NCBI RefSeq assembly: GCF_001444425.1
Contig: NZ_CP013189.1
Location: forward strand, 310,001-374,000
Origin: Pseudohongiella spirulinae
Lineage (GTDB): Bacteria > Pseudomonadota > Gammaproteobacteria > Pseudomonadales > Pseudohongiellaceae
Direction of reading: 5' to 3'
Length of the DNA stretch: 64,000 nt
Positions 1-64,000 of this stretch are shown here, piece after piece. The notes beneath the pieces were generated by a model, which saw only the letters and a program-made list of their open reading frames with translations, was not told the DNA's origin and did no database searches. Each line of letters opens with the position of its first letter. Position 1 is the first letter of the stretch. The position numbers and the translations under genes were made by a program.

Positions 1-2
1 GC

Positions 3-761
3 GGATCCGACATTCAGCTGGATGCCGCCATGGATAAGCTGGCGGTCAATTTTGGGCAGAAGATTACCGAGACGGTGCCAGGTTATGTCTCCACCGAAGC
101 AGATGCCTGTCTGTCATTCGATACGGACGCGACGTTCAGAAAAGCCCATCGCTTGCTTGAGCTGTACGATGATGCGGGCGTTGACACTTCGCGCATTCTC
201 GTCAAAATCGCCGCTACCTGGGAAGGAATTCAGGCTGCCAAAAGACTTGAGGCGGAAGGTATCAAGTGTAATCTGACCCTGCTGTTTGGTTTCAACCAGG
301 CCGTGGCCTGCGCAGATGCAGGGGTATTTCTGATTTCTCCGTTTGTGGGCCGTATTCTGGACTGGTACAAAGCTGCAACCGGCAAAAACTACAGCTCTGA
401 AGATGATCCTGGCGTGCAGTCGGTGCGACGGATTTATCGCTATTACAAAGCCAATGCTTATAACACAATTGTGATGGGGGCCAGCTTTCGAAATATCGGT
501 GAAATCGAAGCGCTGGCGGGATGTGACCGACTGACCATTTCACCCGCATTGCTGGAGCAGCTTGAATCGGATCACGGTGAATTGGTGCAACAACTGAGCG
601 TTGATCAGTCCAGTGAAGATGCGCGCAGTTCGCTCAGTGAGTCGGATTTTCGCTGGCAGTTGAACGAGGATGCCATGGCCAGCGATAAGCTGTCAGAGGG
701 CATCCGTAAGTTTCATGCGGACTATCTGGCCTTGCGAACCTTGCTCAGGCAGTCAATTTGA
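3..761 (+). CDS. tal: Transaldolase, 5' end cut off by the window edge
   Basis: Transaldolase of the pentose phosphate pathway, transferring a dihydroxyacetone unit between sugar phosphates in the cytoplasm. The reading frame is open from base 3, so about 60-65 N-terminal residues lie outside the window; the first internal ATG at 30 is not the true start. The Schiff-base lysine lies in ILVKIAATW (codon 204-206). Further family blocks are [33 protein letters not shown] and [12 protein letters not shown], followed by the C-terminal EGIRKF block. All resemble E. coli TalB, and the C-terminus looks complete. The last 17 bases overlap the 3' end of convergent wrbA. Confidence 0.96.
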
Positions 762-1344
762 CGGCGATTTCGGCGACGCGTTTGCCCTGATGCCGGGCAA
801 TCGCGAGTTCGCGTTCATCGGGCTGACGTGAACCGTCACCGCCGGCGATAGTTGAGGCGCCGTAGGGAGTTCCACCGCTGACCTTTGAGATATCAAACTG
901 CTCTGGCGTGGTATAACCCAGCGGTACGATTGTCATGCCGTGGTGTGCCAGAGTGGTCCAGGTCGATGTAATGGTCATTTCCTGGCCGCCGCCCGTGCCG
1001 GTAGACGTGAAAACGCTGGCGACCTTGCCGGCCAGAGTGCCTTTGGCCCACAAGCCACCGGTCTGGTCCAGAAAAGTTCTCATCTGACCGGACATGTTGC
1101 CAAAACGAGTAGGAACACCCAGGATGATGGCGTCGTAATCTGCCAATTCTGCCGGTGTAGCCACATCGGCCTGCTGATCAGACTTGCCGCCGGCTGCCGT
1201 GAAAGCATCGCCTGGCATGGTTTCCGGTACGCGTTTGATGGTAACCTCAACGCCGTCTACATCGGCAGCGCCGGACGCCACAGCATTGGCCATGGTTTCG
1301 ACGTGCCCGTACATTGAATGATAAAGCACCAGAACTTTTGTCAT
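745..1344 (-). CDS. wrbA: NAD(P)H:quinone oxidoreductase, WrbA type
   Basis: Flavodoxin-like FMN enzyme that reduces quinones by two electrons, usually counted as an oxidative-stress function. The 199 residues match the family length. The phosphate-binding loop [12 protein letters not shown] opens the protein. The FMN-contact blocks [21 protein letters not shown] and [10 protein letters not shown] follow, and the C-terminal GTPYGAST plus GGDGSRQP is typical of WrbA. The ATG has a good AGGAGG about 7 bases upstream. The gene is divergent from sppA across a 116-base gap and overlaps the tal 3' end by 17 bases. Confidence 0.95.
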
Positions 1345-1460
1345 GAATCTGAACCTCCTGTTGAATGATGTGCACAGGATAAGGTTTGCTGAATCGATGA
1401 ATGACGTATTTTTCTAAACGAACAGATCAAGTAATTTGATTAATTGACTGGAGAGACAGA

Positions 1461-3329
1461 ATGGGAAGGCTGTTTTCAGCAATAGGACGTTTTATAGACG
1501 GGGCGCGCAACTGGATTGGCCGTTTGCTGTTTTTACTGGTCATGGTTCTTTTGCTGCTGATCCTGTTCTCCGGTCCGGCCACGGTAACGGTTCCTTCACA
1601 GGCGGCGCTGGTCTGGACGCCATCGGGCGTGTTATCCGAGCAGGTGGATAGCGCGGTTCCAGCAGATCTGCTGTTTGGTGCCGGAGTGCCATCTAACAGC
1701 CTGATTCCTGACTTACTGGATTCCCTGCGCCTTGCCAGTACTGATCCCCGAATCACAGCTCTGGTCATTGATGTCAGTGACCTGTTGGCGGCCAGCCCCG
1801 CACAACTGGAGATGCTGGGTGACGGCCTTCAGCAATTCAGGGACAGTGGCAAACCGGTGTTCGCCTATGGCGAATACTTCACACAAGCGCAGTATGCCCT
1901 GGTTTCCTATGCAGACGAAATTGACCTGCATCCAATGGGGAGCCTGATGCTGACCGGCTTTGGCGGCAGCCAGCTATTCTTCCGCGACCTGCTGGATCGG
2001 CTGCATATCAATGTAAGTGTCTTCCGTGCCGGTGAGTTTAAATCGGCGGCAGAACCTTATACGCGGATGGATCTTTCAGAAGAAGCTCGAGGTGACAATC
2101 AGCGCCTGGTAGACAATTTGTGGAGTCGCTACCTTGACAGGGTTGCGACTAATCGAGAGTTGTCGGCGGCGCAGTTGCAGGCCTATGCCGATAATTTTGC
2201 CGAACTGCTGGAGTCGGCCGGCGGCAATATGGCTCGCGCGGCGTTCGAACAGGGTCTGATTGATAATATTGCCAGTGTTAACAGCTTCCGTCGTTCGGTT
2301 GCCGCGGTTGCGGGTGCCGACAACGGAAGCTTCAACCAGATTCATTATCTTGATTATCTGCTGGCAACTAATGGGTCGCCTGTGCCTGCGGTGGATCAGG
2401 TCGGTGTCATTGTTGTACAGGGCACGATTATGCCCGGTGAGCAGGCACCCGGTATGGCGGGCGCTGACTCGCTGGTGACGCTGATCCGACGGGCCCAGGC
2501 GGACGCTGATATCAAAGCAGTGGTTTTGCGCGTTGATTCACCCGGTGGGTCGGCACTGGCATCTGAAGAGATCCGCGCGGCATTGACAGAACTTCAGCAG
2601 GCAGGAAAACCACTGGTCGTTTCCATGGGCGGTACGGCGGCATCAGGCGGCTACTGGATTTCCGCCAATGCGGATCAGATCTGGGCGTCGCCATCGACTA
2701 TTACCGGCTCCATTGGTGTGATAGGCGTAATTCCTACTTTTGAAGATGCCCTGGCTGAGTTGGGTGTTGGTGTCGATGGCGTGGGCACAACAGCGCTATC
2801 TCGCGGTGGTGATCCGTTGAGTGGGCTCAATGAGACCATGCGGCGGATATTGCAGGCTAATATTGATGACACCTATGAGCGGTTTCTGAATCTGGTGGCT
2901 GATGGTCGTCAATTGCCCCGCGCCGAAGTTGAAGCGCTCGCCGGGGGACGGGTTTACAGCGGTGAGCAGGCGCTACAGCTTGGGCTGATTGATGAGCTGG
3001 GCGATCTGGACCAGGCTCTGGCATCGGCTGCACAACTGGCGGGGCTGGACGAATATCAGCGCATTTATCTTCAGCGCCCTTTAGGTTTTGGTGAGCAATT
3101 ATTGCTGCAAATGCTGCAGGGCCTGGGAAGCAGCCAGGTGCTGGCGATGCTGAACTTGCCGGAATTGCGATCACTTGACAGTCTGAGCTTGCAGAGCGGT
3201 TTGGCTGCGATGCCGACGGCACAGCGTCAACAATGGCGTTCTGTGCTGAGTTTGCTGCTGCCGCCCAATGTTGATACGGGTCGTCTGCGCGCGCTGATGA
3301 TTTGTGAGCAGTGCCTGTCCGTTTACTGA
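1461..3329 (+). CDS. sppA: Signal peptide peptidase SppA, 67-kDa type
   Basis: Membrane-bound serine protease of family S49 that degrades cleaved signal peptides in the inner membrane. An N-terminal membrane anchor spans about residues 20-38. Two tandem S49 domains follow, as in the long E. coli form (622 residues here). The predicted dyad is Lys194 in EFKSAAEP (N-terminal domain) and Ser395 in TAASGGYW (C-terminal domain), matching the split catalytic site of the family. GGAGAG just before the ATG serves as ribosome site. It stands alone, convergent with the aldo/keto reductase gene 18 bases downstream. Confidence 0.95.
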   Translation: MGRLFSAIGRFIDGARNWIGRLLFLLVMVLLLLILFSGPATVTVPSQAALVWTPSGVLSEQVDSAVPADLLFGAGVPSNSLIPDLLDSLRLASTDPRITALVIDVSDLLAASPAQLEMLGDGLQQFRDSGKPVFAYGEYFTQAQYALVSYADEIDLHPMGSLMLTGFGGSQLFFRDLLDRLHINVSVFRAGEFKSAAEPYTRMDLSEEARGDNQRLVDNLWSRYLDRVATNRELSAAQLQAYADNFAELLESAGGNMARAAFEQGLIDNIASVNSFRRSVAAVAGADNGSFNQIHYLDYLLATNGSPVPAVDQVGVIVVQGTIMPGEQAPGMAGADSLVTLIRRAQADADIKAVVLRVDSPGGSALASEEIRAALTELQQAGKPLVVSMGGTAASGGYWISANADQIWASPSTITGSIGVIGVIPTFEDALAELGVGVDGVGTTALSRGGDPLSGLNETMRRILQANIDDTYERFLNLVADGRQLPRAEVEALAGGRVYSGEQALQLGLIDELGDLDQALASAAQLAGLDEYQRIYLQRPLGFGEQLLLQMLQGLGSSQVLAMLNLPELRSLDSLSLQSGLAAMPTAQRQQWRSVLSLLLPPNVDTGRLRALMICEQCLSVY

Positions 3330-3347
3330 CTGGCAAATAATATACGT

Positions 3348-4133
3348 CTATAGAGCGGTGGCGCGGCGAACGTTATCCTCAAGATGAGTTGTATTGATAG
3401 TGCCGATCACAACGCTGCTGACACCGGGTTCGCTCAGACTGAAGTGGATTGGATCCGGCCTGTCGAGACTTTCAGGCATGTGACCGCTGGCCAGCGCTTT
3501 TTTGATCAGCACGCCCTTGTTGCTGGCGTGAGCCTGAGTGATAACCGCTCGCTCTGATTTCTCCTGTGGGTTGTAAGTGACCATCACAACATCGGCGACC
3601 TCCAATGCACGCAGGCCGCCGGCCAGCGTTTTGCCGGACAGGCCATAGGCACGAATTTTCCCCTCGGATTTCAGGCGTGCCAGGGTTTCAAAACAGTCAG
3701 TCTGCTCGATGATAGTCAGATCATTGCCGTCGGAGTGAATAAGAACAATATCCAGGTAGTCAGTCCGCAGTCGCTGCAGGCTGCGTTCAACGCTGAAACG
3801 GGTGTGCCTGGCGCTGAAATCAAAGTATGACAGCCCCTTGTCGAACTCTTCGCCGGTCTTGGTGCAGATGATCCAATCATGCCGGTTCTCCATAAGTTCG
3901 CCGAGGCGAGTTTCACTGCTGCCGTAGGCGGGTGCCGTATCCAGCAGGTTAATGCCAGACCCTTTGGCACACGCAAGCAGTTCCCTTACCTGACTGTCGT
4001 CTGGCAGCATGAAGTGACTGGGATACTTGACGCTTTGATTGCGGCCAATTTTGACTGTGCCAAGACCCAGGCAGGATACAAGTATGCCGCTATCCCCCAG
4101 CGGCCGTTTGGCCAGTGGTCGTTGCAGGCTCAT
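3348..4133 (-). CDS. Aldo/keto reductase family protein
   Basis: NAD(P)H-dependent carbonyl reductase of the aldo/keto reductase superfamily; the substrate cannot be told. The TIM-barrel signatures are present: GLGTVKIGR at the N-terminus, Asp and Tyr of LLDTAPAYGSSE, Lys of ICTKTGEE and His of VLIHSDGN, so the catalytic tetrad looks complete. The C-terminal SSVVIGTIN block is the NADP-binding end. At 261 residues it is shorter than the common 300-plus members. Its ATG overlaps the stop of the preceding FAD oxidoreductase gene as ATGA, so the two are probably translationally coupled and may act in one pathway. Confidence 0.88.
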   Translation of the reverse strand: MSLQRPLAKRPLGDSGILVSCLGLGTVKIGRNQSVKYPSHFMLPDDSQVRELLACAKGSGINLLDTAPAYGSSETRLGELMENRHDWIICTKTGEEFDKGLSYFDFSARHTRFSVERSLQRLRTDYLDIVLIHSDGNDLTIIEQTDCFETLARLKSEGKIRAYGLSGKTLAGGLRALEVADVVMVTYNPQEKSERAVITQAHASNKGVLIKKALASGHMPESLDRPDPIHFSLSEPGVSSVVIGTINTTHLEDNVRRATAL

Positions 4134-5341
4134 GTTTCAGTGCTCCAGGGGGCAATACCGACTTCAGCCTGCGGCAGAAGATCATGCAGGGGGGAAGCAT
4201 CCGGCACGTGGCCGGACGCTTGCACTGATTCAGAGATACTAGCCATGACACTGTCACCCAGATCCGGGCACAGCGTCAGTTTGGTTGGCCAGCACACAAT
4301 TACACGGCCAGACTCGGACACATATGCGCTATCCGGTCGTTGTCGGTCAGCCGTTGCTGGCTCAGCCCGATCTATCATGAAACTTTTTACCTCGGCCTGC
4401 TGCAGGTCAACCCATGGGAAGCGTTGTTCAAGTACCTGGAGTGCGCGTTGTTGCTGTGTCTGCGGCTGGAGCCCGACACCGGATTCGGCCAGTTCGCCAC
4501 CCAGATACCAGATCCATTTTTTCTGGTCGGCGTTTTGTTGCGGGTGTGCCGTCAGGGTGAGTTCCGGCGTCATGCCAAAATCGTCACCGATGCAATGTAA
4601 GTATGGGGGCAGAGGGTGATCTGTACTGACTGTAACCATGTGCAGCGACCGGCGCTGCATGGCGGGTAAGGTTGAGTGTGTGACCTGCTGCCACTGATGA
4701 TTCAGGGCTTCGTTACCGGCACCTGCGGTCAGCACTATTCTATCGGTATGCAGGTGCGTCCTGCCTTCAGTTGACGTGAATATAATGCCATCGCTGCTCA
4801 GCTGCAAATCGGGACATTGTAGTATGCGTTTCTGCCATGGCCTGGCCAGCTTGCTGATTAAAGAAGGTGTGTCGATAACAAAATCCGAGAGCTGATAAAG
4901 GGTTCCAGTCAGTCGATGGTTCGGAGTGAATTTAAAAAACGCCGGATAATCATCTGGCGCAACGACATCGATGCGACCCTGCAGTGCTTTGCTGCCCAGG
5001 AAGGTTTTAAAACGCGATCTGAGTGAGCCACCTGACCACATATAAAAATCCGGCGAGAGCAATGTGGTGCCTCTAAGGTCAATGTCGCCCTGACCGTTCA
5101 GGCACGCACGCCAGCGTTTGGGCATATCGGCAATGGCGCTGCTGGCGGGGCTCAGAACACCGTTTAACGCATATTTCAGTCCGCCGTGAATGATGCCTTG
5201 CGAGGCCAGTGTCTGTCCGCTGCCCAGCGCGCTTTTTTCAAGCAGAACCGCATCATAGCCCGCCTGACAGAGCCTGTTCAGAAGCCACAGACCGGCAATG
5301 CCGCCGCCAATAATAGCGACCTGAGTAGACAGTTTCAGCAC
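4130..5341 (-). CDS. FAD-dependent oxidoreductase, DAO family
   Basis: Flavoprotein of the D-amino-acid/glycerol-3-phosphate oxidase fold; the actual substrate is unknown. The dinucleotide-binding motif VAIIGGGIAGLW sits at the N-terminus, and the second Rossmann strand ends in LLEK. SGQTLASQGIIHGG is the FAD-pyrophosphate region. I place the start at the GTG at 5341, giving 403 residues, because the Rossmann motif then begins about residue 8 and GGTGG lies upstream. A longer frame to 5458 runs into corA and has no family similarity. It follows the corA stop by 4 bases and overlaps the aldo/keto reductase gene, forming a corA-led unit. Confidence 0.82.
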   Translation of the reverse strand: MLKLSTQVAIIGGGIAGLWLLNRLCQAGYDAVLLEKSALGSGQTLASQGIIHGGLKYALNGVLSPASSAIADMPKRWRACLNGQGDIDLRGTTLLSPDFYMWSGGSLRSRFKTFLGSKALQGRIDVVAPDDYPAFFKFTPNHRLTGTLYQLSDFVIDTPSLISKLARPWQKRILQCPDLQLSSDGIIFTSTEGRTHLHTDRIVLTAGAGNEALNHQWQQVTHSTLPAMQRRSLHMVTVSTDHPLPPYLHCIGDDFGMTPELTLTAHPQQNADQKKWIWYLGGELAESGVGLQPQTQQQRALQVLEQRFPWVDLQQAEVKSFMIDRAEPATADRQRPDSAYVSESGRVIVCWPTKLTLCPDLGDSVMASISESVQASGHVPDASPLHDLLPQAEVGIAPWSTET

Positions 5342-5345
5342 TGGC

Positions 5346-6440
5346 TTACCACCATTTTCGCCAACGGAAATAAGCAAAAAGACCCACGCCGGTAGCCAGC
5401 ATGAAAGCCATGATGGAGGGATAGCCCCAATGCCATCTGAGTTCCGGCATGTAATCAAAGTTCATGCCGTAAACACCGACGATAAAGGTCAGCGGCATAA
5501 AGATGCTGGCAAAAAGGGTCAGTACTTTCATGATCTCATTCATGCGTTGACTGACACTGGACATGTATAAATCCAGCATGCCACTCAACAGGTCGCGCAG
5601 TGTTTCGATGTTGTCGATAATATGAATGGTGTGGTCGTAAACGTCGCGCAGGTAGACGCGGATGTCCTGACTGAGTATGACGTTCTCATCACGGCTTAGG
5701 CTGCTCAGTACTTCACGCAATGGCCAGACAGCTTTGCGTAACAGTAACATCTCACGTTTGTAGTGATGTATCTGGTTCAGGGTGTCTGGTGTTGGCCGGA
5801 TCAGCAGTTCGGCTTCCAGATCTTCAATGGCATCACCAAGGTTTTCCAGCAACACAAAATAGTTATCGACCACGGCATCAATCAGGGCATAAGCCAGGTA
5901 ATCAGGCCCGAGCTGGCGAATGCGTCGTCCGTGTCCGTGGCGCAGACGTTCCCGTACTCCGTCAAACACATCACCGACTCGCTCCTGAAAGGACAGGACG
6001 TAGTCGTCGCCAATAATGAGGCTGACCTGCTCCATCTGCACCGTTCTGTGTGAATGGTCGAACTGCAGCATCTTGATCACAACATACAGGTAGGTATCGT
6101 GTACCTCTATCTTGGGGCGGTGATCGGTGTTCAGGATATCTTCCTGCACCAGAGGATGGAGCTGGAAGAGATTGCCTATGCTGCGGATGATCTCGGCATT
6201 GTGCAGGCCGGTAATGTTATACCAGGCAGTCTGGCCGACATTGCTCTCATGACGACACTGGCTGACATCCAGTGAGTTGCGCTCGTCCAGATGAGAGGCG
6301 TCGTAGTGGATGAGATCAATGGTGGTATCAACCCCACTGACTTCACCGACATGAATCAGCGTGCCTGGTGCTGCTCCCGGCTTTTTGCCGCGCTTTTTGA
6401 TGAGTCTGGCGGAGCGATGCGGGTGGTGAGGTTTAGCCAT
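5346..6440 (-). CDS. corA: CorA-family magnesium/divalent cation transporter
   Basis: Inner-membrane channel for Mg2+ (and Co2+ or other divalent cations) that forms pentamers with a long cytoplasmic funnel. The selectivity signature GMNF is in VGVYGMNFDYMPEL between two C-terminal membrane segments. The N-terminal region has the alpha/beta domain and long helix expected of the family, with ITGLHNAEII and FQLHPLVQEDI. I favour the ATG at 6440, which precedes a basic KPHHPHRSAR stretch. The frame is open to an ATG at 6506 that would add 22 hydrophobic residues untypical of CorA. Divergent from waaA; first gene of a three-gene unit. Confidence 0.85.
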   Translation of the reverse strand: MAKPHHPHRSARLIKKRGKKPGAAPGTLIHVGEVSGVDTTIDLIHYDASHLDERNSLDVSQCRHESNVGQTAWYNITGLHNAEIIRSIGNLFQLHPLVQEDILNTDHRPKIEVHDTYLYVVIKMLQFDHSHRTVQMEQVSLIIGDDYVLSFQERVGDVFDGVRERLRHGHGRRIRQLGPDYLAYALIDAVVDNYFVLLENLGDAIEDLEAELLIRPTPDTLNQIHHYKREMLLLRKAVWPLREVLSSLSRDENVILSQDIRVYLRDVYDHTIHIIDNIETLRDLLSGMLDLYMSSVSQRMNEIMKVLTLFASIFMPLTFIVGVYGMNFDYMPELRWHWGYPSIMAFMLATGVGLFAYFRWRKWW

Positions 6441-6546
6441 AAGTATCAGTGCTGTCTCGACAACGCCAAGGATGAAGGCTATGTTAGCACGCAGAGTGCG
6501 TTCCATGTAAAACAGGACACATAGCGATACAGGAAAGGATATCTGG

Positions 6547-7836
6547 GTGAACAGGTCAGTCTATAATTTTGCGTTTTATCTGTTGTTGCCATTTATTGTG
6601 CTGCGATTACTGTGGCGCGCCCTCTTTTTGCCGGCACCGGCCTATGCCCGGCGATGGGGTGAGCGGCTGGGGTTTGTGGCTAGTGCAGCTTCCGGCAGAA
6701 AGGAGCGGCAGTGGATCTGGGTGCATGCCGCCTCGGTCGGCGAGACGGTGGCTATTTCGCCCCTGGTTCTCAAACTGCGTGAGGAAAGGCCCGACTGGGG
6801 TGTCGTGGTCACTACCATGACGCCTACAGGCTCAGAGCGTATTCATTCTCTCTTTGGGTCAGATGTCTGTCACGTTTATGCACCTTATGATTACGGCGGC
6901 GCAGTGAAGCGCTTTCTGCGCACATTTCATCCGGCGCTGGTCATTCTGGTGGAAACGGAGCTTTGGCCTAATCTGGTTCATTACAGCAAAGCCAATGGTG
7001 CCAGCATCATGGTGGCCAATGCCCGCCTGTCGGAGAAGTCTTACCGTGGTTATCTGAAGTTCGCAGGCCTGGGCAAGCCGATGCTGCAGCAGATAGATCT
7101 GATTGCCGCACAGGCAGAGTCTGATGCTGAACGCTTCCGTAAACTGGGCGTCAGTGATGAGAATATCAAGATCACTGGCAGTATCAAATTTGATATCGGC
7201 TTACCGCCCGACCTGAGCGAAAAAGTGGCGGCGATGCGCGAGCGCATTGAAGGCGAGCGGCCAATCTGGATTGCAGCCAGCACCCGTGAGGGTGAAGATG
7301 AAAAAGTGCTGAGCGCTTTCCGGATTATTCAAGCGGAACTGCCGGAGGTCTTGCTGATTCTGGTGCCGCGTCATCCAGAGCGTTTCAACTCGGCGGCACG
7401 CTTGTTTGAACATGCCGGCTATACGATTGTCCGGCGTAGCAGCAAGCAGACTGTGACGGCTGATACCCATGTGTTTCTGGGCGACAGTATGGGAGAGTTG
7501 CTGGTTTATCTCGGTCTTGCTCAGCTCGCATTTGTCGGTGGCAGCCTGGTCAATACTGGCTGCCAGAATGTGCTGGAGCCGGCCGCGCTTGGCTTGCCTG
7601 TTGTAACCGGGCCGTCTCAGTATAATTTTCAGACCATCTGCGAGCAGCTGGAAGAGCGTGGTGCATTGCAGACGGTGGCCGATGAGGAAAAACTGGCAGA
7701 ATTCGTGCTGATTCTGCTGCGTGACGCTGGACAACGCGACCGGATGGGGGCGGCGGGGCGGCAGGCGATTATTGATAATCAGGGGGCATTAGAGCGAATC
7801 TATAAACTGGCGGTATCATTCTTGCCGACTTGCTGA
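6547..7836 (+). CDS. waaA: 3-deoxy-D-manno-octulosonic acid (Kdo) transferase
   Basis: Adds Kdo from CMP-Kdo to lipid IVA, an essential step in inner-core lipopolysaccharide synthesis at the cytoplasmic face of the inner membrane. The 429 residues match family GT30. An N-terminal membrane anchor (residues 5-25) precedes WVHAASVGETVA, the acceptor-site glycine/glutamate block. VETELWPNL follows, and VGGSLVNTGCQNVLEP with GLPVVTGP forms the sugar-nucleotide site. The start is a GTG with AAGGA 8 bases upstream. Presence of the gene confirms a lipopolysaccharide-bearing Gram-negative. Convergent with pepQ, 11 bases apart. Confidence 0.96.
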   Translation: MNRSVYNFAFYLLLPFIVLRLLWRALFLPAPAYARRWGERLGFVASAASGRKERQWIWVHAASVGETVAISPLVLKLREERPDWGVVVTTMTPTGSERIHSLFGSDVCHVYAPYDYGGAVKRFLRTFHPALVILVETELWPNLVHYSKANGASIMVANARLSEKSYRGYLKFAGLGKPMLQQIDLIAAQAESDAERFRKLGVSDENIKITGSIKFDIGLPPDLSEKVAAMRERIEGERPIWIAASTREGEDEKVLSAFRIIQAELPEVLLILVPRHPERFNSAARLFEHAGYTIVRRSSKQTVTADTHVFLGDSMGELLVYLGLAQLAFVGGSLVNTGCQNVLEPAALGLPVVTGPSQYNFQTICEQLEERGALQTVADEEKLAEFVLILLRDAGQRDRMGAAGRQAIIDNQGALERIYKLAVSFLPTC

Positions 7837-7847
7837 GTAGCCAGAAT

Positions 7848-9200
7848 TCAAGCTGACAGCAGCGGCTTTAATGTAAGGTTGTGTGCTGTGCCCTCGTTTA
7901 GCCAGATATTGTCTTCAATGCGTATGCCGCCCAGCGGCAACAGCTCTTCGATCAGAGTCCAGTTCAGCAATGCCTGGCGTCGCCCGGTCCTGAGTTTGTC
8001 CAGCAATGCCGGGATGAAATAGAGCCCGGGCTCTATGGTAAATACCATGCCATTTTCCAGAGTGCGCGTTGTTCTTAGCGCCGGATAGCGGGAGGGTGGC
8101 TGTTTTGTCGTGCCGTCAGGCGATGCCAGACGTCCGCCGCAGTCGTGCACCTGAAGACCCAGAAAATGTCCCAGGCCGTGCGGCAGAAAGGCGCTTGTTA
8201 CCTCCTCTTCAAGCAATTCCCGGGATGAGCCTACGGCAATTCCGGACTCTATCAGTAACTCCGCCAGGGATTCATGAGTCGCTTCATGTAACTGGACGTA
8301 GGATTGGCCGACGGCGATTGTGCGGATAATATTTCGCTGCAGTTTCTGCATGCCGGACAACAGGGCTGCAAATACCTCATGTACGCCGGGCCGCACCCAG
8401 GTTCGGGTTATATCGGAGCAGTAGGCAAAACTGCGGCAACCGGCATCAATCAGCAGAGCCTTATTCAACGCAGGATCGACAGCAGCTGACCGGCGCTTCT
8501 TGAGCTGGTAATGCAGGATAGCTGCATGTTCATTGACGCCCACGATACTGGGGTACGGCAATTCATGATCCAGCGCGCGGCAGGCTGTCAGATAGGCCAT
8601 ATGGATGCCAAACTCATCCTTGCCATCCAGGAAGGCTTCGTGAGCGGCCTGGTGCCCGGTCAGCGCCAGGGCATTGGCATCGGCAATACGCTGCACCTCG
8701 TAGCGGGTTTTATAGGCCCGGTAGTAATCAAGGTAGGCGATCAAAGAGGCCGGGTTAACATGCCCGGGCCGGGCACCCAGTGCGGCGGCCAGGTTGACAT
8801 CCTCGCCCAGGAAAAGCAGTTGATGGTCAGGGATCAGCGTCTTGAGCTGTGCTTCTAACTGATGTTTGTCAGGGAGAATCCGGATGTCATACAGATCGGC
8901 CCACCAGCCCGGCAGTTCCAGACTCTGGTCATGCCAGAAGTCCTGAGGGATAACTGCGAAGAATACCGGTTTCTTTCCATGCCTGAATAAAACAAATTGA
9001 TCGGGTCTGTCCACCGGCAGCCAGCGTAGAAAGTGACCCCATGCTCTGAATGGTATGGCCAGATCATCAGCGTAGTAGCTATGGGAAATACCGCTGCCAA
9101 CAAGCACGGGCTGGTCTGCGAAGTCGCAAGCCTGCAGAGCTGAAGCATACTCAGTCAGCAGGTGATTCAAATGATCGGCAAATAATCGCTCAGCACTCAT
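7848..9200 (-). CDS. pepQ: Xaa-Pro dipeptidase (prolidase)
   Basis: Cytoplasmic metallopeptidase of family M24 that splits dipeptides with C-terminal proline. At 450 residues it matches E. coli PepQ. The five dinuclear-metal ligands are visible in order: Asp in LLIDAGCR, Asp in YCSDITRTW, His in LPHGLGHFLG, Glu in FTIEPGLYF and Glu in IRIEDNIWL. An N-terminal creatinase-like domain of about 160 residues precedes the pita-bread catalytic domain. It is divergent from dinB with only 41 bases between the starts, so the two promoters must overlap. No clear Shine-Dalgarno was seen at the ATG. Confidence 0.93.
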   Translation of the reverse strand: MSAERLFADHLNHLLTEYASALQACDFADQPVLVGSGISHSYYADDLAIPFRAWGHFLRWLPVDRPDQFVLFRHGKKPVFFAVIPQDFWHDQSLELPGWWADLYDIRILPDKHQLEAQLKTLIPDHQLLFLGEDVNLAAALGARPGHVNPASLIAYLDYYRAYKTRYEVQRIADANALALTGHQAAHEAFLDGKDEFGIHMAYLTACRALDHELPYPSIVGVNEHAAILHYQLKKRRSAAVDPALNKALLIDAGCRSFAYCSDITRTWVRPGVHEVFAALLSGMQKLQRNIIRTIAVGQSYVQLHEATHESLAELLIESGIAVGSSRELLEEEVTSAFLPHGLGHFLGLQVHDCGGRLASPDGTTKQPPSRYPALRTTRTLENGMVFTIEPGLYFIPALLDKLRTGRRQALLNWTLIEELLPLGGIRIEDNIWLNEGTAHNLTLKPLLSA

Positions 9201-9241
9201 GCTGTGAGATAATACGCCGAAACCTGCCTGAACAACAGCTT

Positions 9242-10318
9242 ATGACGGCGATACCGGTTCGGAAAATTATCCATTGTGATTGCGATTGTTTTTACGCGGC
9301 CATTGAAATGCGTGACAATCCGCAGCTTCGTGGCAGGCCACTGGCCGTTGGTGGTGCCAGCGAGCGCCGCGGCGTAGTGGCCACCTGCAATTACGAAGCA
9401 CGGCAATTTGGTATTCATTCGGCAATGCCGACAGCAACGGCCTTAAGGCGATGCCCTGAACTGTTGGTGGTGCCTCCCCGGATGGATAAATACAGACAGG
9501 TTTCCCGGCAAGTACAGGCCGTGTTTCGCGATTACACTGACCTGATTGAGCCTCTTTCCCTGGATGAAGCCTATCTGGATGTCAGTCAGTCAGGCGCTTG
9601 CCAGGGCAGCGCGACGCTGATGGCTCAGCAGATCCGCGATCGGGTGCGCGATACCCTGGGAATCACCCTGTCAGCGGGTATTGCGCCCAATAAATTCCTG
9701 GCTAAAATCGCCAGCGACTGGAACAAGCCGGACGGCCAGTATGTCATAAGGCCGGCGCAGGTTGATGAGTTTGTGCGGCAATTACCGGTGAGCAAGCTGT
9801 TTGGTGTGGGCAAGGTGACGGCCTCACGTTTGCATGCAATGGGCGTCATTACCTGTGAAGACCTGCGTGCTTACAGTCAGGCCGCATTGCAGGCGCAATT
9901 TGGCAGTTTTGGTCAGCGGTTGTATCTGCTGGCTCGGGGAATTGATGATCGCGAGGTGAAGGTTGAGCGGCAGCGTAAATCCTTGAGTGTGGAAAATACC
10001 TACGCCGTTGACCTGCCGGGTTTGCCGGAATGCCTTGACCAGATCAGCAGTCTTTATGAGCAGATGCTGAAACGGTGGCAGGGCCTGGCCGACAAGTATC
10101 AGGTTGCCGGGTGTTTCGTGAAACTGAAATTCAACAATTTTGCTTCAACGACGGCAGAGCAGGCGGGCCGGGACATGGCGCCGGAGAATTTTCCGGCGCT
10201 GATGGAGCAGGCCTGGCAGCGCTATCAGCTCCCGGTGCGGCTGGTCGGGCTGGGTGTGCGGCTCAGGCCGCGTTCGTCCGCAGTGGGCGCCGATCAGCTA
10301 AGCCTGACTCTTGAGTAG
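9242..10318 (+). CDS. dinB: DNA polymerase IV (Y family, translesion)
   Basis: Error-prone polymerase that bypasses damaged bases. The N-terminal KIIHCDCDCFYAAIEMRDNP carries the first metal-binding aspartates, and SLDEAYLDV carries the catalytic Asp-Glu pair. ISAGIAPNKFLAK-like sequence, the helix-hairpin-helix FGVGKVTASRL and a C-terminal little-finger domain follow. Start chosen at the ATG at 9242 (358 residues, close to the 351 of E. coli DinB); a longer open frame from 9050 reads into pepQ antisense. I saw no convincing LexA box in the 41-base gap. A beta-clamp motif at the extreme C-terminus, ending QLSLTLE, is plausible. Confidence 0.94.
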   Translation: MTAIPVRKIIHCDCDCFYAAIEMRDNPQLRGRPLAVGGASERRGVVATCNYEARQFGIHSAMPTATALRRCPELLVVPPRMDKYRQVSRQVQAVFRDYTDLIEPLSLDEAYLDVSQSGACQGSATLMAQQIRDRVRDTLGITLSAGIAPNKFLAKIASDWNKPDGQYVIRPAQVDEFVRQLPVSKLFGVGKVTASRLHAMGVITCEDLRAYSQAALQAQFGSFGQRLYLLARGIDDREVKVERQRKSLSVENTYAVDLPGLPECLDQISSLYEQMLKRWQGLADKYQVAGCFVKLKFNNFASTTAEQAGRDMAPENFPALMEQAWQRYQLPVRLVGLGVRLRPRSSAVGADQLSLTLE

Positions 10319-10319
10319 T

Positions 10320-11192
10320 CTAACCGCGCAGGCGAATCAAGCCTTCCTGGCACACAGAGGCCACCAGTGTGCCGTCCCGCGAGAAAATATTGCCCCGGTT
10401 AAAACCGCGCGCCTGTGAAGAAGAAGGACTGTCTTGCGAGTACAGCAACCACTCATCCATGCGGAACGGACGATGGAACCACATGGTGTGGTCCAGGCTG
10501 GCAATCTGCAGTTTGGGATCGAACAGGCTTTGTCCGTGCGGACGCAGAGAGGTCTGCAGCAGAGTCATATCTGATGCGTATGCCAGCAGGTGAGCATGCA
10601 GCGGGTAGTTCGCTGGCAACTTCGTGTTCAGGCGAAACCAGACGCTGGTGCTGGGTGCTTTGGGTGTGTTGTCAAACAGGCTGTTGATGTCCACATGGCG
10701 CAGATCCACCGCAAACTGTCTTGAGAAGCGCTCCAGCAGGTCCTCCGAGATCTGGCCTCGAAAGCGTTCAGCCATCTGCTTGCGGTCTGCGCAGTCTTCC
10801 GGCGGCGGCACGTCGGGCATGTCAATCTGATGTGAAAGCCCCTCTTCCGGTATCTGGAAAGAGGCTGACATATTCAGAATCGCTTTGCCATGCTGGATGG
10901 CAACAATCCGGCGGGTCGTAAAGCTGCGTCCGTCGCGGATGCGGTCGACCTGATAAATGATGGGGTGTTTCAGATCTCCGGGGCGCAGAAAATAGGCGTG
11001 TAATGAATGAACATGACGATCGTCCGGCACTGTATGGGTGGCGCTTAACAGAGCCTGCGCCAAAACCTGCCCGCCGTATACCCGAAACCACCCCTCGTTA
11101 GAGGATGTGGTGCGGTATAGATTTTCGTCCAGCTTTTCCAGTTCCAGGTGGCTCATCACCTGTTGCAGATTGTCGTTTTCTTGCGCGTCCAT
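10320..11192 (-). CDS. tesB: Acyl-CoA thioesterase II
   Basis: Hydrolyses medium- to long-chain acyl-CoA to free fatty acid and CoA through a double hot-dog fold. The 290 residues match E. coli TesB (286). The catalytic triad can be placed: Asp in LAYASDMTLL, Thr in SLDHTMWFHRP and Gln in VCQEGLIR. The N-terminal VYGGQVLAQAL and LHSLHAYFLRPG blocks are typical. It lies tail to tail with dinB, two bases apart. The ATG at 11192 fits the family N-terminus, with a glutamine/asparagine-rich stretch before LELEKLDENLYR. Confidence 0.94.
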   Translation of the reverse strand: MDAQENDNLQQVMSHLELEKLDENLYRTTSSNEGWFRVYGGQVLAQALLSATHTVPDDRHVHSLHAYFLRPGDLKHPIIYQVDRIRDGRSFTTRRIVAIQHGKAILNMSASFQIPEEGLSHQIDMPDVPPPEDCADRKQMAERFRGQISEDLLERFSRQFAVDLRHVDINSLFDNTPKAPSTSVWFRLNTKLPANYPLHAHLLAYASDMTLLQTSLRPHGQSLFDPKLQIASLDHTMWFHRPFRMDEWLLYSQDSPSSSQARGFNRGNIFSRDGTLVASVCQEGLIRLRG

Positions 11193-11246
11193 ATTAGATT
11201 TACCTGGCAGTCCGGTTCAGCGCTAAGTTTAGCAGCTCGCGACGTC

Positions 11247-11271
11247 TTATCCGATACCTTTATCTGATACC
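11247..11271. repeat. Tandem 12-base near-repeat in the tesB / lipocalin intergenic region
   Basis: TTATCCGATACC at 11247-11258 is followed after one base by TTATCTGATACC at 11260-11271, one mismatch in twelve and a period of 13. It lies between the divergent tesB and 11351 genes. Such spacing is not a full helical turn; it could be an operator half-site pair or chance. Confidence 0.4.
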
Positions 11272-11350
11272 GTGTCGCAGCGGCTTTACCCGATTGACGG
11301 CTCGGCGTATTATTCGGGCGACATTACAATAACAACGACAGGAGTAGCTC

Positions 11351-11851
11351 ATGCGACCTTTATTGCTGATCACTGCAGCCTTTGCCGGCAGCATGGTATT
11401 GATTCTGAATCTGGTTGGTCAGCCGGTTGATGCGGCGGATGACCCGCAACTGGCAGCGGTAAAAAAACAATTTGTCGGCCATTATGAGTTGGTCAGTTTT
11501 ATCAGCTACCCGGCTGGTGGCGGGGAAGTTGATAACAACTATATTGGCCGCATCATGTATGACGAGCACGATCAGATGTCTGCCCAGGGCATGCCCAAAG
11601 ATTTGCCTGCGCGCGCGGCCCAGACAACTGAACTGGTGCGTGGCGGATTCGCCTACTGGGGCCCGGTAACCTGGGATGTGTCGCAGAACAAAGTGACACA
11701 TTATGTGGAAGGTTCCCCTACTCGCGGCAGTTGGGTAGGTGAAGATAATGTACGTTACTATGAATTCACTGCAGATGGTTTGCTGAAATTATCGATTCGG
11801 GACGATAGCGGCCGAACCACCGGAACCTTGACCTGGCGCCGAATCGAATAG
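11351..11851 (+). CDS. Exported lipocalin-like domain protein
   Basis: A 166-residue protein with a signal-peptide-like N-terminus (residues 1-28, ending near VDAAD) and a single lipocalin-like beta-barrel domain of the kind found in small bacterial secreted proteins. Visible blocks are FVGHYELVSFISY, NYIGRIMYDEHDQMSAQ and GGFAYWGPVTWDV, ending with TGTLTWRRIE. The ligand is unknown. A good AGGAG lies upstream of the ATG. It stands alone, with about 125 bases to the next gene. Assignment to the lipocalin-like family is by overall pattern; function is not inferable. Confidence 0.72.
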   Translation: MRPLLLITAAFAGSMVLILNLVGQPVDAADDPQLAAVKKQFVGHYELVSFISYPAGGGEVDNNYIGRIMYDEHDQMSAQGMPKDLPARAAQTTELVRGGFAYWGPVTWDVSQNKVTHYVEGSPTRGSWVGEDNVRYYEFTADGLLKLSIRDDSGRTTGTLTWRRIE

Positions 11852-11978
11852 CAACGGAACTTGATGCAGATCAACATGTGGTGCCGGCGTCACTAATCGT
11901 GACAGCTACGACCTGTGTTAAGTCTCCCGGATGGCATAGCATTCCAGCCGCTTATTTCTGAGCGCTGTTATTTCTCTG

Positions 11979-14879
11979 GTGGCACGATTGCTTTTCATCT
12001 CTGATGTGTATCGTGATGGCCTGCGTCGACTTCTGACGCTGGCTGTTGCCCCGCTTATTCTGCTGCTTGTGGCCGTGATATTGCTGCCTGAGCTGGTCGA
12101 CTCGTTGCTGCCCGGCGGATACCTGGTATTCCATATTCTTGCCGAAAGTATTTCCATTCTGGTCTCTTTGCTGATTTTTGTGGTGGGCTGGCATGCGGCA
12201 CGCCATCGTGCAGCGCTGTCTGTTCTGCTGCTGGCCAGCGCCTTCCTGGGCGTCGGCATACTTGATTTCCTCCATACACTGACTTACGACGGCATGCCCG
12301 TGGTTATTGGGCAAAGCGACTCACAACAGTCGATTTATCTTTGGCTGGCGGCACGATTGTTGGCGGCCGCAGGGCTGCTGGCTGCGCTATTGCTGAACTG
12401 GGAGCGAACAACTGGAGTAGCCGAACGTTGGCAAGTACCCGCAGGCATTGTGCTGTTTGTGTCGCTGACTGGTTACGCCGTGTTTTCCGGCCAGATTAAA
12501 CTGCCGACGGTTTACGATCCGGCAACGGGTCTGACTGCTCTTAAAACGGCGCTGGAAGTACTGGTGATGATTATGCATCTGCTCATTGCAGTCCTGCTGA
12601 TCAGGCGAATGTCACAAGTACAGCCCTACCATGGCGTTGCCATGCTGGGCGCTAATCTGATCATGGCCATGTCGGGGATCTGGTTTATCATGTACGGTAA
12701 CCTGACGGATGGCCATATTGTCCTGGGGCACGTTTATAAAGTTATCGCTTACCTGTTTTTGTTCAGAGCGGTGTTCAGTGAGGCTATCGAATGGCCTTAT
12801 GCCCGCGTACAGGAGTCAGAGCGCAAATTGCAGGCCACTCTGAACGCCGTGCCTGATCTGATGTTTGGTATCAGTGCCGACGGCACCTACCACTATGCTC
12901 ACTCCTCTGATCCGCGTCTGCCCCAGGCTGAGCTGAATAAGCTATTGGGCGCCAATATCTGGGATTTTCTGGGTGAGCCGGGAGCCAAGGCGTTTCTTGA
13001 CGCATTGCGAGAGGCGGCCCGCCAGGGCTACTCGCGAGGACGCCAGTTCTGTATGTCATTGCCTGACGGCAAGGTCTGGTATGAGTTGTCGGTCTCGCGT
13101 AAAAAGGATCAACCTGGTGAGCCGTCAGAATTCATCGCCGTGTGCCGGGATATCACGGGTCGCAAACGGGCGGAAACTCAACTGCGCCTGGCGGCCGCTG
13201 CCTTTGAAACCCAGGTTGCCATTATGGTGACTGACGCCAATCAGACCATCCTCAAGGTGAATGAGTCGTTCAGTCGCATCACCGGATATTCCAGCGAAGA
13301 GGTTATTGGCAAGACGCCCAGGATACTCAGCTCAGGTATGCAGGACGCCGCCTTCTACCGGGCAATGTATGCTCAGTTGGAAGCCGAGGACCAGTGGGAA
13401 GGCGAAATGTGGAATCGCCGAAAAAACGGCGAGGTATATCCCGAGCATCTTAATATCAGCATTGTGCGTGACACGGATGGCAATATTGAATACTACGTGG
13501 CAAATTTTGGTGATCTGACACTCGCCAAACAGGCTGAGGAGCGGATTCATACCCTGGCCTTCTATGATTCATTGACCAATTTACCCAATCGGCGCATGTT
13601 GCTGGACCACATCACGCGGGCTCAGAACAGGGCTGAGCGCTCAGGCGGCCACACCTACTGGGCTTTGTTGTTTGTTGATCTGGATAATTTCAAGGCGCTT
13701 AACGACACCAAAGGTCATTCCACAGGGGACTTGTTATTGCGTCGCGCAGCCGAGCGAATCAAAGCCTGCACTCGCAGTAAAGATATTGTTGCCAGGCCCG
13801 GTGGTGATGAGTTTGCGATTTTGCTTAATGGCCTCAGTCATGACCTTGCTCAGGCCGCCAAGGCGACGCAGGAAGTTGCCGACAAAGTACTGGAGCAGGT
13901 GTCTAAACCCTACTACCTGAACGGTTTTTCATACATTACCACGGCCAGTGTGGGGGTCACCGTGTTTAATGGTGAGCAGTTCAGCAACGATGAATTACTG
14001 GGTCAGTCGGAGCTGGCCATGTACCGCGCCAAGGAGCAGGGTGGTAATAGTTTCAGTTTCTTTGTGCCGGAAATGCACCAGGCAGCTATTGAACGTAGCC
14101 ATCTGGAGACCGATCTTCGCGGTGCCCTCGAGAAAAATCAGTTGATGCTTTATTTTCAGCCCAAGGTGGATGGCAATGCTGATATCCAGGGTTTTGAGGT
14201 GCTGTTGCGCTGGTGTCATCCACAACGTGGAATCGTATCGCCAGCCGATTTTATTCCGATTGCCGAGGCCACGGGATTGATTGTGCCGATCGGGGAATGG
14301 GTTCTGAATGCAGTCTGTCAGCAGTTGCGTCAATGGCAGAACGATCCTCAACGCTGCCATTGGCGGTTGGCCGTCAATATCAGCGAGCGTCAGCTTTCGC
14401 ATGAGCGATTCGTTCAATCAGTCCGGGATATTCTTAAGGACCATGATTTTGATCAGAATTTAACGACAAAGCTCGAGTTTGAGATAACAGAGAGCATGTT
14501 GATGAAAAATATCGAGCACGCGGTTGCCTCGATCAGAGAGTTAAACAGTATGGGAATACAGTTTGCCATGGATGACTTTGGTACTGGTTATTCTTCGTTG
14601 AATTATCTGAAAATGCTGCCGCTGGATTGCGTAAAGGTCGATCAGAGTTTCGTGCGAGACATGCTGGTTGACCAGAGCGACGCCGCAATTGTGGAGATGG
14701 TCATAGCTCTGGCTAAAGCCATGCAGCTGGTTGTGGTTGCTGAGGGTGTCGAGACCTACGAGCAACACAAGCTGCTGGTGGGCCTGGGCTGTGATCAGAT
14801 GCAGGGTTATTATTATGGCAAACCTGCACCAATTGAGCAGATTACCAGTCAGCAGTCGCTGAAGGCCATCGCGTTTTAG
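11979..14879 (+). CDS. Membrane MASE3-PAS-PAS-GGDEF-EAL c-di-GMP enzyme
   Basis: Large (966 residues) inner-membrane protein that makes and/or degrades cyclic di-GMP. Residues 15-270 hold several membrane helices with LDFLHTLTYDGMP, the signature of the MASE3 sensor module. Two PAS domains span about 285-400 and 405-520. The GGDEF domain keeps RPGGDEFAILL and the inhibitory site RSKD just upstream. The EAL-type domain (about 705-955) keeps E-x-L-x-R as GFEVLLRW, FEITES, DDFGTGYSSL and VVAEGVET, so both halves look catalytically intact. The start is a GTG at 11979 without a clear ribosome site; the frame opens only 39 bases earlier. Single gene. Confidence 0.9.
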   Translation: MARLLFISDVYRDGLRRLLTLAVAPLILLLVAVILLPELVDSLLPGGYLVFHILAESISILVSLLIFVVGWHAARHRAALSVLLLASAFLGVGILDFLHTLTYDGMPVVIGQSDSQQSIYLWLAARLLAAAGLLAALLLNWERTTGVAERWQVPAGIVLFVSLTGYAVFSGQIKLPTVYDPATGLTALKTALEVLVMIMHLLIAVLLIRRMSQVQPYHGVAMLGANLIMAMSGIWFIMYGNLTDGHIVLGHVYKVIAYLFLFRAVFSEAIEWPYARVQESERKLQATLNAVPDLMFGISADGTYHYAHSSDPRLPQAELNKLLGANIWDFLGEPGAKAFLDALREAARQGYSRGRQFCMSLPDGKVWYELSVSRKKDQPGEPSEFIAVCRDITGRKRAETQLRLAAAAFETQVAIMVTDANQTILKVNESFSRITGYSSEEVIGKTPRILSSGMQDAAFYRAMYAQLEAEDQWEGEMWNRRKNGEVYPEHLNISIVRDTDGNIEYYVANFGDLTLAKQAEERIHTLAFYDSLTNLPNRRMLLDHITRAQNRAERSGGHTYWALLFVDLDNFKALNDTKGHSTGDLLLRRAAERIKACTRSKDIVARPGGDEFAILLNGLSHDLAQAAKATQEVADKVLEQVSKPYYLNGFSYITTASVGVTVFNGEQFSNDELLGQSELAMYRAKEQGGNSFSFFVPEMHQAAIERSHLETDLRGALEKNQLMLYFQPKVDGNADIQGFEVLLRWCHPQRGIVSPADFIPIAEATGLIVPIGEWVLNAVCQQLRQWQNDPQRCHWRLAVNISERQLSHERFVQSVRDILKDHDFDQNLTTKLEFEITESMLMKNIEHAVASIRELNSMGIQFAMDDFGTGYSSLNYLKMLPLDCVKVDQSFVRDMLVDQSDAAIVEMVIALAKAMQLVVVAEGVETYEQHKLLVGLGCDQMQGYYYGKPAPIEQITSQQSLKAIAF

Positions 14880-14973
14880 GCTGGTGCTCAATCTGGATCA
14901 GCAATCCGGCAGAACTTGTTATCCAATCGGTCAGTATTTGACTCCCGTCAAGGAAAATGAATCAGGCTTCCTG

Positions 14974-15006
14974 CACCATGCGAGCATGACCGCACTCGCT
15001 ATGGTG
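14974..15006 (+). promoter_or_regulatory. Leader hairpin in front of the phosphoketolase-like operon
   Basis: Imperfect inverted repeat: ACCATGCGAG (14975-14984) pairs with CTCGC-T-ATGGT (14995-15005) with one bulged T, and an outer C-G pair extends the stem. The loop is 10 bases. It ends 7 bases before the AGGAGG ribosome site, so in the mRNA it could control access to that site; as DNA it could be an operator. There is no T-run, so it is not a terminator. Confidence 0.45.
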
Positions 15007-15024
15007 TAAAACAGGAGGTCTGGA

Positions 15025-17238
15025 TTGAGCGCGCGCATAGGACAACGGGCAGACTACTGGCAGTCGGCAGTGCAGCCAGGCAAGCCAGAGCAGCAAAATA
15101 ATGCTGAATTGTTGCTGGCTGCAGAAAGAGTGAGCCGAATGGCCAAGTGGCTGGTCATCAACATGACTTACGCCAGAAATGTGCATCTTGACGGTCGACC
15201 GCTGACCGCTACGGATCTCAAGGGCAGACCTGCCGGTAACACGTCTGCCGCCTTACGCTATGTGCCTTTGTATGTGGGTTATTTGCTGGCAAACGCATTG
15301 TCAGGCAAGACCAGGGCCTGGCTGATGTCCTGCGACGCCGGTTCAGTGGCAGTTGATGCCGTCAACGTGCTGATTGGCAATGCCGACGAATCGCAACTTT
15401 CCTGTTATTCCATGAGTGATGAAGGGTTAAGCCGGTTGTGTCGTGATTATTTCAGCGACGAAGTGACTCTGCCGGAATCCGTTCATGCTGCAAATGGCAG
15501 CGCCCTGAGACCACATTCTGCTGCAGCGCTTGCATCGGGTGTCCATGCAGGTAATACCGCCAGGCAATTTGTACATATGCCGTTGCCGGGGCAGGAGCTG
15601 GTGGTATTTCTGGACCAGCACGATCTTGGCAGTCAACCCGGCACCGACTGGGGTGCCTATTGGTGGCGTGGTGAAGATAGCGGCCTTGTAATGCCATTAT
15701 TGCAAGTAGGCGACGACTTTGCCGCTGCGACCGCACTGCTGAACGAACAGGGATTCAATCCGGTGTTGGTAGACGGAGATGATCCGATCGCGATTGCCAG
15801 GGTTATCATCGAACTGGGTGAGAATCTGCAGGAGCAACACCGCCGCGTTATCACAGGTGAAATTAACTACCCGGTCAGAATGCCGTTGGCTGTCATTCAT
15901 TTCTCGCCATCATTCGAATTGCCAGAGACCTCCAGTCTTCGGGTAAACGAAATTCTTCAGCCCCTGCATGTGCCTGTTGCTTTGTTGGAGCAGGCGGCAG
16001 ACATGTTGAACTGCCATGCCCGGCAGCGACGCACCGCCGCAAAAGATCACTGGTTGTGTCAGTTGCAGGTCAGCCAGCCAGAGCTTCCATATTTTGCGCC
16101 ACTGGAACCGTTCGACCGAAGAGCACCGATTGACATAATAGATGATTGGATCTGCCACCTGGTTGAGCAAAATCCATTTCATCGGTTCCGGATTGTTCAC
16201 ACTGGATACTGCACGCCCTGTCTGATGCCACAATCCCTGACGCTTTTGAATGTGCGCACATCAAGTGATGAGCCTGATCGGGCTGGTTCACGAAATGGTG
16301 CAGTGATTGTCGCCGCCAATGAGGAGTCGGCTGTGGCCGCCGCACTGGCCAATAAACAGGGTATTAACCTGGTACTTGCTCAGGAGGCAGCAGGTATCAG
16401 TCTCTACAGAAGCTTGCGAAGGGAGGCGGTTTTCGCTCGTGAACAAAGTGCCTGCGGTTGTCAAACCAACTGGATTGCTGTACCAATCCTGATCACTGCA
16501 CATGTCTGGGACAATAGCCGGTCCGGTTTGTGTCAGCAGTCACCAGCGCTTACTGAGGCCTGGTTGGAGGAAATGTCAGATGTGGCACCTGTTTATTTTC
16601 CAGTGGATGCTGAAACAGCCGTAGCGGTCACTGAGTTTGTTTATAGTCAGCGCGCTCGCGTGGCGCTGGTTGTGCTGCCTGGCAGTGCCGTACCGCTGGT
16701 CACGAACACCGAGCAGGCTATGTTGGCCGCGGCCCGTGGTATCACTGTGATCAGCCAGGACGATGATCCGGAGTTTCAATTGATAGCAATTGGTGCTTAT
16801 CAGTTGGCTCAGGTGCAGAGGGCTGCGGTGCGGCTCAGAGAGCGTGGCTACCGCTGTTCGGTGATATCGATTCTTGAACCGGGGCGGTTCAGGGTGGCTC
16901 GTGACGAACGGGAGTCCGATTACATCTACGATACCGATACGCTGAAATTTCTTATTCCCGATACCAGCATACGATTACTGGTTACGCATGTGCACGGTGA
17001 TATTGCGGCCGGTTTATTAAGGCGTCTGGCAGATGGAGCTGAGCATTTTCATGTTATGGGCTACTGCAATCAGGGTGGCACTTTAGATGTGTTCGGGTTA
17101 CTGTATGCCAACCATCAGACATGGGCTCATGTCTTACAACAATGTGCGCTGGCGCGGAATCTGGACATGGCTGACTTGTTAAATGACGCAGAATTGCAGG
17201 CCGTGACAGGTCGGGGCGATCCGGCTGTGCTTAGATAG
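15025..17238 (+). CDS. Phosphoketolase-like protein lacking the recognisable thiamine-diphosphate motifs
   Basis: A 737-residue protein that follows the phosphoketolase (XFP) framework from end to end. MPLLQVGDD...VDGDDP (about 228-253) parallels the VLPILHLNG...VEGDDP region. ITAHVWDNSRSGLCQQSP (His493 in TAHVW) parallels the SHVWRQDHNGFSHQDP region. The last 150 residues match the C-terminal domain, with HVMGYCNQGGT for the RGYKEEGTTTTP block. Where active enzymes have HWGT, GPGHGG and GDGEAETG, this protein has LKGRPAGN, SCDAGS and DQHDLGSQPG, so TPP and substrate binding is probably lost or changed. The start is a TTG with AGGAGG 6 bases upstream. It leads a unit with the AMP-phosphorylase-like and PRPP-synthetase genes. 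Family assignment is from remembered patterns, not a search. Confidence 0.72.
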   Translation: MSARIGQRADYWQSAVQPGKPEQQNNAELLLAAERVSRMAKWLVINMTYARNVHLDGRPLTATDLKGRPAGNTSAALRYVPLYVGYLLANALSGKTRAWLMSCDAGSVAVDAVNVLIGNADESQLSCYSMSDEGLSRLCRDYFSDEVTLPESVHAANGSALRPHSAAALASGVHAGNTARQFVHMPLPGQELVVFLDQHDLGSQPGTDWGAYWWRGEDSGLVMPLLQVGDDFAAATALLNEQGFNPVLVDGDDPIAIARVIIELGENLQEQHRRVITGEINYPVRMPLAVIHFSPSFELPETSSLRVNEILQPLHVPVALLEQAADMLNCHARQRRTAAKDHWLCQLQVSQPELPYFAPLEPFDRRAPIDIIDDWICHLVEQNPFHRFRIVHTGYCTPCLMPQSLTLLNVRTSSDEPDRAGSRNGAVIVAANEESAVAAALANKQGINLVLAQEAAGISLYRSLRREAVFAREQSACGCQTNWIAVPILITAHVWDNSRSGLCQQSPALTEAWLEEMSDVAPVYFPVDAETAVAVTEFVYSQRARVALVVLPGSAVPLVTNTEQAMLAAARGITVISQDDDPEFQLIAIGAYQLAQVQRAAVRLRERGYRCSVISILEPGRFRVARDERESDYIYDTDTLKFLIPDTSIRLLVTHVHGDIAAGLLRRLADGAEHFHVMGYCNQGGTLDVFGLLYANHQTWAHVLQQCALARNLDMADLLNDAELQAVTGRGDPAVLR

Positions 17239-17250
17239 CAATCGCAATTT

Positions 17251-18762
17251 ATGACTGAAAGCTTTCTGTATCTGACTCGGCTCGGTATCGATACCCACCA
17301 GGAGCCTGTGGTTTACATGCGCGAAGATTGTCACGTGTGTCGCTCGGAGGGCTTTGATGCTCAGGGGCGTGTTGAGATCTGCAGCGGCAAGAACTCGATA
17401 ATAGCAACGCTCGATATCGTCAAGGGTGATCTGCTCAGCCATCAGAAAGCCGGCCTGAGCGAGGCTGCCTGGCGATTGCTGGGTGCAGCTGAGGGCGACA
17501 AAGCCACCTTTCGTCACGCGCCGCCAGTTGAGTCGATGGCTTACGTAAGAGGCAAACTCTACGGTAAACCTTTCACTGAGGAAGGTGCCCGCCATATTAT
17601 CCGTGACATCGATGCTGGCCGTTATTCCGACATACAACTCTCTGCCTATGTGACGGCCTGTGCCGCCAACAATCTTAACATTGAAGAGACCATTCATATT
17701 ACCCGCGCCATGGTCGAAGCTGGTCAGCGTTTCGACTGGGGCGACGGGCGTATTGTTGTAGACAAGCATTGTGTCGGCGGTCTACCTGGCAATCGTACAA
17801 CGCCGATAGTGGTGGCCATTGCGGCAGCCAATGGCCTGACCATGCCAAAGACATCCTCCCGTGCTATTACTTCACCGGCCGGCACGGCTGATACCATGGA
17901 AACGCTGACCAGAGTGTCACTGAGTTTTAAAAAAATGCGTGCGGTGGTTGAACAGGAAGGCGCATGCCTGGCCTGGGGTGGGTCAGTGTCGCTGAGCCCG
18001 ACCGATGACATTATCATTCGCGTTGAGCGGGCGTTGGATTTGGATAGCGAGGGCCAGATGGTAGCCTCAGTTATCTCTAAAAAAGTGGCCGCTGGCTCAA
18101 CACACGTGTTGATCGATATCCCGGTTGGGCCAACCGCCAAAGTCCGCAGCGCGGAACTGGCCGAGCGACTGGCCAACGCCTTGCGGGATACGGGTGAGGC
18201 ATTGGGGCTGAGGATTAAAACCATTATCAGCGATGGTAGCCAGCCTGTCGGGCGCGGGGTCGGTCCGGCATTGGAGGCATATGACCTGTTAAAGGTATTG
18301 CAAAACCAGGCGGATGCGCCCGCTGACCTGCGCGACAGAGCGCTGGCAGTGACCGCTGCTGTACTTGAAATGGGCGGTGCATGTGAGGCGCGTGAGGGGT
18401 TGGCGCTGGCCAAAAAAACGTTGGAGTCAGGCAAGGCCTGGGAGAAATTTCAGGCCATCTGTAATGCTCAGGGTGGTTTGCGTGAACCGCCAGTGGCCAG
18501 ATTTACGCATGTCATTACCAGTGAACGCACAGGGATCGTTGCACTAATGAACAACCGGGTAATTTCCAGATTGGCCAGTCTGGCCGGTGCGCCCAATGCC
18601 CAATCTGCCGGCCTGACCATGCATGTCCGGTTGGGCGATACTGTGGAGTCGGGGCAGCCGTTGATGACCTTGCATGCTGAGGCTGCCGGCGAGCTGGAGT
18701 ACGCACTGGATTTTTATGCGGCTCATCCGGAAGCCATCCATATTGAAGAGGAGGTTGTATGA
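17251..18762 (+). CDS. Thymidine/AMP phosphorylase family protein, AMP-phosphorylase type
   Basis: Nucleoside/nucleotide phosphorylase of 503 residues. The roughly 80-residue N-terminal extension before the DeoA-like core, and DKHCVGGLPGNRTTP instead of the DKHSTGGVGD of thymidine phosphorylase, match archaeal AMP phosphorylases, which convert a nucleoside 5'-monophosphate and phosphate to base and ribose 1,5-bisphosphate. PKTSSRAITSPAGTADTME and KKVAAGSTHVLIDIPVGP agree. It begins 12 bases after the phosphoketolase-like gene and its end overlaps the PRPP-synthetase start by four bases (ATGA). The bisphosphate product is what a linked sugar-phosphate enzyme could use. AMP specificity is inferred. 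Confidence 0.85.
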   Translation: MTESFLYLTRLGIDTHQEPVVYMREDCHVCRSEGFDAQGRVEICSGKNSIIATLDIVKGDLLSHQKAGLSEAAWRLLGAAEGDKATFRHAPPVESMAYVRGKLYGKPFTEEGARHIIRDIDAGRYSDIQLSAYVTACAANNLNIEETIHITRAMVEAGQRFDWGDGRIVVDKHCVGGLPGNRTTPIVVAIAAANGLTMPKTSSRAITSPAGTADTMETLTRVSLSFKKMRAVVEQEGACLAWGGSVSLSPTDDIIIRVERALDLDSEGQMVASVISKKVAAGSTHVLIDIPVGPTAKVRSAELAERLANALRDTGEALGLRIKTIISDGSQPVGRGVGPALEAYDLLKVLQNQADAPADLRDRALAVTAAVLEMGGACEAREGLALAKKTLESGKAWEKFQAICNAQGGLREPPVARFTHVITSERTGIVALMNNRVISRLASLAGAPNAQSAGLTMHVRLGDTVESGQPLMTLHAEAAGELEYALDFYAAHPEAIHIEEEVV

Positions 18763-19646
18763 CTCCGATTCTGTACGAGATGCCCGGCCAGGAGCCTCTG
18801 GCCCGGAGTCTGTCAAAGCTGTTGGGGTGGCAGCAGGGGCAGGCAATTATCCGGCAGTTTCCCGACGGAGAAACATATATCCGCATACTTGACGATGTGC
18901 GTGACAAAAAGGCCGTTATCCTGAGTCAGTTGCATCACCCGGACGAAACAACTCTACCGATGTTGCTGATGGCTGATACGCTGCGCGACCTGGGTGCAGA
19001 AAAGGTTGGTCTGATTGCGCCGTATCTGGCCTATATGCGTCAGGACAAGCGATTTAATGAAGGTGAAGGCGTCAGCTCACACTATTATTCAAGATTAATC
19101 AGTGCTCACCTTGACTGGTTATTGACAGTAGATCCTCATTTGCACCGGATTCATGATTTATCTGAAGTTTACAGCATTCCCTCACTTTCCCTTACGGCGG
19201 TGGCGCCAATGGCGGGCTGGATAAGGGAGAATGTTGACAGGCCGCTGATCATTGGTCCCGACAGTGAATCTGAGCAATGGGCTGCCAGAGTGGCAGAGCT
19301 GGCAGGAGCGCCGTGCGAGGTGCTAACGAAACAAAGGCTGGGCGACAGAGATGTCAAGATTTCGCTGCCGCATGTAGATCGCTATCTGGATTATACGCCT
19401 GTGTTGGTGGACGATATGATCAGCACGGGCCGAACCATGATACAGGCTGCCGGGCATCTCACTTCAGCGGGCATGCGAGCACCGATCTGTGTGGTCGTGC
19501 ACGGTCTGTTTTCACCAGGCGCCCGGCAGGAGCTGCAGGACAGCCAGTTAACGGTAGTGACCTGCAATAGCATTCCTGATGCCAGCAACAAGATTGATCT
19601 GGCACCTTTACTGGGTGAAGGTCTGGCGTGTCTATCTGGTATTTGA
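18759..19646 (+). CDS. prs: Ribose-phosphate pyrophosphokinase family protein, short form
   Basis: PRPP-synthetase family protein of 295 residues, about 20 shorter than the housekeeping enzyme. The N-terminal half has FPDGETYIRI and the PYLAYMRQDKRF block, including the ATP-binding arginine region. DPHLHRIHDL is the metal/ATP-binding histidine region. The PRPP-binding loop VLVDDMISTGRTM is intact. Family members make PRPP from ribose 5-phosphate and ATP. Coupling to an AMP-phosphorylase-type gene suggests a specialised role in nucleotide turnover or ribose-bisphosphate metabolism rather than the main purine supply; a second prs elsewhere is expected. Convergent with the metallo-beta-lactamase gene, 20 bases apart. 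Confidence 0.86.
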   Translation: MTPILYEMPGQEPLARSLSKLLGWQQGQAIIRQFPDGETYIRILDDVRDKKAVILSQLHHPDETTLPMLLMADTLRDLGAEKVGLIAPYLAYMRQDKRFNEGEGVSSHYYSRLISAHLDWLLTVDPHLHRIHDLSEVYSIPSLSLTAVAPMAGWIRENVDRPLIIGPDSESEQWAARVAELAGAPCEVLTKQRLGDRDVKISLPHVDRYLDYTPVLVDDMISTGRTMIQAAGHLTSAGMRAPICVVVHGLFSPGARQELQDSQLTVVTCNSIPDASNKIDLAPLLGEGLACLSGI

Positions 19647-19666
19647 GCCGCTATCGGGGCCAGGGT

Positions 19667-21070
19667 TCAGAACGCTATGCAGTCACCGCGAGCGGGAATT
19701 TCACTTTTGATACCCTTGTCCAGCCAAAGGCGTTGTGACAGCGCATCCAGCGCTTCGGCTTCACCATGGATGAGGTAAAAACGCGGATTGGTTTCGAAAT
19801 TGTCGGCCCACTCAATCAGCCCGTCCTGTCCAGCATGCGCCGATAAACCACCAATGGTTTCAATGCGAGCTTTGACCTTGAAGTCATCGCCAAACATGCG
19901 AAACTCTTTAATGCCATCAACCAGCATTCGACCCAGGGTGCCTCGAGCCTGAAAGCCGATAAACATGATCGTATTCTCGGTTTTCCAGATACGGTGCTTA
20001 AAATGATGCCGGATGCGCCCGCCGGTACACATGCCACTGCCGGCAATAATAATGGCGCCCTGTTTAACGCTGTTGATGGCCATGGACTCTTCTGCCGTGT
20101 GACACAGGCGCAGATTCGGTAAGAATTCTCTTAATGATTCCCGGTTGGCTTCGTTCAGGCAGCGTACGTCTTCATCATCCATAATGTGCAGCCAGCGATC
20201 GTAAACTTCAGTGACCGCGATAGCCATTGGACTGTCGAGATAAACCTGCCAGTTGTCCAGCTCCCCGGCGTGATAGAGACAGCCAAGGTGGAAGATTATT
20301 TCTTGCGTGCGGCCGATAGCAAACGAGGGGATCATCACATTGCCGCCGGCCTCCCAGGTTTCGTGCAGGACGTCCCTGAACTGATCCAGTGTCGCCTGAT
20401 GACTGCGATGGTTGCGATTGCCATAGGTGCCTTCCATCAGCACGATATCGGCCTTGGCAGGTGATTCGGGGTCATTCATCAGTGCGGACGTTTTATTGCC
20501 AAGATCACCTGAGAACACCAGGATTTTTTCTTCGCCTTTTTCTGTCAGAGTCAATTCAACGATTGATGAGCCAAGAATGTGTCCGGCATCAAGAAAACGT
20601 ACACTGGCATCAGGCCCCACCTTGACCGCTTTTCGGTAGGCCTGCCCATCACACAAACGCAACACCTTCTCAACATCGTGCTCAGTGTATTCTGGTTTGA
20701 TGCTGTCGCGTCCGCTGCGCTCGCGGCGCAGATTCTCCCGTTCCAGGTCTCGTTCGTAGAGTCCCCAGGCGTCTTCCAGAAGAATTCTTAGCAACTGCCG
20801 GGTTGCCTGAGTGCAATAAATGGGACCGTCAAAGCCCTGATTAACAAGTTTGGGCAACATGCCTGAGTGATCCAGGTGGCCGTGAGAGAGAATAACCGCG
20901 TTTAACTCAGCGGGATTGAAATCAAATTTCTCATCCTGAACCCTGTCGACAGCATCGCCGCCCTGGTGCATGCCACACTCCATCAGGATTTTTCCCAGTG
21001 CGGGTGATTCAAGCAGGTAACAGGACCCGGTCACTTCCTGCGCGGCTCCGAAGAATGTCAGTTTGGCCAT
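19667..21070 (-). CDS. MBL-fold beta-CASP ribonuclease-like protein
   Basis: A 467-residue metallo-beta-lactamase-fold protein of the RNA-processing beta-CASP group (YSH1/CPSF-type). Zinc motif 2 is SHGHLDHSGML. LDAGHILGSS and VFSGDLGN give motifs 3 and 4. Motif A is LMEGTYGNR, motif B is PSFAIGRTQE and motif C is GLSAHAGQDGL. The opening LTFFGAAQEVTGSCYLLE is typical of the family. It probably cleaves RNA; the target is unknown. It lies 29 bases downstream of the mrp operon on the same strand and may be read from it, while facing the phosphoketolase-like/phosphorylase/prs unit. Confidence 0.9.
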   Translation of the reverse strand: MAKLTFFGAAQEVTGSCYLLESPALGKILMECGMHQGGDAVDRVQDEKFDFNPAELNAVILSHGHLDHSGMLPKLVNQGFDGPIYCTQATRQLLRILLEDAWGLYERDLERENLRRERSGRDSIKPEYTEHDVEKVLRLCDGQAYRKAVKVGPDASVRFLDAGHILGSSIVELTLTEKGEEKILVFSGDLGNKTSALMNDPESPAKADIVLMEGTYGNRNHRSHQATLDQFRDVLHETWEAGGNVMIPSFAIGRTQEIIFHLGCLYHAGELDNWQVYLDSPMAIAVTEVYDRWLHIMDDEDVRCLNEANRESLREFLPNLRLCHTAEESMAINSVKQGAIIIAGSGMCTGGRIRHHFKHRIWKTENTIMFIGFQARGTLGRMLVDGIKEFRMFGDDFKVKARIETIGGLSAHAGQDGLIEWADNFETNPRFYLIHGEAEALDALSQRLWLDKGIKSEIPARGDCIAF

Positions 21071-21099
21071 GGTTCATTCTCACTAAGATCAATTCTGTT

Positions 21100-22617
21100 T
21101 CAAGCATACATGAGAGCGCCGGTCAGTAACATGACCGCTATCAGTAAAAGAGCGCTAACGTTTACTGTACTGCCTTGCCATAGACGATTCCAGCGTCGCT
21201 CGAATTTACGCAGCTTTTTGTCGCTGAAAGAAAAATCTGTCGGCGATGTGGCGAGTCGATTGATTGCTTGTTTGAGTTTCAAAGACAGGCTGGGAATGCA
21301 GAGGCCGATTTTTTCTGCACCGCTCAGTGCCCGGGTCCATCGGGCGGGCCAGGCCCAATATATGAGTCCACCCAACACGATGGGCCAGCTGGCTGCCCAG
21401 AGCTTGTCGGTTGCCAGGCTTGAGACTAATGGCTCGCGCATGTCAGGCCATAACCAGGGCAGGGCAATCGCTGACAGGCTCAACATCCACCAGAGCGTCG
21501 CCTTGACCGGATCGGTCGGCTGTATGGCAGCAGTGGCGTGCCGCGCTCTGAATGTCAGTAGCACTTTAATGATAATCAGACTGGTTGCTACTGAACCCAC
21601 CGATATCAGAGTGTACCAGAGAGCCAGGGGCTCTCCCTCGAGCAGTGATTTCAAAGCGGATTTGGCTGCCATGCCGCTGGTGATCGGTAAGCCGGCAATC
21701 GCCAATGCAGCCACCAACAGCATAAACTGGTTTGCTCTGTTCATGACCAGTGACTGGCTGCGGACACTAAAGAAGTCTGCGGCGATAAACAGTGAACCTT
21801 TGATCAGTCCATGATGGACGGTGTAAATTGTCAGAACAGTGGCGATGAGTGTGCGGTGTTCTGGCATTAGCCATGCCAGCGCCAGCAGAAAAAGAAGATA
21901 GCTGACTTGACTGACAGATGAGTAGGCCAGTATCCGTTTCACCTCATGCTGCATGAGACCGGCAAGCACTCCATACATGGCGCTGATCATCGCCAGTGTC
22001 ATTATCAGCAGCGCACTTTGCCCAGAAATGGCTGACTCTGGCATGATTTTCCACAGGCCCAGAATGCCAGCCTTTATCATGGCGCCGGAAAGCACCGCAC
22101 TGGCAGGTGCGGGGGCCGCCGGATGTGCCAGTGGCAGCCAGCCATGCAGTGGCCAGAATCCCGCTTTCAGACCAAGTCCGAGCAGGAGCAAAAGCGCAGC
22201 GATCGGGGGAATGTCCGACTGTTGCACCTCGGACAACAGCAGGCTGCCATTGCCGGCATGGCTGGCCATCAGTAATGACGCCAAAAGCGCCATTTCTCCC
22301 AGAATTGCAAGCTGCAGGTAAACGCGACCGGCACGTCGCGCCGCAGGTTTGCCGCTGTGAATGACCAGCGCATAGGCTCCCAGGCTCATCATTGAGAACC
22401 CAATATAAAAACCCAGTACATCCTGAGCCGCGATGAGCAGCAGATTGCCTGCACAAGACACCGACCAGAACAGCCAGAAAAGAGCCTGGGGTCGATCATC
22501 GGACATGCGGATTTTATACAGCGTTGCGATGAGCCAAAGGACAGCTGTAAAGGTCAGCCATGACAATTCAAGCTTTGACAGGGTGCCCACGGTCGCGCCG
22601 GGCCACAACATGGTCAT
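21100..22617 (-). CDS. Mrp-type antiporter, third MrpD-like (complex I NuoL/M/N family) subunit
   Basis: Polytopic membrane protein of 505 residues related to the proton-pumping subunits of complex I and the MrpA/D subunits. GLGLKAGFWPLHGWLPLAHPAAPAPASAVLSG carries the lysine and histidines of the conserved channel helices (only part is a continuous match), and KRILAYSSVSQVSYLL is the matching C-half block. It is the most divergent of three tandem copies: the C-terminal 100 residues are charged and not hydrophobic until a final membrane helix. Its ATG overlaps the stop of the preceding subunit gene (ATGA). Last gene of the antiporter operon. Confidence 0.85.
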   Translation of the reverse strand: MTMLWPGATVGTLSKLELSWLTFTAVLWLIATLYKIRMSDDRPQALFWLFWSVSCAGNLLLIAAQDVLGFYIGFSMMSLGAYALVIHSGKPAARRAGRVYLQLAILGEMALLASLLMASHAGNGSLLLSEVQQSDIPPIAALLLLLGLGLKAGFWPLHGWLPLAHPAAPAPASAVLSGAMIKAGILGLWKIMPESAISGQSALLIMTLAMISAMYGVLAGLMQHEVKRILAYSSVSQVSYLLFLLALAWLMPEHRTLIATVLTIYTVHHGLIKGSLFIAADFFSVRSQSLVMNRANQFMLLVAALAIAGLPITSGMAAKSALKSLLEGEPLALWYTLISVGSVATSLIIIKVLLTFRARHATAAIQPTDPVKATLWWMLSLSAIALPWLWPDMREPLVSSLATDKLWAASWPIVLGGLIYWAWPARWTRALSGAEKIGLCIPSLSLKLKQAINRLATSPTDFSFSDKKLRKFERRWNRLWQGSTVNVSALLLIAVMLLTGALMYA

Positions 22618-24134
22618 AGTCCGAACTCCCGATTCACAACCAGCTCGGTCCAGCCCAGGGGACTGACAAGGCTGCCGGCCAATATACCCGCCAGCAGCGA
22701 TAGTACGGCCGTCAGTAGTGCGGGAATCAACAGCATCCAGTGTGTTTCGAATCGCGTATCAGGATATTGATCTCTGGGCCAGCCTCCGATTGCGGGGGCT
22801 GCAAACCAGCCCCGATAGATCAGGGGCAAGAAGTAAAGCGCATTGAGCAGGGACGAGCCGATGAGGACTGCAAGTATCACAGGATATCCGGCATCGAGAG
22901 CCCCGATGCCCAAATACCACTTGCTGATGAATCCGGCGATTGGCGGAACACCAATCATACCCAGTGCGCCGATCGTAAAAGCCGCCATGGTTAAGGGCAT
23001 GCGCTTTCCAAGGCCATTCATTTCTTTTATGTTGTGTATGCCGAGGGTTTCCGCAAAAATACCTGCGCAGAAGAACAGAGTAACCTTCATCAGACCCTGG
23101 TGAACCAGGTGTACTATTGCGCCCACGGCAGCTACAGGTCCGGCCATCGCGACGCCCAGAGTGATGTATGAGACCTGGCTGACCGTTGAAAAGGCAAGAC
23201 GCCGCTTTATGTCAGTCTGACGCAGCGCCTGTACCGAGCCATAAAGGATCGTAAACGCAGCCATCGCCATGAGTGGTACCGTCAGTCCCAGACTCTGGCT
23301 GGTCTCTACGCCAAATACATCATAGACGACGCGAATGATACCGAACGCCCCTGCCTTGACCACGGCAACAGCATGCAACAGCGCGCTGACCGGTGCGGGT
23401 GCCACCATCGCACGCGGAAGCCAGACGTGGAAAGGAAACAGAGCTGCTTTGACGCCCAGTCCGGCAATCATCAGGAAGAAGGCCCACTTCAAACCGGCGG
23501 TTGATAACTGGGCGTCAGGAATCACATAACCTCCGGGAATAAAATCGGAGGTCCCGGTCATTGCATGCAATAAGGCCACGCCCATCAACAACACCGTACC
23601 TCCGGCCAGCGTGTACGCGAGATAGATTCGGCCTGCCCGTAGTGCTTCAGGTGTGCCCCGATGCACCACCAGAGGAAAGGTGGCCAGGGTCAAAAGCTCG
23701 TAGAACAATAAAAACGTAATCAGGTTACCTGCCAGCGCAATGCCGACGGTGGCGCTGACACAGAGGCTGAAGTATCCGAAAAAGCGTGATCTTAGTGGCG
23801 AGTTTTCCAGGTAACCGATAGCGTAGATCGTTGTGGCCAGCCATAGCACAGAGGATAGACTGACAAACTGCAAAGAGAGTGCATCACCTTGCAACACCAA
23901 GGGTGCTGCCGGCAAAAAGGGTAGCGCGAATCGGAACTGCAGTCCCTGGTTCACTCCCAGCAACATCAGGGCGACCAGGCAAAGTTTGAGTAGTACGCCG
24001 CCCAGATTAAGCGCGGTACGACGTCTGGCTGCGCCTTCCGGGGTTGCGAAAATAAGCAGCCCGGGAACAAGCGAGCTCAGGATAATCAATAAGGGCAGCA
24101 GGCTGGTCCAGTGCCACAGGGAGTCGGGTGTCAT
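22614..24134 (-). CDS. mrpD: Mrp-type antiporter, second MrpD-like subunit
   Basis: Proton/cation-translocating subunit of 506 residues with about 14 membrane helices. Conserved features are FYELLTLATFPLV (glutamate of the channel helix), GLGVKAALFPFHVWLP (lysine helix), APAPVSALLHAVAVVKAG and KRRLAFSTVSQVSYI. It couples proton and sodium movement across the inner membrane together with the small subunits encoded upstream. It is linked by four-base ATGA overlaps to both neighbours, indicating stoichiometric translation. The symbol reflects family, not a one-to-one orthologue: three MrpD-like genes stand in a row here and none has the full MrpA length. Confidence 0.88.
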   Translation of the reverse strand: MTPDSLWHWTSLLPLLIILSSLVPGLLIFATPEGAARRRTALNLGGVLLKLCLVALMLLGVNQGLQFRFALPFLPAAPLVLQGDALSLQFVSLSSVLWLATTIYAIGYLENSPLRSRFFGYFSLCVSATVGIALAGNLITFLLFYELLTLATFPLVVHRGTPEALRAGRIYLAYTLAGGTVLLMGVALLHAMTGTSDFIPGGYVIPDAQLSTAGLKWAFFLMIAGLGVKAALFPFHVWLPRAMVAPAPVSALLHAVAVVKAGAFGIIRVVYDVFGVETSQSLGLTVPLMAMAAFTILYGSVQALRQTDIKRRLAFSTVSQVSYITLGVAMAGPVAAVGAIVHLVHQGLMKVTLFFCAGIFAETLGIHNIKEMNGLGKRMPLTMAAFTIGALGMIGVPPIAGFISKWYLGIGALDAGYPVILAVLIGSSLLNALYFLPLIYRGWFAAPAIGGWPRDQYPDTRFETHWMLLIPALLTAVLSLLAGILAGSLVSPLGWTELVVNREFGL

Positions 24135-25567
24135 ATACCTCCTCCAGCCAGTATCAGGATCAACTGGTTACCAATCAGTGCCATGCCCCAAACCAGCAGT
24201 GCAGGCAGCAAGGCAAGCCAATGTCCCGCTCTGTCTGGCTGTCTGTCCGGTGGATTGATTCGTGCCCGGTCAAATGACAGAGCCACGACCCTGAATATGT
24301 AAGCTGCAGATACCAGGGTGCCCAATAAAACACCCAAAGCCCAGGGCCAGTATTGCGGCTGATTTAACATGGGTTCCAGCAGCACCCATTTTGCCAGGAA
24401 TCCGCCGCTGGGAGGCAGGCCGATCAGACTGCCGCCTGCCACTGCAAACGCGAACATGGCAACCGGTACGGTCTGTGTCGCTCCACGCAGCCCGGATAAC
24501 CTTTTGGTTCCAAGTGTACCCTGCATTTCGCCGGCGGCCAGAAACAGTGATGTTTTTGCCAATCCATGGGCAATAACAAACAGCCATAATGCAATATGCA
24601 ACTGTGGCAGCTGCCAGCTCATCAGCAGCCCCAGAGCCATGAGTGCGTAACCTAGTTGGGCTATGGTTGAGTAAGCGACCAGGACTTTGATATACGGGGT
24701 GCGCATGGCCGACCAGCCGGCGGCGCTCAGGGCAATCATGCCAGCCGCAGCAACGGCCGGGCCAACCTGTTTTGCCAGCTCAGGTGGCGCCAGTTCCGTC
24801 CAGATCAGCCAGAGAATAAATAGAGGAGCTTTGACCACTATTCCGGACAGCAGCGCGCTGACTGCGGTCGGCGCACTGGCGTGAGCGGCGGGCAACCACA
24901 AATGAAGAGGCCACAGAGCCCCTTTCAGCATCAGTGCGGCTGTCATCAGTACCAGTGCCAGTCGCGTGAGGGTGTTGTCAGAGGAAATTGACGCAAGATG
25001 AACCAGATTCAGTGTCTGATATTGTGCATAGATCAGCACAACACCAAGAAGATAGATCAAAGAAGCGGCCAGTGACAACAGCAGATAGTCTGACGCGGCT
25101 TTGTAGGCCCTGGCACCGGACAATGCCACCATGGCGACCGCTGCCAGACCGATCAATTCCAGCGTGATGTATAGATTAAAAAGATCAGCTGATAACCAGA
25201 GCGCATTTAGTGAGGCGTGCAGAAACGCACTCAGCATCCAGAAGTCTTGATGCGGGGCATGGCGACTGAACCGGGCGTAGGTGCCGACAAGTAAATGAAT
25301 AAACGCGGTAAAGACCAGCAACAAGGCGCTAAGCGATGACAGGCGCAAACTGATACCCAGGTCCTCAGCCCACCCACCCAGATTGATTGTTTGTGGCAGG
25401 CCGGCCTGCATGGCACTTTGCAGCGCCAGTGCTGCGGAAACCAGACTGACGACACTGCCGCCCAGTACCCATAGCCCCGTGTGCTTTCTACCGGACATGT
25501 AGCCCAGAAAAACCAGCAGTAAAGCTGACACAAGTGGCGCTGTCAGGCTGATCAGGGCGTAATTCAT
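24131..25567 (-). CDS. mrpD: Mrp-type antiporter, first MrpD-like subunit
   Basis: Complex-I-like antiporter subunit of 478 residues. LTLELIGLAAVAMVAL carries the channel glutamate, MLKGALWPLHLWLPAAH the lysine helix, and IKVLVAYSTIAQLGYAL with IAHGLAKTSLFL the C-half. PPSGGFLAKWVLL is the conserved region near the end of the channel bundle. It follows mrpC with a single-base gap and overlaps the next MrpD-like gene by four bases. Of the three copies this one is in the normal mrpD position after mrpC. Confidence 0.9.
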   Translation of the reverse strand: MNYALISLTAPLVSALLLVFLGYMSGRKHTGLWVLGGSVVSLVSAALALQSAMQAGLPQTINLGGWAEDLGISLRLSSLSALLLVFTAFIHLLVGTYARFSRHAPHQDFWMLSAFLHASLNALWLSADLFNLYITLELIGLAAVAMVALSGARAYKAASDYLLLSLAASLIYLLGVVLIYAQYQTLNLVHLASISSDNTLTRLALVLMTAALMLKGALWPLHLWLPAAHASAPTAVSALLSGIVVKAPLFILWLIWTELAPPELAKQVGPAVAAAGMIALSAAGWSAMRTPYIKVLVAYSTIAQLGYALMALGLLMSWQLPQLHIALWLFVIAHGLAKTSLFLAAGEMQGTLGTKRLSGLRGATQTVPVAMFAFAVAGGSLIGLPPSGGFLAKWVLLEPMLNQPQYWPWALGVLLGTLVSAAYIFRVVALSFDRARINPPDRQPDRAGHWLALLPALLVWGMALIGNQLILILAGGGI

Positions 25568-25568
25568 G

Positions 25569-25883
25569 TCAGGACGGTTCCTGTTTGCTGTGCTCTGACT
25601 TCAAGTGCTTTTCACTGGCGATAATCAGGCGCAGTGCAAACGCCGTTGCGCTGATGGCAACAACCAGTCCGGTGACTACCAGGGCATGCAGAATGGCATC
25701 GGGCGGATCCTGGCGTCGTGCCAGTGTGATCATGATAAGAAATACACCTGGCCCAATGATATTGATTGCAATCAGTCGTCTAATCGGATCGCGCAGGGTA
25801 GCCAGCCCGTAAAGTCCCATGCTGATGAGCGTCAGCGAAGCCAGCAGGTAGACAGTAAGACTTTCCGATGGCAGCTCGCTCAT
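25569..25883 (-). CDS. mrpC: Mrp-type antiporter subunit C (NuoK-like)
   Basis: Small membrane protein of 104 residues with three predicted helices, the NuoK-like subunit of Mrp complexes. IAINIIGPGVFLIMITL and DPPDAILHALVVTGLVVAIS match the family; the DP-x2-A-x2-HALVVT stretch precedes the last helix, where the conserved charged position lies in family members. The C-terminus is a charged cytoplasmic tail. ATGA overlap with the preceding MrpA'/B fusion gene. Confidence is high from sequence and from position between B and D. Confidence 0.9.
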   Translation of the reverse strand: MSELPSESLTVYLLASLTLISMGLYGLATLRDPIRRLIAINIIGPGVFLIMITLARRQDPPDAILHALVVTGLVVAISATAFALRLIIASEKHLKSEHSKQEPS

Positions 25884-26809
25884 GTGCGCAGATCCTCATG
25901 ATCGCCAACGATCAGTAGCGCAAGAGTCAGCGCGATAGACAGGGTTGCAAATATCTCAATGGTAATGATGATGCCGGCAGACAATTCCACCGGGTAGTTC
26001 AGCCAGCCTTCAGCAAACAGTGACGTTGCTATTGCAACCATCAGGAACACAATTGCACCAACAGAGATGACCGCGCGGGTGAGCCAGAACGACCAGCGTA
26101 AGGGAGGCAGGATGCCAACAATGCGCAGTGTGACTGCCGCCGAAGCGATTAACGCGCCGGCCTGAAAAGCGCCACCCGGCGCTTTAGATCCGCTCCAGAG
26201 AAGATAGCCGCCGATGATGACCAGCAGTGGCGCCAGGATTTGTGTCCATCCTGTTAAAAGCGGCCATGCAGCGACCTGTGGTGCTTTAGAAATGTGGGAT
26301 GATGTATAGAGTTGTCTGGCGCCACTCAGTGCAAGCAGCAGCACCAGTAATTCCAGCAAGGTGTCCCAGGCCCTGAAGTTCAGTAGCACTGCCGTGACAG
26401 GGTAAGAGACACCCGCATCGGGCATGGCCTCGACGATGCGGGTATCAGAAACCGGGCTGGTCAGTTGTTCACCAACCGGGCCAGTCAGCATCAGGAAGAA
26501 CAGCGATACAGACAGCAGGACAAATACGGCAGCCTTGATGGTGGATTTGCGCGGTGTTGTCGTACGCCCTGATTCGGGCAATTGTCTGGCGGCATTCAGA
26601 AAAAGTACCCCGGTCAGTCCGGCACCGATCGCAGCCTCGGCCAGCGCCAGATCAGGCGCACCGAGCCGTGCCCAGATAAGCGCAACGGCCACGCCAAAGG
26701 CTATGAACATGGCCATGGCATCGTTGCGCGAGGGGGCGAATAACGCACTCCAGGCAATAATGAGCAGTAATAGCGCGAGGATAAGGTCAATTAACAGTTC
26801 AGGTGTCAT
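25880..26809 (-). CDS. mrpB: Mrp-type antiporter, fused MrpA C-terminal domain and MrpB
   Basis: A 309-residue membrane protein that joins three modules usually split among MrpA and MrpB. An N-terminal DUF4040-like helix set contains ARLGAPDLALAEAAIGAG. An MbhE-like segment has VTAVLLNFRAWDTLLE. A C-terminal MrpB domain has GGYLLWSGSKAPGGAFQAGA. I start at the ATG at 26809, which has GAGGTG upstream and removes six residues from the longest frame. The gene overlaps mrpG and mrpC. The same order of modules occurs in the membrane-bound hydrogenase (Mbh) of archaea as separate genes D, E and F. Confidence 0.87.
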   Translation of the reverse strand: MTPELLIDLILALLLLIIAWSALFAPSRNDAMAMFIAFGVAVALIWARLGAPDLALAEAAIGAGLTGVLFLNAARQLPESGRTTTPRKSTIKAAVFVLLSVSLFFLMLTGPVGEQLTSPVSDTRIVEAMPDAGVSYPVTAVLLNFRAWDTLLELLVLLLALSGARQLYTSSHISKAPQVAAWPLLTGWTQILAPLLVIIGGYLLWSGSKAPGGAFQAGALIASAAVTLRIVGILPPLRWSFWLTRAVISVGAIVFLMVAIATSLFAEGWLNYPVELSAGIIITIEIFATLSIALTLALLIVGDHEDLRT

Positions 26810-27101
26810 CCGGCACCTCTTGCTCAAGTGTGTAGCGGGCGAGCAATTGACCGTTGACGGCTGCAGATGCCATGGCCAGCAACCAGATAAGCAAAAGCTG
26901 AGCGGTAGTCCAGCCGGGGCCGGATTGCAGAACCAGGCCCAGTGTCAGAAAGCCCAGACCTACCGTGTCAGTTTTTGTCACGGCGTGCAGGCGACTGTAG
27001 ATGTCCGGGAAGCGTAACAGACCCAGTGCGCCGCTGGCATAAAACAGCGCGCCGGTCACCAACAGACACCAGGAAATTGTCTGTATCAGGATCTCAAACA
27101 T
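26799..27101 (-). CDS. mrpG: Mrp-type antiporter subunit G
   Basis: A 100-residue membrane protein with three helices. The diagnostic block is LLRFPDIYSRLHAVTKTDTVG, here in GALGLLRFPDIYSRL and HAVTKTDTVGLGFL. MrpG is needed for assembly and activity of the multi-subunit Na+/H+ antiporter. It overlaps mrpF by eight bases and the next gene by 11 bases. The C-terminal tail LARYTLEQEVPDDT is hydrophilic. Confidence 0.92.
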   Translation of the reverse strand: MFEILIQTISWCLLVTGALFYASGALGLLRFPDIYSRLHAVTKTDTVGLGFLTLGLVLQSGPGWTTAQLLLIWLLAMASAAVNGQLLARYTLEQEVPDDT

Positions 27102-27363
27102 TGTTCTGCTCCTGATGTACAGGACGCCGCAGGAGTCGGACCAGAGCGACAGTAATGACGGCCGCCAGAATTGCCAGGATTAAAGCGACGTCGCGCCAGG
27201 CATCAATCTTCGACCAGTGGGCAAGCACTATCAATACGGCAATGCTGGCGCTGGCCAGCATCTGAATGCCTGCCAGCCGATCTGCGGTTGTGCTGGCATG
27301 ACCCAGCCGCCACAGGCCGGACCCGGCGCATAACAAAAGAACGATCACAAGCCCGCTCATCAT
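27094..27363 (-). CDS. mrpF: Mrp-type antiporter subunit F
   Basis: An 89-residue membrane protein with three helices; the middle loop TTADRLAGIQMLA and the third helix AWRDVALILAILA fit MrpF, whose conserved acidic residue lies in this DRL region. Required for function of the Mrp complex. Its ATG overlaps the stop of mrpE by four bases. Confidence 0.88.
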   Translation of the reverse strand: MMSGLVIVLLLCAGSGLWRLGHASTTADRLAGIQMLASASIAVLIVLAHWSKIDAWRDVALILAILAAVITVALVRLLRRPVHQEQNNV

Positions 27364-27839
27364 TGGTCATCCTCGCCGAGCAGTTTCAGGAGTCGCTGCT
27401 CAAGCTGCGCAGTTTCCTGTTGCCAGTCCAGTGTTGTATCAAGCGTATGTATCAACAGTTTGTCATCTGTAATCCGTGCTCCCAATGTGCCTGGCAATAA
27501 GCCAATCATCGCCGACAACAGCACCCTGGGCCGTTCGGTCGCGGAAGAAAGCGGATAGTCTACCCAGCCGGCATGCTTTGTGGGCGTTGCCGACACGGTG
27601 CGTCGCGCCACATCCAGGCCGCCAACGAATTGGCGTGACAAAAAGTACAATATGAAGCCGGGCAAAAATTGCGGACGCAGCCTGAACGAGGGGAGACCGA
27701 CCCGAAAGGAAAGTGCCAGTGCCGCCAGCACAATGGCGCCGCCCATCCACCATCCCTGATTGCGGCTGACAATGGCCCACAACATGGCGAATATTGCCCC
27801 TGTGATCAGTAACTTTGCTGAGCTCGCGAACTCCGTCAA
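27360..27839 (-). CDS. mrpE: Mrp-type antiporter subunit E
   Basis: First gene of the antiporter operon, 159 residues. Two or more membrane helices in the first half are followed by a cytoplasmic C-terminal domain with LSSATERPRVLLSAMIGLLPGT split across it, IHTLD and an acidic tail ending LLGEDDQ, as in MrpE. In other bacteria the E subunit supports assembly and sodium transport. The operon promoter should lie in the 109 bases shared with the divergent DUF2868 gene; I could not pick out a convincing -10/-35 pair there. Confidence 0.9.
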   Translation of the reverse strand: MTEFASSAKLLITGAIFAMLWAIVSRNQGWWMGGAIVLAALALSFRVGLPSFRLRPQFLPGFILYFLSRQFVGGLDVARRTVSATPTKHAGWVDYPLSSATERPRVLLSAMIGLLPGTLGARITDDKLLIHTLDTTLDWQQETAQLEQRLLKLLGEDDQ

Positions 27840-27948
27840 TTTGCGCTCCTGAATTGTTGCTGCCGATTTGAGTCTAACGTAATCAGGGTGCAGTCGTCAG
27901 CGAGTATCGGCTAGAATGCTATGACGATGATAAACAGGATGTTCAGTA

Positions 27949-29316
27949 TTGAAATTGAATAAAGCGGACTTCGGTGCGCGCTGGTTGGCGGAAGCCGCGC
28001 GACTGAGCCTGGCAGAAAGGGCCGATCCGGACGCTGAGCAACAGGCCCGGCAACTGGACACTGATGCAGAGTCGCGTGTACTGCGATGGGCGGCCGTTGT
28101 CGCTGATCGCCTGCATTTGCACCAGGCTTTGCTCTCCTGGCGACAACGTCTGGTGTTAGTTATCGTTGTATTGACTATCCTGGCGCTGGCGGGCGGTTTC
28201 ACCACCGCCCTGACAGTGCTGGGTGATGGTGAGCGCCCAGTCAATATACTGTGGGCGGTTGGGGCGCTGTTGGGTTTGCAGCTACTGATGCTGATTCTCT
28301 GGCTGGCCGGTATGCTGATCAAGTCCGATGGTGCGCTGGCAGGGCGTCTGGTTTTCTGGCTAAGTGCGCGATTGTCCGGTGGCCCCAACAAGTCCTTGCT
28401 CAAAGCTTTCTTTCTGCTCAACTCCCGCGCGGCTCTGACACCCTGGTGGCTGGCGCTGATCAGCCACATCATGTGGTTGGCCGTCATGGTGGGCGCGGCC
28501 GCAGGTTTGCTATGGGCACTGGCCTTGCGCAGCTATGTGTTTGTCTGGGAAACCACAATTTTGCCGACCGAAGTTTTTGCGCAGTTGGTCTCAGTTCTGT
28601 CGGTGATACCTCAATGGTTCGGGTTTTCCATGCCCGAGCCGTCCAGTATTGTCGATATCGCCAGTGCCAGGGCCGATGATGTGCGCCGCACCTGGGCATC
28701 ATGGCTGACTGGTCAGGTGTTTGTGTTTGGTGTAGTGCCCAGGTTGCTTCTGGTTGTTATATCAGCGTTGCGCATCTGGAGTGGGGCTTGTCGAGTGGGT
28801 CTGCCGCTAACTAATCCGGAGTGGTCAGGCTTGCTGCAGCGCCTGACACCAGAGGATGCACTCCGTGCTGTCACGGATCCGGCTCCTGCTCCACCTGGTC
28901 AGTCGCGTATCCAGCCAAACAAACAAATTGATCCGGCAGCGCGGGCGGTCGTGGCCTTCGAATTGTCGACGCAGCAAGTCTGGCCACCTGCCAATTGTCC
29001 GACTGGTGTCCGGGCATTCAAAGTGGAAAACCGCCATGACCGGCAGCAGATTCTGAGTGATCTTTCCGACCAGGCTCCTGCCAGACTGCTACTGGTCTGT
29101 GACGCGTCAATCTCGCCTGATCGTGGCACCCTGCACTGGTTTGTCAGCGCCGGGAGTCTGGCGGGCGATACCGCAGTCTGTCTATTGAATCAGGATCAGT
29201 CTTCATCAGAGCGACTGGCCGCCTGGCGCGAGATGCTGAACGATATCGGAATTCGTTCGTCTGCGATCAGTGAGTCATTGCCCGAGGCAATAAGTGAGCT
29301 GGGGGCCGTATTATGA
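27949..29316 (+). CDS. DUF2868 membrane protein
   Basis: A 455-residue membrane protein of unknown function, recognised as DUF2868 by its pattern and by its coupling to a DUF3482 GTPase gene. Four membrane segments are predicted at about residues 65-88, 103-127, 165-192 and 245-265. The long hydrophilic C-terminal half (from about 285) has LLLVCDASISPDRG, a Rossmann-like strand. The start is TTG at 27949: a TAA lies 18 bases upstream in frame, and AGGA precedes it by about nine bases. The last four bases overlap the GTPase gene (ATGA), so the two proteins probably work together. Confidence 0.8.
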   Translation: MKLNKADFGARWLAEAARLSLAERADPDAEQQARQLDTDAESRVLRWAAVVADRLHLHQALLSWRQRLVLVIVVLTILALAGGFTTALTVLGDGERPVNILWAVGALLGLQLLMLILWLAGMLIKSDGALAGRLVFWLSARLSGGPNKSLLKAFFLLNSRAALTPWWLALISHIMWLAVMVGAAAGLLWALALRSYVFVWETTILPTEVFAQLVSVLSVIPQWFGFSMPEPSSIVDIASARADDVRRTWASWLTGQVFVFGVVPRLLLVVISALRIWSGACRVGLPLTNPEWSGLLQRLTPEDALRAVTDPAPAPPGQSRIQPNKQIDPAARAVVAFELSTQQVWPPANCPTGVRAFKVENRHDRQQILSDLSDQAPARLLLVCDASISPDRGTLHWFVSAGSLAGDTAVCLLNQDQSSSERLAAWREMLNDIGIRSSAISESLPEAISELGAVL

Positions 29317-30755
29317 GTGACTTGATCCGTATCGCTGTGGTTGGTCACACCAATACCGGTAAAACATCCCTGTTGCGTACATTGACGCGAGATACACGCT
29401 TTGGAGAAGTTTCTGGTCGACCCGGGACAACGCGGCACGTGGAAGTGGCCAGATTGCAGGCTGATGGCAGAGTATTGCTGGAATTATATGATACGCCGGG
29501 AATTGAGGATGCGATCGACCTGCTGTCGCTGTTTGATCAGCAAAGCGCTGTCAGCCAAAGCGCCCAGGGCAGCCGTGAAGACGGTCCGACCCGGGTCCGT
29601 CGGTTCCTGGAATCGGTAGATGCCCGGCAGCGATTTGAACAGGAAGCCAAAGTGCTGAGGCAGTTGTCGCACAGCGACGCCGCCTTATACGTGATCGATG
29701 CCCGTGATCCGGTGCTTGCAAAGCATCGCGATGAGCTTGAAATATTGAGCATGTGTGGCGTCCCGTTATTACCACTTCTCAATTTTGTATCTGCCGGACA
29801 GACTAACGAGCAGCAGTGGCGAGAGGTGCTGGCCGGCCTGGGGCTGCATGCGATCGTACGCTTTGACACAGTGGCGCCGCCCAAAGATGGTGAGCGCATA
29901 CTTTACACCAAGCTGGCGACATTGCTGGATGCTCATCGCAAGACAATAGAAACACTGATTCGCAGTCATGAGCGCGATGCCAGGCAGCGACACGAAACAG
30001 CAATGCAGCTGATTGCTGTGCTGCTGCTGGAATGTGCGGCCATGAAACTCAGGGTCAGTCGCGAACCGCAGGCGATCGAGCGTGGCGTGCAGACGCTGAA
30101 TGATAAGGTGAGAAAGCGGGAGCAGGCCTGTGTTGCACAACTGCTGAGCCTATACCGCTTTTATCCGGATGATATTGAAACGGATACCCTGCCGTTGGTT
30201 GATGGTCGCTGGCAAGAGGATATTTTTGATCCTTACACGCTGCAGAACATGGGGATCAAGCTTGGCGGTGGAGCAGCTGCCGGCGCCGCCGCGGGCCTCG
30301 GTATTGATTTGATGGTTGGCGGCATGACCCTGGGCGCCGCGGCGTTGACTGGTGCCATGCTCGGAGGCGGCTTGCAGACCTTGCGGCATTACGGAGGGGA
30401 TCTGCTGGGCAAGTTGACCGGTGAACGAGCGCTGCGTATAGATGATGGTATCATCGCTGCGCTGGCGACCCGGCAACTTGACCTGGTAGCTGCCCTGGAA
30501 CGACGCGGGCATGCTGCTCAGCAAAAACTGGCGCGGGCACAACTGGACAGTCTGCAATCAAGTGGTGAGGCATCAGTATTCACTGTGGGCGATCTGCCGC
30601 CGCCGTTGCGCATGGCACGCAGCCATGTCGATTGGGGGCAAGACGACGCTTTGATGTTTGATGATGCGGCGAAACAGCAGGCCGCCGCCTCGCTGGCCGA
30701 GTTGCTGGAAAGATTGCTTGAACAACGCTATAACACACCGGCTCAGGAGCATTAA
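29313..30755 (+). CDS. GTPase with DUF3482 C-terminal domain
   Basis: A 480-residue P-loop GTPase of the TrmE-Era-like group with a DUF3482 tail. The Walker A loop is GHTNTGKTS at residues 11-19, the switch I region is GRPGTTRHVE and G3 is LYDTPG. The usual NKxD guanine-recognition motif is replaced by LLNFVSA, so the nucleotide preference may be unusual. A glycine/alanine-rich zipper at about residues 318-365 could touch or enter the membrane. Function is unknown. It is coupled by overlap to the DUF2868 gene upstream and, by a one-base overlap, to the VIT-like gene downstream. Confidence 0.86.
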   Translation: MSDLIRIAVVGHTNTGKTSLLRTLTRDTRFGEVSGRPGTTRHVEVARLQADGRVLLELYDTPGIEDAIDLLSLFDQQSAVSQSAQGSREDGPTRVRRFLESVDARQRFEQEAKVLRQLSHSDAALYVIDARDPVLAKHRDELEILSMCGVPLLPLLNFVSAGQTNEQQWREVLAGLGLHAIVRFDTVAPPKDGERILYTKLATLLDAHRKTIETLIRSHERDARQRHETAMQLIAVLLLECAAMKLRVSREPQAIERGVQTLNDKVRKREQACVAQLLSLYRFYPDDIETDTLPLVDGRWQEDIFDPYTLQNMGIKLGGGAAAGAAAGLGIDLMVGGMTLGAAALTGAMLGGGLQTLRHYGGDLLGKLTGERALRIDDGIIAALATRQLDLVAALERRGHAAQQKLARAQLDSLQSSGEASVFTVGDLPPPLRMARSHVDWGQDDALMFDDAAKQQAAASLAELLERLLEQRYNTPAQEH

Positions 30756-31243
30756 TGGATTCGCTCAAACAATATAAAGGATTGCTGACCGGAGTTTTCT
30801 TTGGCACCGGCTCGGGTGTCATAACGACTCTGGGATTAATTGTTGGTTTGTTTGCCGGCACCGAATCGCTGGCGGCGGTGATGGGCGGTATACTGGTTAT
30901 CGCGGTATCTGACTCCATGTCTGACGCTTTTGGCATTCATTTATCAGAAGAGGCTCGTCCTGACAGCACGCAAAAGTCTGTCTGGATCGCGACTACGGCG
31001 ACACTGATTACCAAATTTACCATGGCCTCGACATTCGCCCTGCCCTTGCTGTTTTTGCCACTGCAACAGGCTGTTATTATCTGTGTGATATGGGGCATGC
31101 TGGTGCTGACATTACTAAGTGTGTTTATTGCTCGCCAGCAGGGTCATTCCGCGATGCCGGTTGTTGCAGAGCACTTGACCATTGGCATAAGCGTGATTTT
31201 TTTATCCTGGCTCGTTGGTACCGGCGTCGCCAGATTGTTTTAG
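30755..31243 (+). CDS. VIT/CCC1-like membrane protein
   Basis: A 162-residue protein with about five membrane helices. GVITTLGLIVGL and VIAVSDSMSDAFGIHLSEE resemble the first helices of VIT1/CCC1 iron/manganese transporters, where the Asp and acidic residues line the ion path. It is much shorter than typical members and lacks the cytoplasmic metal-binding helical hairpin. Metal transport is therefore possible but unproven. The ATG overlaps the last base of the GTPase stop codon, which puts it in the same translational unit as the DUF2868 and GTPase genes. Confidence 0.68.
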   Translation: MDSLKQYKGLLTGVFFGTGSGVITTLGLIVGLFAGTESLAAVMGGILVIAVSDSMSDAFGIHLSEEARPDSTQKSVWIATTATLITKFTMASTFALPLLFLPLQQAVIICVIWGMLVLTLLSVFIARQQGHSAMPVVAEHLTIGISVIFLSWLVGTGVARLF

Positions 31244-31297
31244 ACATTGGTTTCGAAGAATTGAAAACCGTTACTCACTAATAGAAGGAAACATGAT

Positions 31298-32569
31298 ATG
31301 AAACTGGAATCACTGGCACTGCATCATGGCTATACGTCTGAGGCGACAACCCGAGCTGCAGCAGTGCCGATTTACCAGACCACATCATTTACATTTGATG
31401 ATACCCAGCACGGTGCGGACCTGTTTGATCTGAAGGTGGCGGGCAATATTTACAGTCGCATCATGAATCCGACCAACGATGTGCTGGAGCAGCGACTGGC
31501 AGAGATGGAAGGCGGGATTGGTGCGCTGGCGCTGGCGTCTGGTATGGCTGCGATTACCTATGCCATTCAGTGCATCACGCGTGCGGGTGACAATATTGTC
31601 AGCACCAGTCAGCTATATGGGGGCACGTATAACTTGTTTGCACATACTTTGCCGAACCAGGGCATTGACGTGCGCATGGCCTCTTTTGACGATTTTGAAG
31701 GGCTGGAAAAATTGATCGATGACAAGACCAGAGCGGTTTTCTGTGAATCCATTGGTAATCCGGCCGGCAATGTCGTTGACCTGCAGCGCCTGAGTGAAAT
31801 TGCTCATCGTCATGGTGTTCCGTTGATTGTTGATAACACGGTGGCAACTCCTTATCTCTGTCGGACATTTGACCAGGGCGCGGATATCGTCGTGCACTCA
31901 TTGACCAAATACATTGGTGGTCATGGTACAACGGTTGGTGGCGTGATTATTGATTCCGGCAAGTTTGACTGGGCGGCCAATAAATCGCGCTTCCCGATGC
32001 TCAATGAGCCGGATCCGTCCTACCACGGTGTGGTCTATACCGAGGCTTTGGGCCCGGCGGCGTTTATTGGTCGATGTCGAGTAGTGCCATTACGCAATAC
32101 GGGTGCGGCCTTGTCGCCTCATAGCGCATTCCTGATCATGCAGGGGCTGGAAACACTGGGCCTGCGTATCGAAAGGCATTGCGAAAACGCCATGGCAGTG
32201 GCCAGCCACCTGAAAAGTCACCCGAAAGTGGCCTGGGTGAATTATGCCGGTCTGCCGGACAGTCCTTATCACGCCGTTTGTCAGAAGATTTGCCAGGGTA
32301 AGGCCTCCGGTATTCTGAGTTTTGGTATCAAGGGCGGGCGTGAAGCAGGTGCGCGATTTATTGATGCGCTGCAAATGATCCTGCGTCTGGTTAACATTGG
32401 GGATGCCAAGTCATTGGCCTGTCATCCGGCGACCACAACCCACCGTCAACTTAGCCCTGAGGAGCTGGCTAAAGCCGGCGTCAGTGAAGACCTGGTTCGG
32501 CTGTCGGTAGGGATCGAGCATATTGATGATATTATTGCCGACATCGATCAGGCGCTGGAAAAGGTATAA
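31298..32569 (+). CDS. metY: O-acetylhomoserine sulfhydrylase
   Basis: PLP enzyme of the Cys/Met metabolism family that makes homocysteine from O-acetylhomoserine and sulfide. The 423 residues fit MetY. NIYSRIMNPTNDVLEQR, then GALALASGMAAI with SQLYGGTYNL, precedes the PLP lysine in VVHSLTKYIGGHG. The C-terminal LVRLSVGIEHIDDII is typical. AAGGAA lies upstream of the ATG. It probably supplies methionine by direct sulfhydrylation. Six bases separate it from the haem-motif lipoprotein gene, so they are likely cotranscribed. Confidence 0.94.
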   Translation: MKLESLALHHGYTSEATTRAAAVPIYQTTSFTFDDTQHGADLFDLKVAGNIYSRIMNPTNDVLEQRLAEMEGGIGALALASGMAAITYAIQCITRAGDNIVSTSQLYGGTYNLFAHTLPNQGIDVRMASFDDFEGLEKLIDDKTRAVFCESIGNPAGNVVDLQRLSEIAHRHGVPLIVDNTVATPYLCRTFDQGADIVVHSLTKYIGGHGTTVGGVIIDSGKFDWAANKSRFPMLNEPDPSYHGVVYTEALGPAAFIGRCRVVPLRNTGAALSPHSAFLIMQGLETLGLRIERHCENAMAVASHLKSHPKVAWVNYAGLPDSPYHAVCQKICQGKASGILSFGIKGGREAGARFIDALQMILRLVNIGDAKSLACHPATTTHRQLSPEELAKAGVSEDLVRLSVGIEHIDDIIADIDQALEKV

Positions 32570-32575
32570 CCGCTG

Positions 32576-33151
32576 ATGAACAAACAAACCGGTTTGAGTA
32601 CGGTCGCGTTGGCATCGTTTTTGGTGATGCTGGCGTCCTGTCAACAGGAAGCTGTTGAGCCCCCGTCTGATATGGTAGCTGAAGCACAGGCTATCAGTGG
32701 TCAGTTTGTGGGGACATTGTTGCCTACGCTGCAGGCCGCGATGCAGGCCGGTGGTCCGGTGCGAGGTATTGAAGTCTGCTCAGTCGCTGCGCCGCAGATT
32801 GCGGCGGATCTGAGCCGTGACAGTGGCTGGGACGTGAGTCGGGTCAGCCTGAAGGCCCGTAATCAGGAAACGGCTATACCCGATGACTGGGAAACACAGG
32901 TCCTGCAGGACTTTGACCGGCGCCAGCAGGCTGGCGAAGCGGCCGGTCAGATCAATCAGGCGGCTGTCGTGAACGGCGAGTTGCGCTATATGCAGGCGCA
33001 ACCCGCCGGTGAACTTTGCCTGACCTGCCATGGTACCGACATCAGCAGCGATGTTCGCGCTGCGCTGAATGAGCACTACCCGGGCGATGCCGCCACCGGC
33101 TATATGGCTGGTCAGATCCGCGGTGCAATCAGCATACGCAGGTCGCTGTGA
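32576..33151 (+). CDS. Haem-motif lipoprotein, DUF3365/Tll0287-like
   Basis: A 191-residue exported protein. A lipobox LASC at about residues 19-22 follows a hydrophobic stretch, so the mature protein should be lipid-anchored in the periplasm. One c-type haem motif, CLTCH, lies near residue 146, and the preceding region fits the DUF3365 PAS-like haem domain. It may be a redox or gas sensor or a short-range electron carrier. It sits between metY and, through a small membrane protein, hemH; its stop overlaps the next start as GTGA. Confidence 0.78.
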   Translation: MNKQTGLSTVALASFLVMLASCQQEAVEPPSDMVAEAQAISGQFVGTLLPTLQAAMQAGGPVRGIEVCSVAAPQIAADLSRDSGWDVSRVSLKARNQETAIPDDWETQVLQDFDRRQQAGEAAGQINQAAVVNGELRYMQAQPAGELCLTCHGTDISSDVRAALNEHYPGDAATGYMAGQIRGAISIRRSL

Positions 33152-33519
33152 CGGACGCGACAGAGGCCCGGCAGGGCGGTGTGCATGCATTGGCAGGATT
33201 GGCGGGTGCGCTGATTTATATTTTGGTGGTGAACGTCGGTGGCAGTCCGGTAGCCTGGTCAACAGCAGCCTATTATTGGCTGGGCTGGCCGTTGATGTGT
33301 GTTGTTATCTGGGTGATCACCAACAAAAATCCCCGACGTAGCTGGCGCTGGCCGGTCAGCATGATGCTGGGCCAGGTGTTCGCATCAATACTGTATGGCA
33401 ATGGCGCCATGATCCCTATTGCAGTTATTTTCGTAACAGTGCTGTCAATTCCCCAGTTCCTGATCGCCAACTGGGTCAGTAAAAAACAACTCTCAGAGTC
33501 ACAGACGGAAAATTTATGA
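33148..33519 (+). CDS. Small four-helix membrane protein, unknown function
   Basis: A 123-residue membrane protein with about four hydrophobic segments (residues 13-30, 37-57, 68-86, 90-108) and a charged C-terminal tail. I do not recognise the family. The start is a GTG overlapping the stop of the haem-motif lipoprotein gene, and its own stop overlaps the hemH ATG, so it is locked between two haem-related genes. A role in anchoring or in haem-protein maturation would be guesswork. Confidence 0.7.
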   Translation: MTDATEARQGGVHALAGLAGALIYILVVNVGGSPVAWSTAAYYWLGWPLMCVVIWVITNKNPRRSWRWPVSMMLGQVFASILYGNGAMIPIAVIFVTVLSIPQFLIANWVSKKQLSESQTENL

Positions 33520-34595
33520 GGTTTCAGGGCAGTCCAACGTTTACTCACCAGCAGGCTGACAAAATTGGCGTGCTGATTACCAATCTGGGCACGCCGGATG
33601 CGCCGACCACGTCGGCGCTGCGTCGCTATCTCAAGCAGTTTCTGTGGGATCCGCGGGTGGTGGAAGTGCCGCGACCATTGTGGTGGCTCATACTCAACGG
33701 TGTCATTCTGAACATACGTCCGCCGCGCTCGGCAAAAGCCTATGCGACAGTATTTACTGACCAGGGCTCACCTTTGCTCTTTCACACCCGTAATCAGGCG
33801 GCGGCATTAAGCGATGAACTGGAAAAACAGGGTCATGAGCACCTGGTGGTGGACTTTGCCATGCGCTACGGCAATCCATCCATTGATGCGGTATTGCAGA
33901 ATATGCTGGATCAGGGTGTGCGCAAACTGCTGGTTGTGCCGCTTTACCCCCAGTACTCGGCATCAACCACGGCGTCGACTTTCGATGCCATCAGCCAGGA
34001 TTTTCGCAAGCGTCGCTGGCTGCCCGATCTGCGTTTTGTTTCACACTACCACGATTATCAGCCGTTTATCCAGGCTGCGGCAACACGCATCAAAGCGCAC
34101 TGGGAAGAGCATGGTCGGGCTGACAAGTTGATGTTTTCCTACCACGGTGTGCCCAAAAAATATCTGCTCAAGGGCGATCCCTACCATTGTGAATGTCACA
34201 AGACTTCGCGCTTGCTGGCGCAGGAGCTGGGTCTGTCAGAGGGTGAGTACCTTACCACTTTTCAGTCACGCTTTGGTCGTGAGGAATGGCTGAAGCCGTA
34301 TACGGACGAGACTCTTAAATCATTGCCGGATCAAGGCGTGAAGTCGGTACAGATTTTTTGTCCGGGCTTTTCGGCTGATTGTCTGGAAACGATTGAAGAA
34401 ATCGGGGAAGAGAATCGGGAGTATTTTATGCATGCGGGCGGTGAGCGTTATGAATATATTTCGGCCCTTAACGATCGCCCCGAGCATATTGAGGCGCTGG
34501 CAGAGCTGGTATTGGCGAATCTGTCGGGCTGGTCGGCGCCTTTTGCAGATGATCAGCGTCAGCGCCGCGCCCGAGAATTGGGCGCGGAAAGCTGA
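33516..34595 (+). CDS. hemH: Ferrochelatase
   Basis: Last enzyme of haem synthesis, inserting Fe2+ into protoporphyrin IX at the inner membrane face. At 359 residues it is slightly longer than E. coli HemH. GVLITNLGTPDAPT opens the protein. The metal-binding histidine is in FSYHGVPKKYL and the catalytic glutamate in CPGFSADCLETIEEI. YHCECHKTS and FQSRFGREEWLKPYTD are typical. No C-terminal iron-sulfur cysteine set is seen. Overlaps the preceding membrane-protein gene by four bases; convergent with tolC. Confidence 0.96.
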   Translation: MRFQGSPTFTHQQADKIGVLITNLGTPDAPTTSALRRYLKQFLWDPRVVEVPRPLWWLILNGVILNIRPPRSAKAYATVFTDQGSPLLFHTRNQAAALSDELEKQGHEHLVVDFAMRYGNPSIDAVLQNMLDQGVRKLLVVPLYPQYSASTTASTFDAISQDFRKRRWLPDLRFVSHYHDYQPFIQAAATRIKAHWEEHGRADKLMFSYHGVPKKYLLKGDPYHCECHKTSRLLAQELGLSEGEYLTTFQSRFGREEWLKPYTDETLKSLPDQGVKSVQIFCPGFSADCLETIEEIGEENREYFMHAGGERYEYISALNDRPEHIEALAELVLANLSGWSAPFADDQRQRRARELGAES

Positions 34596-34613
34596 GTTTG
34601 AATTGGAACGAAC

Positions 34614-35966
34614 TTACTGAGCGGTGGCTGGCTGGTCTGACAGCCACTGATTCAGATCGATAATATCCTGTGGCGTTAGAACGCCAGCGGTGCGTTTGAG
34701 CTGTAGTGTGTCGACCACGTAGTTGTATCGGGCATCCGAGTAATTACGCAGCGCTACGAACAATTGCTGGCGTGCCTGCAGCACATCAACAATATTGCGT
34801 GTTCCCACTTCATATCCAGCTTCAATAGCATTCAATGCGGCTTCGGCAGAGATGATGGCCTGTTGGCGCTGGGCGATCACCAGCGCGTCGGTGTTGACGC
34901 GTCGATAGGCATTACGTATGTCCTGCGTGATTTGCCGACGTGCCAGATTAGCAGACTCCTGCTGGGCGACCAGGTCATATTCGGCCTGCTCTTTACGTGC
35001 TGTTACGGCATAACCGGAAAACAGTGGAACGCTGACAGACAGGGTGACGCTGACGCCTTCGATCGCACCGATTGAGCGTACGCTACCGTCGGCACCCTGG
35101 CCGGAGTTTGTCTCAGAGTGAGAGTAACCACCCTGAAGGTTAACGGTGGGTAAACGATCGGCGCGCCGAGCCTTGGCAATCATCGTCTGCGCTTCAACAC
35201 CTGCGCGGGCAGCCAGCAATTGCGGATTGTTATTCAACGCTTCCTGGACCCATTCTTCGATATTGCCATCGGCTTCCATGACCGGAAAGTCTTCGCGCAA
35301 GATGTCGATATTCGGATGCGGCTGGCCGGTAATGGCTTCCAGCGCTTCATAACGACTGGCGAGTGTGTCTTCAGCCAGAATTGTGTTGTTACGGGCCAGA
35401 TCGTAAACGGCCTGGGCCTCGTATACTTCGGTGATGGCGACCAGGCCCACTTCTTCGCGCTGGCGGGTGCGCTCAAACTGACGCTGGGCAGCTTCTTCTT
35501 CCTGACGTCGTGTAGTCAGGTCATCAATAGCACGCAGCACATTAAAGTATGCCGAGGCAACACGGATAATCAGGTCCTGTTCCTGGGCCTGAAAGTTATA
35601 GAGACGCGCTTTGTCGGCCTCCTTGGCTCCCTGATAGCTATACCAGTTGGGCATATTCAGCAGCGACTGGTTAATTCCCAGGCTGTAGCGTCGGGAACTG
35701 GCGTCCAGCGAGGTATAGGAAATATCACCGGCCGGGCCGGTCGATTGGCGCTGCTCAGATACCGAGGCGTTAGCCTGAGGTAGCAGACTGGCGCGGGCCA
35801 GCGTCAGTTGCTGCTGGCCGGAGCGTAATTGTGCCTGGGCCTGGCGAAGAGCCGGGTCATTGCGCATGGCCAATTCGAGAATGGTTACCAGGTCGTCTGC
35901 GAAGGCGGATTGAGCGGCAAAAAACACTCCGGCCGCCAAAACCGTTTTGCGGATAAAACGTTGCAT
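34614..35966 (-). CDS. tolC: TolC-family outer membrane channel
   Basis: Outer-membrane exit duct for type I secretion and multidrug efflux. A signal peptide (residues 1-23, ending SAFAD) is followed by two repeats of the efflux-protein fold, in line with a 450-residue TolC. NQSLLNMPNWYSYQGAK and the second-half ATVNLQGGYS-like and VSVPLFSGYAV blocks mark the two beta-barrel strand pairs. GTRNIVDVLQARQQLF is the C-terminal signature. It is divergent from thiC, an arrangement also seen in pseudomonads. Possible partners are not in this window. Confidence 0.93.
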   Translation of the reverse strand: MQRFIRKTVLAAGVFFAAQSAFADDLVTILELAMRNDPALRQAQAQLRSGQQQLTLARASLLPQANASVSEQRQSTGPAGDISYTSLDASSRRYSLGINQSLLNMPNWYSYQGAKEADKARLYNFQAQEQDLIIRVASAYFNVLRAIDDLTTRRQEEEAAQRQFERTRQREEVGLVAITEVYEAQAVYDLARNNTILAEDTLASRYEALEAITGQPHPNIDILREDFPVMEADGNIEEWVQEALNNNPQLLAARAGVEAQTMIAKARRADRLPTVNLQGGYSHSETNSGQGADGSVRSIGAIEGVSVTLSVSVPLFSGYAVTARKEQAEYDLVAQQESANLARRQITQDIRNAYRRVNTDALVIAQRQQAIISAEAALNAIEAGYEVGTRNIVDVLQARQQLFVALRNYSDARYNYVVDTLQLKRTAGVLTPQDIIDLNQWLSDQPATAQ

Positions 35967-36155
35967 AGTCAGAAATCCTGTCAGATCAATCGTTGACTGA
36001 AGAGCGCAGTGGCTGGTTCAGTCACTGTTAAGGCCTGCAGAGCTGCCGGCCATTCTACACAGTGTTACGAAAGTATCCAAATAAGAGATTGTGTCAGCTT
36101 GAAATTTTCTCTGGCACACTTGATGTCTTGGGCTTGCGGTAACACTTTCAGTGGC

Positions 36156-36205
36156 TTTAAGGCATAATGGACACCCTTGAGTGGCAGCCTTAAATTTTTA
36201 ATTTT
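36156..36205 (+). promoter_or_regulatory. Terminator-like leader hairpin upstream of thiC
   Basis: TTTAAGGC (36156-36163) and GCCTTAAA (36187-36194) form a perfect 8-bp inverted repeat with a 23-base loop that can fold further (CAC/GTG). It is followed directly by a T-rich run, TTTTTAATTTT. It lies about 40 bases before the thiC start and could be an attenuator. I could not find the conserved TPP-riboswitch core in the 276-base tolC-thiC gap. Confidence 0.45.
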
Positions 36206-36227
36206 CAGCAGGTCCTTACCGGCCTGA

Positions 36228-38147
<1,920 letters not shown>

Positions 38148-38210
38148 GACATCCACGAACCACAATATTATTGAGTACGATTTGTACTCTCAGAAAGATG
38201 AGAACATTGC

Positions 38211-39287
38211 ATGACTGATTTAAAAGCTGATGATCTGAACATCGAGGCTATTGAGACTCTGATGACGCCAAAGGCGCTCAAGGCTCAGATGCCGCTTGAA
38301 GGCAGTGCTCTGGAGTCCGTGCGCAGTGCCCGCCAGACGATTTTTAACATTCTGGATCGCAAAGACCCGCGCCTGTTTGTGGTGGTCGGACCCTGTTCGA
38401 TTCATGACCCGGAAGCCGCCCTGGATTACGCGGCGCGTCTCAAGAAACTGGCTGAGGAAGTGCAGGACACGCTGTATATCGTGATGCGTGTCTATTTTGA
38501 AAAGCCGCGTACCTCAGTAGGCTGGAAGGGCCTGATCAATGATCCTTTCATGGACGATACTTTCCAGATTGAAGAGGGCCTAAAACTGGGCCGTAAGCTG
38601 CTACTGGATATCGTTTCAATGGGGCTGCCGGCTTCAACCGAGGCGCTGGATCCGATTTCTCCGCAATACCTGCAGGACCTGATTGCATGGTCGGCCATTG
38701 GCGCGCGGACTACCGAATCACAGACCCACCGGGAAATGTCCAGTGGACTGTCTTCAGCCGTGGGATTCAAAAATGGCACTGATGGTGGATTGATGGTTGC
38801 GGTCAATGCCATGCAGTCGGTCAGTCACCCACATCGTTTTCTGGGCATCAGCAAAGGTGGTCAGGTTGCCGTGGTGCGAACCAAGGGTAACCCCTATGCG
38901 CACGTTGTGTTGCGCGGCGGCAGCGCCGGTCCGAACTATGACTCTGTGCATGTGGCGCAGGCGGAAGAAGAATTGCGTAAGGGCGGTGTCAGCACCAATA
39001 TCATGATTGACTGCAGCCACGCCAATTCCAACAAAGACCCCTCTATTCAGTCGTTGGTGTTGAAGGATGTGACACATCAGATCCTGGAAGGCAATCAGTC
39101 GATTATCGGCGTAATGCTGGAAAGCAACATTAACTTTGGCAATCAGAAAATCCCGGCTGACCTGAAAGAGCTGAAATACGGTGTTTCAGTGACTGATGCC
39201 TGTATTGACTGGGCGGAAACTGAGCGCAGTATCAAAGAGATGGCGGCCAAGCTGAAGGACGTGCTGCCTCAGCGGCAGACTCCATAA
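38211..39287 (+). CDS. 3-deoxy-7-phosphoheptulonate (DAHP) synthase, class I
   Basis: First enzyme of the shikimate pathway, condensing phosphoenolpyruvate and erythrose 4-phosphate. The 358 residues fit the AroF/G/H type. VVGPCSIHDPEAA holds the metal-binding cysteine, YFEKPRTSVGWKG the substrate-binding lysine and arginine, GARTTESQTHRE the PEP site, and IDCSHANSNKD the metal histidine. Which aromatic amino acid inhibits it cannot be told from the sequence, so I give no isozyme symbol. Single gene, followed by a convergent diguanylate cyclase. Confidence 0.94.
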   Translation: MTDLKADDLNIEAIETLMTPKALKAQMPLEGSALESVRSARQTIFNILDRKDPRLFVVVGPCSIHDPEAALDYAARLKKLAEEVQDTLYIVMRVYFEKPRTSVGWKGLINDPFMDDTFQIEEGLKLGRKLLLDIVSMGLPASTEALDPISPQYLQDLIAWSAIGARTTESQTHREMSSGLSSAVGFKNGTDGGLMVAVNAMQSVSHPHRFLGISKGGQVAVVRTKGNPYAHVVLRGGSAGPNYDSVHVAQAEEELRKGGVSTNIMIDCSHANSNKDPSIQSLVLKDVTHQILEGNQSIIGVMLESNINFGNQKIPADLKELKYGVSVTDACIDWAETERSIKEMAAKLKDVLPQRQTP

Positions 39288-39297
39288 CCTGGGTTTA

Positions 39298-39326
39298 ACC
39301 CCTGTGTCCAAATTGGTCGCAGGGGT
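39298..39326. terminator. Possible bidirectional terminator between DAHP synthase and diguanylate cyclase genes
   Basis: ACCCCTG (39298-39304) and CAGGGGT (39320-39326) form a 7-bp stem with a 15-base loop in the gap between two convergent genes. There is no clear T-run on either side, so an intrinsic terminator is only possible. Confidence 0.35.
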
Positions 39327-40498
39327 CACGTCGTCTTGCGCATCACTACCCTGTTCCTGCCCTGACTCTTGGCTTGGTAAAGTGCCAGATCGGCGTGTTG
39401 ATAAGCGCTCAGCATCGGTTCCGGATCATTAGGGTCAAGCAAGGTACAACCAATACTGACCGTAATCCGGTGCGAGCGGCCGTCCAGGACAAATATGCGG
39501 TCTTCGATACTTTGCCTTATATTCTCGGCTATACTTGGCACTTTGTTAGCCTGCGTGTCGCGCAGCAAAATCACAAACTCTTCACCTCCCCAACGGCCGC
39601 ACAGATCAGAGGCGCGCAGCATCTGTTGCAGCAAGGCCGACAATTCCCGCAGTATCTGATCGCCACACAAATGTCCGTAACTGTCATTGATTGACTTGAA
39701 GTGATCAATGTCCAGCATCAGCAGAGCCGATGTTTTGTTATCGCGGGCCAGCGCAGCAAGCTCCTGCTGAACCATCAAGTCAAACAGGCGGCGATTCAGC
39801 AGCCCTGTGAGATCATCACGTGATGCCAGTTCTTCCAGCATTTGATTGGAGGCTTGCAGTGCCTGCTGCTGCTCGGCAATTTTCTGTTCCTGGTCCTTTC
39901 TCGTCACGGTGTGATGCCACAACATCAGGGACAGGCCGGCCGCTATGCCGGTAGCGGTGAGGCCATTAACACGATTGGACAAAAGTATCGCCGGATCACT
40001 CTGGGTCAGCTCCAGGCCCAGAAAAAACAGCGCAAATGCGCCACTATAGACAGACAGCGCCTGGCGCGGCGACAGCAGAAAAATGACGCCCGCGATTGTG
40101 CAGGCAACCAGGAAAGGGGTCACCGCCGTGGTGACCAACTGGTCGAGGATGGTTATCGACGCGCCAGAGATAATCACCAATAGCAGGGCAGACCAGAATG
40201 TAGCGTTGGCTTGCCAGAGGTGGGGCTGGCTCTGATAGCGCCGCGCAGCCAGACCGATCAGGCTGAACAGCACGGCCTGTGTGAAATGTGCTGCGATGAT
40301 GCCCTGATGCCACAGTTGCTCGTCAGTCGTTGTCGCCTCAAAGCCGAAAAAGAACAGAATATGCAGCATTGACACCGGTACAGCAATTGCCGCCAGGAAT
40401 ACCAGGCGCTGCAATGTCATGGATAACAGTGCTCCACGATGTCTGGCTTGTCGCTCGATAATCTGTTGTCGTCTTTCAGTCAGCGAAAATTCGGGCAC
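39326..40498 (-). CDS. Membrane diguanylate cyclase
   Basis: A 390-residue protein with about six membrane helices (residues 28-200) and a C-terminal GGDEF domain that makes cyclic di-GMP. The active site is RWGGEEFVILL, and the inhibitory site RASD lies just upstream, so feedback control is likely. DDLTGLLNRRLF and MLDIDHFKSINDSYGH are the nucleotide and metal sites. The membrane part shows no recognised sensor family. The start is a GTG at 40498. No EAL domain is present, in contrast to the 11979-14879 gene. Confidence 0.9.
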   Translation of the reverse strand: MPEFSLTERRQQIIERQARHRGALLSMTLQRLVFLAAIAVPVSMLHILFFFGFEATTTDEQLWHQGIIAAHFTQAVLFSLIGLAARRYQSQPHLWQANATFWSALLLVIISGASITILDQLVTTAVTPFLVACTIAGVIFLLSPRQALSVYSGAFALFFLGLELTQSDPAILLSNRVNGLTATGIAAGLSLMLWHHTVTRKDQEQKIAEQQQALQASNQMLEELASRDDLTGLLNRRLFDLMVQQELAALARDNKTSALLMLDIDHFKSINDSYGHLCGDQILRELSALLQQMLRASDLCGRWGGEEFVILLRDTQANKVPSIAENIRQSIEDRIFVLDGRSHRITVSIGCTLLDPNDPEPMLSAYQHADLALYQAKSQGRNRVVMRKTT

Positions 40499-40536
40499 GC
40501 AGAGTACTCAACCGGTTTTTCACCATTCTAGCAGCT

Positions 40537-40566
40537 AAAAAAAAAGCAGGTCATCAAGACCTGCTT
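40537..40566 (-). terminator. Rho-independent terminator for the GST gene
   Basis: On the minus strand, AAGCAGGTC-TTGAT-GACCTGCTT is followed by a run of nine T (complement of 40537-40545). The stem is nine base pairs with a five-base loop. It lies 87 bases past the GST stop. A second inverted repeat, CTGATCA/TGATCAG, lies between them near 40577-40599. Confidence 0.85.
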
Positions 40567-40652
40567 CAAATACAACACTGATCAATATTTCAGTGATCAG
40601 AACAAGGAGCTAACAACGGTTCACACTTACTGCCTAAAAAATCAGGACCTGT

Positions 40653-41315
40653 TTACATATTGCTGACAGCACCCATTGGTGCCTGTATATCCTGCTCTGC
40701 CTGCGCCAGGGAAATCCACTCCCGAACCCAGGGGTTTGCTAACAGTGTATCGGCATATTTCCGTGCTTCTGTACTTAAAATGGCGCCGTAGTTATGGAAG
40801 CTGATGGCGACTGGTGCATACATACAGTCGGCGATAGAGAAGCGACCAAACATATAGTCGCCATCCACACCATATTTGCGGCGGCAGCAACTCCAGATGG
40901 CATCGATCCGGGCAATTTCGTTCTCGATGACCTCAGGCCTGGCTAATTCGACAACGGCCTTGCAGTTCATCGGCCAGTCTTTTTTCAGGTTTGGGAACTC
41001 AGAATGAATCTCTGCGCACACTGACCGGGCTGTGGCGCGTTTGCGAGGGCTCGCTGGCCAGCCCCGGCCGTCCAGAAATGCCTCGGAAATATACTCACAT
41101 ATAGCGAGCGAATCCCACACTGTGGTCTGCTGATGGATAAGCGCAGGGACTTTTAGCGATGGCGACAAAGGCCCCAGTTTCTCAGCCGTGTTGCGCTGAT
41201 AAAGCGGCACGCTGACCTCGTCGAAGGCGATGTCTGACTGTTTCAGTAACAGCCACGGGCGCATGGACCATGAGGAGAAATTTTTGTTGCCTATAACCAG
41301 TCTTATTGCACTCAC
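40653..41315 (-). CDS. Glutathione S-transferase family protein
   Basis: A 220-residue GST-fold protein. VIGNKNFSSWSMRPWLLLK is the N-terminal thioredoxin-like start, with the SSWSMRPW motif carrying the likely catalytic serine. KVPALIHQQTTVWDSLAICEYI contains the cis-proline and glutathione-binding block. The helical C-terminal domain follows. I start at the GTG at 41315, which has AGGAG nine bases upstream; a longer frame to 41444 adds 43 residues with no family similarity. The substrate is unknown. It is divergent from the pdsR gene and followed by a strong terminator. Confidence 0.86.
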   Translation of the reverse strand: MSAIRLVIGNKNFSSWSMRPWLLLKQSDIAFDEVSVPLYQRNTAEKLGPLSPSLKVPALIHQQTTVWDSLAICEYISEAFLDGRGWPASPRKRATARSVCAEIHSEFPNLKKDWPMNCKAVVELARPEVIENEIARIDAIWSCCRRKYGVDGDYMFGRFSIADCMYAPVAISFHNYGAILSTEARKYADTLLANPWVREWISLAQAEQDIQAPMGAVSNM

Positions 41316-41504
41316 CAGAGAAGACTCCTGCTTTGTTGATACTGGATTAGACACGAGCTTTATTGCAGTGTCAGGCAGCAACAGGGTCTTTGTCCTGACT
41401 AATTGTGGCAAAATGATGGCAAGCGGGTCCGGTGCAAAAACCATGGCTAAACTGGGGCGTCAAATACGGTATAGTCGGCGCTCTGTGAGGCAGGAAGGTG
41501 AAAC

Positions 41505-42221
41505 ATGGCAAGACGTATTGCAATAGTAGAAGATGAAGCGGCTATCCGCGAGAATTATGCTGATGTGCTGCGCAAGCAGGGTTACGAGGTGCAGACCTTT
41601 CCTAATCGCCGTGAGGCAATGAAGGCCTTTGATCTGCGTCTGCCTAATCTGGCGATCATCGATATCGGCCTGGAAAATGAAATTGATGGCGGTTTCACAC
41701 TCTGCCAGAGTCTGCGATCCATGTCGGAGACGCTGCCGATCATCTTCCTGACTGCGCGGGACAATGATTTTGATACTGTCAGTGGTCTGCGCATGGGCGC
41801 TGACGACTATCTGACCAAGGATATCAGCCTGCCGCACCTGTCGGCCCGCATTGCTGCGCTGTTTCGCCGGCAGGATGCGCTGAATCAGCCAACATCGCCT
41901 GAAAATCTGTTGCAGCGCGACAAGCTGCAGCTTGATATCGGTCGGCTGACTGTGCAGTGGGATGGCAAAGCTGTGCCGTTGACGGTTACGGAATTCTGGA
42001 TGGTGCATGCGCTGGTTAAATTTCCCGGTCATGTTAAAAGCCGACAGGTATTGATGCAGGAATCAAAAATTTTTGTGGATGGCAGCACCATTACTTCCCA
42101 TGTGAAGCGGATTCGCAAAAAATTCCTGCAGGTGGATACACAATTTGACTGTATTGAGACCGTGTATGGCATGGGCTATCGCTGGAATATTCCGCCAGGT
42201 GCAGAGGGCAGTGGCGACTGA
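41505..42221 (+). CDS. pdsR: Response regulator, proteobacterial dedicated sortase (PdsR) type
   Basis: DNA-binding response regulator of 238 residues. The receiver domain has the acidic pair in IVEDEAAI, the phosphorylated Asp in LAIIDIGLENEIDGG, the Thr in IIFLTARDND and the Lys in DDYLTKDISLPHL. The winged-helix output domain ends YGMGYRW. The IGLENEIDGGF and LTKDISLPHL wording matches, from memory, the regulator paired with marine proteobacterial sortase systems. It is followed after 16 bases by the matching kinase gene. No sortase gene lies in the window. AAGGTG precedes the ATG. Confidence 0.8.
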   Translation: MARRIAIVEDEAAIRENYADVLRKQGYEVQTFPNRREAMKAFDLRLPNLAIIDIGLENEIDGGFTLCQSLRSMSETLPIIFLTARDNDFDTVSGLRMGADDYLTKDISLPHLSARIAALFRRQDALNQPTSPENLLQRDKLQLDIGRLTVQWDGKAVPLTVTEFWMVHALVKFPGHVKSRQVLMQESKIFVDGSTITSHVKRIRKKFLQVDTQFDCIETVYGMGYRWNIPPGAEGSGD

Positions 42222-42237
42222 ACGCTGAGAAAATACT

Positions 42238-44439
42238 ATGGCCCGAGCCCTCAAAAATCCCTTTGGTATCCGCTTCAAGCTGGTTTTTCTGTCCAGTTTC
42301 TTGCTGGTTATTCCCTGGCTGGGTTATCAGTACATTCTGGAAATGGAGGATTATCTGCGCCGGGGGCAGGAGCAGGTGGTGCTGGGTACGGCACGAGCGC
42401 TGGCAACCGCGTTGAATGAACGGCCGGAGCTGTTCGATGAGGGTACGTTCAGTCCGGCGGCCCGCCGCAGTGAAAACCTTTATGTTTATCCCATCTATTA
42501 CCCACTGGCCCTGGATGACAGCTCGTTGATTGACTGGCGTGATTACCAGCGCTACGAACTGCCCTATGGGCGGGCCAATACCATCGCCACGCCGCTGAAT
42601 CCGCAAAGCGAATTCTCGCGCTATTATCACAATGATGAGTCACTGAATTTCAGCCTGTTGGTGGGTGAGCATAATCGATATCTGTATGCCTATCTTAAGG
42701 TGGTCGACAATAATGTGGTGTATCGCTCACCGGACAGCCTGAGTATTCATCGCAGTGACTTTCTGCAGATTTCCATGACCTCTCGCGACAATAGATTGCA
42801 TCGATATGTGATCTCGCCTCGCGGACCGGAATTCATTTACGCCTACGAGTTGGGCAACGACTTGCGTGATATCGGCTCGCTGACCCATGAAGAGCGCATC
42901 AGTGGGCAGTGGTATGAAACACCCGATGGCTATGTAGTTGAATTGCGAATGCCGCTGAACATGCTGGGCGAGCGCCTGGGTTTTGCGATTTATGATGTGG
43001 ATGACCCGGAAACGCGCAATGTGACGGCAGTTGTGGCGACATCAGATGTGAATAATAAAGAACGTCTGGGGATTCTGCTGCGACCAACGCCAGAAATTGA
43101 CAAGATTGTTGAGGGCATGGGGCATACCAATTCGCGCATCCAGGTGGTGGATCGCAGTAACCGCGTGCTGCTCAGTGTTGGCGATATCCAGTCAGCAAGT
43201 GGTCTTTCCCTGGTTGAGGAAAACAATGAGCAATCTCGCAATCCTTATTGGTCTTACATCGAGGAGCATGTACTGCATCCGTTGTATTATCAGATCCTGA
43301 CCAAGCCCTCCAATGATTTTATTGAAGATCTGTACGTGGGTAGTACACTGGAAGGTGCGCATCTCAGCGCTGCCCTGAGCGGACAGGCGATGACGCAATT
43401 CCGAACCATTGATTCCAGCCAGACCCGTATTTTGGGAGCTGCCCACCCCATTTTTGCCGATGGTGATGTGATGGGTGCCGTGGTTGTTGATCAGAACATG
43501 AATGGTCTGCGAACCTTCCGTAATCAGGCATTGGAGACACTGTTTAATACCATTTTGGGTGTCATGCTGCTGGTCGCCGTCGGCCTGTTCTTTTTTGCTT
43601 CAAGAATTTCCAGCCGAATCCGGGCATTGCGCAATCAGGCCGAAAAAATCATTGATGATACCGGGCGCCTGAAAAACACCATTGTCGCCAGTCGAAATTC
43701 TGACGAAATCGGCGACTTGTCCCGCAGTTTTTACAATATTGTTGAACGCCTCGGGCAGTATACAAATTACCTGGAAAATATGTCCTCGCGGTTGTCGCAC
43801 GAGTTGCGCACACCGGTTACCGTGGTGCGGTCATCGCTGGAAAACCTGGGTATGACGGTGAGTGACAGGGAGTCGTCAGTATACATTCAGCGCGCCGAGG
43901 AAGGTATCAATCGCCTGAATCTGATCCTGACCAATATGAGTGAAGCAACGCGGCTGGAACAGATGCTGCAGACCTCCGAGAAAGAGAAAATTGATCTTGC
44001 CAGGGTGCTGGCGGGTTGTATTGAGGGGTATCGTCTGGCGTATCCAGATGCGGTCATTGAGGGCGATCTGCAGGGGCCTGTCATGATAAATGGCGTTCCC
44101 GAGTACATAGCTCAGTTAATGGATAAACTGATCGCCAACGCTGTCGAGTTTAGCTATCACAAGAAGCCGATTGTTGTTTCATGCCGGGTGATAAAAGATC
44201 GCGCGGTGCTCAGGGTGACCAACTACGGACCCTATTTGCCAGAAGAGATGAAGGGGCGATTGTTTGACTCAATGATTTCTGTGCGTCCCCAGGAGAAACA
44301 GAAGGAGCCCCATTTGGGCATGGGGCTGCATATTGCGCGTCTGATTACCGAATTCCATGGGGGGCAGATCAGAGCTGAAAACATCAAGGAGTACGAAGGC
44401 GTCGCAATTACTCTGCTGCTTCCTCTGTTACACGAATAG
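42238..44439 (+). CDS. pdsS: Sensor histidine kinase, proteobacterial dedicated sortase (PdsS) type
   Basis: Inner-membrane histidine kinase of 733 residues. A first membrane segment at about 15-32 and a second at about 440-462 bracket a large periplasmic sensing domain. HAMP-like linker sequence follows. The phosphorylated His is in SSRLSHELRTPV, the N box is DKLIANAVEFS and the G box is LGMGLHIARLI. The N-terminal YILEMEDYLRRGQEQVVLGTA resembles PdsS kinases (identified from memory). It is paired with pdsR. Its last 32 bases overlap the 3' end of the convergent DUF2889 gene. Confidence 0.8.
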   Translation: MARALKNPFGIRFKLVFLSSFLLVIPWLGYQYILEMEDYLRRGQEQVVLGTARALATALNERPELFDEGTFSPAARRSENLYVYPIYYPLALDDSSLIDWRDYQRYELPYGRANTIATPLNPQSEFSRYYHNDESLNFSLLVGEHNRYLYAYLKVVDNNVVYRSPDSLSIHRSDFLQISMTSRDNRLHRYVISPRGPEFIYAYELGNDLRDIGSLTHEERISGQWYETPDGYVVELRMPLNMLGERLGFAIYDVDDPETRNVTAVVATSDVNNKERLGILLRPTPEIDKIVEGMGHTNSRIQVVDRSNRVLLSVGDIQSASGLSLVEENNEQSRNPYWSYIEEHVLHPLYYQILTKPSNDFIEDLYVGSTLEGAHLSAALSGQAMTQFRTIDSSQTRILGAAHPIFADGDVMGAVVVDQNMNGLRTFRNQALETLFNTILGVMLLVAVGLFFFASRISSRIRALRNQAEKIIDDTGRLKNTIVASRNSDEIGDLSRSFYNIVERLGQYTNYLENMSSRLSHELRTPVTVVRSSLENLGMTVSDRESSVYIQRAEEGINRLNLILTNMSEATRLEQMLQTSEKEKIDLARVLAGCIEGYRLAYPDAVIEGDLQGPVMINGVPEYIAQLMDKLIANAVEFSYHKKPIVVSCRVIKDRAVLRVTNYGPYLPEEMKGRLFDSMISVRPQEKQKEPHLGMGLHIARLITEFHGGQIRAENIKEYEGVAITLLLPLLHE

Positions 44440-45037
44440 ATTCTCCGCCATTGCTGGCAATAATCCGGCTTTTTTCTTTGGGTACGTAAAAATCCGGCGC
44501 GTTTTCCTTTACGACGGGTGAGTGCTCCGCCCAGGCATGACAGGTATTGAGCACAAACGGTCGACCGACATGCTGGCGGCTGTCCGAGTCCGCCAGGCGA
44601 CGACGATGATTCTGCAGGGGCTTGATGGTCTGAATCGCCACGGTAGCCATCGGGAAGAGCAGTTCGGTCAGATGGGTGCAACCCTGAACGCCACCTACTT
44701 TCTGGCGGACGGCCTTGCGCCAGCCGGGACCCATGGTCAGTCCTGTCAATTCCTTATAGATCGGAGCTATGTCAGGACAAATGGCAAACGGGCTGTTATC
44801 AGTTGCTGCCTCGACGTTCTGCACCACAAACTTGTCGTTGATAGTGACGCGTAACCACATTTCGTGGATCGGGTCGCCCGGTTCAATATCACCCCGCCAA
44901 TTGTTACTGAAAGCATAGGTTTTGGTATCTGTCAGGTGAGCTTCGATGTCGAACAGGCCGTCTTCACGTTCAAACCCGGCGAAATTAATATGGCGTGTAT
45001 GAATATGCTGGCGTTTGACCGGCGTCGGTAATGGCAT
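44408..45037 (-). CDS. DUF2889 protein
   Basis: A 209-residue soluble protein recognised as DUF2889 by RHINFAGFEREDGLFDIEAHL (not fully continuous in all members), the FSNNWRGDI-PGDPIHEM region and CTHLTELL with conserved His and Cys. The function is not known. It ends inside the 3' end of pdsS on the opposite strand. It could be the last gene of the lipid operon reading in the same direction, 58 bases after the unknown secreted protein, but the gap makes this uncertain. Confidence 0.78.
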   Translation of the reverse strand: MPLPTPVKRQHIHTRHINFAGFEREDGLFDIEAHLTDTKTYAFSNNWRGDIEPGDPIHEMWLRVTINDKFVVQNVEAATDNSPFAICPDIAPIYKELTGLTMGPGWRKAVRQKVGGVQGCTHLTELLFPMATVAIQTIKPLQNHRRRLADSDSRQHVGRPFVLNTCHAWAEHSPVVKENAPDFYVPKEKSRIIASNGGESIRVTEEAAE

Positions 45038-45095
45038 AAATAATCCTCCGCATGAAGCGGCGGATTATAGCCTAAAAAGCGGATGTTCGTTCTGA

Positions 45096-45851
45096 TCAGA
45101 AATATTCAAATTTAATCAGAGCGTTACGTGGTTCGCCGGCATCGTCACGCAAATTGCTGAGGCCGTTAAATACCAGCAGGCGGCGGGTCTCCTGATGGTA
45201 GCCGATGTAGATAGGGTCAACCAGCCATCCAACCACGCGCAGCAACCCGGCCGGACGGATGACAAAACAGTGCAGGGGCTGCGAATCAGCCGGGCAATTG
45301 GCGGTGTCAGTCCTGCTTACACTGATGCGCACGCTGTCCATTCGAGCGGGCACAAGAAAGTCGGCTGTTACGCGCCGTCCGCCGACCAGGTTATCCCAGT
45401 GCTTGCGTACAAACGGGTCGAAGCCGGCATCAACAATCAGGGTGTCCCGGGTAGCGATCTCCGTCTGCTGTAACTGGTCACTGTCATGCGGACGGAAATT
45501 GACACGAATGACTTGCGCAGCAGGTTCAGCGCTGTGTTCCGTCTGCAGCTGAGCCTGATTCCGATAGTCCTGCTGGCTGACTGACGGTGCAATCAATGAG
45601 TCGCTGTAATCAATCTTTTTGGAGGCGAAAATCCGGCCGCCGGGATCTCTATACTCTACCCGTGTCGGCAGGTCCAGCTCCGGGTTATCGGCATAGTGGT
45701 ACTCGTAATACTGCACGCGCTGCTGATCCTGCGTCCAGGCTGTACCGACGGCCCAGATGTCTGCCGGCAGATTTGATGGTACAGCCAGGGCGCCTGGTGT
45801 AGCAGTCAGGCAAGCGGATACCAGTGTGATTAACGCGAAAACAGGCTTCAT
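45096..45851 (-). CDS. Exported protein of unknown function in the ECF-controlled operon
   Basis: A 251-residue protein with a clear signal peptide (residues 1-23, cleavage after ALA). The mature part is rich in beta-strand-like segments, with RVEYRDPGGRIFASKKIDY, DAGFDPFVRKHWDNL and VDPIYIGYHQETRRLLVFNG (parts listed, not one run). Two cysteines near residues 189 and 197 may form a disulfide. I do not name a family. Its ATG overlaps the stop of the DUF2878 gene, so it is coupled to the cyclopropane-synthase operon. Confidence 0.72.
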   Translation of the reverse strand: MKPVFALITLVSACLTATPGALAVPSNLPADIWAVGTAWTQDQQRVQYYEYHYADNPELDLPTRVEYRDPGGRIFASKKIDYSDSLIAPSVSQQDYRNQAQLQTEHSAEPAAQVIRVNFRPHDSDQLQQTEIATRDTLIVDAGFDPFVRKHWDNLVGGRRVTADFLVPARMDSVRISVSRTDTANCPADSQPLHCFVIRPAGLLRVVGWLVDPIYIGYHQETRRLLVFNGLSNLRDDAGEPRNALIKFEYF

Positions 45852-46393
45852 GACACACTCCCCACTTTTAAGCGATTAACGCTGTAAAAATGAATTAATA
45901 CCGGAAATACGAACGCCCACACCAAACCGATTACCAGCAGTGCCAGCCACGCTGGCGCCAATAGCCCTACGTCGGCCAGACGCGCCCCGCCATAATAAGA
46001 CAGTGGCGCAGACAGTCCACCGGCGGCAATGCACAGCCACAGTTTGCCGTGAAATATACGCAGTGCGTAGCCAACTGTGGTGCCAAACAGCACCCACAGA
46101 CAACTCAGCCAGAGCGGCGGGAACACGCTGCCTGTTGTCAGCACGCCGAACTGAATTAACAGCAGGTCGGTCATAAAACCAATGCCCAGGCACAGGAGCA
46201 GAAAAATGCCTTCTCTCCTTTTGTCCCGAACCCATTGCATATGCAGCGCGACTGTCGCTGCGGTGACGCCAACGGCGATCATTGAACCAAACAGCACACA
46301 AAGCAGCCAGCCCAGCTGGAACATCAGCGCATTAACAAGCAAATACTGGCGCTCAGAGAGCTTCATCTGGCTGTTATTGATCATCAAGGGCAT
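45848..46393 (-). CDS. DUF2878 membrane protein
   Basis: A polytopic membrane protein of about 181 residues (five to six helices) matching DUF2878: LLVNALMFQLGWLLCV at the N-terminus, GFMTDLLLIQFGVL in the middle and PLSYYGGARLADV near the end. It is commonly found beside cyclopropane-fatty-acid synthase genes. The longest frame begins at 46531 inside cfa; I prefer the ATG at 46393, nine bases after the cfa stop. ATGs at 46384 and 46366 are also possible. Function unknown; a lipid-related role is inferred from context. Confidence 0.75.
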   Translation of the reverse strand: MPLMINNSQMKLSERQYLLVNALMFQLGWLLCVLFGSMIAVGVTAATVALHMQWVRDKRREGIFLLLCLGIGFMTDLLLIQFGVLTTGSVFPPLWLSCLWVLFGTTVGYALRIFHGKLWLCIAAGGLSAPLSYYGGARLADVGLLAPAWLALLVIGLVWAFVFPVLIHFYSVNRLKVGSVS

Positions 46394-46401
46394 GATGTTG
46401 C

Positions 46402-47724
46402 TCAGCGCTTTGCCGGTATTCGGGCATGCAGGGGTTGCAGGCGGCAGTCTGGTTTCGCCATCAGGAACTGCGCTGTATGTATAACCCGCTCCATGAATCC
46501 GCCCTGGCAATAAGCCAGATAGTAGTCCCACATGCGGATGAAGTCCGGACCAAAGCCCTGCTCCTGGATGTTACGCACCTTGCTCAGGAATGTGGTGCGC
46601 CAGCGCTCCAGGGTCAGTGCATAATCGCGTGTGATATCTTCAAGCCCTACGATCTGCAGATCGGTATCCTTGCAAATGTGATTGGCGATGGCGGTGTTGC
46701 TGGGCAGACATCCACCGGGAAAGATATACCGCTGAATGAAGTCGACACTGTGCAATGAATTTTCGTAACGCTGGTCAGAGATGGTGATGGCCTGAATCAG
46801 CATTAACCCGTCTGACTTGAGCAGTGACGAACATTTGGCAAAGTAGGTGCTGAAATACTGGTGACCAACAGCCTCTATCATTTCGATGGAGACCAGCTTG
46901 TCGTACTGACCTTGCAGATTTCGATAGTCCTCCAGGAGAATTTCAATGCGGTCCTGTAGTCCCTCTTCAGCCACACGCTTGCAGGCGTACTCATATTGCT
47001 CCTGTGAAATCGTCGCGGAGGTGACCCGGCAGCCGTAGTGCCTGGCTGCATGAATGGCCATTGAGCCCCAGCCGGTGCCGATCTCCAGCAGGTGATCGTC
47101 GGGTTTGAGTTGCAGACGCTCACAGATGTGGGTCAGTTTGTTGAGCGAAGCTTCATGCAAGGATTGTTTTTCGTGTTCAAAAATCGCCGCCGAGTACATC
47201 ATGGACGGGTCCAGGAAGGTCTCAAAAAACTGGTTGCTCAGGTCGTAATGAGCGGCAATGTTGGCTTTGGATCCGCTTATGGTGTTGCGATTGCGCAGAT
47301 GCAGTACTTTGTTCAGCATACGTGCGACCCAGGATTTGCCGCCGTCCATGCCTTGTAATACCGGAAGGTTCAGTACCATGATGCGAACCAGAGCGACCAG
47401 GTCAGGTGTGTGCCACTGATGACGCATGTAAGACTCGCCGCCGCCAATGCTGCCGTTGTAGGCAACGGCCTGATAAAAATCTGGATCCGTCACAATGACA
47501 TGTGCTGTCAGAGAGTCCGGTGTCTGTTCACCAAAGCGCAACAACTGGTCACCTTCGTCGATGATCAGAGTGCCTTTGGAGATCAGATTTAGTCGGCGGT
47601 GCAACAGTTCACGGGCCAGTCGCTGTCGGGCCGTGGCTTTATCCATCAGACCGCGGGAGATTGAGTCAGATTCAAGCACGCCTGCCTGGACAAGGCCAGC
47701 CTGGTAGTTGCCGGGTGATTTCAT
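46402..47724 (-). CDS. cfa: Cyclopropane-fatty-acyl-phospholipid synthase family methyltransferase
   Basis: SAM-dependent enzyme of 440 residues that modifies unsaturated acyl chains of membrane phospholipids. An N-terminal lipid-binding domain of about 130 residues precedes the Rossmann domain with LLEIGTGWGSMA (SAM motif). AAHYDLSNQFFETFLDPSMMYS, IEMIEAVGHQYF and QRYIFPGGCLPS are family signatures; active-site residues in these blocks are kept. Location under a putative ECF/ChrR promoter suggests a stress-induced paralogue, possibly making cyclopropane or another modified fatty acid. Overlaps the DUF1365 gene by four bases. Confidence 0.92.
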   Translation of the reverse strand: MKSPGNYQAGLVQAGVLESDSISRGLMDKATARQRLARELLHRRLNLISKGTLIIDEGDQLLRFGEQTPDSLTAHVIVTDPDFYQAVAYNGSIGGGESYMRHQWHTPDLVALVRIMVLNLPVLQGMDGGKSWVARMLNKVLHLRNRNTISGSKANIAAHYDLSNQFFETFLDPSMMYSAAIFEHEKQSLHEASLNKLTHICERLQLKPDDHLLEIGTGWGSMAIHAARHYGCRVTSATISQEQYEYACKRVAEEGLQDRIEILLEDYRNLQGQYDKLVSIEMIEAVGHQYFSTYFAKCSSLLKSDGLMLIQAITISDQRYENSLHSVDFIQRYIFPGGCLPSNTAIANHICKDTDLQIVGLEDITRDYALTLERWRTTFLSKVRNIQEQGFGPDFIRMWDYYLAYCQGGFMERVIHTAQFLMAKPDCRLQPLHARIPAKR

Positions 47725-48473
47725 ATCTGTGTGTTACTCCGGTTATCTGGGTGAGGTAAAAAAGGGATTCTTTTGACAGATAACTTCATTGCCTGCCAGT
47801 AAATGCCCAGGGCCACCTTTAAGGTCATAAATGGGTAATTAATCAAAATTCGATTCAGATTGCCGGGCGTGATCTCTTGCCGACACAAATTCAGATTGGC
47901 AATAAAGGCCTGCTGACCATTGCGCCAGTTCTGTAAATTCAGGGTCAGGCGCTCCGCGGGTCTGTCTGAGCGCCAGTGGTAGTTCATATCCATCGGCATA
48001 AACGGTGACACGTGCATCTGCTTTTTGAATACATGTGTTGCCTTGCCCTCGTCGTCACAGGGCACGACATAAGTGACCCGTTGCTGCCAGGGAGTATTGG
48101 TCACTTCGGCAACAATATGCGTCAGCGCATTGTTTGTATCAAAGACGTAATAGCAACTGATCGGGTTGATCAGAAAACCAAAGTAGCGCAGATTAGTCAG
48201 AAGCCGGACCGGGCCGTCGGGGCGCTGCCCGGTGGCCTGTTCCACGCGCCGGTAGACAGCCTCTTTCAGCGGTATATCGTCGGGACCCAGGTAGTCGCGA
48301 CGTCTGAACCAGGCGAACGCTGCGCGTCTGGCGGACCACATCAGATTGCGACTGAAAACCTGCTCCAGTTCATCAAGGTCCAGATACATCATGAATACTT
48401 TGTAGCTGAAATAATGGTGTCTGGGCTGCATGCGATGATGTTTGACTATTCCGTGATAAATACCGCTTTCCAT
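47721..48473 (-). CDS. DUF1365 protein
   Basis: A 250-residue protein of DUF1365. The N-terminal SGIYHGIVKHHRMQPRHHYFSYKVFMMYLDLDEL region, then LRYFGFLINPISCYYVFD and the HVSPFMPMDMNYHW block, are typical (listed from separate stretches). The family has no settled biochemical role but is nearly always beside cyclopropane-fatty-acid-synthase-like genes. It overlaps cfa by four bases and follows the SDR gene by five. Confidence 0.88.
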   Translation of the reverse strand: MESGIYHGIVKHHRMQPRHHYFSYKVFMMYLDLDELEQVFSRNLMWSARRAAFAWFRRRDYLGPDDIPLKEAVYRRVEQATGQRPDGPVRLLTNLRYFGFLINPISCYYVFDTNNALTHIVAEVTNTPWQQRVTYVVPCDDEGKATHVFKKQMHVSPFMPMDMNYHWRSDRPAERLTLNLQNWRNGQQAFIANLNLCRQEITPGNLNRILINYPFMTLKVALGIYWQAMKLSVKRIPFLPHPDNRSNTQI

Positions 48474-48478
48474 CGCCG

Positions 48479-49219
48479 CTACCTTCCTATCATCCTGTAC
48501 CAGAGTCGCTTGAAGAGCTGAGCGGTGCGCAGGGCAAAAACCAGTCTTGCCGGGAAGTTATACTCAAGCGGGCGGTTGCGCAAAGCGTTTGCAATGCGTT
48601 GGGCGGCCCGGGAAGCGTCCATCAGAAACGGCATTGGGAAATCGTTTTGCGCCGTCATTGGTGTGGTAACAAATCCCGGGTTAACAACAGTTACATCCAT
48701 GACGTCTTTGAAATCAGTGCGTACAGAGTGCAGAAAATAGCGCGCTGCTGCTTTTGATGCGCCGTAAGCCTCCGCTCGCGGAAATCCAATAAAAGCGGCC
48801 AGGCTGCAGATGCCGGCCACCAGGGGTCTCTCCGGTGCCTGGCGCAGCAATGGCAGCGCGGCGTTCAGAGCATTGATCTGTCCAAAAAGATTGGTGTCCA
48901 TAACGCGGCGGAAGAGGGCCACATCAAGTTGCTGCCCCTGGATGTATTCGCAGGTGCCAGCGTTAAGAATGACCAGGTCCAGATGGCTGAAAAACAGCTT
49001 CAGCCGGTCACAGACGTTTTCTGCCTGGCCAGGATTGGTGACATCAAAGGCGAGGGTTTTGATTTGGCCGACGGCTTGCGATTTCCCGGCGGCTTCCACA
49101 ACCTCTTTCAGTTTGTCCTCAGAGCGTCCGCTGATCACCACTTCATGACCCTCCAGAGCATAAAGTAATGCAAGTTCTCGCCCTATGCCGGAACCCCCGC
49201 CGGTTATCCAGATATTCAT
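48479..49219 (-). CDS. Short-chain dehydrogenase/reductase
   Basis: A 246-residue SDR enzyme. The cofactor motif is ITGGGSGIGRELAL, the LNAG element is VILNAGTCEY, and the catalytic Tyr-Lys pair is in AYGASKAA. The substrate is unknown; in this operon it may act on a fatty-acyl or membrane-lipid intermediate. It overlaps the NTF2-like gene upstream by four bases and precedes DUF1365 by five. In related operons I recall a flavin amine-oxidase-like gene at this junction; none is present here. Confidence 0.88.
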   Translation of the reverse strand: MNIWITGGGSGIGRELALLYALEGHEVVISGRSEDKLKEVVEAAGKSQAVGQIKTLAFDVTNPGQAENVCDRLKLFFSHLDLVILNAGTCEYIQGQQLDVALFRRVMDTNLFGQINALNAALPLLRQAPERPLVAGICSLAAFIGFPRAEAYGASKAAARYFLHSVRTDFKDVMDVTVVNPGFVTTPMTAQNDFPMPFLMDASRAAQRIANALRNRPLEYNFPARLVFALRTAQLFKRLWYRMIGR

Positions 49220-49674
49220 GCGGAAAGCCGTCTGTTGATGTAGCGCACAGCCATTCCCAGCACAGGTACGTGCTGATAAACCATGGCTCCCAGATCGAAA
49301 AAATCCTCGTGGTAAAAAATCCGGTCTGTAAAGCGGATCATGGTGATACCTTTGACCTGAATCGGCGCCCCGCGCTTCAGTGACGGATGGCTGAAGTGCA
49401 TGATCCAGTTTATGGTCGCACTGTTTTCACCGATCTGTTCATCGTGATATTCAAAACGGATATCGCGGGTATTGCCGTACAGGCTGCGCAGATAGTTTTT
49501 GACTGCCAGCCGTCCATAAAGAGCGTGTGCTGGATCGTGAAATTCGACATCCTGCGTATAAATCCGGTCGATATTGTCCAAGCCAGCGATATCAGGCTGC
49601 CGGTAAAAATCCTTGAAGTCACGGATCAGCGCGGCACGCAGATTATCGCTGACGGAGTTCATGTTAGTTGCCAT
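49216..49674 (-). CDS. NTF2/SnoaL-like protein, first gene of the lipid-modification operon
   Basis: A 152-residue cone-fold protein of the nuclear-transport-factor-2-like superfamily, with DFYRQPDIAGLDNIDRIYTQDVEFHD and the C-terminal FYHEDFFDLGAMVY marking the fold (separate stretches). It could be a ligand-binding or small enzymatic subunit. It starts about 33 bases after the transcription start predicted from the minus-strand ECF promoter at 49714-49741. The start ATG at 49674 gives MATNMNS; a second ATG lies four codons in. Confidence 0.82.
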   Translation of the reverse strand: MATNMNSVSDNLRAALIRDFKDFYRQPDIAGLDNIDRIYTQDVEFHDPAHALYGRLAVKNYLRSLYGNTRDIRFEYHDEQIGENSATINWIMHFSHPSLKRGAPIQVKGITMIRFTDRIFYHEDFFDLGAMVYQHVPVLGMAVRYINRRLSA

Positions 49675-49713
49675 TTGTCAAAATCACCTGTCGGGCGTAT
49701 GCTCATGGCTATT

Positions 49714-49741
49714 ATTACGCCCGACGCTCGGCTCCGGATCA
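49714..49741 (-). promoter_or_regulatory. ECF (RpoE/ChrR-type) promoter for the lipid-modification operon
   Basis: On the minus strand, TGATCC (49741-49736) is followed after 16 bases by CGTAAT (49719-49714). This matches the -35/-10 form known for sigma factors controlled by ChrR. It faces the NTF2-SDR-DUF1365-cfa operon. A matching promoter faces the sigma gene on the other strand 77 bases away. Confidence 0.78.
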
Positions 49742-49817
49742 TTACCGGAAAGACGGCAGCTTGATATGACATTCCGGAAAATCTGCCGGCCACCGGGCAA
49801 AAAATGCCAGTGACGAG

Positions 49818-49844
49818 TGATCCGGTTGTCAAACTTCGCACGTA
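49818..49844 (+). promoter_or_regulatory. ECF (RpoE/ChrR-type) autoregulatory promoter
   Basis: TGATCC at 49818-49823 is followed after 17 bases by CGTA at 49841-49844, the same elements as the divergent promoter. It lies about 60 bases before the sigma-factor start, as expected for autoregulation. Confidence 0.76.
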
Positions 49845-49903
49845 GACAGGTCGTACATGACTTCTGCGTAAATCAACACAGTACGCAGGCATTCAGGACA
49901 ACC

Positions 49904-50512
49904 GTGGAAAATAATGACGACATGGACAATGTAGCCAGTGCACAGGCCGCCACAAACAGAGCCCCGGATCCCTGGGCGGATCTGGTCAGGCAGGTAGCTC
50001 AGAAGCGCGACCGGGCGGCTTTTCAGCAGCTCTACAAGCACTATACGCCGCTGATTCGGGCGTTTCTGCTGAAGAGTATGGGCGCCGGAGGCGACCGCTC
50101 CGAGGCAGAAGAAATTACTCAGGAAGTATTGATCAAGGTCTGGAACAAGGCAGCGTCCTTTAACCCGGCCAAAGCCAGTGTCAATACCTGGATCTTTACG
50201 ATTGCACGAAACACTCGAATTGACTTTATCCGGCGTAACGAACGAAATGATCGGAAAATCGAGATTGAGGATATCTGGCATGAGCCGGAATCGCCCGAGC
50301 CGCTGGTTGATCTGCAACAGCGCCGGGCGGAGCAAGTGATCCGTCAGGCCATAACCAGTCTGCCGGATGAGCAACTGCAAGTGCTTTACAAGGCGTTTAT
50401 GGAAGGCAAGTCGCATAATGAAGTCGCCGAAGAAATGGATCTGCCACTGGGAACGGTCAAGTCTCGTATCCGGCTGGCGCTCAGTAAATTGCAAATATTG
50501 ATTGATCGCTGA
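49904..50512 (+). CDS. ECF RNA polymerase sigma factor, ChrR-controlled (RpoE/ECF11 type)
   Basis: A 202-residue extracytoplasmic-function sigma factor. Region 2 includes EAEEITQEVLIKVWNKA and TWIFTIARNTRIDFIRR; region 4 includes SLPDEQLQVLYKAFMEG and LPLGTVKSRIRLAL. It is followed by a ChrR-type anti-sigma gene two bases later. By analogy with Rhodobacter RpoE-ChrR it should respond to singlet oxygen or organic hydroperoxides. I start at the GTG at 49904, which has AGGA five bases upstream; an ATG at 49922 is an alternative without a good ribosome site. It probably drives itself and the divergent lipid operon. Confidence 0.9.
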   Translation: MENNDDMDNVASAQAATNRAPDPWADLVRQVAQKRDRAAFQQLYKHYTPLIRAFLLKSMGAGGDRSEAEEITQEVLIKVWNKAASFNPAKASVNTWIFTIARNTRIDFIRRNERNDRKIEIEDIWHEPESPEPLVDLQQRRAEQVIRQAITSLPDEQLQVLYKAFMEGKSHNEVAEEMDLPLGTVKSRIRLALSKLQILIDR

Positions 50513-50514
50513 TT

Positions 50515-51240
50515 ATGAGTTCAGCCAAAGCAGGTATTAACATGGTTTCATTTCATCCAGACTCCAGATTTCTGACAGATTTTGCATCTGGCAGCCTTGC
50601 GACATCCGAGGCGATCTGTGTAGCCGCTCACCTGGAATTTTGCGCCAAATGCCGGGCGCATGTGCAGCAACTCAGTGATCTGGGTGCGCAGATCATGACA
50701 CGTATCGAGCCGGAAGAGGCTGTTGATGCGGACGACGAGGGATTTGCCCGGTTGATGCAGAAGATTGACGATGATGCAGTCCATCAGCAGGCAGAAGTAC
50801 CTGCGCCGGTCGTGAGTGCGGCGCCGGCTCAGGGTTTGTCCTTGCCGCGTGTTGTGCAGAAGCTGGCGCAGGGTTCCATTCAGAGCCTTAACTGGGTACA
50901 ACTCGGCAAGTCGCTGCGTATTGCTCCTGTGAATGTCGGTGACGGTGTCAGACAGACATCTCTGTATGATATTCGGGCCGGTGGTCAGATGCCTGAGCAT
51001 GAGCATCGCGGTGAGGAAATCACGGTGCTGTTAAAGGGCAGCTTCTCTGATGCCGAGGGTAAATACGTGCGCGGAGATTTTGTGGTGCGTCATGCTGGTG
51101 AGAAGCATCAGCCAACCGCCACCATGGATACAGACTGTATCTGTCTGGTCAGCCTGGAGCGGCCCGTGAAACCCAGCTCCATCTGGTATCGCTTGCTTGA
51201 GCCTTTTGTTCAATTCCGCCTTTCCGGATTCTCCAACTAA
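50515..51240 (+). CDS. chrR: ChrR-type zinc anti-sigma factor
   Basis: A 241-residue cytoplasmic anti-sigma factor. The N-terminal zinc anti-sigma domain has the H-x3-C-x2-C set in HLEFCAKC plus an upstream histidine in SFHPDSR. The C-terminal cupin domain has PEHEHRGEEITVLLKG and HAGEKHQP with metal-type histidines, the part that senses singlet oxygen in Rhodobacter ChrR. It starts two bases after the sigma stop and should hold that sigma inactive. Two-domain length and neighbour support the call. Confidence 0.92.
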   Translation: MSSAKAGINMVSFHPDSRFLTDFASGSLATSEAICVAAHLEFCAKCRAHVQQLSDLGAQIMTRIEPEEAVDADDEGFARLMQKIDDDAVHQQAEVPAPVVSAAPAQGLSLPRVVQKLAQGSIQSLNWVQLGKSLRIAPVNVGDGVRQTSLYDIRAGGQMPEHEHRGEEITVLLKGSFSDAEGKYVRGDFVVRHAGEKHQPTATMDTDCICLVSLERPVKPSSIWYRLLEPFVQFRLSGFSN

Positions 51241-51332
51241 ACCGGATCTGAATGTTCTGCGGCGCTAGCCCCCTCACTGTCAGTGCGGCATAATGGATGT
51301 TTTGCACTGACAGTCTCTACGGGGGTTTTCTT

Positions 51333-51941
51333 TTGAATTACACACCCACCTATCAGCAGGATGATGTTGAAGTCATCAGCCGTGAGCGTGTTTTTCAGGG
51401 CTTTTTCGCAGTCGATAAGCTAAGCTTGAAACATCGACGCTATGCCGGAGACTGGAGTCCCTCATTCAGTCGTGAGCTGTTCTGTCGTGGTCGCGCGGTT
51501 GGCGTGTTGTTGCATGACCCGGAGCAAGATCAACTGGTTTTGGTTGAGCAGTTCCGGGTCGGGTTGCTGGATAATGCTCAACAAAGTCCCTGGGTGCTGG
51601 AGCTGGTAGCCGGCATTATCGATGAGGGCGAAAGCCCGGAGCAGGTGGCGACCCGTGAAGTGCAGGAAGAAGCCGGCCTGCAGGTCAACGATCTGCGATT
51701 TATCTGTGAGTATTACAACAGTCCGGGCGGCAGTGACGAGTGCATCAGTGTGTTCTATGGCCGGGTTGATGCCTCTCAAGCTGATGGTATTCATGGCCTG
51801 GCGGATGAGCACGAAGACATAAAAGTTGTCGTGCTTCCGGTCGCCGACGCGCTGGCTGCATTACAGGCCGGTAAAATCAATAACGCCATGGCCATCATCG
51901 CCTTGCAGTGGTTTCGATTACAGTATGTTTGCAGCAATTGA
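51333..51941 (+). CDS. nudF: ADP-ribose pyrophosphatase (Nudix), NudF type
   Basis: Hydrolyses ADP-ribose to AMP and ribose 5-phosphate. The Nudix box is present from the glycine of VAGIIDEGE through REVQEEAG, with the metal-binding glutamates. The N-terminal DDVEVISRERVFQGFFAVD and the C-terminal GIHGLADEHEDI match E. coli NudF. I choose the TTG at 51333 (202 residues) because GGGGG lies upstream and a CATAAT -10-like element at 51287-51292 would put transcription at or past the ATG at 51297. The frame also supports that ATG (214 residues). First of a nudF-yqiB-cpdA-parE run. Confidence 0.92.
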   Translation: MNYTPTYQQDDVEVISRERVFQGFFAVDKLSLKHRRYAGDWSPSFSRELFCRGRAVGVLLHDPEQDQLVLVEQFRVGLLDNAQQSPWVLELVAGIIDEGESPEQVATREVQEEAGLQVNDLRFICEYYNSPGGSDECISVFYGRVDASQADGIHGLADEHEDIKVVVLPVADALAALQAGKINNAMAIIALQWFRLQYVCSN

Positions 51942-52425
51942 ACAGGTTTTACATTCAGGCAGCCCGCCAGCGCGTTACCGGGTCGATCTGGCGGCATATA
52001 TGCGGACCTGTGATGCCAATTACAGGCGTTTACTCAGACTGATCCCTGGTCTAGAATCAAATCCGGAACACGATAGCTGGCGCTTTCCGCTGGCGGATAG
52101 CAGACTGCAACTTGTTGTCAGACTGAAAGAGGAGTTTACCTATACATCCACGCTCGAGGTCAGCATGGAAAGCGCGAACATGCAATGGCCGGACGTCGTC
52201 CGTTTGCCGGTGATTGAGGTTCGTTTGTATCACGATGCATGCACCGCCGAGCCGGTCAGTTATCAGGGACGTCGGCGAATACCTGTGCGCAGCGAGGTGC
52301 CGAACCGGGATATGTACCATCAGGATGAAAAGCGCCAGATCAATGAACTTCTGGCTGAATGTCTGCGCCTTTGCCGAGCGCCGGGCGTCAGCGTCCTGTG
52401 CTCTGATCGTCTTTGTACAGATTGA
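51925..52425 (+). CDS. DUF1249 (YqiB-like) protein
   Basis: A 166-residue protein matching the YqiB/DUF1249 family, of unknown biochemical role, by YMRTCDANYRRLLRLIP, EFTYTSTLEV, PVIEVRLYHDA and PNRDMYHQDEKRQIN. It lies between nudF and cpdA as in E. coli. The ATG at 51925 lies inside the 3' end of nudF (17-base overlap). A frame open upstream to 51826 is nudF read in another frame. Context supports the call well. Confidence 0.88.
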   Translation: MFAAIEQVLHSGSPPARYRVDLAAYMRTCDANYRRLLRLIPGLESNPEHDSWRFPLADSRLQLVVRLKEEFTYTSTLEVSMESANMQWPDVVRLPVIEVRLYHDACTAEPVSYQGRRRIPVRSEVPNRDMYHQDEKRQINELLAECLRLCRAPGVSVLCSDRLCTD

Positions 52426-52428
52426 TCC

Positions 52429-53238
52429 ATGTCAGCCAATCGCCCCATCCGTATAGCCCAGATTACAGACCCGCATCTGTTCGCCGATGAACGCGCGGAG
52501 TTGCTGGGTTTGAATACCCGCGACAGCTTTTTGCAGGTCATTGATGCGTTGGCGGATGAGGCAGGGAGCCTGGATCTGGTTGTTGCCACGGGTGATATCG
52601 CGCAGGATGCGTCAATGCGGGCCTATCAGGCCTTTGTCGATGCCATTGCCCGACTCGGTGTGCCGTTCCGATGGGTGCCGGGCAATCATGATGACCGGCA
52701 ACTTATGCAGTCACTACCATGCTCGCAAAATGCGTTTGCTGGTCATTCGGTCCTGAACGGCTGGCAAGTTGTCATGCTGGACACCAGTGTGCCTGGCAAG
52801 GTGCACGGTGAGTTGGCAGTCTCTGAGCTTGAGCGTTTGCAGGATCGACTGTCAGTTGCTGAAAGTGATCCGCAGGTTCGTCATACGCTTGTGTGCATGC
52901 ACCATAATCCGCTGCCAGGCACAGCTGGCTGGATGTTGGACATTGGCTTGCACAATGCGGATGACTTCAATCGTCTGCTGGACAACTATGGCAGTGTTCG
53001 GGCGGTGGTTTACGGCCATATTCATCAAGAGTTGGACCTGATTAACAATGGTCAGCGGTATATCTGTACACCGTCCACCTGTATTCAATTTAAAGCCGGC
53101 GTGCACGATTTTACGCTGGATTTGCTGCCTCCAGCTTATCGTCTGCTGGACCTGCATGATGATGGGCAGGTCCAGACAACGTTGCGTCGTCTTGAAAACT
53201 ACACGGTTAATGTTGATCAGGGGGCCGATGGCTACTGA
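52429..53238 (+). CDS. cpdA: 3',5'-cyclic-AMP phosphodiesterase
   Basis: Calcineurin-fold metallophosphoesterase that hydrolyses cAMP and so tunes catabolite control. The 269 residues match CpdA. Metal motifs are in order: QITDPHLF, VATGDIAQD, VPGNHDD, CMHHNPLP and VYGHIHQE. It begins three bases after the yqiB-like gene. In E. coli yqiA follows; here parE comes directly, 30 bases later. Confidence 0.92.
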   Translation: MSANRPIRIAQITDPHLFADERAELLGLNTRDSFLQVIDALADEAGSLDLVVATGDIAQDASMRAYQAFVDAIARLGVPFRWVPGNHDDRQLMQSLPCSQNAFAGHSVLNGWQVVMLDTSVPGKVHGELAVSELERLQDRLSVAESDPQVRHTLVCMHHNPLPGTAGWMLDIGLHNADDFNRLLDNYGSVRAVVYGHIHQELDLINNGQRYICTPSTCIQFKAGVHDFTLDLLPPAYRLLDLHDDGQVQTTLRRLENYTVNVDQGADGY

Positions 53239-55188
<1,950 letters not shown>

Positions 55189-55197
55189 TATTCCCCG

Positions 55198-55839
55198 TCA
55201 ATCGTGTCTTGAAAAACGTATTTTGATCGCGAACTCCCTGTCCGCGCCCATATATTCCAGTATGGCGTACTGGAAAAGAATCACCCCATACATTTCCATG
55301 CCTTCTTCAATGGGTGTCCACAGATTGTATGCGAGTGTATCCAGTTCGTCATTGTACAGATACGGCTCTGTGTAGAGCTCAACACCGATCGCGCCGCCCA
55401 GAAAGATCAAGCCGGACAGAATCAGCAGGCTGGCCGTGCGGACTGGAAGGTTGTACAGAAAGCGGAAAAATATGATAGCCAGCAGTAACACCAGCGGCAG
55501 GGCATAGATAGCCCAGGAGGCTTCAGTTACCACGTTCACGCTTTCGTGTAGACCGGCCATCTCGTCCAGAGAGAGCAGCAGAAACCCCCAGCCGAGCAAC
55601 ATCCAGTGAACACGCCACCGGTCATGTGATTGCCATTTATCGGCGGCCAGCACGAGGGTCAGACCAGCCGCCAGCAGCAGGTTGGCTGAAGAGAACCAGG
55701 TGGGTATGTTGTTCTCTTCGTCGACGTCAAACAACTGACGAATAACCCATGGTATGTCGTTGACCTGATAATGATGAATGGTCAGCCATACGTGAATTAG
55801 CAGCAACATGCCTGCAACCAGGCTCAAGAGCAGAATCAA
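55198..55839 (-). CDS. Integral membrane protein of unknown function
   Basis: A protein of about 213 residues with six or seven membrane helices. Acidic residues lie near membrane segments in LLSLDEMAGLHESVN and LWTPIEEGMEMYG, which looks like a metal- or proton-binding set, but I recognise no named family. The start is uncertain: the first usual start codon is TTG at 55839, without a ribosome site. The frame is open upstream by about 15 codons back to the stop of the DUF533 gene, 40 bases away. Probably cotranscribed with it. Confidence 0.6.
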   Translation of the reverse strand: MILLLSLVAGMLLLIHVWLTIHHYQVNDIPWVIRQLFDVDEENNIPTWFSSANLLLAAGLTLVLAADKWQSHDRWRVHWMLLGWGFLLLSLDEMAGLHESVNVVTEASWAIYALPLVLLLAIIFFRFLYNLPVRTASLLILSGLIFLGGAIGVELYTEPYLYNDELDTLAYNLWTPIEEGMEMYGVILFQYAILEYMGADREFAIKIRFSRHD

Positions 55840-55879
55840 TGAATACGGATTTATTTTTAGATTGAAATCTTTGATATGC

Positions 55880-56554
55880 TCAGTCCTCTATCTGATGATC
55901 CAGGTGTGCAACCAGCTCGGTCGGCAAGTTGAGCTTGTGCGCCAGGGCATCCAGCCAGGCACGTTCAGCGGGGTGATCAACATCGATCGCCAGACGTGAC
56001 ACCAGATACACCTCAGACGCCTGTTCCATGCCCTGCACTGAACTGACCAGTGAGTCGATGTCGGCCGGCTGGCGTAGCAAGTCAAATACTGCCGCCTTGC
56101 TTTCCGCATCCAGCGACAGTTTCTCCACATGCTCAAAGATGGCGGCCTGCTCTTTTGCATCGATATGACCGTCTGCCTTGGCGGCTGCAATCATGGCGCT
56201 CATCAAGGTTAAGGAGAAATTCTGACCCGTGCTGTCAATGCTGGCTGGTAAAAATCGTGGATCAACATTGTTTACATCAGCGGCGGTGGCAACAGGCGCT
56301 GTGGCGGCCTGTTTGCCTTGCTGCCAGTTCTGGTAAGCCTTAAAAGCCAGTGCGCCGGCTGCTGCTGCCCCACCATAACCAACCAGCCCACCAGCCATTT
56401 TGCGGGTTTTTTTATTGCCTACCAGTAAGCCTAGAATACCGCCGACAGCCGCCCCTTTCATAAGATCTCCGCGACCGGCGCCGGGATTGACTCCCTGAGT
56501 TGTGCCTGTACTGCCGCCCATGAACTGGTTCAAAAGCTTATTGGTGTCGATCAT
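55880..56554 (-). CDS. DUF533/TerB-like (YebE-type) protein
   Basis: A 224-residue protein. A low-complexity N-terminus with glycine-rich GGAVGGILGLLVGNKKTRKMAGGLVGYGG (read as several short runs) forms a hydrophobic or membrane-associated stretch. The C-terminal TerB-like helical domain contains LMSAMIAAAKADGHIDAKEQAAIF, with the Asp-rich turn typical of this fold. The function is unknown. The ATG at 56554 has AGGAAAGG upstream and overlaps the TGA that ends the decayed dabA frame, suggesting it was once the next gene in that operon. Confidence 0.82.
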   Translation of the reverse strand: MIDTNKLLNQFMGGSTGTTQGVNPGAGRGDLMKGAAVGGILGLLVGNKKTRKMAGGLVGYGGAAAAGALAFKAYQNWQQGKQAATAPVATAADVNNVDPRFLPASIDSTGQNFSLTLMSAMIAAAKADGHIDAKEQAAIFEHVEKLSLDAESKAAVFDLLRQPADIDSLVSSVQGMEQASEVYLVSRLAIDVDHPAERAWLDALAHKLNLPTELVAHLDHQIED

Positions 56555-57402
56555 AATGACCTTTCCTGTTTGATCCACTCAAATTGATATAAACGACCGA
56601 TGGTGTGTTGTTCGGCATCCCATTGAAAGACAGTCAGCCAATCATTGTCAATCAGTTCTGCAACGGCCGCGTGTTTCCGGACGATAGTCAGTATCGCATC
56701 GCGTGGCGCGGCGATAAATACACTCAGACGCAATGGCTGATGGCGCCAGTGCCCCCCATCATGCAACTGCATGGCCAGCCCGATGCGCAGATCGCCGCCG
56801 TTGCCTTCAAACACCCCTTCGTTTTCACCGACCACGTTATGCAGTAATTTATTCCCGCTTCCATAAATCCGGTTATCTACGGTTGATGCGTAATATTGCA
56901 GGTTAATCCAGTTGGTTACAATCATGAGGGCTGTCATGATTAGCTCAAGCGTTTGAAATTCATTATCTTTTTTCCAATCTTAATCGTGCAGGAAACTGCG
57001 CCCCTGCAGATCAATTTTTTGTGTCATTGAGCGCGGCGCTACGACAAACGCTGCATTGTTTGCGGTTTCACAGCTATGGCCCAGCAGTAAAACTACCGGT
57101 GCAACGTTTTCTGTGAGCCCCATATGGGTTAAAACCGTTGCAGCAAGTTCCGTTAGAGTCGTGACTGACAGGGTCTGTCCTTGTTGAGTCAGAACAAAGG
57201 GGCGGTCATCGCATAGTTGGTTGACAGGGTGACCTGGTACTGCGGGTTTAAGGCTATTTTTCAGCATCGAAATCGATTTGAATATGCCGAGCATTTCCAC
57301 CAGACCGAAACCGGCGGAAGGTGTGTCGAAAACTGCATGATCAAGATGTGCGCCCTGTCTCCGAACCATGCGATAGGTATCGTGCTGCAATGACCCGGTA
57401 TG
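56551..57402 (-). pseudogene. dabA: Decayed dabA (DUF2309) inorganic-carbon transporter subunit
   Basis: Remnant of the catalytic, carbonic-anhydrase-like subunit of a DabA-DabB bicarbonate system. An open segment with FDTPSAGFGLVEMLG and APVVLLLGHS leads into NAAFVVAPRSMTQ and GRSFLHD. An in-frame TAA at 56980-56982 follows, and the frame then continues with LELIMTAL, TNWINLQYYASTVDN, LLHNVVG and EGNGGDLRIG to a natural-looking end. The N-terminal half is gone. The jump from GHS-ETANN to NAAF drops the cysteine-containing zinc segment. It cannot make a working protein. Confidence 0.8.
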
Positions 57403-57600
57403 GCGCCACAGCGCCAGCTCATAGAGACCCAGAGCACATTCCACCAACATCGGGCCTATCTGGACAACTGTTGACCAGGCCAGGCGTACCTTGATGCTGA
57501 TACGCGTGATCATGACCAGAGCAGCCATTACGCAGCTCAGGCCGACTACTATCAACACCAGCCAGCAGGGTCAGCAGATAGTGACGCACAATGCGGTGGT
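57403..57600 (-). pseudogene. dabB: Decayed dabB (NuoL-like) fragment
   Basis: About 50 residues of a complex-I-like ion-translocating subunit: LSCVMAALVMITR, SIKVRLAWSTVVQIG and LVECALGLYELAL match the central helices of DabB. Sequence before about 57558 is only readable in a shifted frame, and the fragment runs straight into the dabA remnant in the same frame, so deletions have fused the two. Confidence 0.68.
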
Positions 57601-57609
57601 GGTCGGGGT

Positions 57610-57716
57610 CGCCGCGCCGATTGCGCCACGTGTAGCTGCTCGGCAGTGCGCGTCAGATTGCCATCGCGGGCAACTTGCCAGAAGTATTAAAGGTGATGAT
57701 AATTCAGTTTGCTCAT
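57610..57716 (-). pseudogene. Decayed LysR-family regulator fragment
   Basis: From the ATG at 57716 the minus strand reads MSKLNYHHL, a TAA, then YFWQVARDGNLTRTAEQLHVAQSA, the start of a LysR helix-turn-helix of the kind that opens with NYHHLYYFWQVA. The stop replaces a tyrosine codon (TAT to TAA). Homology ends after about 34 codons, at the junction with the dabB fragment. Regulators of this type often sit beside dabAB. Confidence 0.75.
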
Positions 57717-57818
57717 GACCGACCGATCATATCACCATTGCATACCACTGGCTCCGAAAATCATTTATGATCAAAGACCTGTTTATTCCGAGGCCTATTG
57801 TGAGGGAGGAAAGTAGCA

Positions 57819-59477
57819 ATGTCTGATTTGCAAAACATGCCCGCGGTTCCGGACGAGTCTATTCCGGAGATTGTGGAACGTCACGTTGCTGAGGCGCCCG
57901 ATGCCCCCTGCCTCTACTATCTGGGTGTAACACTGACAATCAGTCAGATTAATGATCTGGCCAATCGATTGGCCAACAGGATGCGTGAACTGGGTATTGA
58001 GCGTGGGGACGTCATTGGCCTGCATCTGCCCAACAGCCCGCAGTATGTCATTGGTCTGCTGGCGGCTGCCAAGCTGGGTTGTCCGGCGTCAGGAGTTTCA
58101 CCATTGCTCAAAGCGGATGAGATTGTCTATCAGGTCGCCAATGCGCATATCCGCTTACTGATTTCTCTGGATCAATTATTTGCACCGTTAGCCAGCAAAT
58201 TGGATGGACGTTTGCCAACGGTCAAGGCGGTCATGACAACAGGCCCCATTGACTTTCTGCCTGGCTGGAAAAAGTGGCTGGCCGGTGTAACCGGCAAGGT
58301 GCCAAAGGTAGAGCTGCCAGATTTGACTCATATTCGTACAGTCAACTTTTGGCCCGATGTCAAAAAAGCCAATAACAGCCGTGTGTTTGAACCCTGCCGC
58401 CTGGAAGATGTCTTCATGATTCAGTACACCGGCGGTACCACCGGTAATCCAAAAGGCGCCGAACTATCTCTGCATAACATTATGAGTAATGTGATCCAGA
58501 ATGAAACGGTGAGTAGTTATGATGTCGGTAAGGAGACCTTCGCCACAGTTTTGCCCTGGTTCCATATTGCCGGCCTGAGTGCGCTGTTTATGGGGCTGCG
58601 AAAACGCGCACTGATGATTGTTGTGCCGAATCCGCGAGATGTTAAATCATTCTGTCAGGCGATGTTGAAACATCCGCCCACCGTGCTGGGCAATGTGCCA
58701 ACCCTGTATCAGATGCTGCTGGAAGAACCGCTGTTTAAAAAGGTCGACTTCTCACGTTTGAAGATCGCGGTGTCGGGTGCAGCGCCGGCGCCGGTTGAAC
58801 TGATACGCAAAGTGGAAGAAATCATTGGCCAGGGAAAGTATTGCGAAGCATACGGCCTGACCGAGACCAGCCCGACACTGACCATGAATCCGCCAGGCCG
58901 GGCGCGACCGGGCACCATTGGCTTGCCATTGCCCGGTACGGATATTCGTATTGTTGATGCCGAAACCGGCAAGCATGAAATGCCGGTCGATGAGCCCGGT
59001 GAACTGATTGCCCGAGGTCCGCAAGTGTTCCGGGGTTATCTCGGCTTACCCGAGGAGAGCAACAAAGCGCTGCGCAGCTTTGATGGGAAAACTTATTTTT
59101 ATACGGGTGATGTGGCTAAAAAAGATCAGGATGGTTATATCACCATCTGCGACCGCGCCAAAGACATGCTGATTGTCGGCGGTTACAAGGTGTTCTCGGT
59201 TGAGGTGGAAAACAAGCTCAAAGAACTGGAGGAAATTGAGCTGTCAGCCGTGATCGGTACCCCGGATGAGGAGCGCCCGGGCAACGATATCGTCAACCTG
59301 TATGTGCAGCTTTCGAAAGTCGGTCGTGAGCGCGGCGATGCAGCCGTGAAGGAAAAAATACTGGCCTACTGTCGCGATACCATGGCGCCCTTCAAAGTGC
59401 CAAAATACATTCATATTGTTGCGCAGATCCCGCTGACACCAGTGGGCAAGGTCGACAAAAAGGCATTAAGAAAATGA
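57819..59477 (+). CDS. Acyl-CoA synthetase (AMP-forming), long-chain type
   Basis: Adenylate-forming enzyme of 552 residues that activates a carboxylic acid, probably a fatty acid, to its CoA thioester. The P-loop-like motif is IQYTGGTTGNPKGAEL, the A5 motif EAYGLTETSPT, the A7 motif YFYTGDVAKKDQDGY and the A10 lysine is in PVGKVDKKAL. GGGAGGAAAG upstream of the ATG is a strong ribosome site. Its last four bases overlap the next gene, a saccharopine-dehydrogenase-like protein. Chain length and exact substrate are unknown. Confidence 0.9.
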   Translation: MSDLQNMPAVPDESIPEIVERHVAEAPDAPCLYYLGVTLTISQINDLANRLANRMRELGIERGDVIGLHLPNSPQYVIGLLAAAKLGCPASGVSPLLKADEIVYQVANAHIRLLISLDQLFAPLASKLDGRLPTVKAVMTTGPIDFLPGWKKWLAGVTGKVPKVELPDLTHIRTVNFWPDVKKANNSRVFEPCRLEDVFMIQYTGGTTGNPKGAELSLHNIMSNVIQNETVSSYDVGKETFATVLPWFHIAGLSALFMGLRKRALMIVVPNPRDVKSFCQAMLKHPPTVLGNVPTLYQMLLEEPLFKKVDFSRLKIAVSGAAPAPVELIRKVEEIIGQGKYCEAYGLTETSPTLTMNPPGRARPGTIGLPLPGTDIRIVDAETGKHEMPVDEPGELIARGPQVFRGYLGLPEESNKALRSFDGKTYFYTGDVAKKDQDGYITICDRAKDMLIVGGYKVFSVEVENKLKELEEIELSAVIGTPDEERPGNDIVNLYVQLSKVGRERGDAAVKEKILAYCRDTMAPFKVPKYIHIVAQIPLTPVGKVDKKALRK

Positions 59478-60709
59478 GCAAACCCCTGATTGTTTTCGGA
59501 GCAACCAGCTTTGTGGGTCAGATCCTGTGTCGCTATCTTCATGAGTTAAATCAGGATGGCTCTCTGAATTGGCTGATGGCTGCCCGCTCTGAAGAGAAGT
59601 TGAAGAAGCTGCAGCAGGAGCTGAGTGGTCCGCACCAACCACAATATCGACTGGCTGATGCCGCCAATGAGACCCAGCTAAAGGCGCTCTGCGAGGAAGC
59701 GGATGTCGTTATTTCTACTGTGGGGCCATATGCACTGTATGGCGAACCGCTGATAAAGGCCTGCGTTGAAAGCGGAACTGATTATTGCGATTTGACCGGC
59801 GAGACGCAGTGGATTCGTCGCATGATCGAGCGCTATGAATCGCAGGCTCAAGAGAGTGGTTCGCGCATCGTACACTGTTGTGGTTTCGATTCGATTCCAT
59901 CTGATCTGGGTGTCTGGTATTTGCAGCAACAGTCGCAAAAAGAGCTGGATGCGCCATGCCAGCATGTCAAAATGCGTGTGCGCAAATTCAAGGGCGGATT
60001 TTCCGGGGGTACTGTCGCCAGCATGATGAACGTGGCAAAGGAGGCCGCGGCAGATCCGGCCTTGCGCCGTGAGTTACAGGATCCGTACTCACTATGCCCG
60101 CCCGATAACAAACCTGCTGTGCGGCAACACAAAATCACGGCAGCCCGTGATGACGATGTTGATAGCTGGATTGCGCCGTTTGTCATGGAAGGCATCAACA
60201 CGCGGGTAGTACACCGCTCTAATGCGCTGCTCGGATATCCATGGGGTCAGGACTTTCTTTATGATGAAGCAGTAATGACAGGGGGCGATGCCAAAGGACA
60301 AAGCCGGGCCAAACGTACTGCGCGTGGCCAGACCCTGATGATGCTGGGATTCGCGCTGCCACCCTTGCGCTGGTTAATGGGGCGTTTTCTGCCCAAACCG
60401 GGCGAAGGCCCCAGCCCGGAAATGCAACGCACAGGCTTTTTTGATCTGGTGTTTGTCGGGCACACCGCCGGAGGAAAGACAATACGTACCTTTGTCTACG
60501 GTGAACGGGATCCGGGATATGGCGCCACTGCACGTATGCTTGGACAAGCAGCGCTTTGTCTGTCTCGGGACATCGATCGGGACAAGGTGGCCGGTGGTTT
60601 CTGGACACCGGCGTCGGCCTTGGGTAATCATCTGATTCAGCGTCTGGAACAGCATGCGGGCATGCGCTTTAGTACAGACCCTGTCAGTGCGGAAGCACCT
60701 CAAAGCTGA
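59474..60709 (+). CDS. Saccharopine-dehydrogenase-like / trans-acting enoyl reductase family protein
   Basis: A 411-residue Rossmann-fold oxidoreductase. The cofactor loop is VFGATSFVGQILCRYL, with GPYALYGEPLIKACVESGTDYCDLTGE (separate short blocks) and HCCGFDSIPSDLG as family signatures. It resembles trans-acting enoyl reductases that serve lipid synthesis in actinobacteria, rather than true saccharopine dehydrogenases. Translational overlap with the acyl-CoA synthetase gene supports a lipid role. The last 26 bases overlap the 3' end of the convergent metallophosphoesterase gene. Confidence 0.85.
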   Translation: MSKPLIVFGATSFVGQILCRYLHELNQDGSLNWLMAARSEEKLKKLQQELSGPHQPQYRLADAANETQLKALCEEADVVISTVGPYALYGEPLIKACVESGTDYCDLTGETQWIRRMIERYESQAQESGSRIVHCCGFDSIPSDLGVWYLQQQSQKELDAPCQHVKMRVRKFKGGFSGGTVASMMNVAKEAAADPALRRELQDPYSLCPPDNKPAVRQHKITAARDDDVDSWIAPFVMEGINTRVVHRSNALLGYPWGQDFLYDEAVMTGGDAKGQSRAKRTARGQTLMMLGFALPPLRWLMGRFLPKPGEGPSPEMQRTGFFDLVFVGHTAGGKTIRTFVYGERDPGYGATARMLGQAALCLSRDIDRDKVAGGFWTPASALGNHLIQRLEQHAGMRFSTDPVSAEAPQS

Positions 60710-62420
60710 AGTTTGCTTTGTGCTCCTGACCAAATTCATCGCGGGTAGTGATGGTGACGCGATGGATGCCCGGCGCGAGCGAGGCAGGCAGCTCCAGCTC
60801 CCAGATATGCGCTGACAGATGCGGTCTTCCAAGCGCTTCTGGTGTGTCCAACTGCTGCTGGTGCGCGCGCTCCACATAGGGGTCAGTTCGCACGGTATAA
60901 CGCATAGACGTTGCGGGGCCGCCGTTCAGGCTCAACCTGACCTCATCTCGCGCACCGCCATCAAACAGGTTAACCACCACTTTCGTGTCCGTCTGCAGGG
61001 TGCCCCGGTTGATGCTGTCACCCTCTACAGCCTGCAGCGGCGGATCCAGCATCACCCGCAGCCGTTGACCGGCATCCGGACCAAATGGAAAGGGAATGAA
61101 CTCAGGCACAACGTTCACATCATTAAAGCGCAGCACATAAAAACCGTTGGGATTGCCGTCCTGCATCATGGCATCGTTCACACCACGCAGATCTTCAGGC
61201 CCGGTGTGCCAGCCGTTACCGCGGACCTCGGCCAGTGTGTGCGCAATCCAGGGTTGTCCGGTCCAGTTGTGGGTATGGTTGATTTCCACTTTCCAGCTGT
61301 TGCTGGTGTCGTGCCCAGCAATGCCATAGACATGTTCAAAGGGTAGCAATAATTGAATCAGCTGATCAAAATTGACGGTTGATGGCCCGGAAGTATAAGT
61401 CCCGTTTTCATCAACGGCTTCTGATATCAGCGGAATATGGGTGGCAATCACAATGAGCTTGTTGCGATCCACATTCGCCAGATTGCGCTGCAGCCAGTAC
61501 AGCTGGTCCTCCGATATATAACCGCGATAATCGCGCTGATCGGCACCAGCATACTCCACATTATTCAGCGCTACAAAGTGAACATTGCCCACATTAAATG
61601 AATAGTAGACCGGGCCAAAGTGACGTTTGTAGGTCTCGTTGGCCAGATGGGCATCGGGTGACTCGAAATTAACATCGTGATTGCCCGGCAGGTACCACTG
61701 CGGAATGTCCATCAGTGCCATCATGGCTTTGTGCCGCTCGTAAAGAGCCAGGTTGTCGAAGACCACATCGCCAACGGTAATGCCAAATTCTACGTCGTAG
61801 GGATTGCCGATCAGCGGATTGATCAGATCCTCGCGCAGCTTATCCTGATCCAGTTCGGTGCGAGCCTGAGTGTCAGCGAAGGCGTGAGCATCAAACTGTA
61901 TGCCAACATCGGGCGCGGGCAACAGCGCAAAATTGATGCGCGAGGGCATGGGCCCTGTTGGCTCAATTACATCCCAGCGCCACTCGATGCTGCCGTTGGC
62001 TGTTTGCGTAGGTGTGCCCTCTGGATAGTGCAGATAAAAGAATCGTGGCACATTAGTATCGTCCACGGGTACCCGATAGCCCACCGGCTGGCTGATGAAC
62101 AGGATACTGGCAGGTGCCAGGTCAATCTCGTAGCGGCCCTGGTCATCAGTCAGCACGACCTCGCAGCCATTACTGACGCTTACGCGGGCAACGCCTGTCT
62201 CACCGGCATCCAGAATGCCATTGCCATTGTTGTCGACAAAAACGGTCCCGCGTGCCGTTTCATGGTGTGGATTGCTGGTTCCGCAGCCATAGTGAACGTA
62301 ATGAGTATGGTCGTCATGAGCCAATGCGGACGTTGATGCCAGCCAGACTGTCAGTAACAGCAGGCCTGTCGTGTAACAGGAGAGTGTGTGATTAGAGATG
62401 GAGCGATGAGAATGCTTCAT
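60684..62420 (-). CDS. Exported calcineurin-like metallophosphoesterase
   Basis: A 578-residue secreted protein. A signal peptide (residues 1-34, cleavage near SALA) is followed by a metallophosphatase N-terminal beta domain with a calcium-binding-like loop, DNNGNGILDAGE. The catalytic domain has LPGNHDVNFE, ATHIPLISE and YGIAGHDTSN, but the first motif reads FDAHAFADTQ rather than the common D-x-H with a following GD, and GDVVFD supplies the second. A C-terminal metallophosphatase beta domain ends the protein. Start chosen at the ATG at 62420, which has AGGAG eight bases upstream. It lies 35 bases after the phospholipase-C-like gene. Confidence 0.87.
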   Translation of the reverse strand: MKHSHRSISNHTLSCYTTGLLLLTVWLASTSALAHDDHTHYVHYGCGTSNPHHETARGTVFVDNNGNGILDAGETGVARVSVSNGCEVVLTDDQGRYEIDLAPASILFISQPVGYRVPVDDTNVPRFFYLHYPEGTPTQTANGSIEWRWDVIEPTGPMPSRINFALLPAPDVGIQFDAHAFADTQARTELDQDKLREDLINPLIGNPYDVEFGITVGDVVFDNLALYERHKAMMALMDIPQWYLPGNHDVNFESPDAHLANETYKRHFGPVYYSFNVGNVHFVALNNVEYAGADQRDYRGYISEDQLYWLQRNLANVDRNKLIVIATHIPLISEAVDENGTYTSGPSTVNFDQLIQLLLPFEHVYGIAGHDTSNSWKVEINHTHNWTGQPWIAHTLAEVRGNGWHTGPEDLRGVNDAMMQDGNPNGFYVLRFNDVNVVPEFIPFPFGPDAGQRLRVMLDPPLQAVEGDSINRGTLQTDTKVVVNLFDGGARDEVRLSLNGGPATSMRYTVRTDPYVERAHQQQLDTPEALGRPHLSAHIWELELPASLAPGIHRVTITTRDEFGQEHKANFSFEVLPH

Positions 62421-62455
62421 GGTTATAACTCCTGATACTTTTATAGACAAGCAGC

Positions 62456-63625
62456 TCATTCAGACAACCAGTCGGCCTGACACCCGGCTGGTGCTGACAC
62501 CGGATTGCACCGCGCATGGCCCGGGCCGTCCGGCAGCACAACCTGATAGCCCGAGCCAAAGGGTGACGGCTCAGCATAATCGGTGCTGATGTACTGCGCG
62601 CCACTGTCCAGCGCCAGCTCCCTGCGCGTGGTGTCGCCGGTCCTTGCTTCGTGCGACGGCACATCCGAGCGGGTGCGCACCAGATAGCCACGTGCAACAT
62701 TGTCGCGAATCTGCTCATGGTCATCGATGGCGTTGTTCATCTTGATAAAAGCGGCCGTCGGGTGCCCGGGGTTCATGCTTACAAACATGGCGCGCCCTTC
62801 CAGGCCCGGGGCCTGCTGCAGGTACAGATCTCGATGCCGCCCTGTATTGTCCATGGCGAACAATACCTTGCCCCGGCTTTGCGCCAGCGTGGGCCAGCCA
62901 TTGTTGAGAATCGCCTGTTCGAGAGAGTCGGACTGGCCGCGCACATCGTCCGGTGTGATCACATGCTCACGATCAAAAACGGCCCAGATGTCGTCATCTA
63001 CATCGACAACCAGTTGCTCCGTAAAACTGACAGGAGTGGTGTAGGTTATAGGCCCCCAGTTTTGGCGGGGTGCATCTTTCAATTCCAGCATGATCATGAT
63101 GGGCAGGTGACTGGGGTTGGCAATGGACCAGTTGCGGATTTCGCTCAGGCAGTCCTGCAAGGTCAGGCACGTGGTTCGGTAGTCCAGATCCTGGGAATGC
63201 AATACTTTGAATCCGGGCTGTGACATGATTGCGCGATTGGTTTCAAGCGTCGGGTCGTCAACCAGCAGGCCGCCTGCCGGATCGGCATAGTGGCCTCCCA
63301 GCGGGTCGGCAAATACGTCCAGTTCGAATTGTCTCAGTCCCAGTGTTTCCAACTGCTCCTGTAATGGGCGGTGTTCATAGGTGATATCGCGGGCCCAGTC
63401 CGGGCGATAGGCATTCAGCTCCTCAATCAACGCCTCAGCAGGCCAGCGCTTATAGCTGTTGTGTGAGCCCAGTACCTGTACCTGGTTGAGGCGCAGGCAG
63501 TCTCCCGGCAAGTTACTGTCGGCGCATCCTGTTTGCGCTGAGACATGGGTCTTTGGCCACGCCAATAGTGCAAAAATCAGGAGTGGCGTCAGCGTGGAAA
63601 CGGCTTGAATACCCGGTGGGCGCAT
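62456..63625 (-). CDS. Exported PI-PLC-like, Ca2+-dependent phosphodiesterase
   Basis: A 389-residue protein with a signal peptide (residues 1-30). The first catalytic histidine is in VLGSHNSYKR, metal-binding acidic residues in QFELDVFAD, and the second histidine in KVLHSQDLDY. MIMLELKD gives a further acidic ligand. The pattern fits the phosphoinositide-phospholipase-C-like (PI-PLC-C1) secreted family. The substrate may be a phospholipid or inositol phosphate diester. It is the first gene of a unit with the metallophosphoesterase, suggesting stepwise phosphate release outside the cytoplasm. Confidence 0.85.
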   Translation of the reverse strand: MRPPGIQAVSTLTPLLIFALLAWPKTHVSAQTGCADSNLPGDCLRLNQVQVLGSHNSYKRWPAEALIEELNAYRPDWARDITYEHRPLQEQLETLGLRQFELDVFADPLGGHYADPAGGLLVDDPTLETNRAIMSQPGFKVLHSQDLDYRTTCLTLQDCLSEIRNWSIANPSHLPIMIMLELKDAPRQNWGPITYTTPVSFTEQLVVDVDDDIWAVFDREHVITPDDVRGQSDSLEQAILNNGWPTLAQSRGKVLFAMDNTGRHRDLYLQQAPGLEGRAMFVSMNPGHPTAAFIKMNNAIDDHEQIRDNVARGYLVRTRSDVPSHEARTGDTTRRELALDSGAQYISTDYAEPSPFGSGYQVVLPDGPGHARCNPVSAPAGCQADWLSE

Positions 63626-63691
63626 GATTTCTCTCCGATACGAGGTAGTCTCGTTATTTTGGGCTAATCATGCGACCGTTTTAAGACAGAC

Positions 63692-64000
63692 TTACTCTTC
63701 AGCCATCGCCTTCATATTGCCCAGTGCGCGCTCAAACGTGGCCCTGCGACGGGCGATATCGGTGTCCTTGGCGGCCTGGTCGGCCAGGTTGGACACGTCC
63801 AGTATCAATGTATAGAGCAACTTTGAACTGTTGGCGCCTGTCGGTCGTGCTTCCATGAATCCATGGTACAGATTGTAGAACTCGCCCTGCACGGCCGGTT
63901 GAGCGTAACCATAAGACAAGGGAGTCTGAGCGACCATCACTTCGGTGATGCGACCGCCGGCCAGCACGCGCACGGTGCCGATACCGCCGTCACCTTCAGA
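63692..64000 (-). CDS. SRPBCC-like protein, 5' end cut off by the window edge
   Basis: The frame is open to the window edge, so the N-terminus is missing. The remaining 102 residues read GDGGIGTVRVLAGGRITEVM, QTPLSYGYAQPAVQGEFY and NLYHGFMEARP, followed by a C-terminal helix. This pattern fits the polyketide-cyclase/START-like (SRPBCC) fold, whose ligand cannot be told. A GTG at 63973 is inside the gene rather than its start. It reads in the same direction as the PLC-like gene, 66 bases upstream of it. Confidence 0.7.
   Translation of the reverse strand, partial: SEGDGGIGTVRVLAGGRITEVMVAQTPLSYGYAQPAVQGEFYNLYHGFMEARPTGANSSKLLYTLILDVSNLADQAAKDTDIARRRATFERALGNMKAMAEE

What the first reader, a model, noticed from the sequence alone, without database searches (positions are those of the whole stretch)
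15025..19646. Operon of a motif-less phosphoketolase, an AMP-phosphorylase-type protein and a short PRPP synthetase
Seen: three tightly linked genes (12-base gap, then ATGA overlap). The first aligns along the phosphoketolase framework (VDGDDP, TAHVW, NQGGT regions), but the HWGT, GPGHGG, GDGEAETG and QDHNG blocks read LKGRPAGN, SCDAGS, DQHDLGSQPG and DNSRSG. Known: AMP phosphorylases make ribose 1,5-bisphosphate; PRPP synthetases use ribose 5-phosphate. Inference: the first protein is either a non-catalytic scaffold/sensor or an enzyme with new chemistry on the sugar bisphosphate, and the unit is a nucleotide-sugar salvage or turnover route. I cannot say whether it has been described.
Basis: partly seen in the sequence, partly recalled or inferred. 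Interest (0 to 1): 0.78.

Follow-up and report, generated by a model that had tools for sequence, protein, structure and literature searches.

The report
Dead phosphoketolase kept beside nucleotide enzymes
A bacterium carries a sugar-splitting enzyme that appears to have lost its catalytic centre yet has been kept beside two nucleotide-processing enzymes, behind what looks like a low-oxygen switch, while relatives carry an intact version together with an energy-harvesting partner.

Summary
The three genes are real, and the first encodes a phosphoketolase-fold protein without its catalytic and cofactor residues. But the family is not motif-less: 43 of 43 rows outside one group in the genus Pseudohongiella keep all 16 active-site positions scored. 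The window copy has changed 13 of 16, three relatives 9-10 (one side of a branch, 94/90). All 5 genomes with the dead form lack acetate kinase; all 11 related genomes with an intact form have one. Among dead-form relatives dN/dS is 0.04-0.07, so selection kept the altered protein there. The window copy is far more diverged but has an open frame, a Shine-Dalgarno site and an FNR/Anr-type box. A sister genome carries an in-frame deletion.

Phosphoketolase, acetate kinase, AMP-phosphorylase-like, PRPP-synthetase-like and beta-CASP hydrolase genes recur together across Pseudomonadota; in Bradyrhizobium, genes so named are FixK2 targets.

Best reading: a low-oxygen nucleotide-pentose-to-acetyl-phosphate module that lost acetate kinase here, leaving a pseudoenzyme as a probable structural or regulatory partner. 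Lack of activity is inferred from residues; the partner role is a guess.

The parts
15025..17238 (+). Phosphoketolase-family protein with lost active site (pseudo-phosphoketolase), 737 aa
17251..18762 (+). AMP phosphorylase / archaeal-type thymidine phosphorylase-like protein, 503 aa; keeps 197 of 199 columns invariant in 11 relatives
18759..19646 (+). PRPP-synthetase-like protein (NF005537), 295 aa; one of two matches in the genome
19667..21070 (-). Beta-CASP metallo-beta-lactamase-fold hydrolase (named by reading its sequence, no family search), conserved neighbour of the module
14938..14951 (+). FNR/Anr-type box TTGACTCCCGTCAA, 87 bases before the start codon; three dead-form relatives have TTGACTCCGGTCAA in the matching place
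15013..15018 (+). Shine-Dalgarno AGGAGG before the TTG start

Best explanation
The first gene descends from an active, TPP-dependent phosphoketolase of a distant subfamily. That enzyme belonged to a low-oxygen module with acetate kinase, an AMP-phosphorylase-like enzyme, a PRPP-synthetase-like enzyme and a beta-CASP nuclease-like hydrolase. The module's likely job is to release pentose phosphate from nucleotides or RNA and split it into acetyl phosphate and a triose phosphate, with acetate kinase making ATP (inferred). In this Pseudohongiella lineage acetate kinase was lost and the phosphoketolase lost its catalytic histidines and then, in the window species, its Mg-TPP residues. The protein was nevertheless retained by selection, still behind an FNR/Anr-type box and directly ahead of the two nucleotide genes. 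Shown: fold, residue losses, absence of acetate kinase, purifying selection on the dead form in relatives, conserved box. Inferred: absence of activity, low-oxygen expression, and that it now serves as a structural or regulatory partner, probably through its conserved C-terminal domain and dimer.
For: Fold. Intact family aligns with solved phosphoketolases over nearly its full length, 9cd3 at 6.6e-41. Active-site loss confined to window, L080, L081 and L082 among 47 rows; in the set found without motif seeds, 25 intact and 4 altered of 29 rows. One side of a branch, 94/90. Acetate kinase in 0 of 5 dead-form genomes and 11 of 11 intact-form genomes. dN/dS 0.044-0.072 in five dead-form pairs, against 0.036-0.111 in seven intact pairs with usable dS. 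No stops, although neutral simulation at 0.1 substitutions per site left 0 of 200 runs stop-free. Of 233 near-invariant columns, C-terminal ones are 92% kept against 44-54% elsewhere; on a looser set of 413 the figures are 75% and 44-53%. AMPP and PRS keep 197 of 199 and 85 of 89 invariant columns. FNR-type box and an Fnr-type regulator over its cut-off. Module recurrence. B. diazoefficiens tables.
Against: Genome G004, whose AMPP is 89% identical to that of L049, has an in-frame deletion of nearly the whole gene, so it can be dispensed with. dS of the window copy against relatives is saturated, so selection on that copy could not be measured directly, and its branch is extreme (2.36); slow decay is possible, and the tree tool warns that the place of so long a row is unsure. 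The 94/90 branch misses the tool's 95/80 mark; the smallest starred set holding the window copy has 8 rows, 4 intact and 4 dead. Dead relatives keep the Mg aspartate (3 of 3), the Mg asparagine (2 of 3) and the TPP-activating glutamate, so they could still bind TPP or do other chemistry. No activity, binding or expression data exist. The perfect FNR-type box was found upstream in 7 of 75 loci of the wider family, 3 of them the dead ones. The 11-against-5 acetate kinase split probably reflects one event.
Confidence: 0.62

Rival explanations
1. Slow decay: the gene became useless when acetate kinase was lost, and is eroding towards the deletion seen in G004, held only because it sits ahead of two needed genes.
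For: Extreme branch of the window copy, 106 of 233 near-invariant columns changed, in-frame excision in G004 that keeps box and start codon.
Against: dN/dS 0.044-0.072 on the already altered form; the same altered letters shared by L049, L062 and L064 in most motifs; no stop in 737 codons; C-terminal part better kept.
Confidence: 0.2
2. New chemistry: the altered site still binds TPP or another ligand and catalyses a different reaction on a pentose phosphate or bisphosphate.
For: Dead relatives keep the Mg aspartate, the Mg asparagine in 2 of 3 and the TPP-activating glutamate, and share specific replacements (H64 to C, H97 to N, H553 to R); purifying selection.
Against: The window copy has lost both Mg ligands and has two deletions beside TPP-site blocks; the model has low confidence at residues 146-159 and 205-207.
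Confidence: 0.13
3. The window protein is still a phosphoketolase with unusual residues.
For: Fold and XFP domain match, 57.6 bits against cut-off 22.
Against: 13 of 16 positions changed that 43 of 43 other rows keep, no XFP_N match, no acetate kinase and only one PTA-domain match in the genome, in a 769-codon frame of malic-enzyme size (reading by length).
Confidence: 0.04
4. Assembly or sequencing artefact.
For: None found.
Against: Single-contig genome and four other assemblies with the same kind of losses.
Confidence: 0.01

Closest known systems
Phosphoketolase (XFP), Bifidobacterium 3AHC/3AI7, Lactococcus 6GUA, Synechococcus 8IO8
   Same: Same fold; intact relatives of the window protein keep most active-site residues named for the Bifidobacterium enzyme
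   Different: Window copy lacks the catalytic histidines and both Mg-TPP ligands; even the intact subfamily differs at Q321, Q546 and H548 (read from the alignments)
Thermococcus AMP phosphorylase (4GA4-4GA6; organism and activity recalled, the records say putative thymidine phosphorylase)
   Same: Best solved relative of the second protein, E 2.5e-101
   Different: Below the AMP_phos equivalog cut-off, 476.6 against 535 bits; substrate untested
Methanocaldococcus PRPP synthetase (1U9Y; organism recalled)
   Same: Best solved relative of the third protein, E 7e-42, similar length
   Different: A second PRPP-synthetase-like frame lies elsewhere in the genome; this one sits in a phosphorylase operon; substrate untested
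Bradyrhizobium diazoefficiens bll2518-bll2517 and bll3117-bll3116-bll3115
   Same: Same named set (phosphoketolase, acetate kinase; thymidine phosphorylase, PRPP synthetase, MBL hydrolase), with FixK2-type motifs in a fixK2 mutant table and positive values in a microoxia table (PMC9104804, PMC6515984, passages; column heads of the microoxia table not seen)
   Different: Two operons; acetate kinase present; sequence membership of bll2518 not tested here
Pseudomonas aeruginosa PA3613/PA3614
   Same: Phosphoketolase and MBL genes listed in a table that cites anaerobic and Anr studies (PMC8575079 passages; column heads not seen)
   Different: Identity with the present family is recalled, not tested; no AMPP or PRS match within the stretches fetched around the f21 and f20 loci

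Membership tests
Phosphoketolase (XFP) | Phosphoketolase fold | tested here: met
   First 20 Foldseek hits, TMq 0.70-0.78
Phosphoketolase (XFP) | XFP C-terminal Pfam domain PF03894 | tested here: met
   57.6 bits, cut-off 22
Phosphoketolase (XFP) | XFP_N domain PF09364 | tested here: not met
   No match in protein or genome
Phosphoketolase (XFP) | Mg-TPP ligands (GDG...N) | tested here: not met
   Q, H and a gap at the D, G and N positions
Phosphoketolase (XFP) | Catalytic His64, His97, His320, His553, Tyr501 | tested here: not met
   N, A, gap, Q, Q; residue list from PMC10547157 passages
Phosphoketolase (XFP) | Formation of acetyl phosphate | not testable with these tools
   Needs an assay
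AMP phosphorylase | TIGR03327 equivalog cut-off | tested here: not met
   476.6 against 535 bits
AMP phosphorylase | Archaeal-type phosphorylase family TIGR02645 | tested here: met
   586.1 against 434.6 bits
AMP phosphorylase | Phosphorolysis of nucleoside monophosphates | not testable with these tools
   Needs an assay
PRPP synthetase | TIGR01251 and NF005537 cut-offs | tested here: met
   188.9 against 113 and 371.7 against 322 bits
Archaeal AMP/RuBisCO pathway | Ribose-1,5-bisphosphate isomerase TIGR00511 | tested here: not met
   0 of 22 genomes over cut-off; 19 of 22 with weaker matches, G000's in a 372-codon frame

The most novel reading that the evidence does not exclude
A phosphoketolase turned into a regulatory pseudoenzyme: the dead protein forms a complex with the AMP-phosphorylase-like and PRPP-synthetase-like enzymes and tunes nucleotide breakdown when oxygen runs out. 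Its active relatives form an unrecognised, widespread pathway that ferments RNA or nucleotide pentose to acetate plus ATP during oxygen limitation.
Probability: 0.3. Interest if true: 0.8.

Novelty: new variant of a known kind. Interest (0 to 1): 0.6.

Why it matters
It gives a graded natural series in one genus: active enzyme with acetate kinase, dead enzyme under purifying selection, heavily diverged dead enzyme, in-frame excision. That makes testable when and why a metabolic enzyme is kept after its chemistry is gone. The intact family points to a common but apparently undescribed low-oxygen module joining nucleotide phosphorolysis to phosphoketolase and acetate kinase, that is, ATP from stored RNA when respiration stops. 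The two searches for AMP phosphorylase together with phosphoketolase found no paper; the library holds open-licence papers only.

Tried and rejected
A family-wide loss of motifs was rejected. A nucleotide-to-RuBisCO route of the archaeal kind was not supported, as no isomerase passed its cut-off. Canonical phosphoketolase elsewhere in the genome as backup: no XFP_N match and no second match of the window protein at E 0.001. The ATP-sensing motif of Synechococcus phosphoketolase (PMC10365998 passages) was compared by eye only and was not apparent in this family; no count was made. The strict FNR pattern TTGATNNNNATCAA with one mismatch allowed found 7 of 75 upstream stretches and none of the dead-clade boxes; the wider TTGAYNNNNRTCAA is a second, post hoc pattern. 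A3 holds 47 rows: the window and 46 of those 80 loci. In the codon work the near-identical intact pair L058/L061 is left out of the range quoted, and two intact XFPL pairs and all three window XFPL pairs had saturated dS and gave no ratio; two of the five dead-form pairs rest on 383 codons. L076 (G424) shows a frame break near its end and was counted as intact by motif. The low-oxygen locus of Burkholderia was searched as a parallel; none of the 10 papers listed holds the word phosphoketolase. Searches on PA3613, on AMP phosphorylase with ribose 1-5-bisphosphate, and on Pseudohongiella added nothing further (for 10 of 415 papers listed).
Full report
What is there. Three ORFs on the + strand, 15025-17238, 17251-18762 and 18759-19646, are tightly linked by a 12-base gap and an ATGA overlap. 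The first starts with TTG, six bases after AGGAGG. It matches the Pfam XFP domain at 1.8e-15 but not XFP_N. The second belongs to the archaeal-type phosphorylase family TIGR02645 (586.1 bits, cut-off 434.6) but stays under the AMP-phosphorylase equivalog cut-off (476.6 against 535). The third passes NF005537. Closest solved relatives are phosphoketolases, 4GA5 (recalled as Thermococcus AMP phosphorylase) and 1U9Y (recalled as the Methanocaldococcus PRPP synthetase).

Fold. An AlphaFold2 model from 47 aligned sequences has mean pLDDT 82.8 and pTM 0.83; segments under 50 are 1-3, 146-159 and 205-207. The first 20 Foldseek hits in the PDB are phosphoketolases; the rest of the 50 listed are transketolases.

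The family is intact; the window group is not. Whole-protein searches matched in 22 of 56 related genomes (18 at E below 1e-100) and 62 of 398 of the phylum (13 at E below 1e-100); nearly all weaker matches cover only the C-terminal third and are taken to be ordinary phosphoketolases. In an alignment of the window protein and 28 full-length relatives, 25 rows keep the phosphoketolase-type blocks (some with single changes such as GHAGG or MEQGHC) and 4 rows (window, L049, L062, L064) do not. A profile of ten intact members aligns with solved phosphoketolases over positions 46-760 of 785, 9cd3 at 6.6e-41. In a wider alignment 43 of 43 rows outside the group keep all 16 positions scored; L080 and L081 have changed 9, L082 10 and the window 13, keeping only the glutamate of NEE, the tryptophan and the glutamine. 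That wider set was seeded with near-intact motifs, so it cannot exclude other dead members. A partial copy in a fifth genome, G005 (L078), has the altered C-terminal half. The residues lost include equivalents of His64, His97, His320, Tyr501 and His553, listed for the Bifidobacterium active site in PMC10547157 (passages). The column labels H64 and so on are recalled; H64 was tied to 3AI7 by counting in the alignment, the others by the aligned motifs.

Origin and names. G000 is a single contig of 3,345,119 bases. In an IQ-TREE tree of 31 rows the four full-length dead rows are one side of a branch (94/90, just under the tool's mark for a firm branch; 96% of bootstrap trees), next to intact L050 of the same genus. 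The window end branch is 2.36 against a median of 0.096, and the tool warns that the place of such a row is unsure.

Loss of the partner. Acetate kinase lies directly upstream of the intact gene in L050, L052-L055, L058, L060, L061 and L077 (named by reading the sequence, and agreeing in place with PF00871 matches). Genome-wide, PF00871 is found in 0 of 5 genomes with the dead form (G000, G001, G002, G005, G006) and in 11 of 11 with an intact form (G003, G007, G008, G011-G014, G018, G025, G029, G034; in G003, G011 and G025 it lies elsewhere in the genome, in G008 it is cut by a contig end). The search covered 35 genomes, 15 positive. G006 is only 72% complete. Phosphotransacetylase-type PF01515 is absent from G001, G002, G005 and G006; the one match in G000 lies in a 769-codon frame, malic-enzyme size (reading by length). 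Two intact-form genomes, G018 and G034, also lack PF01515. The dead-form genomes share ancestry, so this is probably one event.

Selection. Nei-Gojobori dN/dS among dead relatives is 0.072, 0.068, 0.045, 0.044 and 0.046 in five pairs, close to seven intact pairs with usable dS (0.036 to 0.111, leaving out one near-identical pair) and to the neighbouring genes. For the window copy dS is saturated; dN is 0.53-0.55 against 0.165-0.182 for the second protein and 0.24-0.26 for the third. Random neutral substitution at 0.1 per site gave a mean of 6.4 stops and 0 of 200 stop-free runs; at 0.05, 7 of 200. So the open frame is not a neutral relic over that distance, though a recent loss of constraint is not excluded. 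Of 233 near-invariant columns the window keeps 127: 50%, 44% and 54% in the N-terminal, middle and pyrimidine parts, 92% in the C-terminal part (25 columns), and 8 of 8 tryptophans; on 413 columns invariant in eight family members the C-terminal figure is 75%. The second and third proteins keep 197 of 199 and 85 of 89 columns invariant in 11 rows, against 169 of 306 for the first with 12 rows.

Against it. In G004 (85% complete assembly) the gene is reduced by an in-frame deletion: box, start and first codons run into the last codons, and the second and third genes follow. So the protein is dispensable there. In G020 the second and third genes also stand without it.

Regulation. Two perfect TTGAYNNNNRTCAA sites occur in the 64 kb window, 0.28 expected; 4 of 100 shuffles reach two. 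They lie at 11861 and at 14938, the latter 87 bases before the first gene. L080-L082 have TTGACTCCGGTCAA in the matching place, and the G004 remnant has TTGACCCCGATCAA. In the wider family perfect sites were found upstream in 7 of 75 loci, 3 of them the dead ones, and in 0 of 225 in-gene control windows, so the exact box is not general. The genome has an Fnr-type regulator over its cut-off. In B. diazoefficiens, genes named phosphoketolase and acetate kinase (one operon) and thymidine phosphorylase, PRPP synthetase and MBL hydrolase (another) stand in a table of genes lowered in fixK2 mutants with FixK2-type motifs (PMC9104804, passage), and four of them in a microoxia table (PMC6515984, passages; column heads not seen). 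In P. aeruginosa PA3613 and PA3614 stand in a table citing anaerobic and Anr studies (PMC8575079, passages). That these proteins belong to the present family was not tested.

The module. In 80 loci from named genomes the hydrolase is seen in 46, the phosphorylase in 42, the PRPP-synthetase-like gene in 40 and acetate kinase in 33. Outside 16 loci set aside as near, the counts are 33, 27, 27 and 26 of 64. Among 36 window ORFs, only the four of this block exceed 9 of those 64 loci. The loci were all chosen for having the first gene, many do not span the full 10 kb on each side, and related genomes are among them.

Mechanism. Inferred: oxygen limitation induces the module; the hydrolase and phosphorylase release pentose phosphate from RNA or nucleotides; phosphoketolase yields acetyl phosphate; acetate kinase yields ATP. 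The steps between the phosphorylase product and the phosphoketolase substrate are unknown. The archaeal isomerase was not found: 0 of 22 genomes over cut-off, with weaker matches in 19. With acetate kinase gone, the phosphoketolase reaction lost its use; the dead protein remains, I suggest, as a dimer that binds or steadies the two nucleotide enzymes. This last step has no direct evidence.

Novelty. A homologue of a known enzyme that has become a pseudoenzyme in a conserved operon is a new variant of a known kind. Paper searches for AMP phosphorylase with phosphoketolase returned none. In the search with pseudoenzyme, none of the 12 of 67 papers listed holds that word.

Noticed in passing
window 11861-11874 and 11979-14879: A perfect FNR-type box lies between the gene ending at 11851 and a GGDEF/EAL-type ORF (named by reading its sequence); in G020 (L161) a 61% relative of part of that ORF stands directly beside the phosphorylase gene.
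   Followed up: partly
L160:9890-10235: In-frame natural deletion of the phosphoketolase-like gene in G004, keeping box, start codon and its place ahead of the next gene.
   Followed up: yes
L050:10474-13888: In G014 three ORFs on the opposite strand (by eye one like topoisomerase IB, two perhaps ferritin-like) sit between the phosphoketolase-like and phosphorylase genes.
   Followed up: no
window 46402-47724: An ORF unrelated to the module by position has tblastn matches in 9 of the 64 more distant phosphoketolase loci.
   Followed up: no
loci L080-L159: A P-type-ATPase-like protein (about 860 aa, named by eye) forms a neighbour cluster in 29 of 80 loci; P. aeruginosa PA1429, also a P-type ATPase, is in the same table as PA3614.
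   Followed up: no
L076: The copy in G424 is split over two frames near its end.
   Followed up: no
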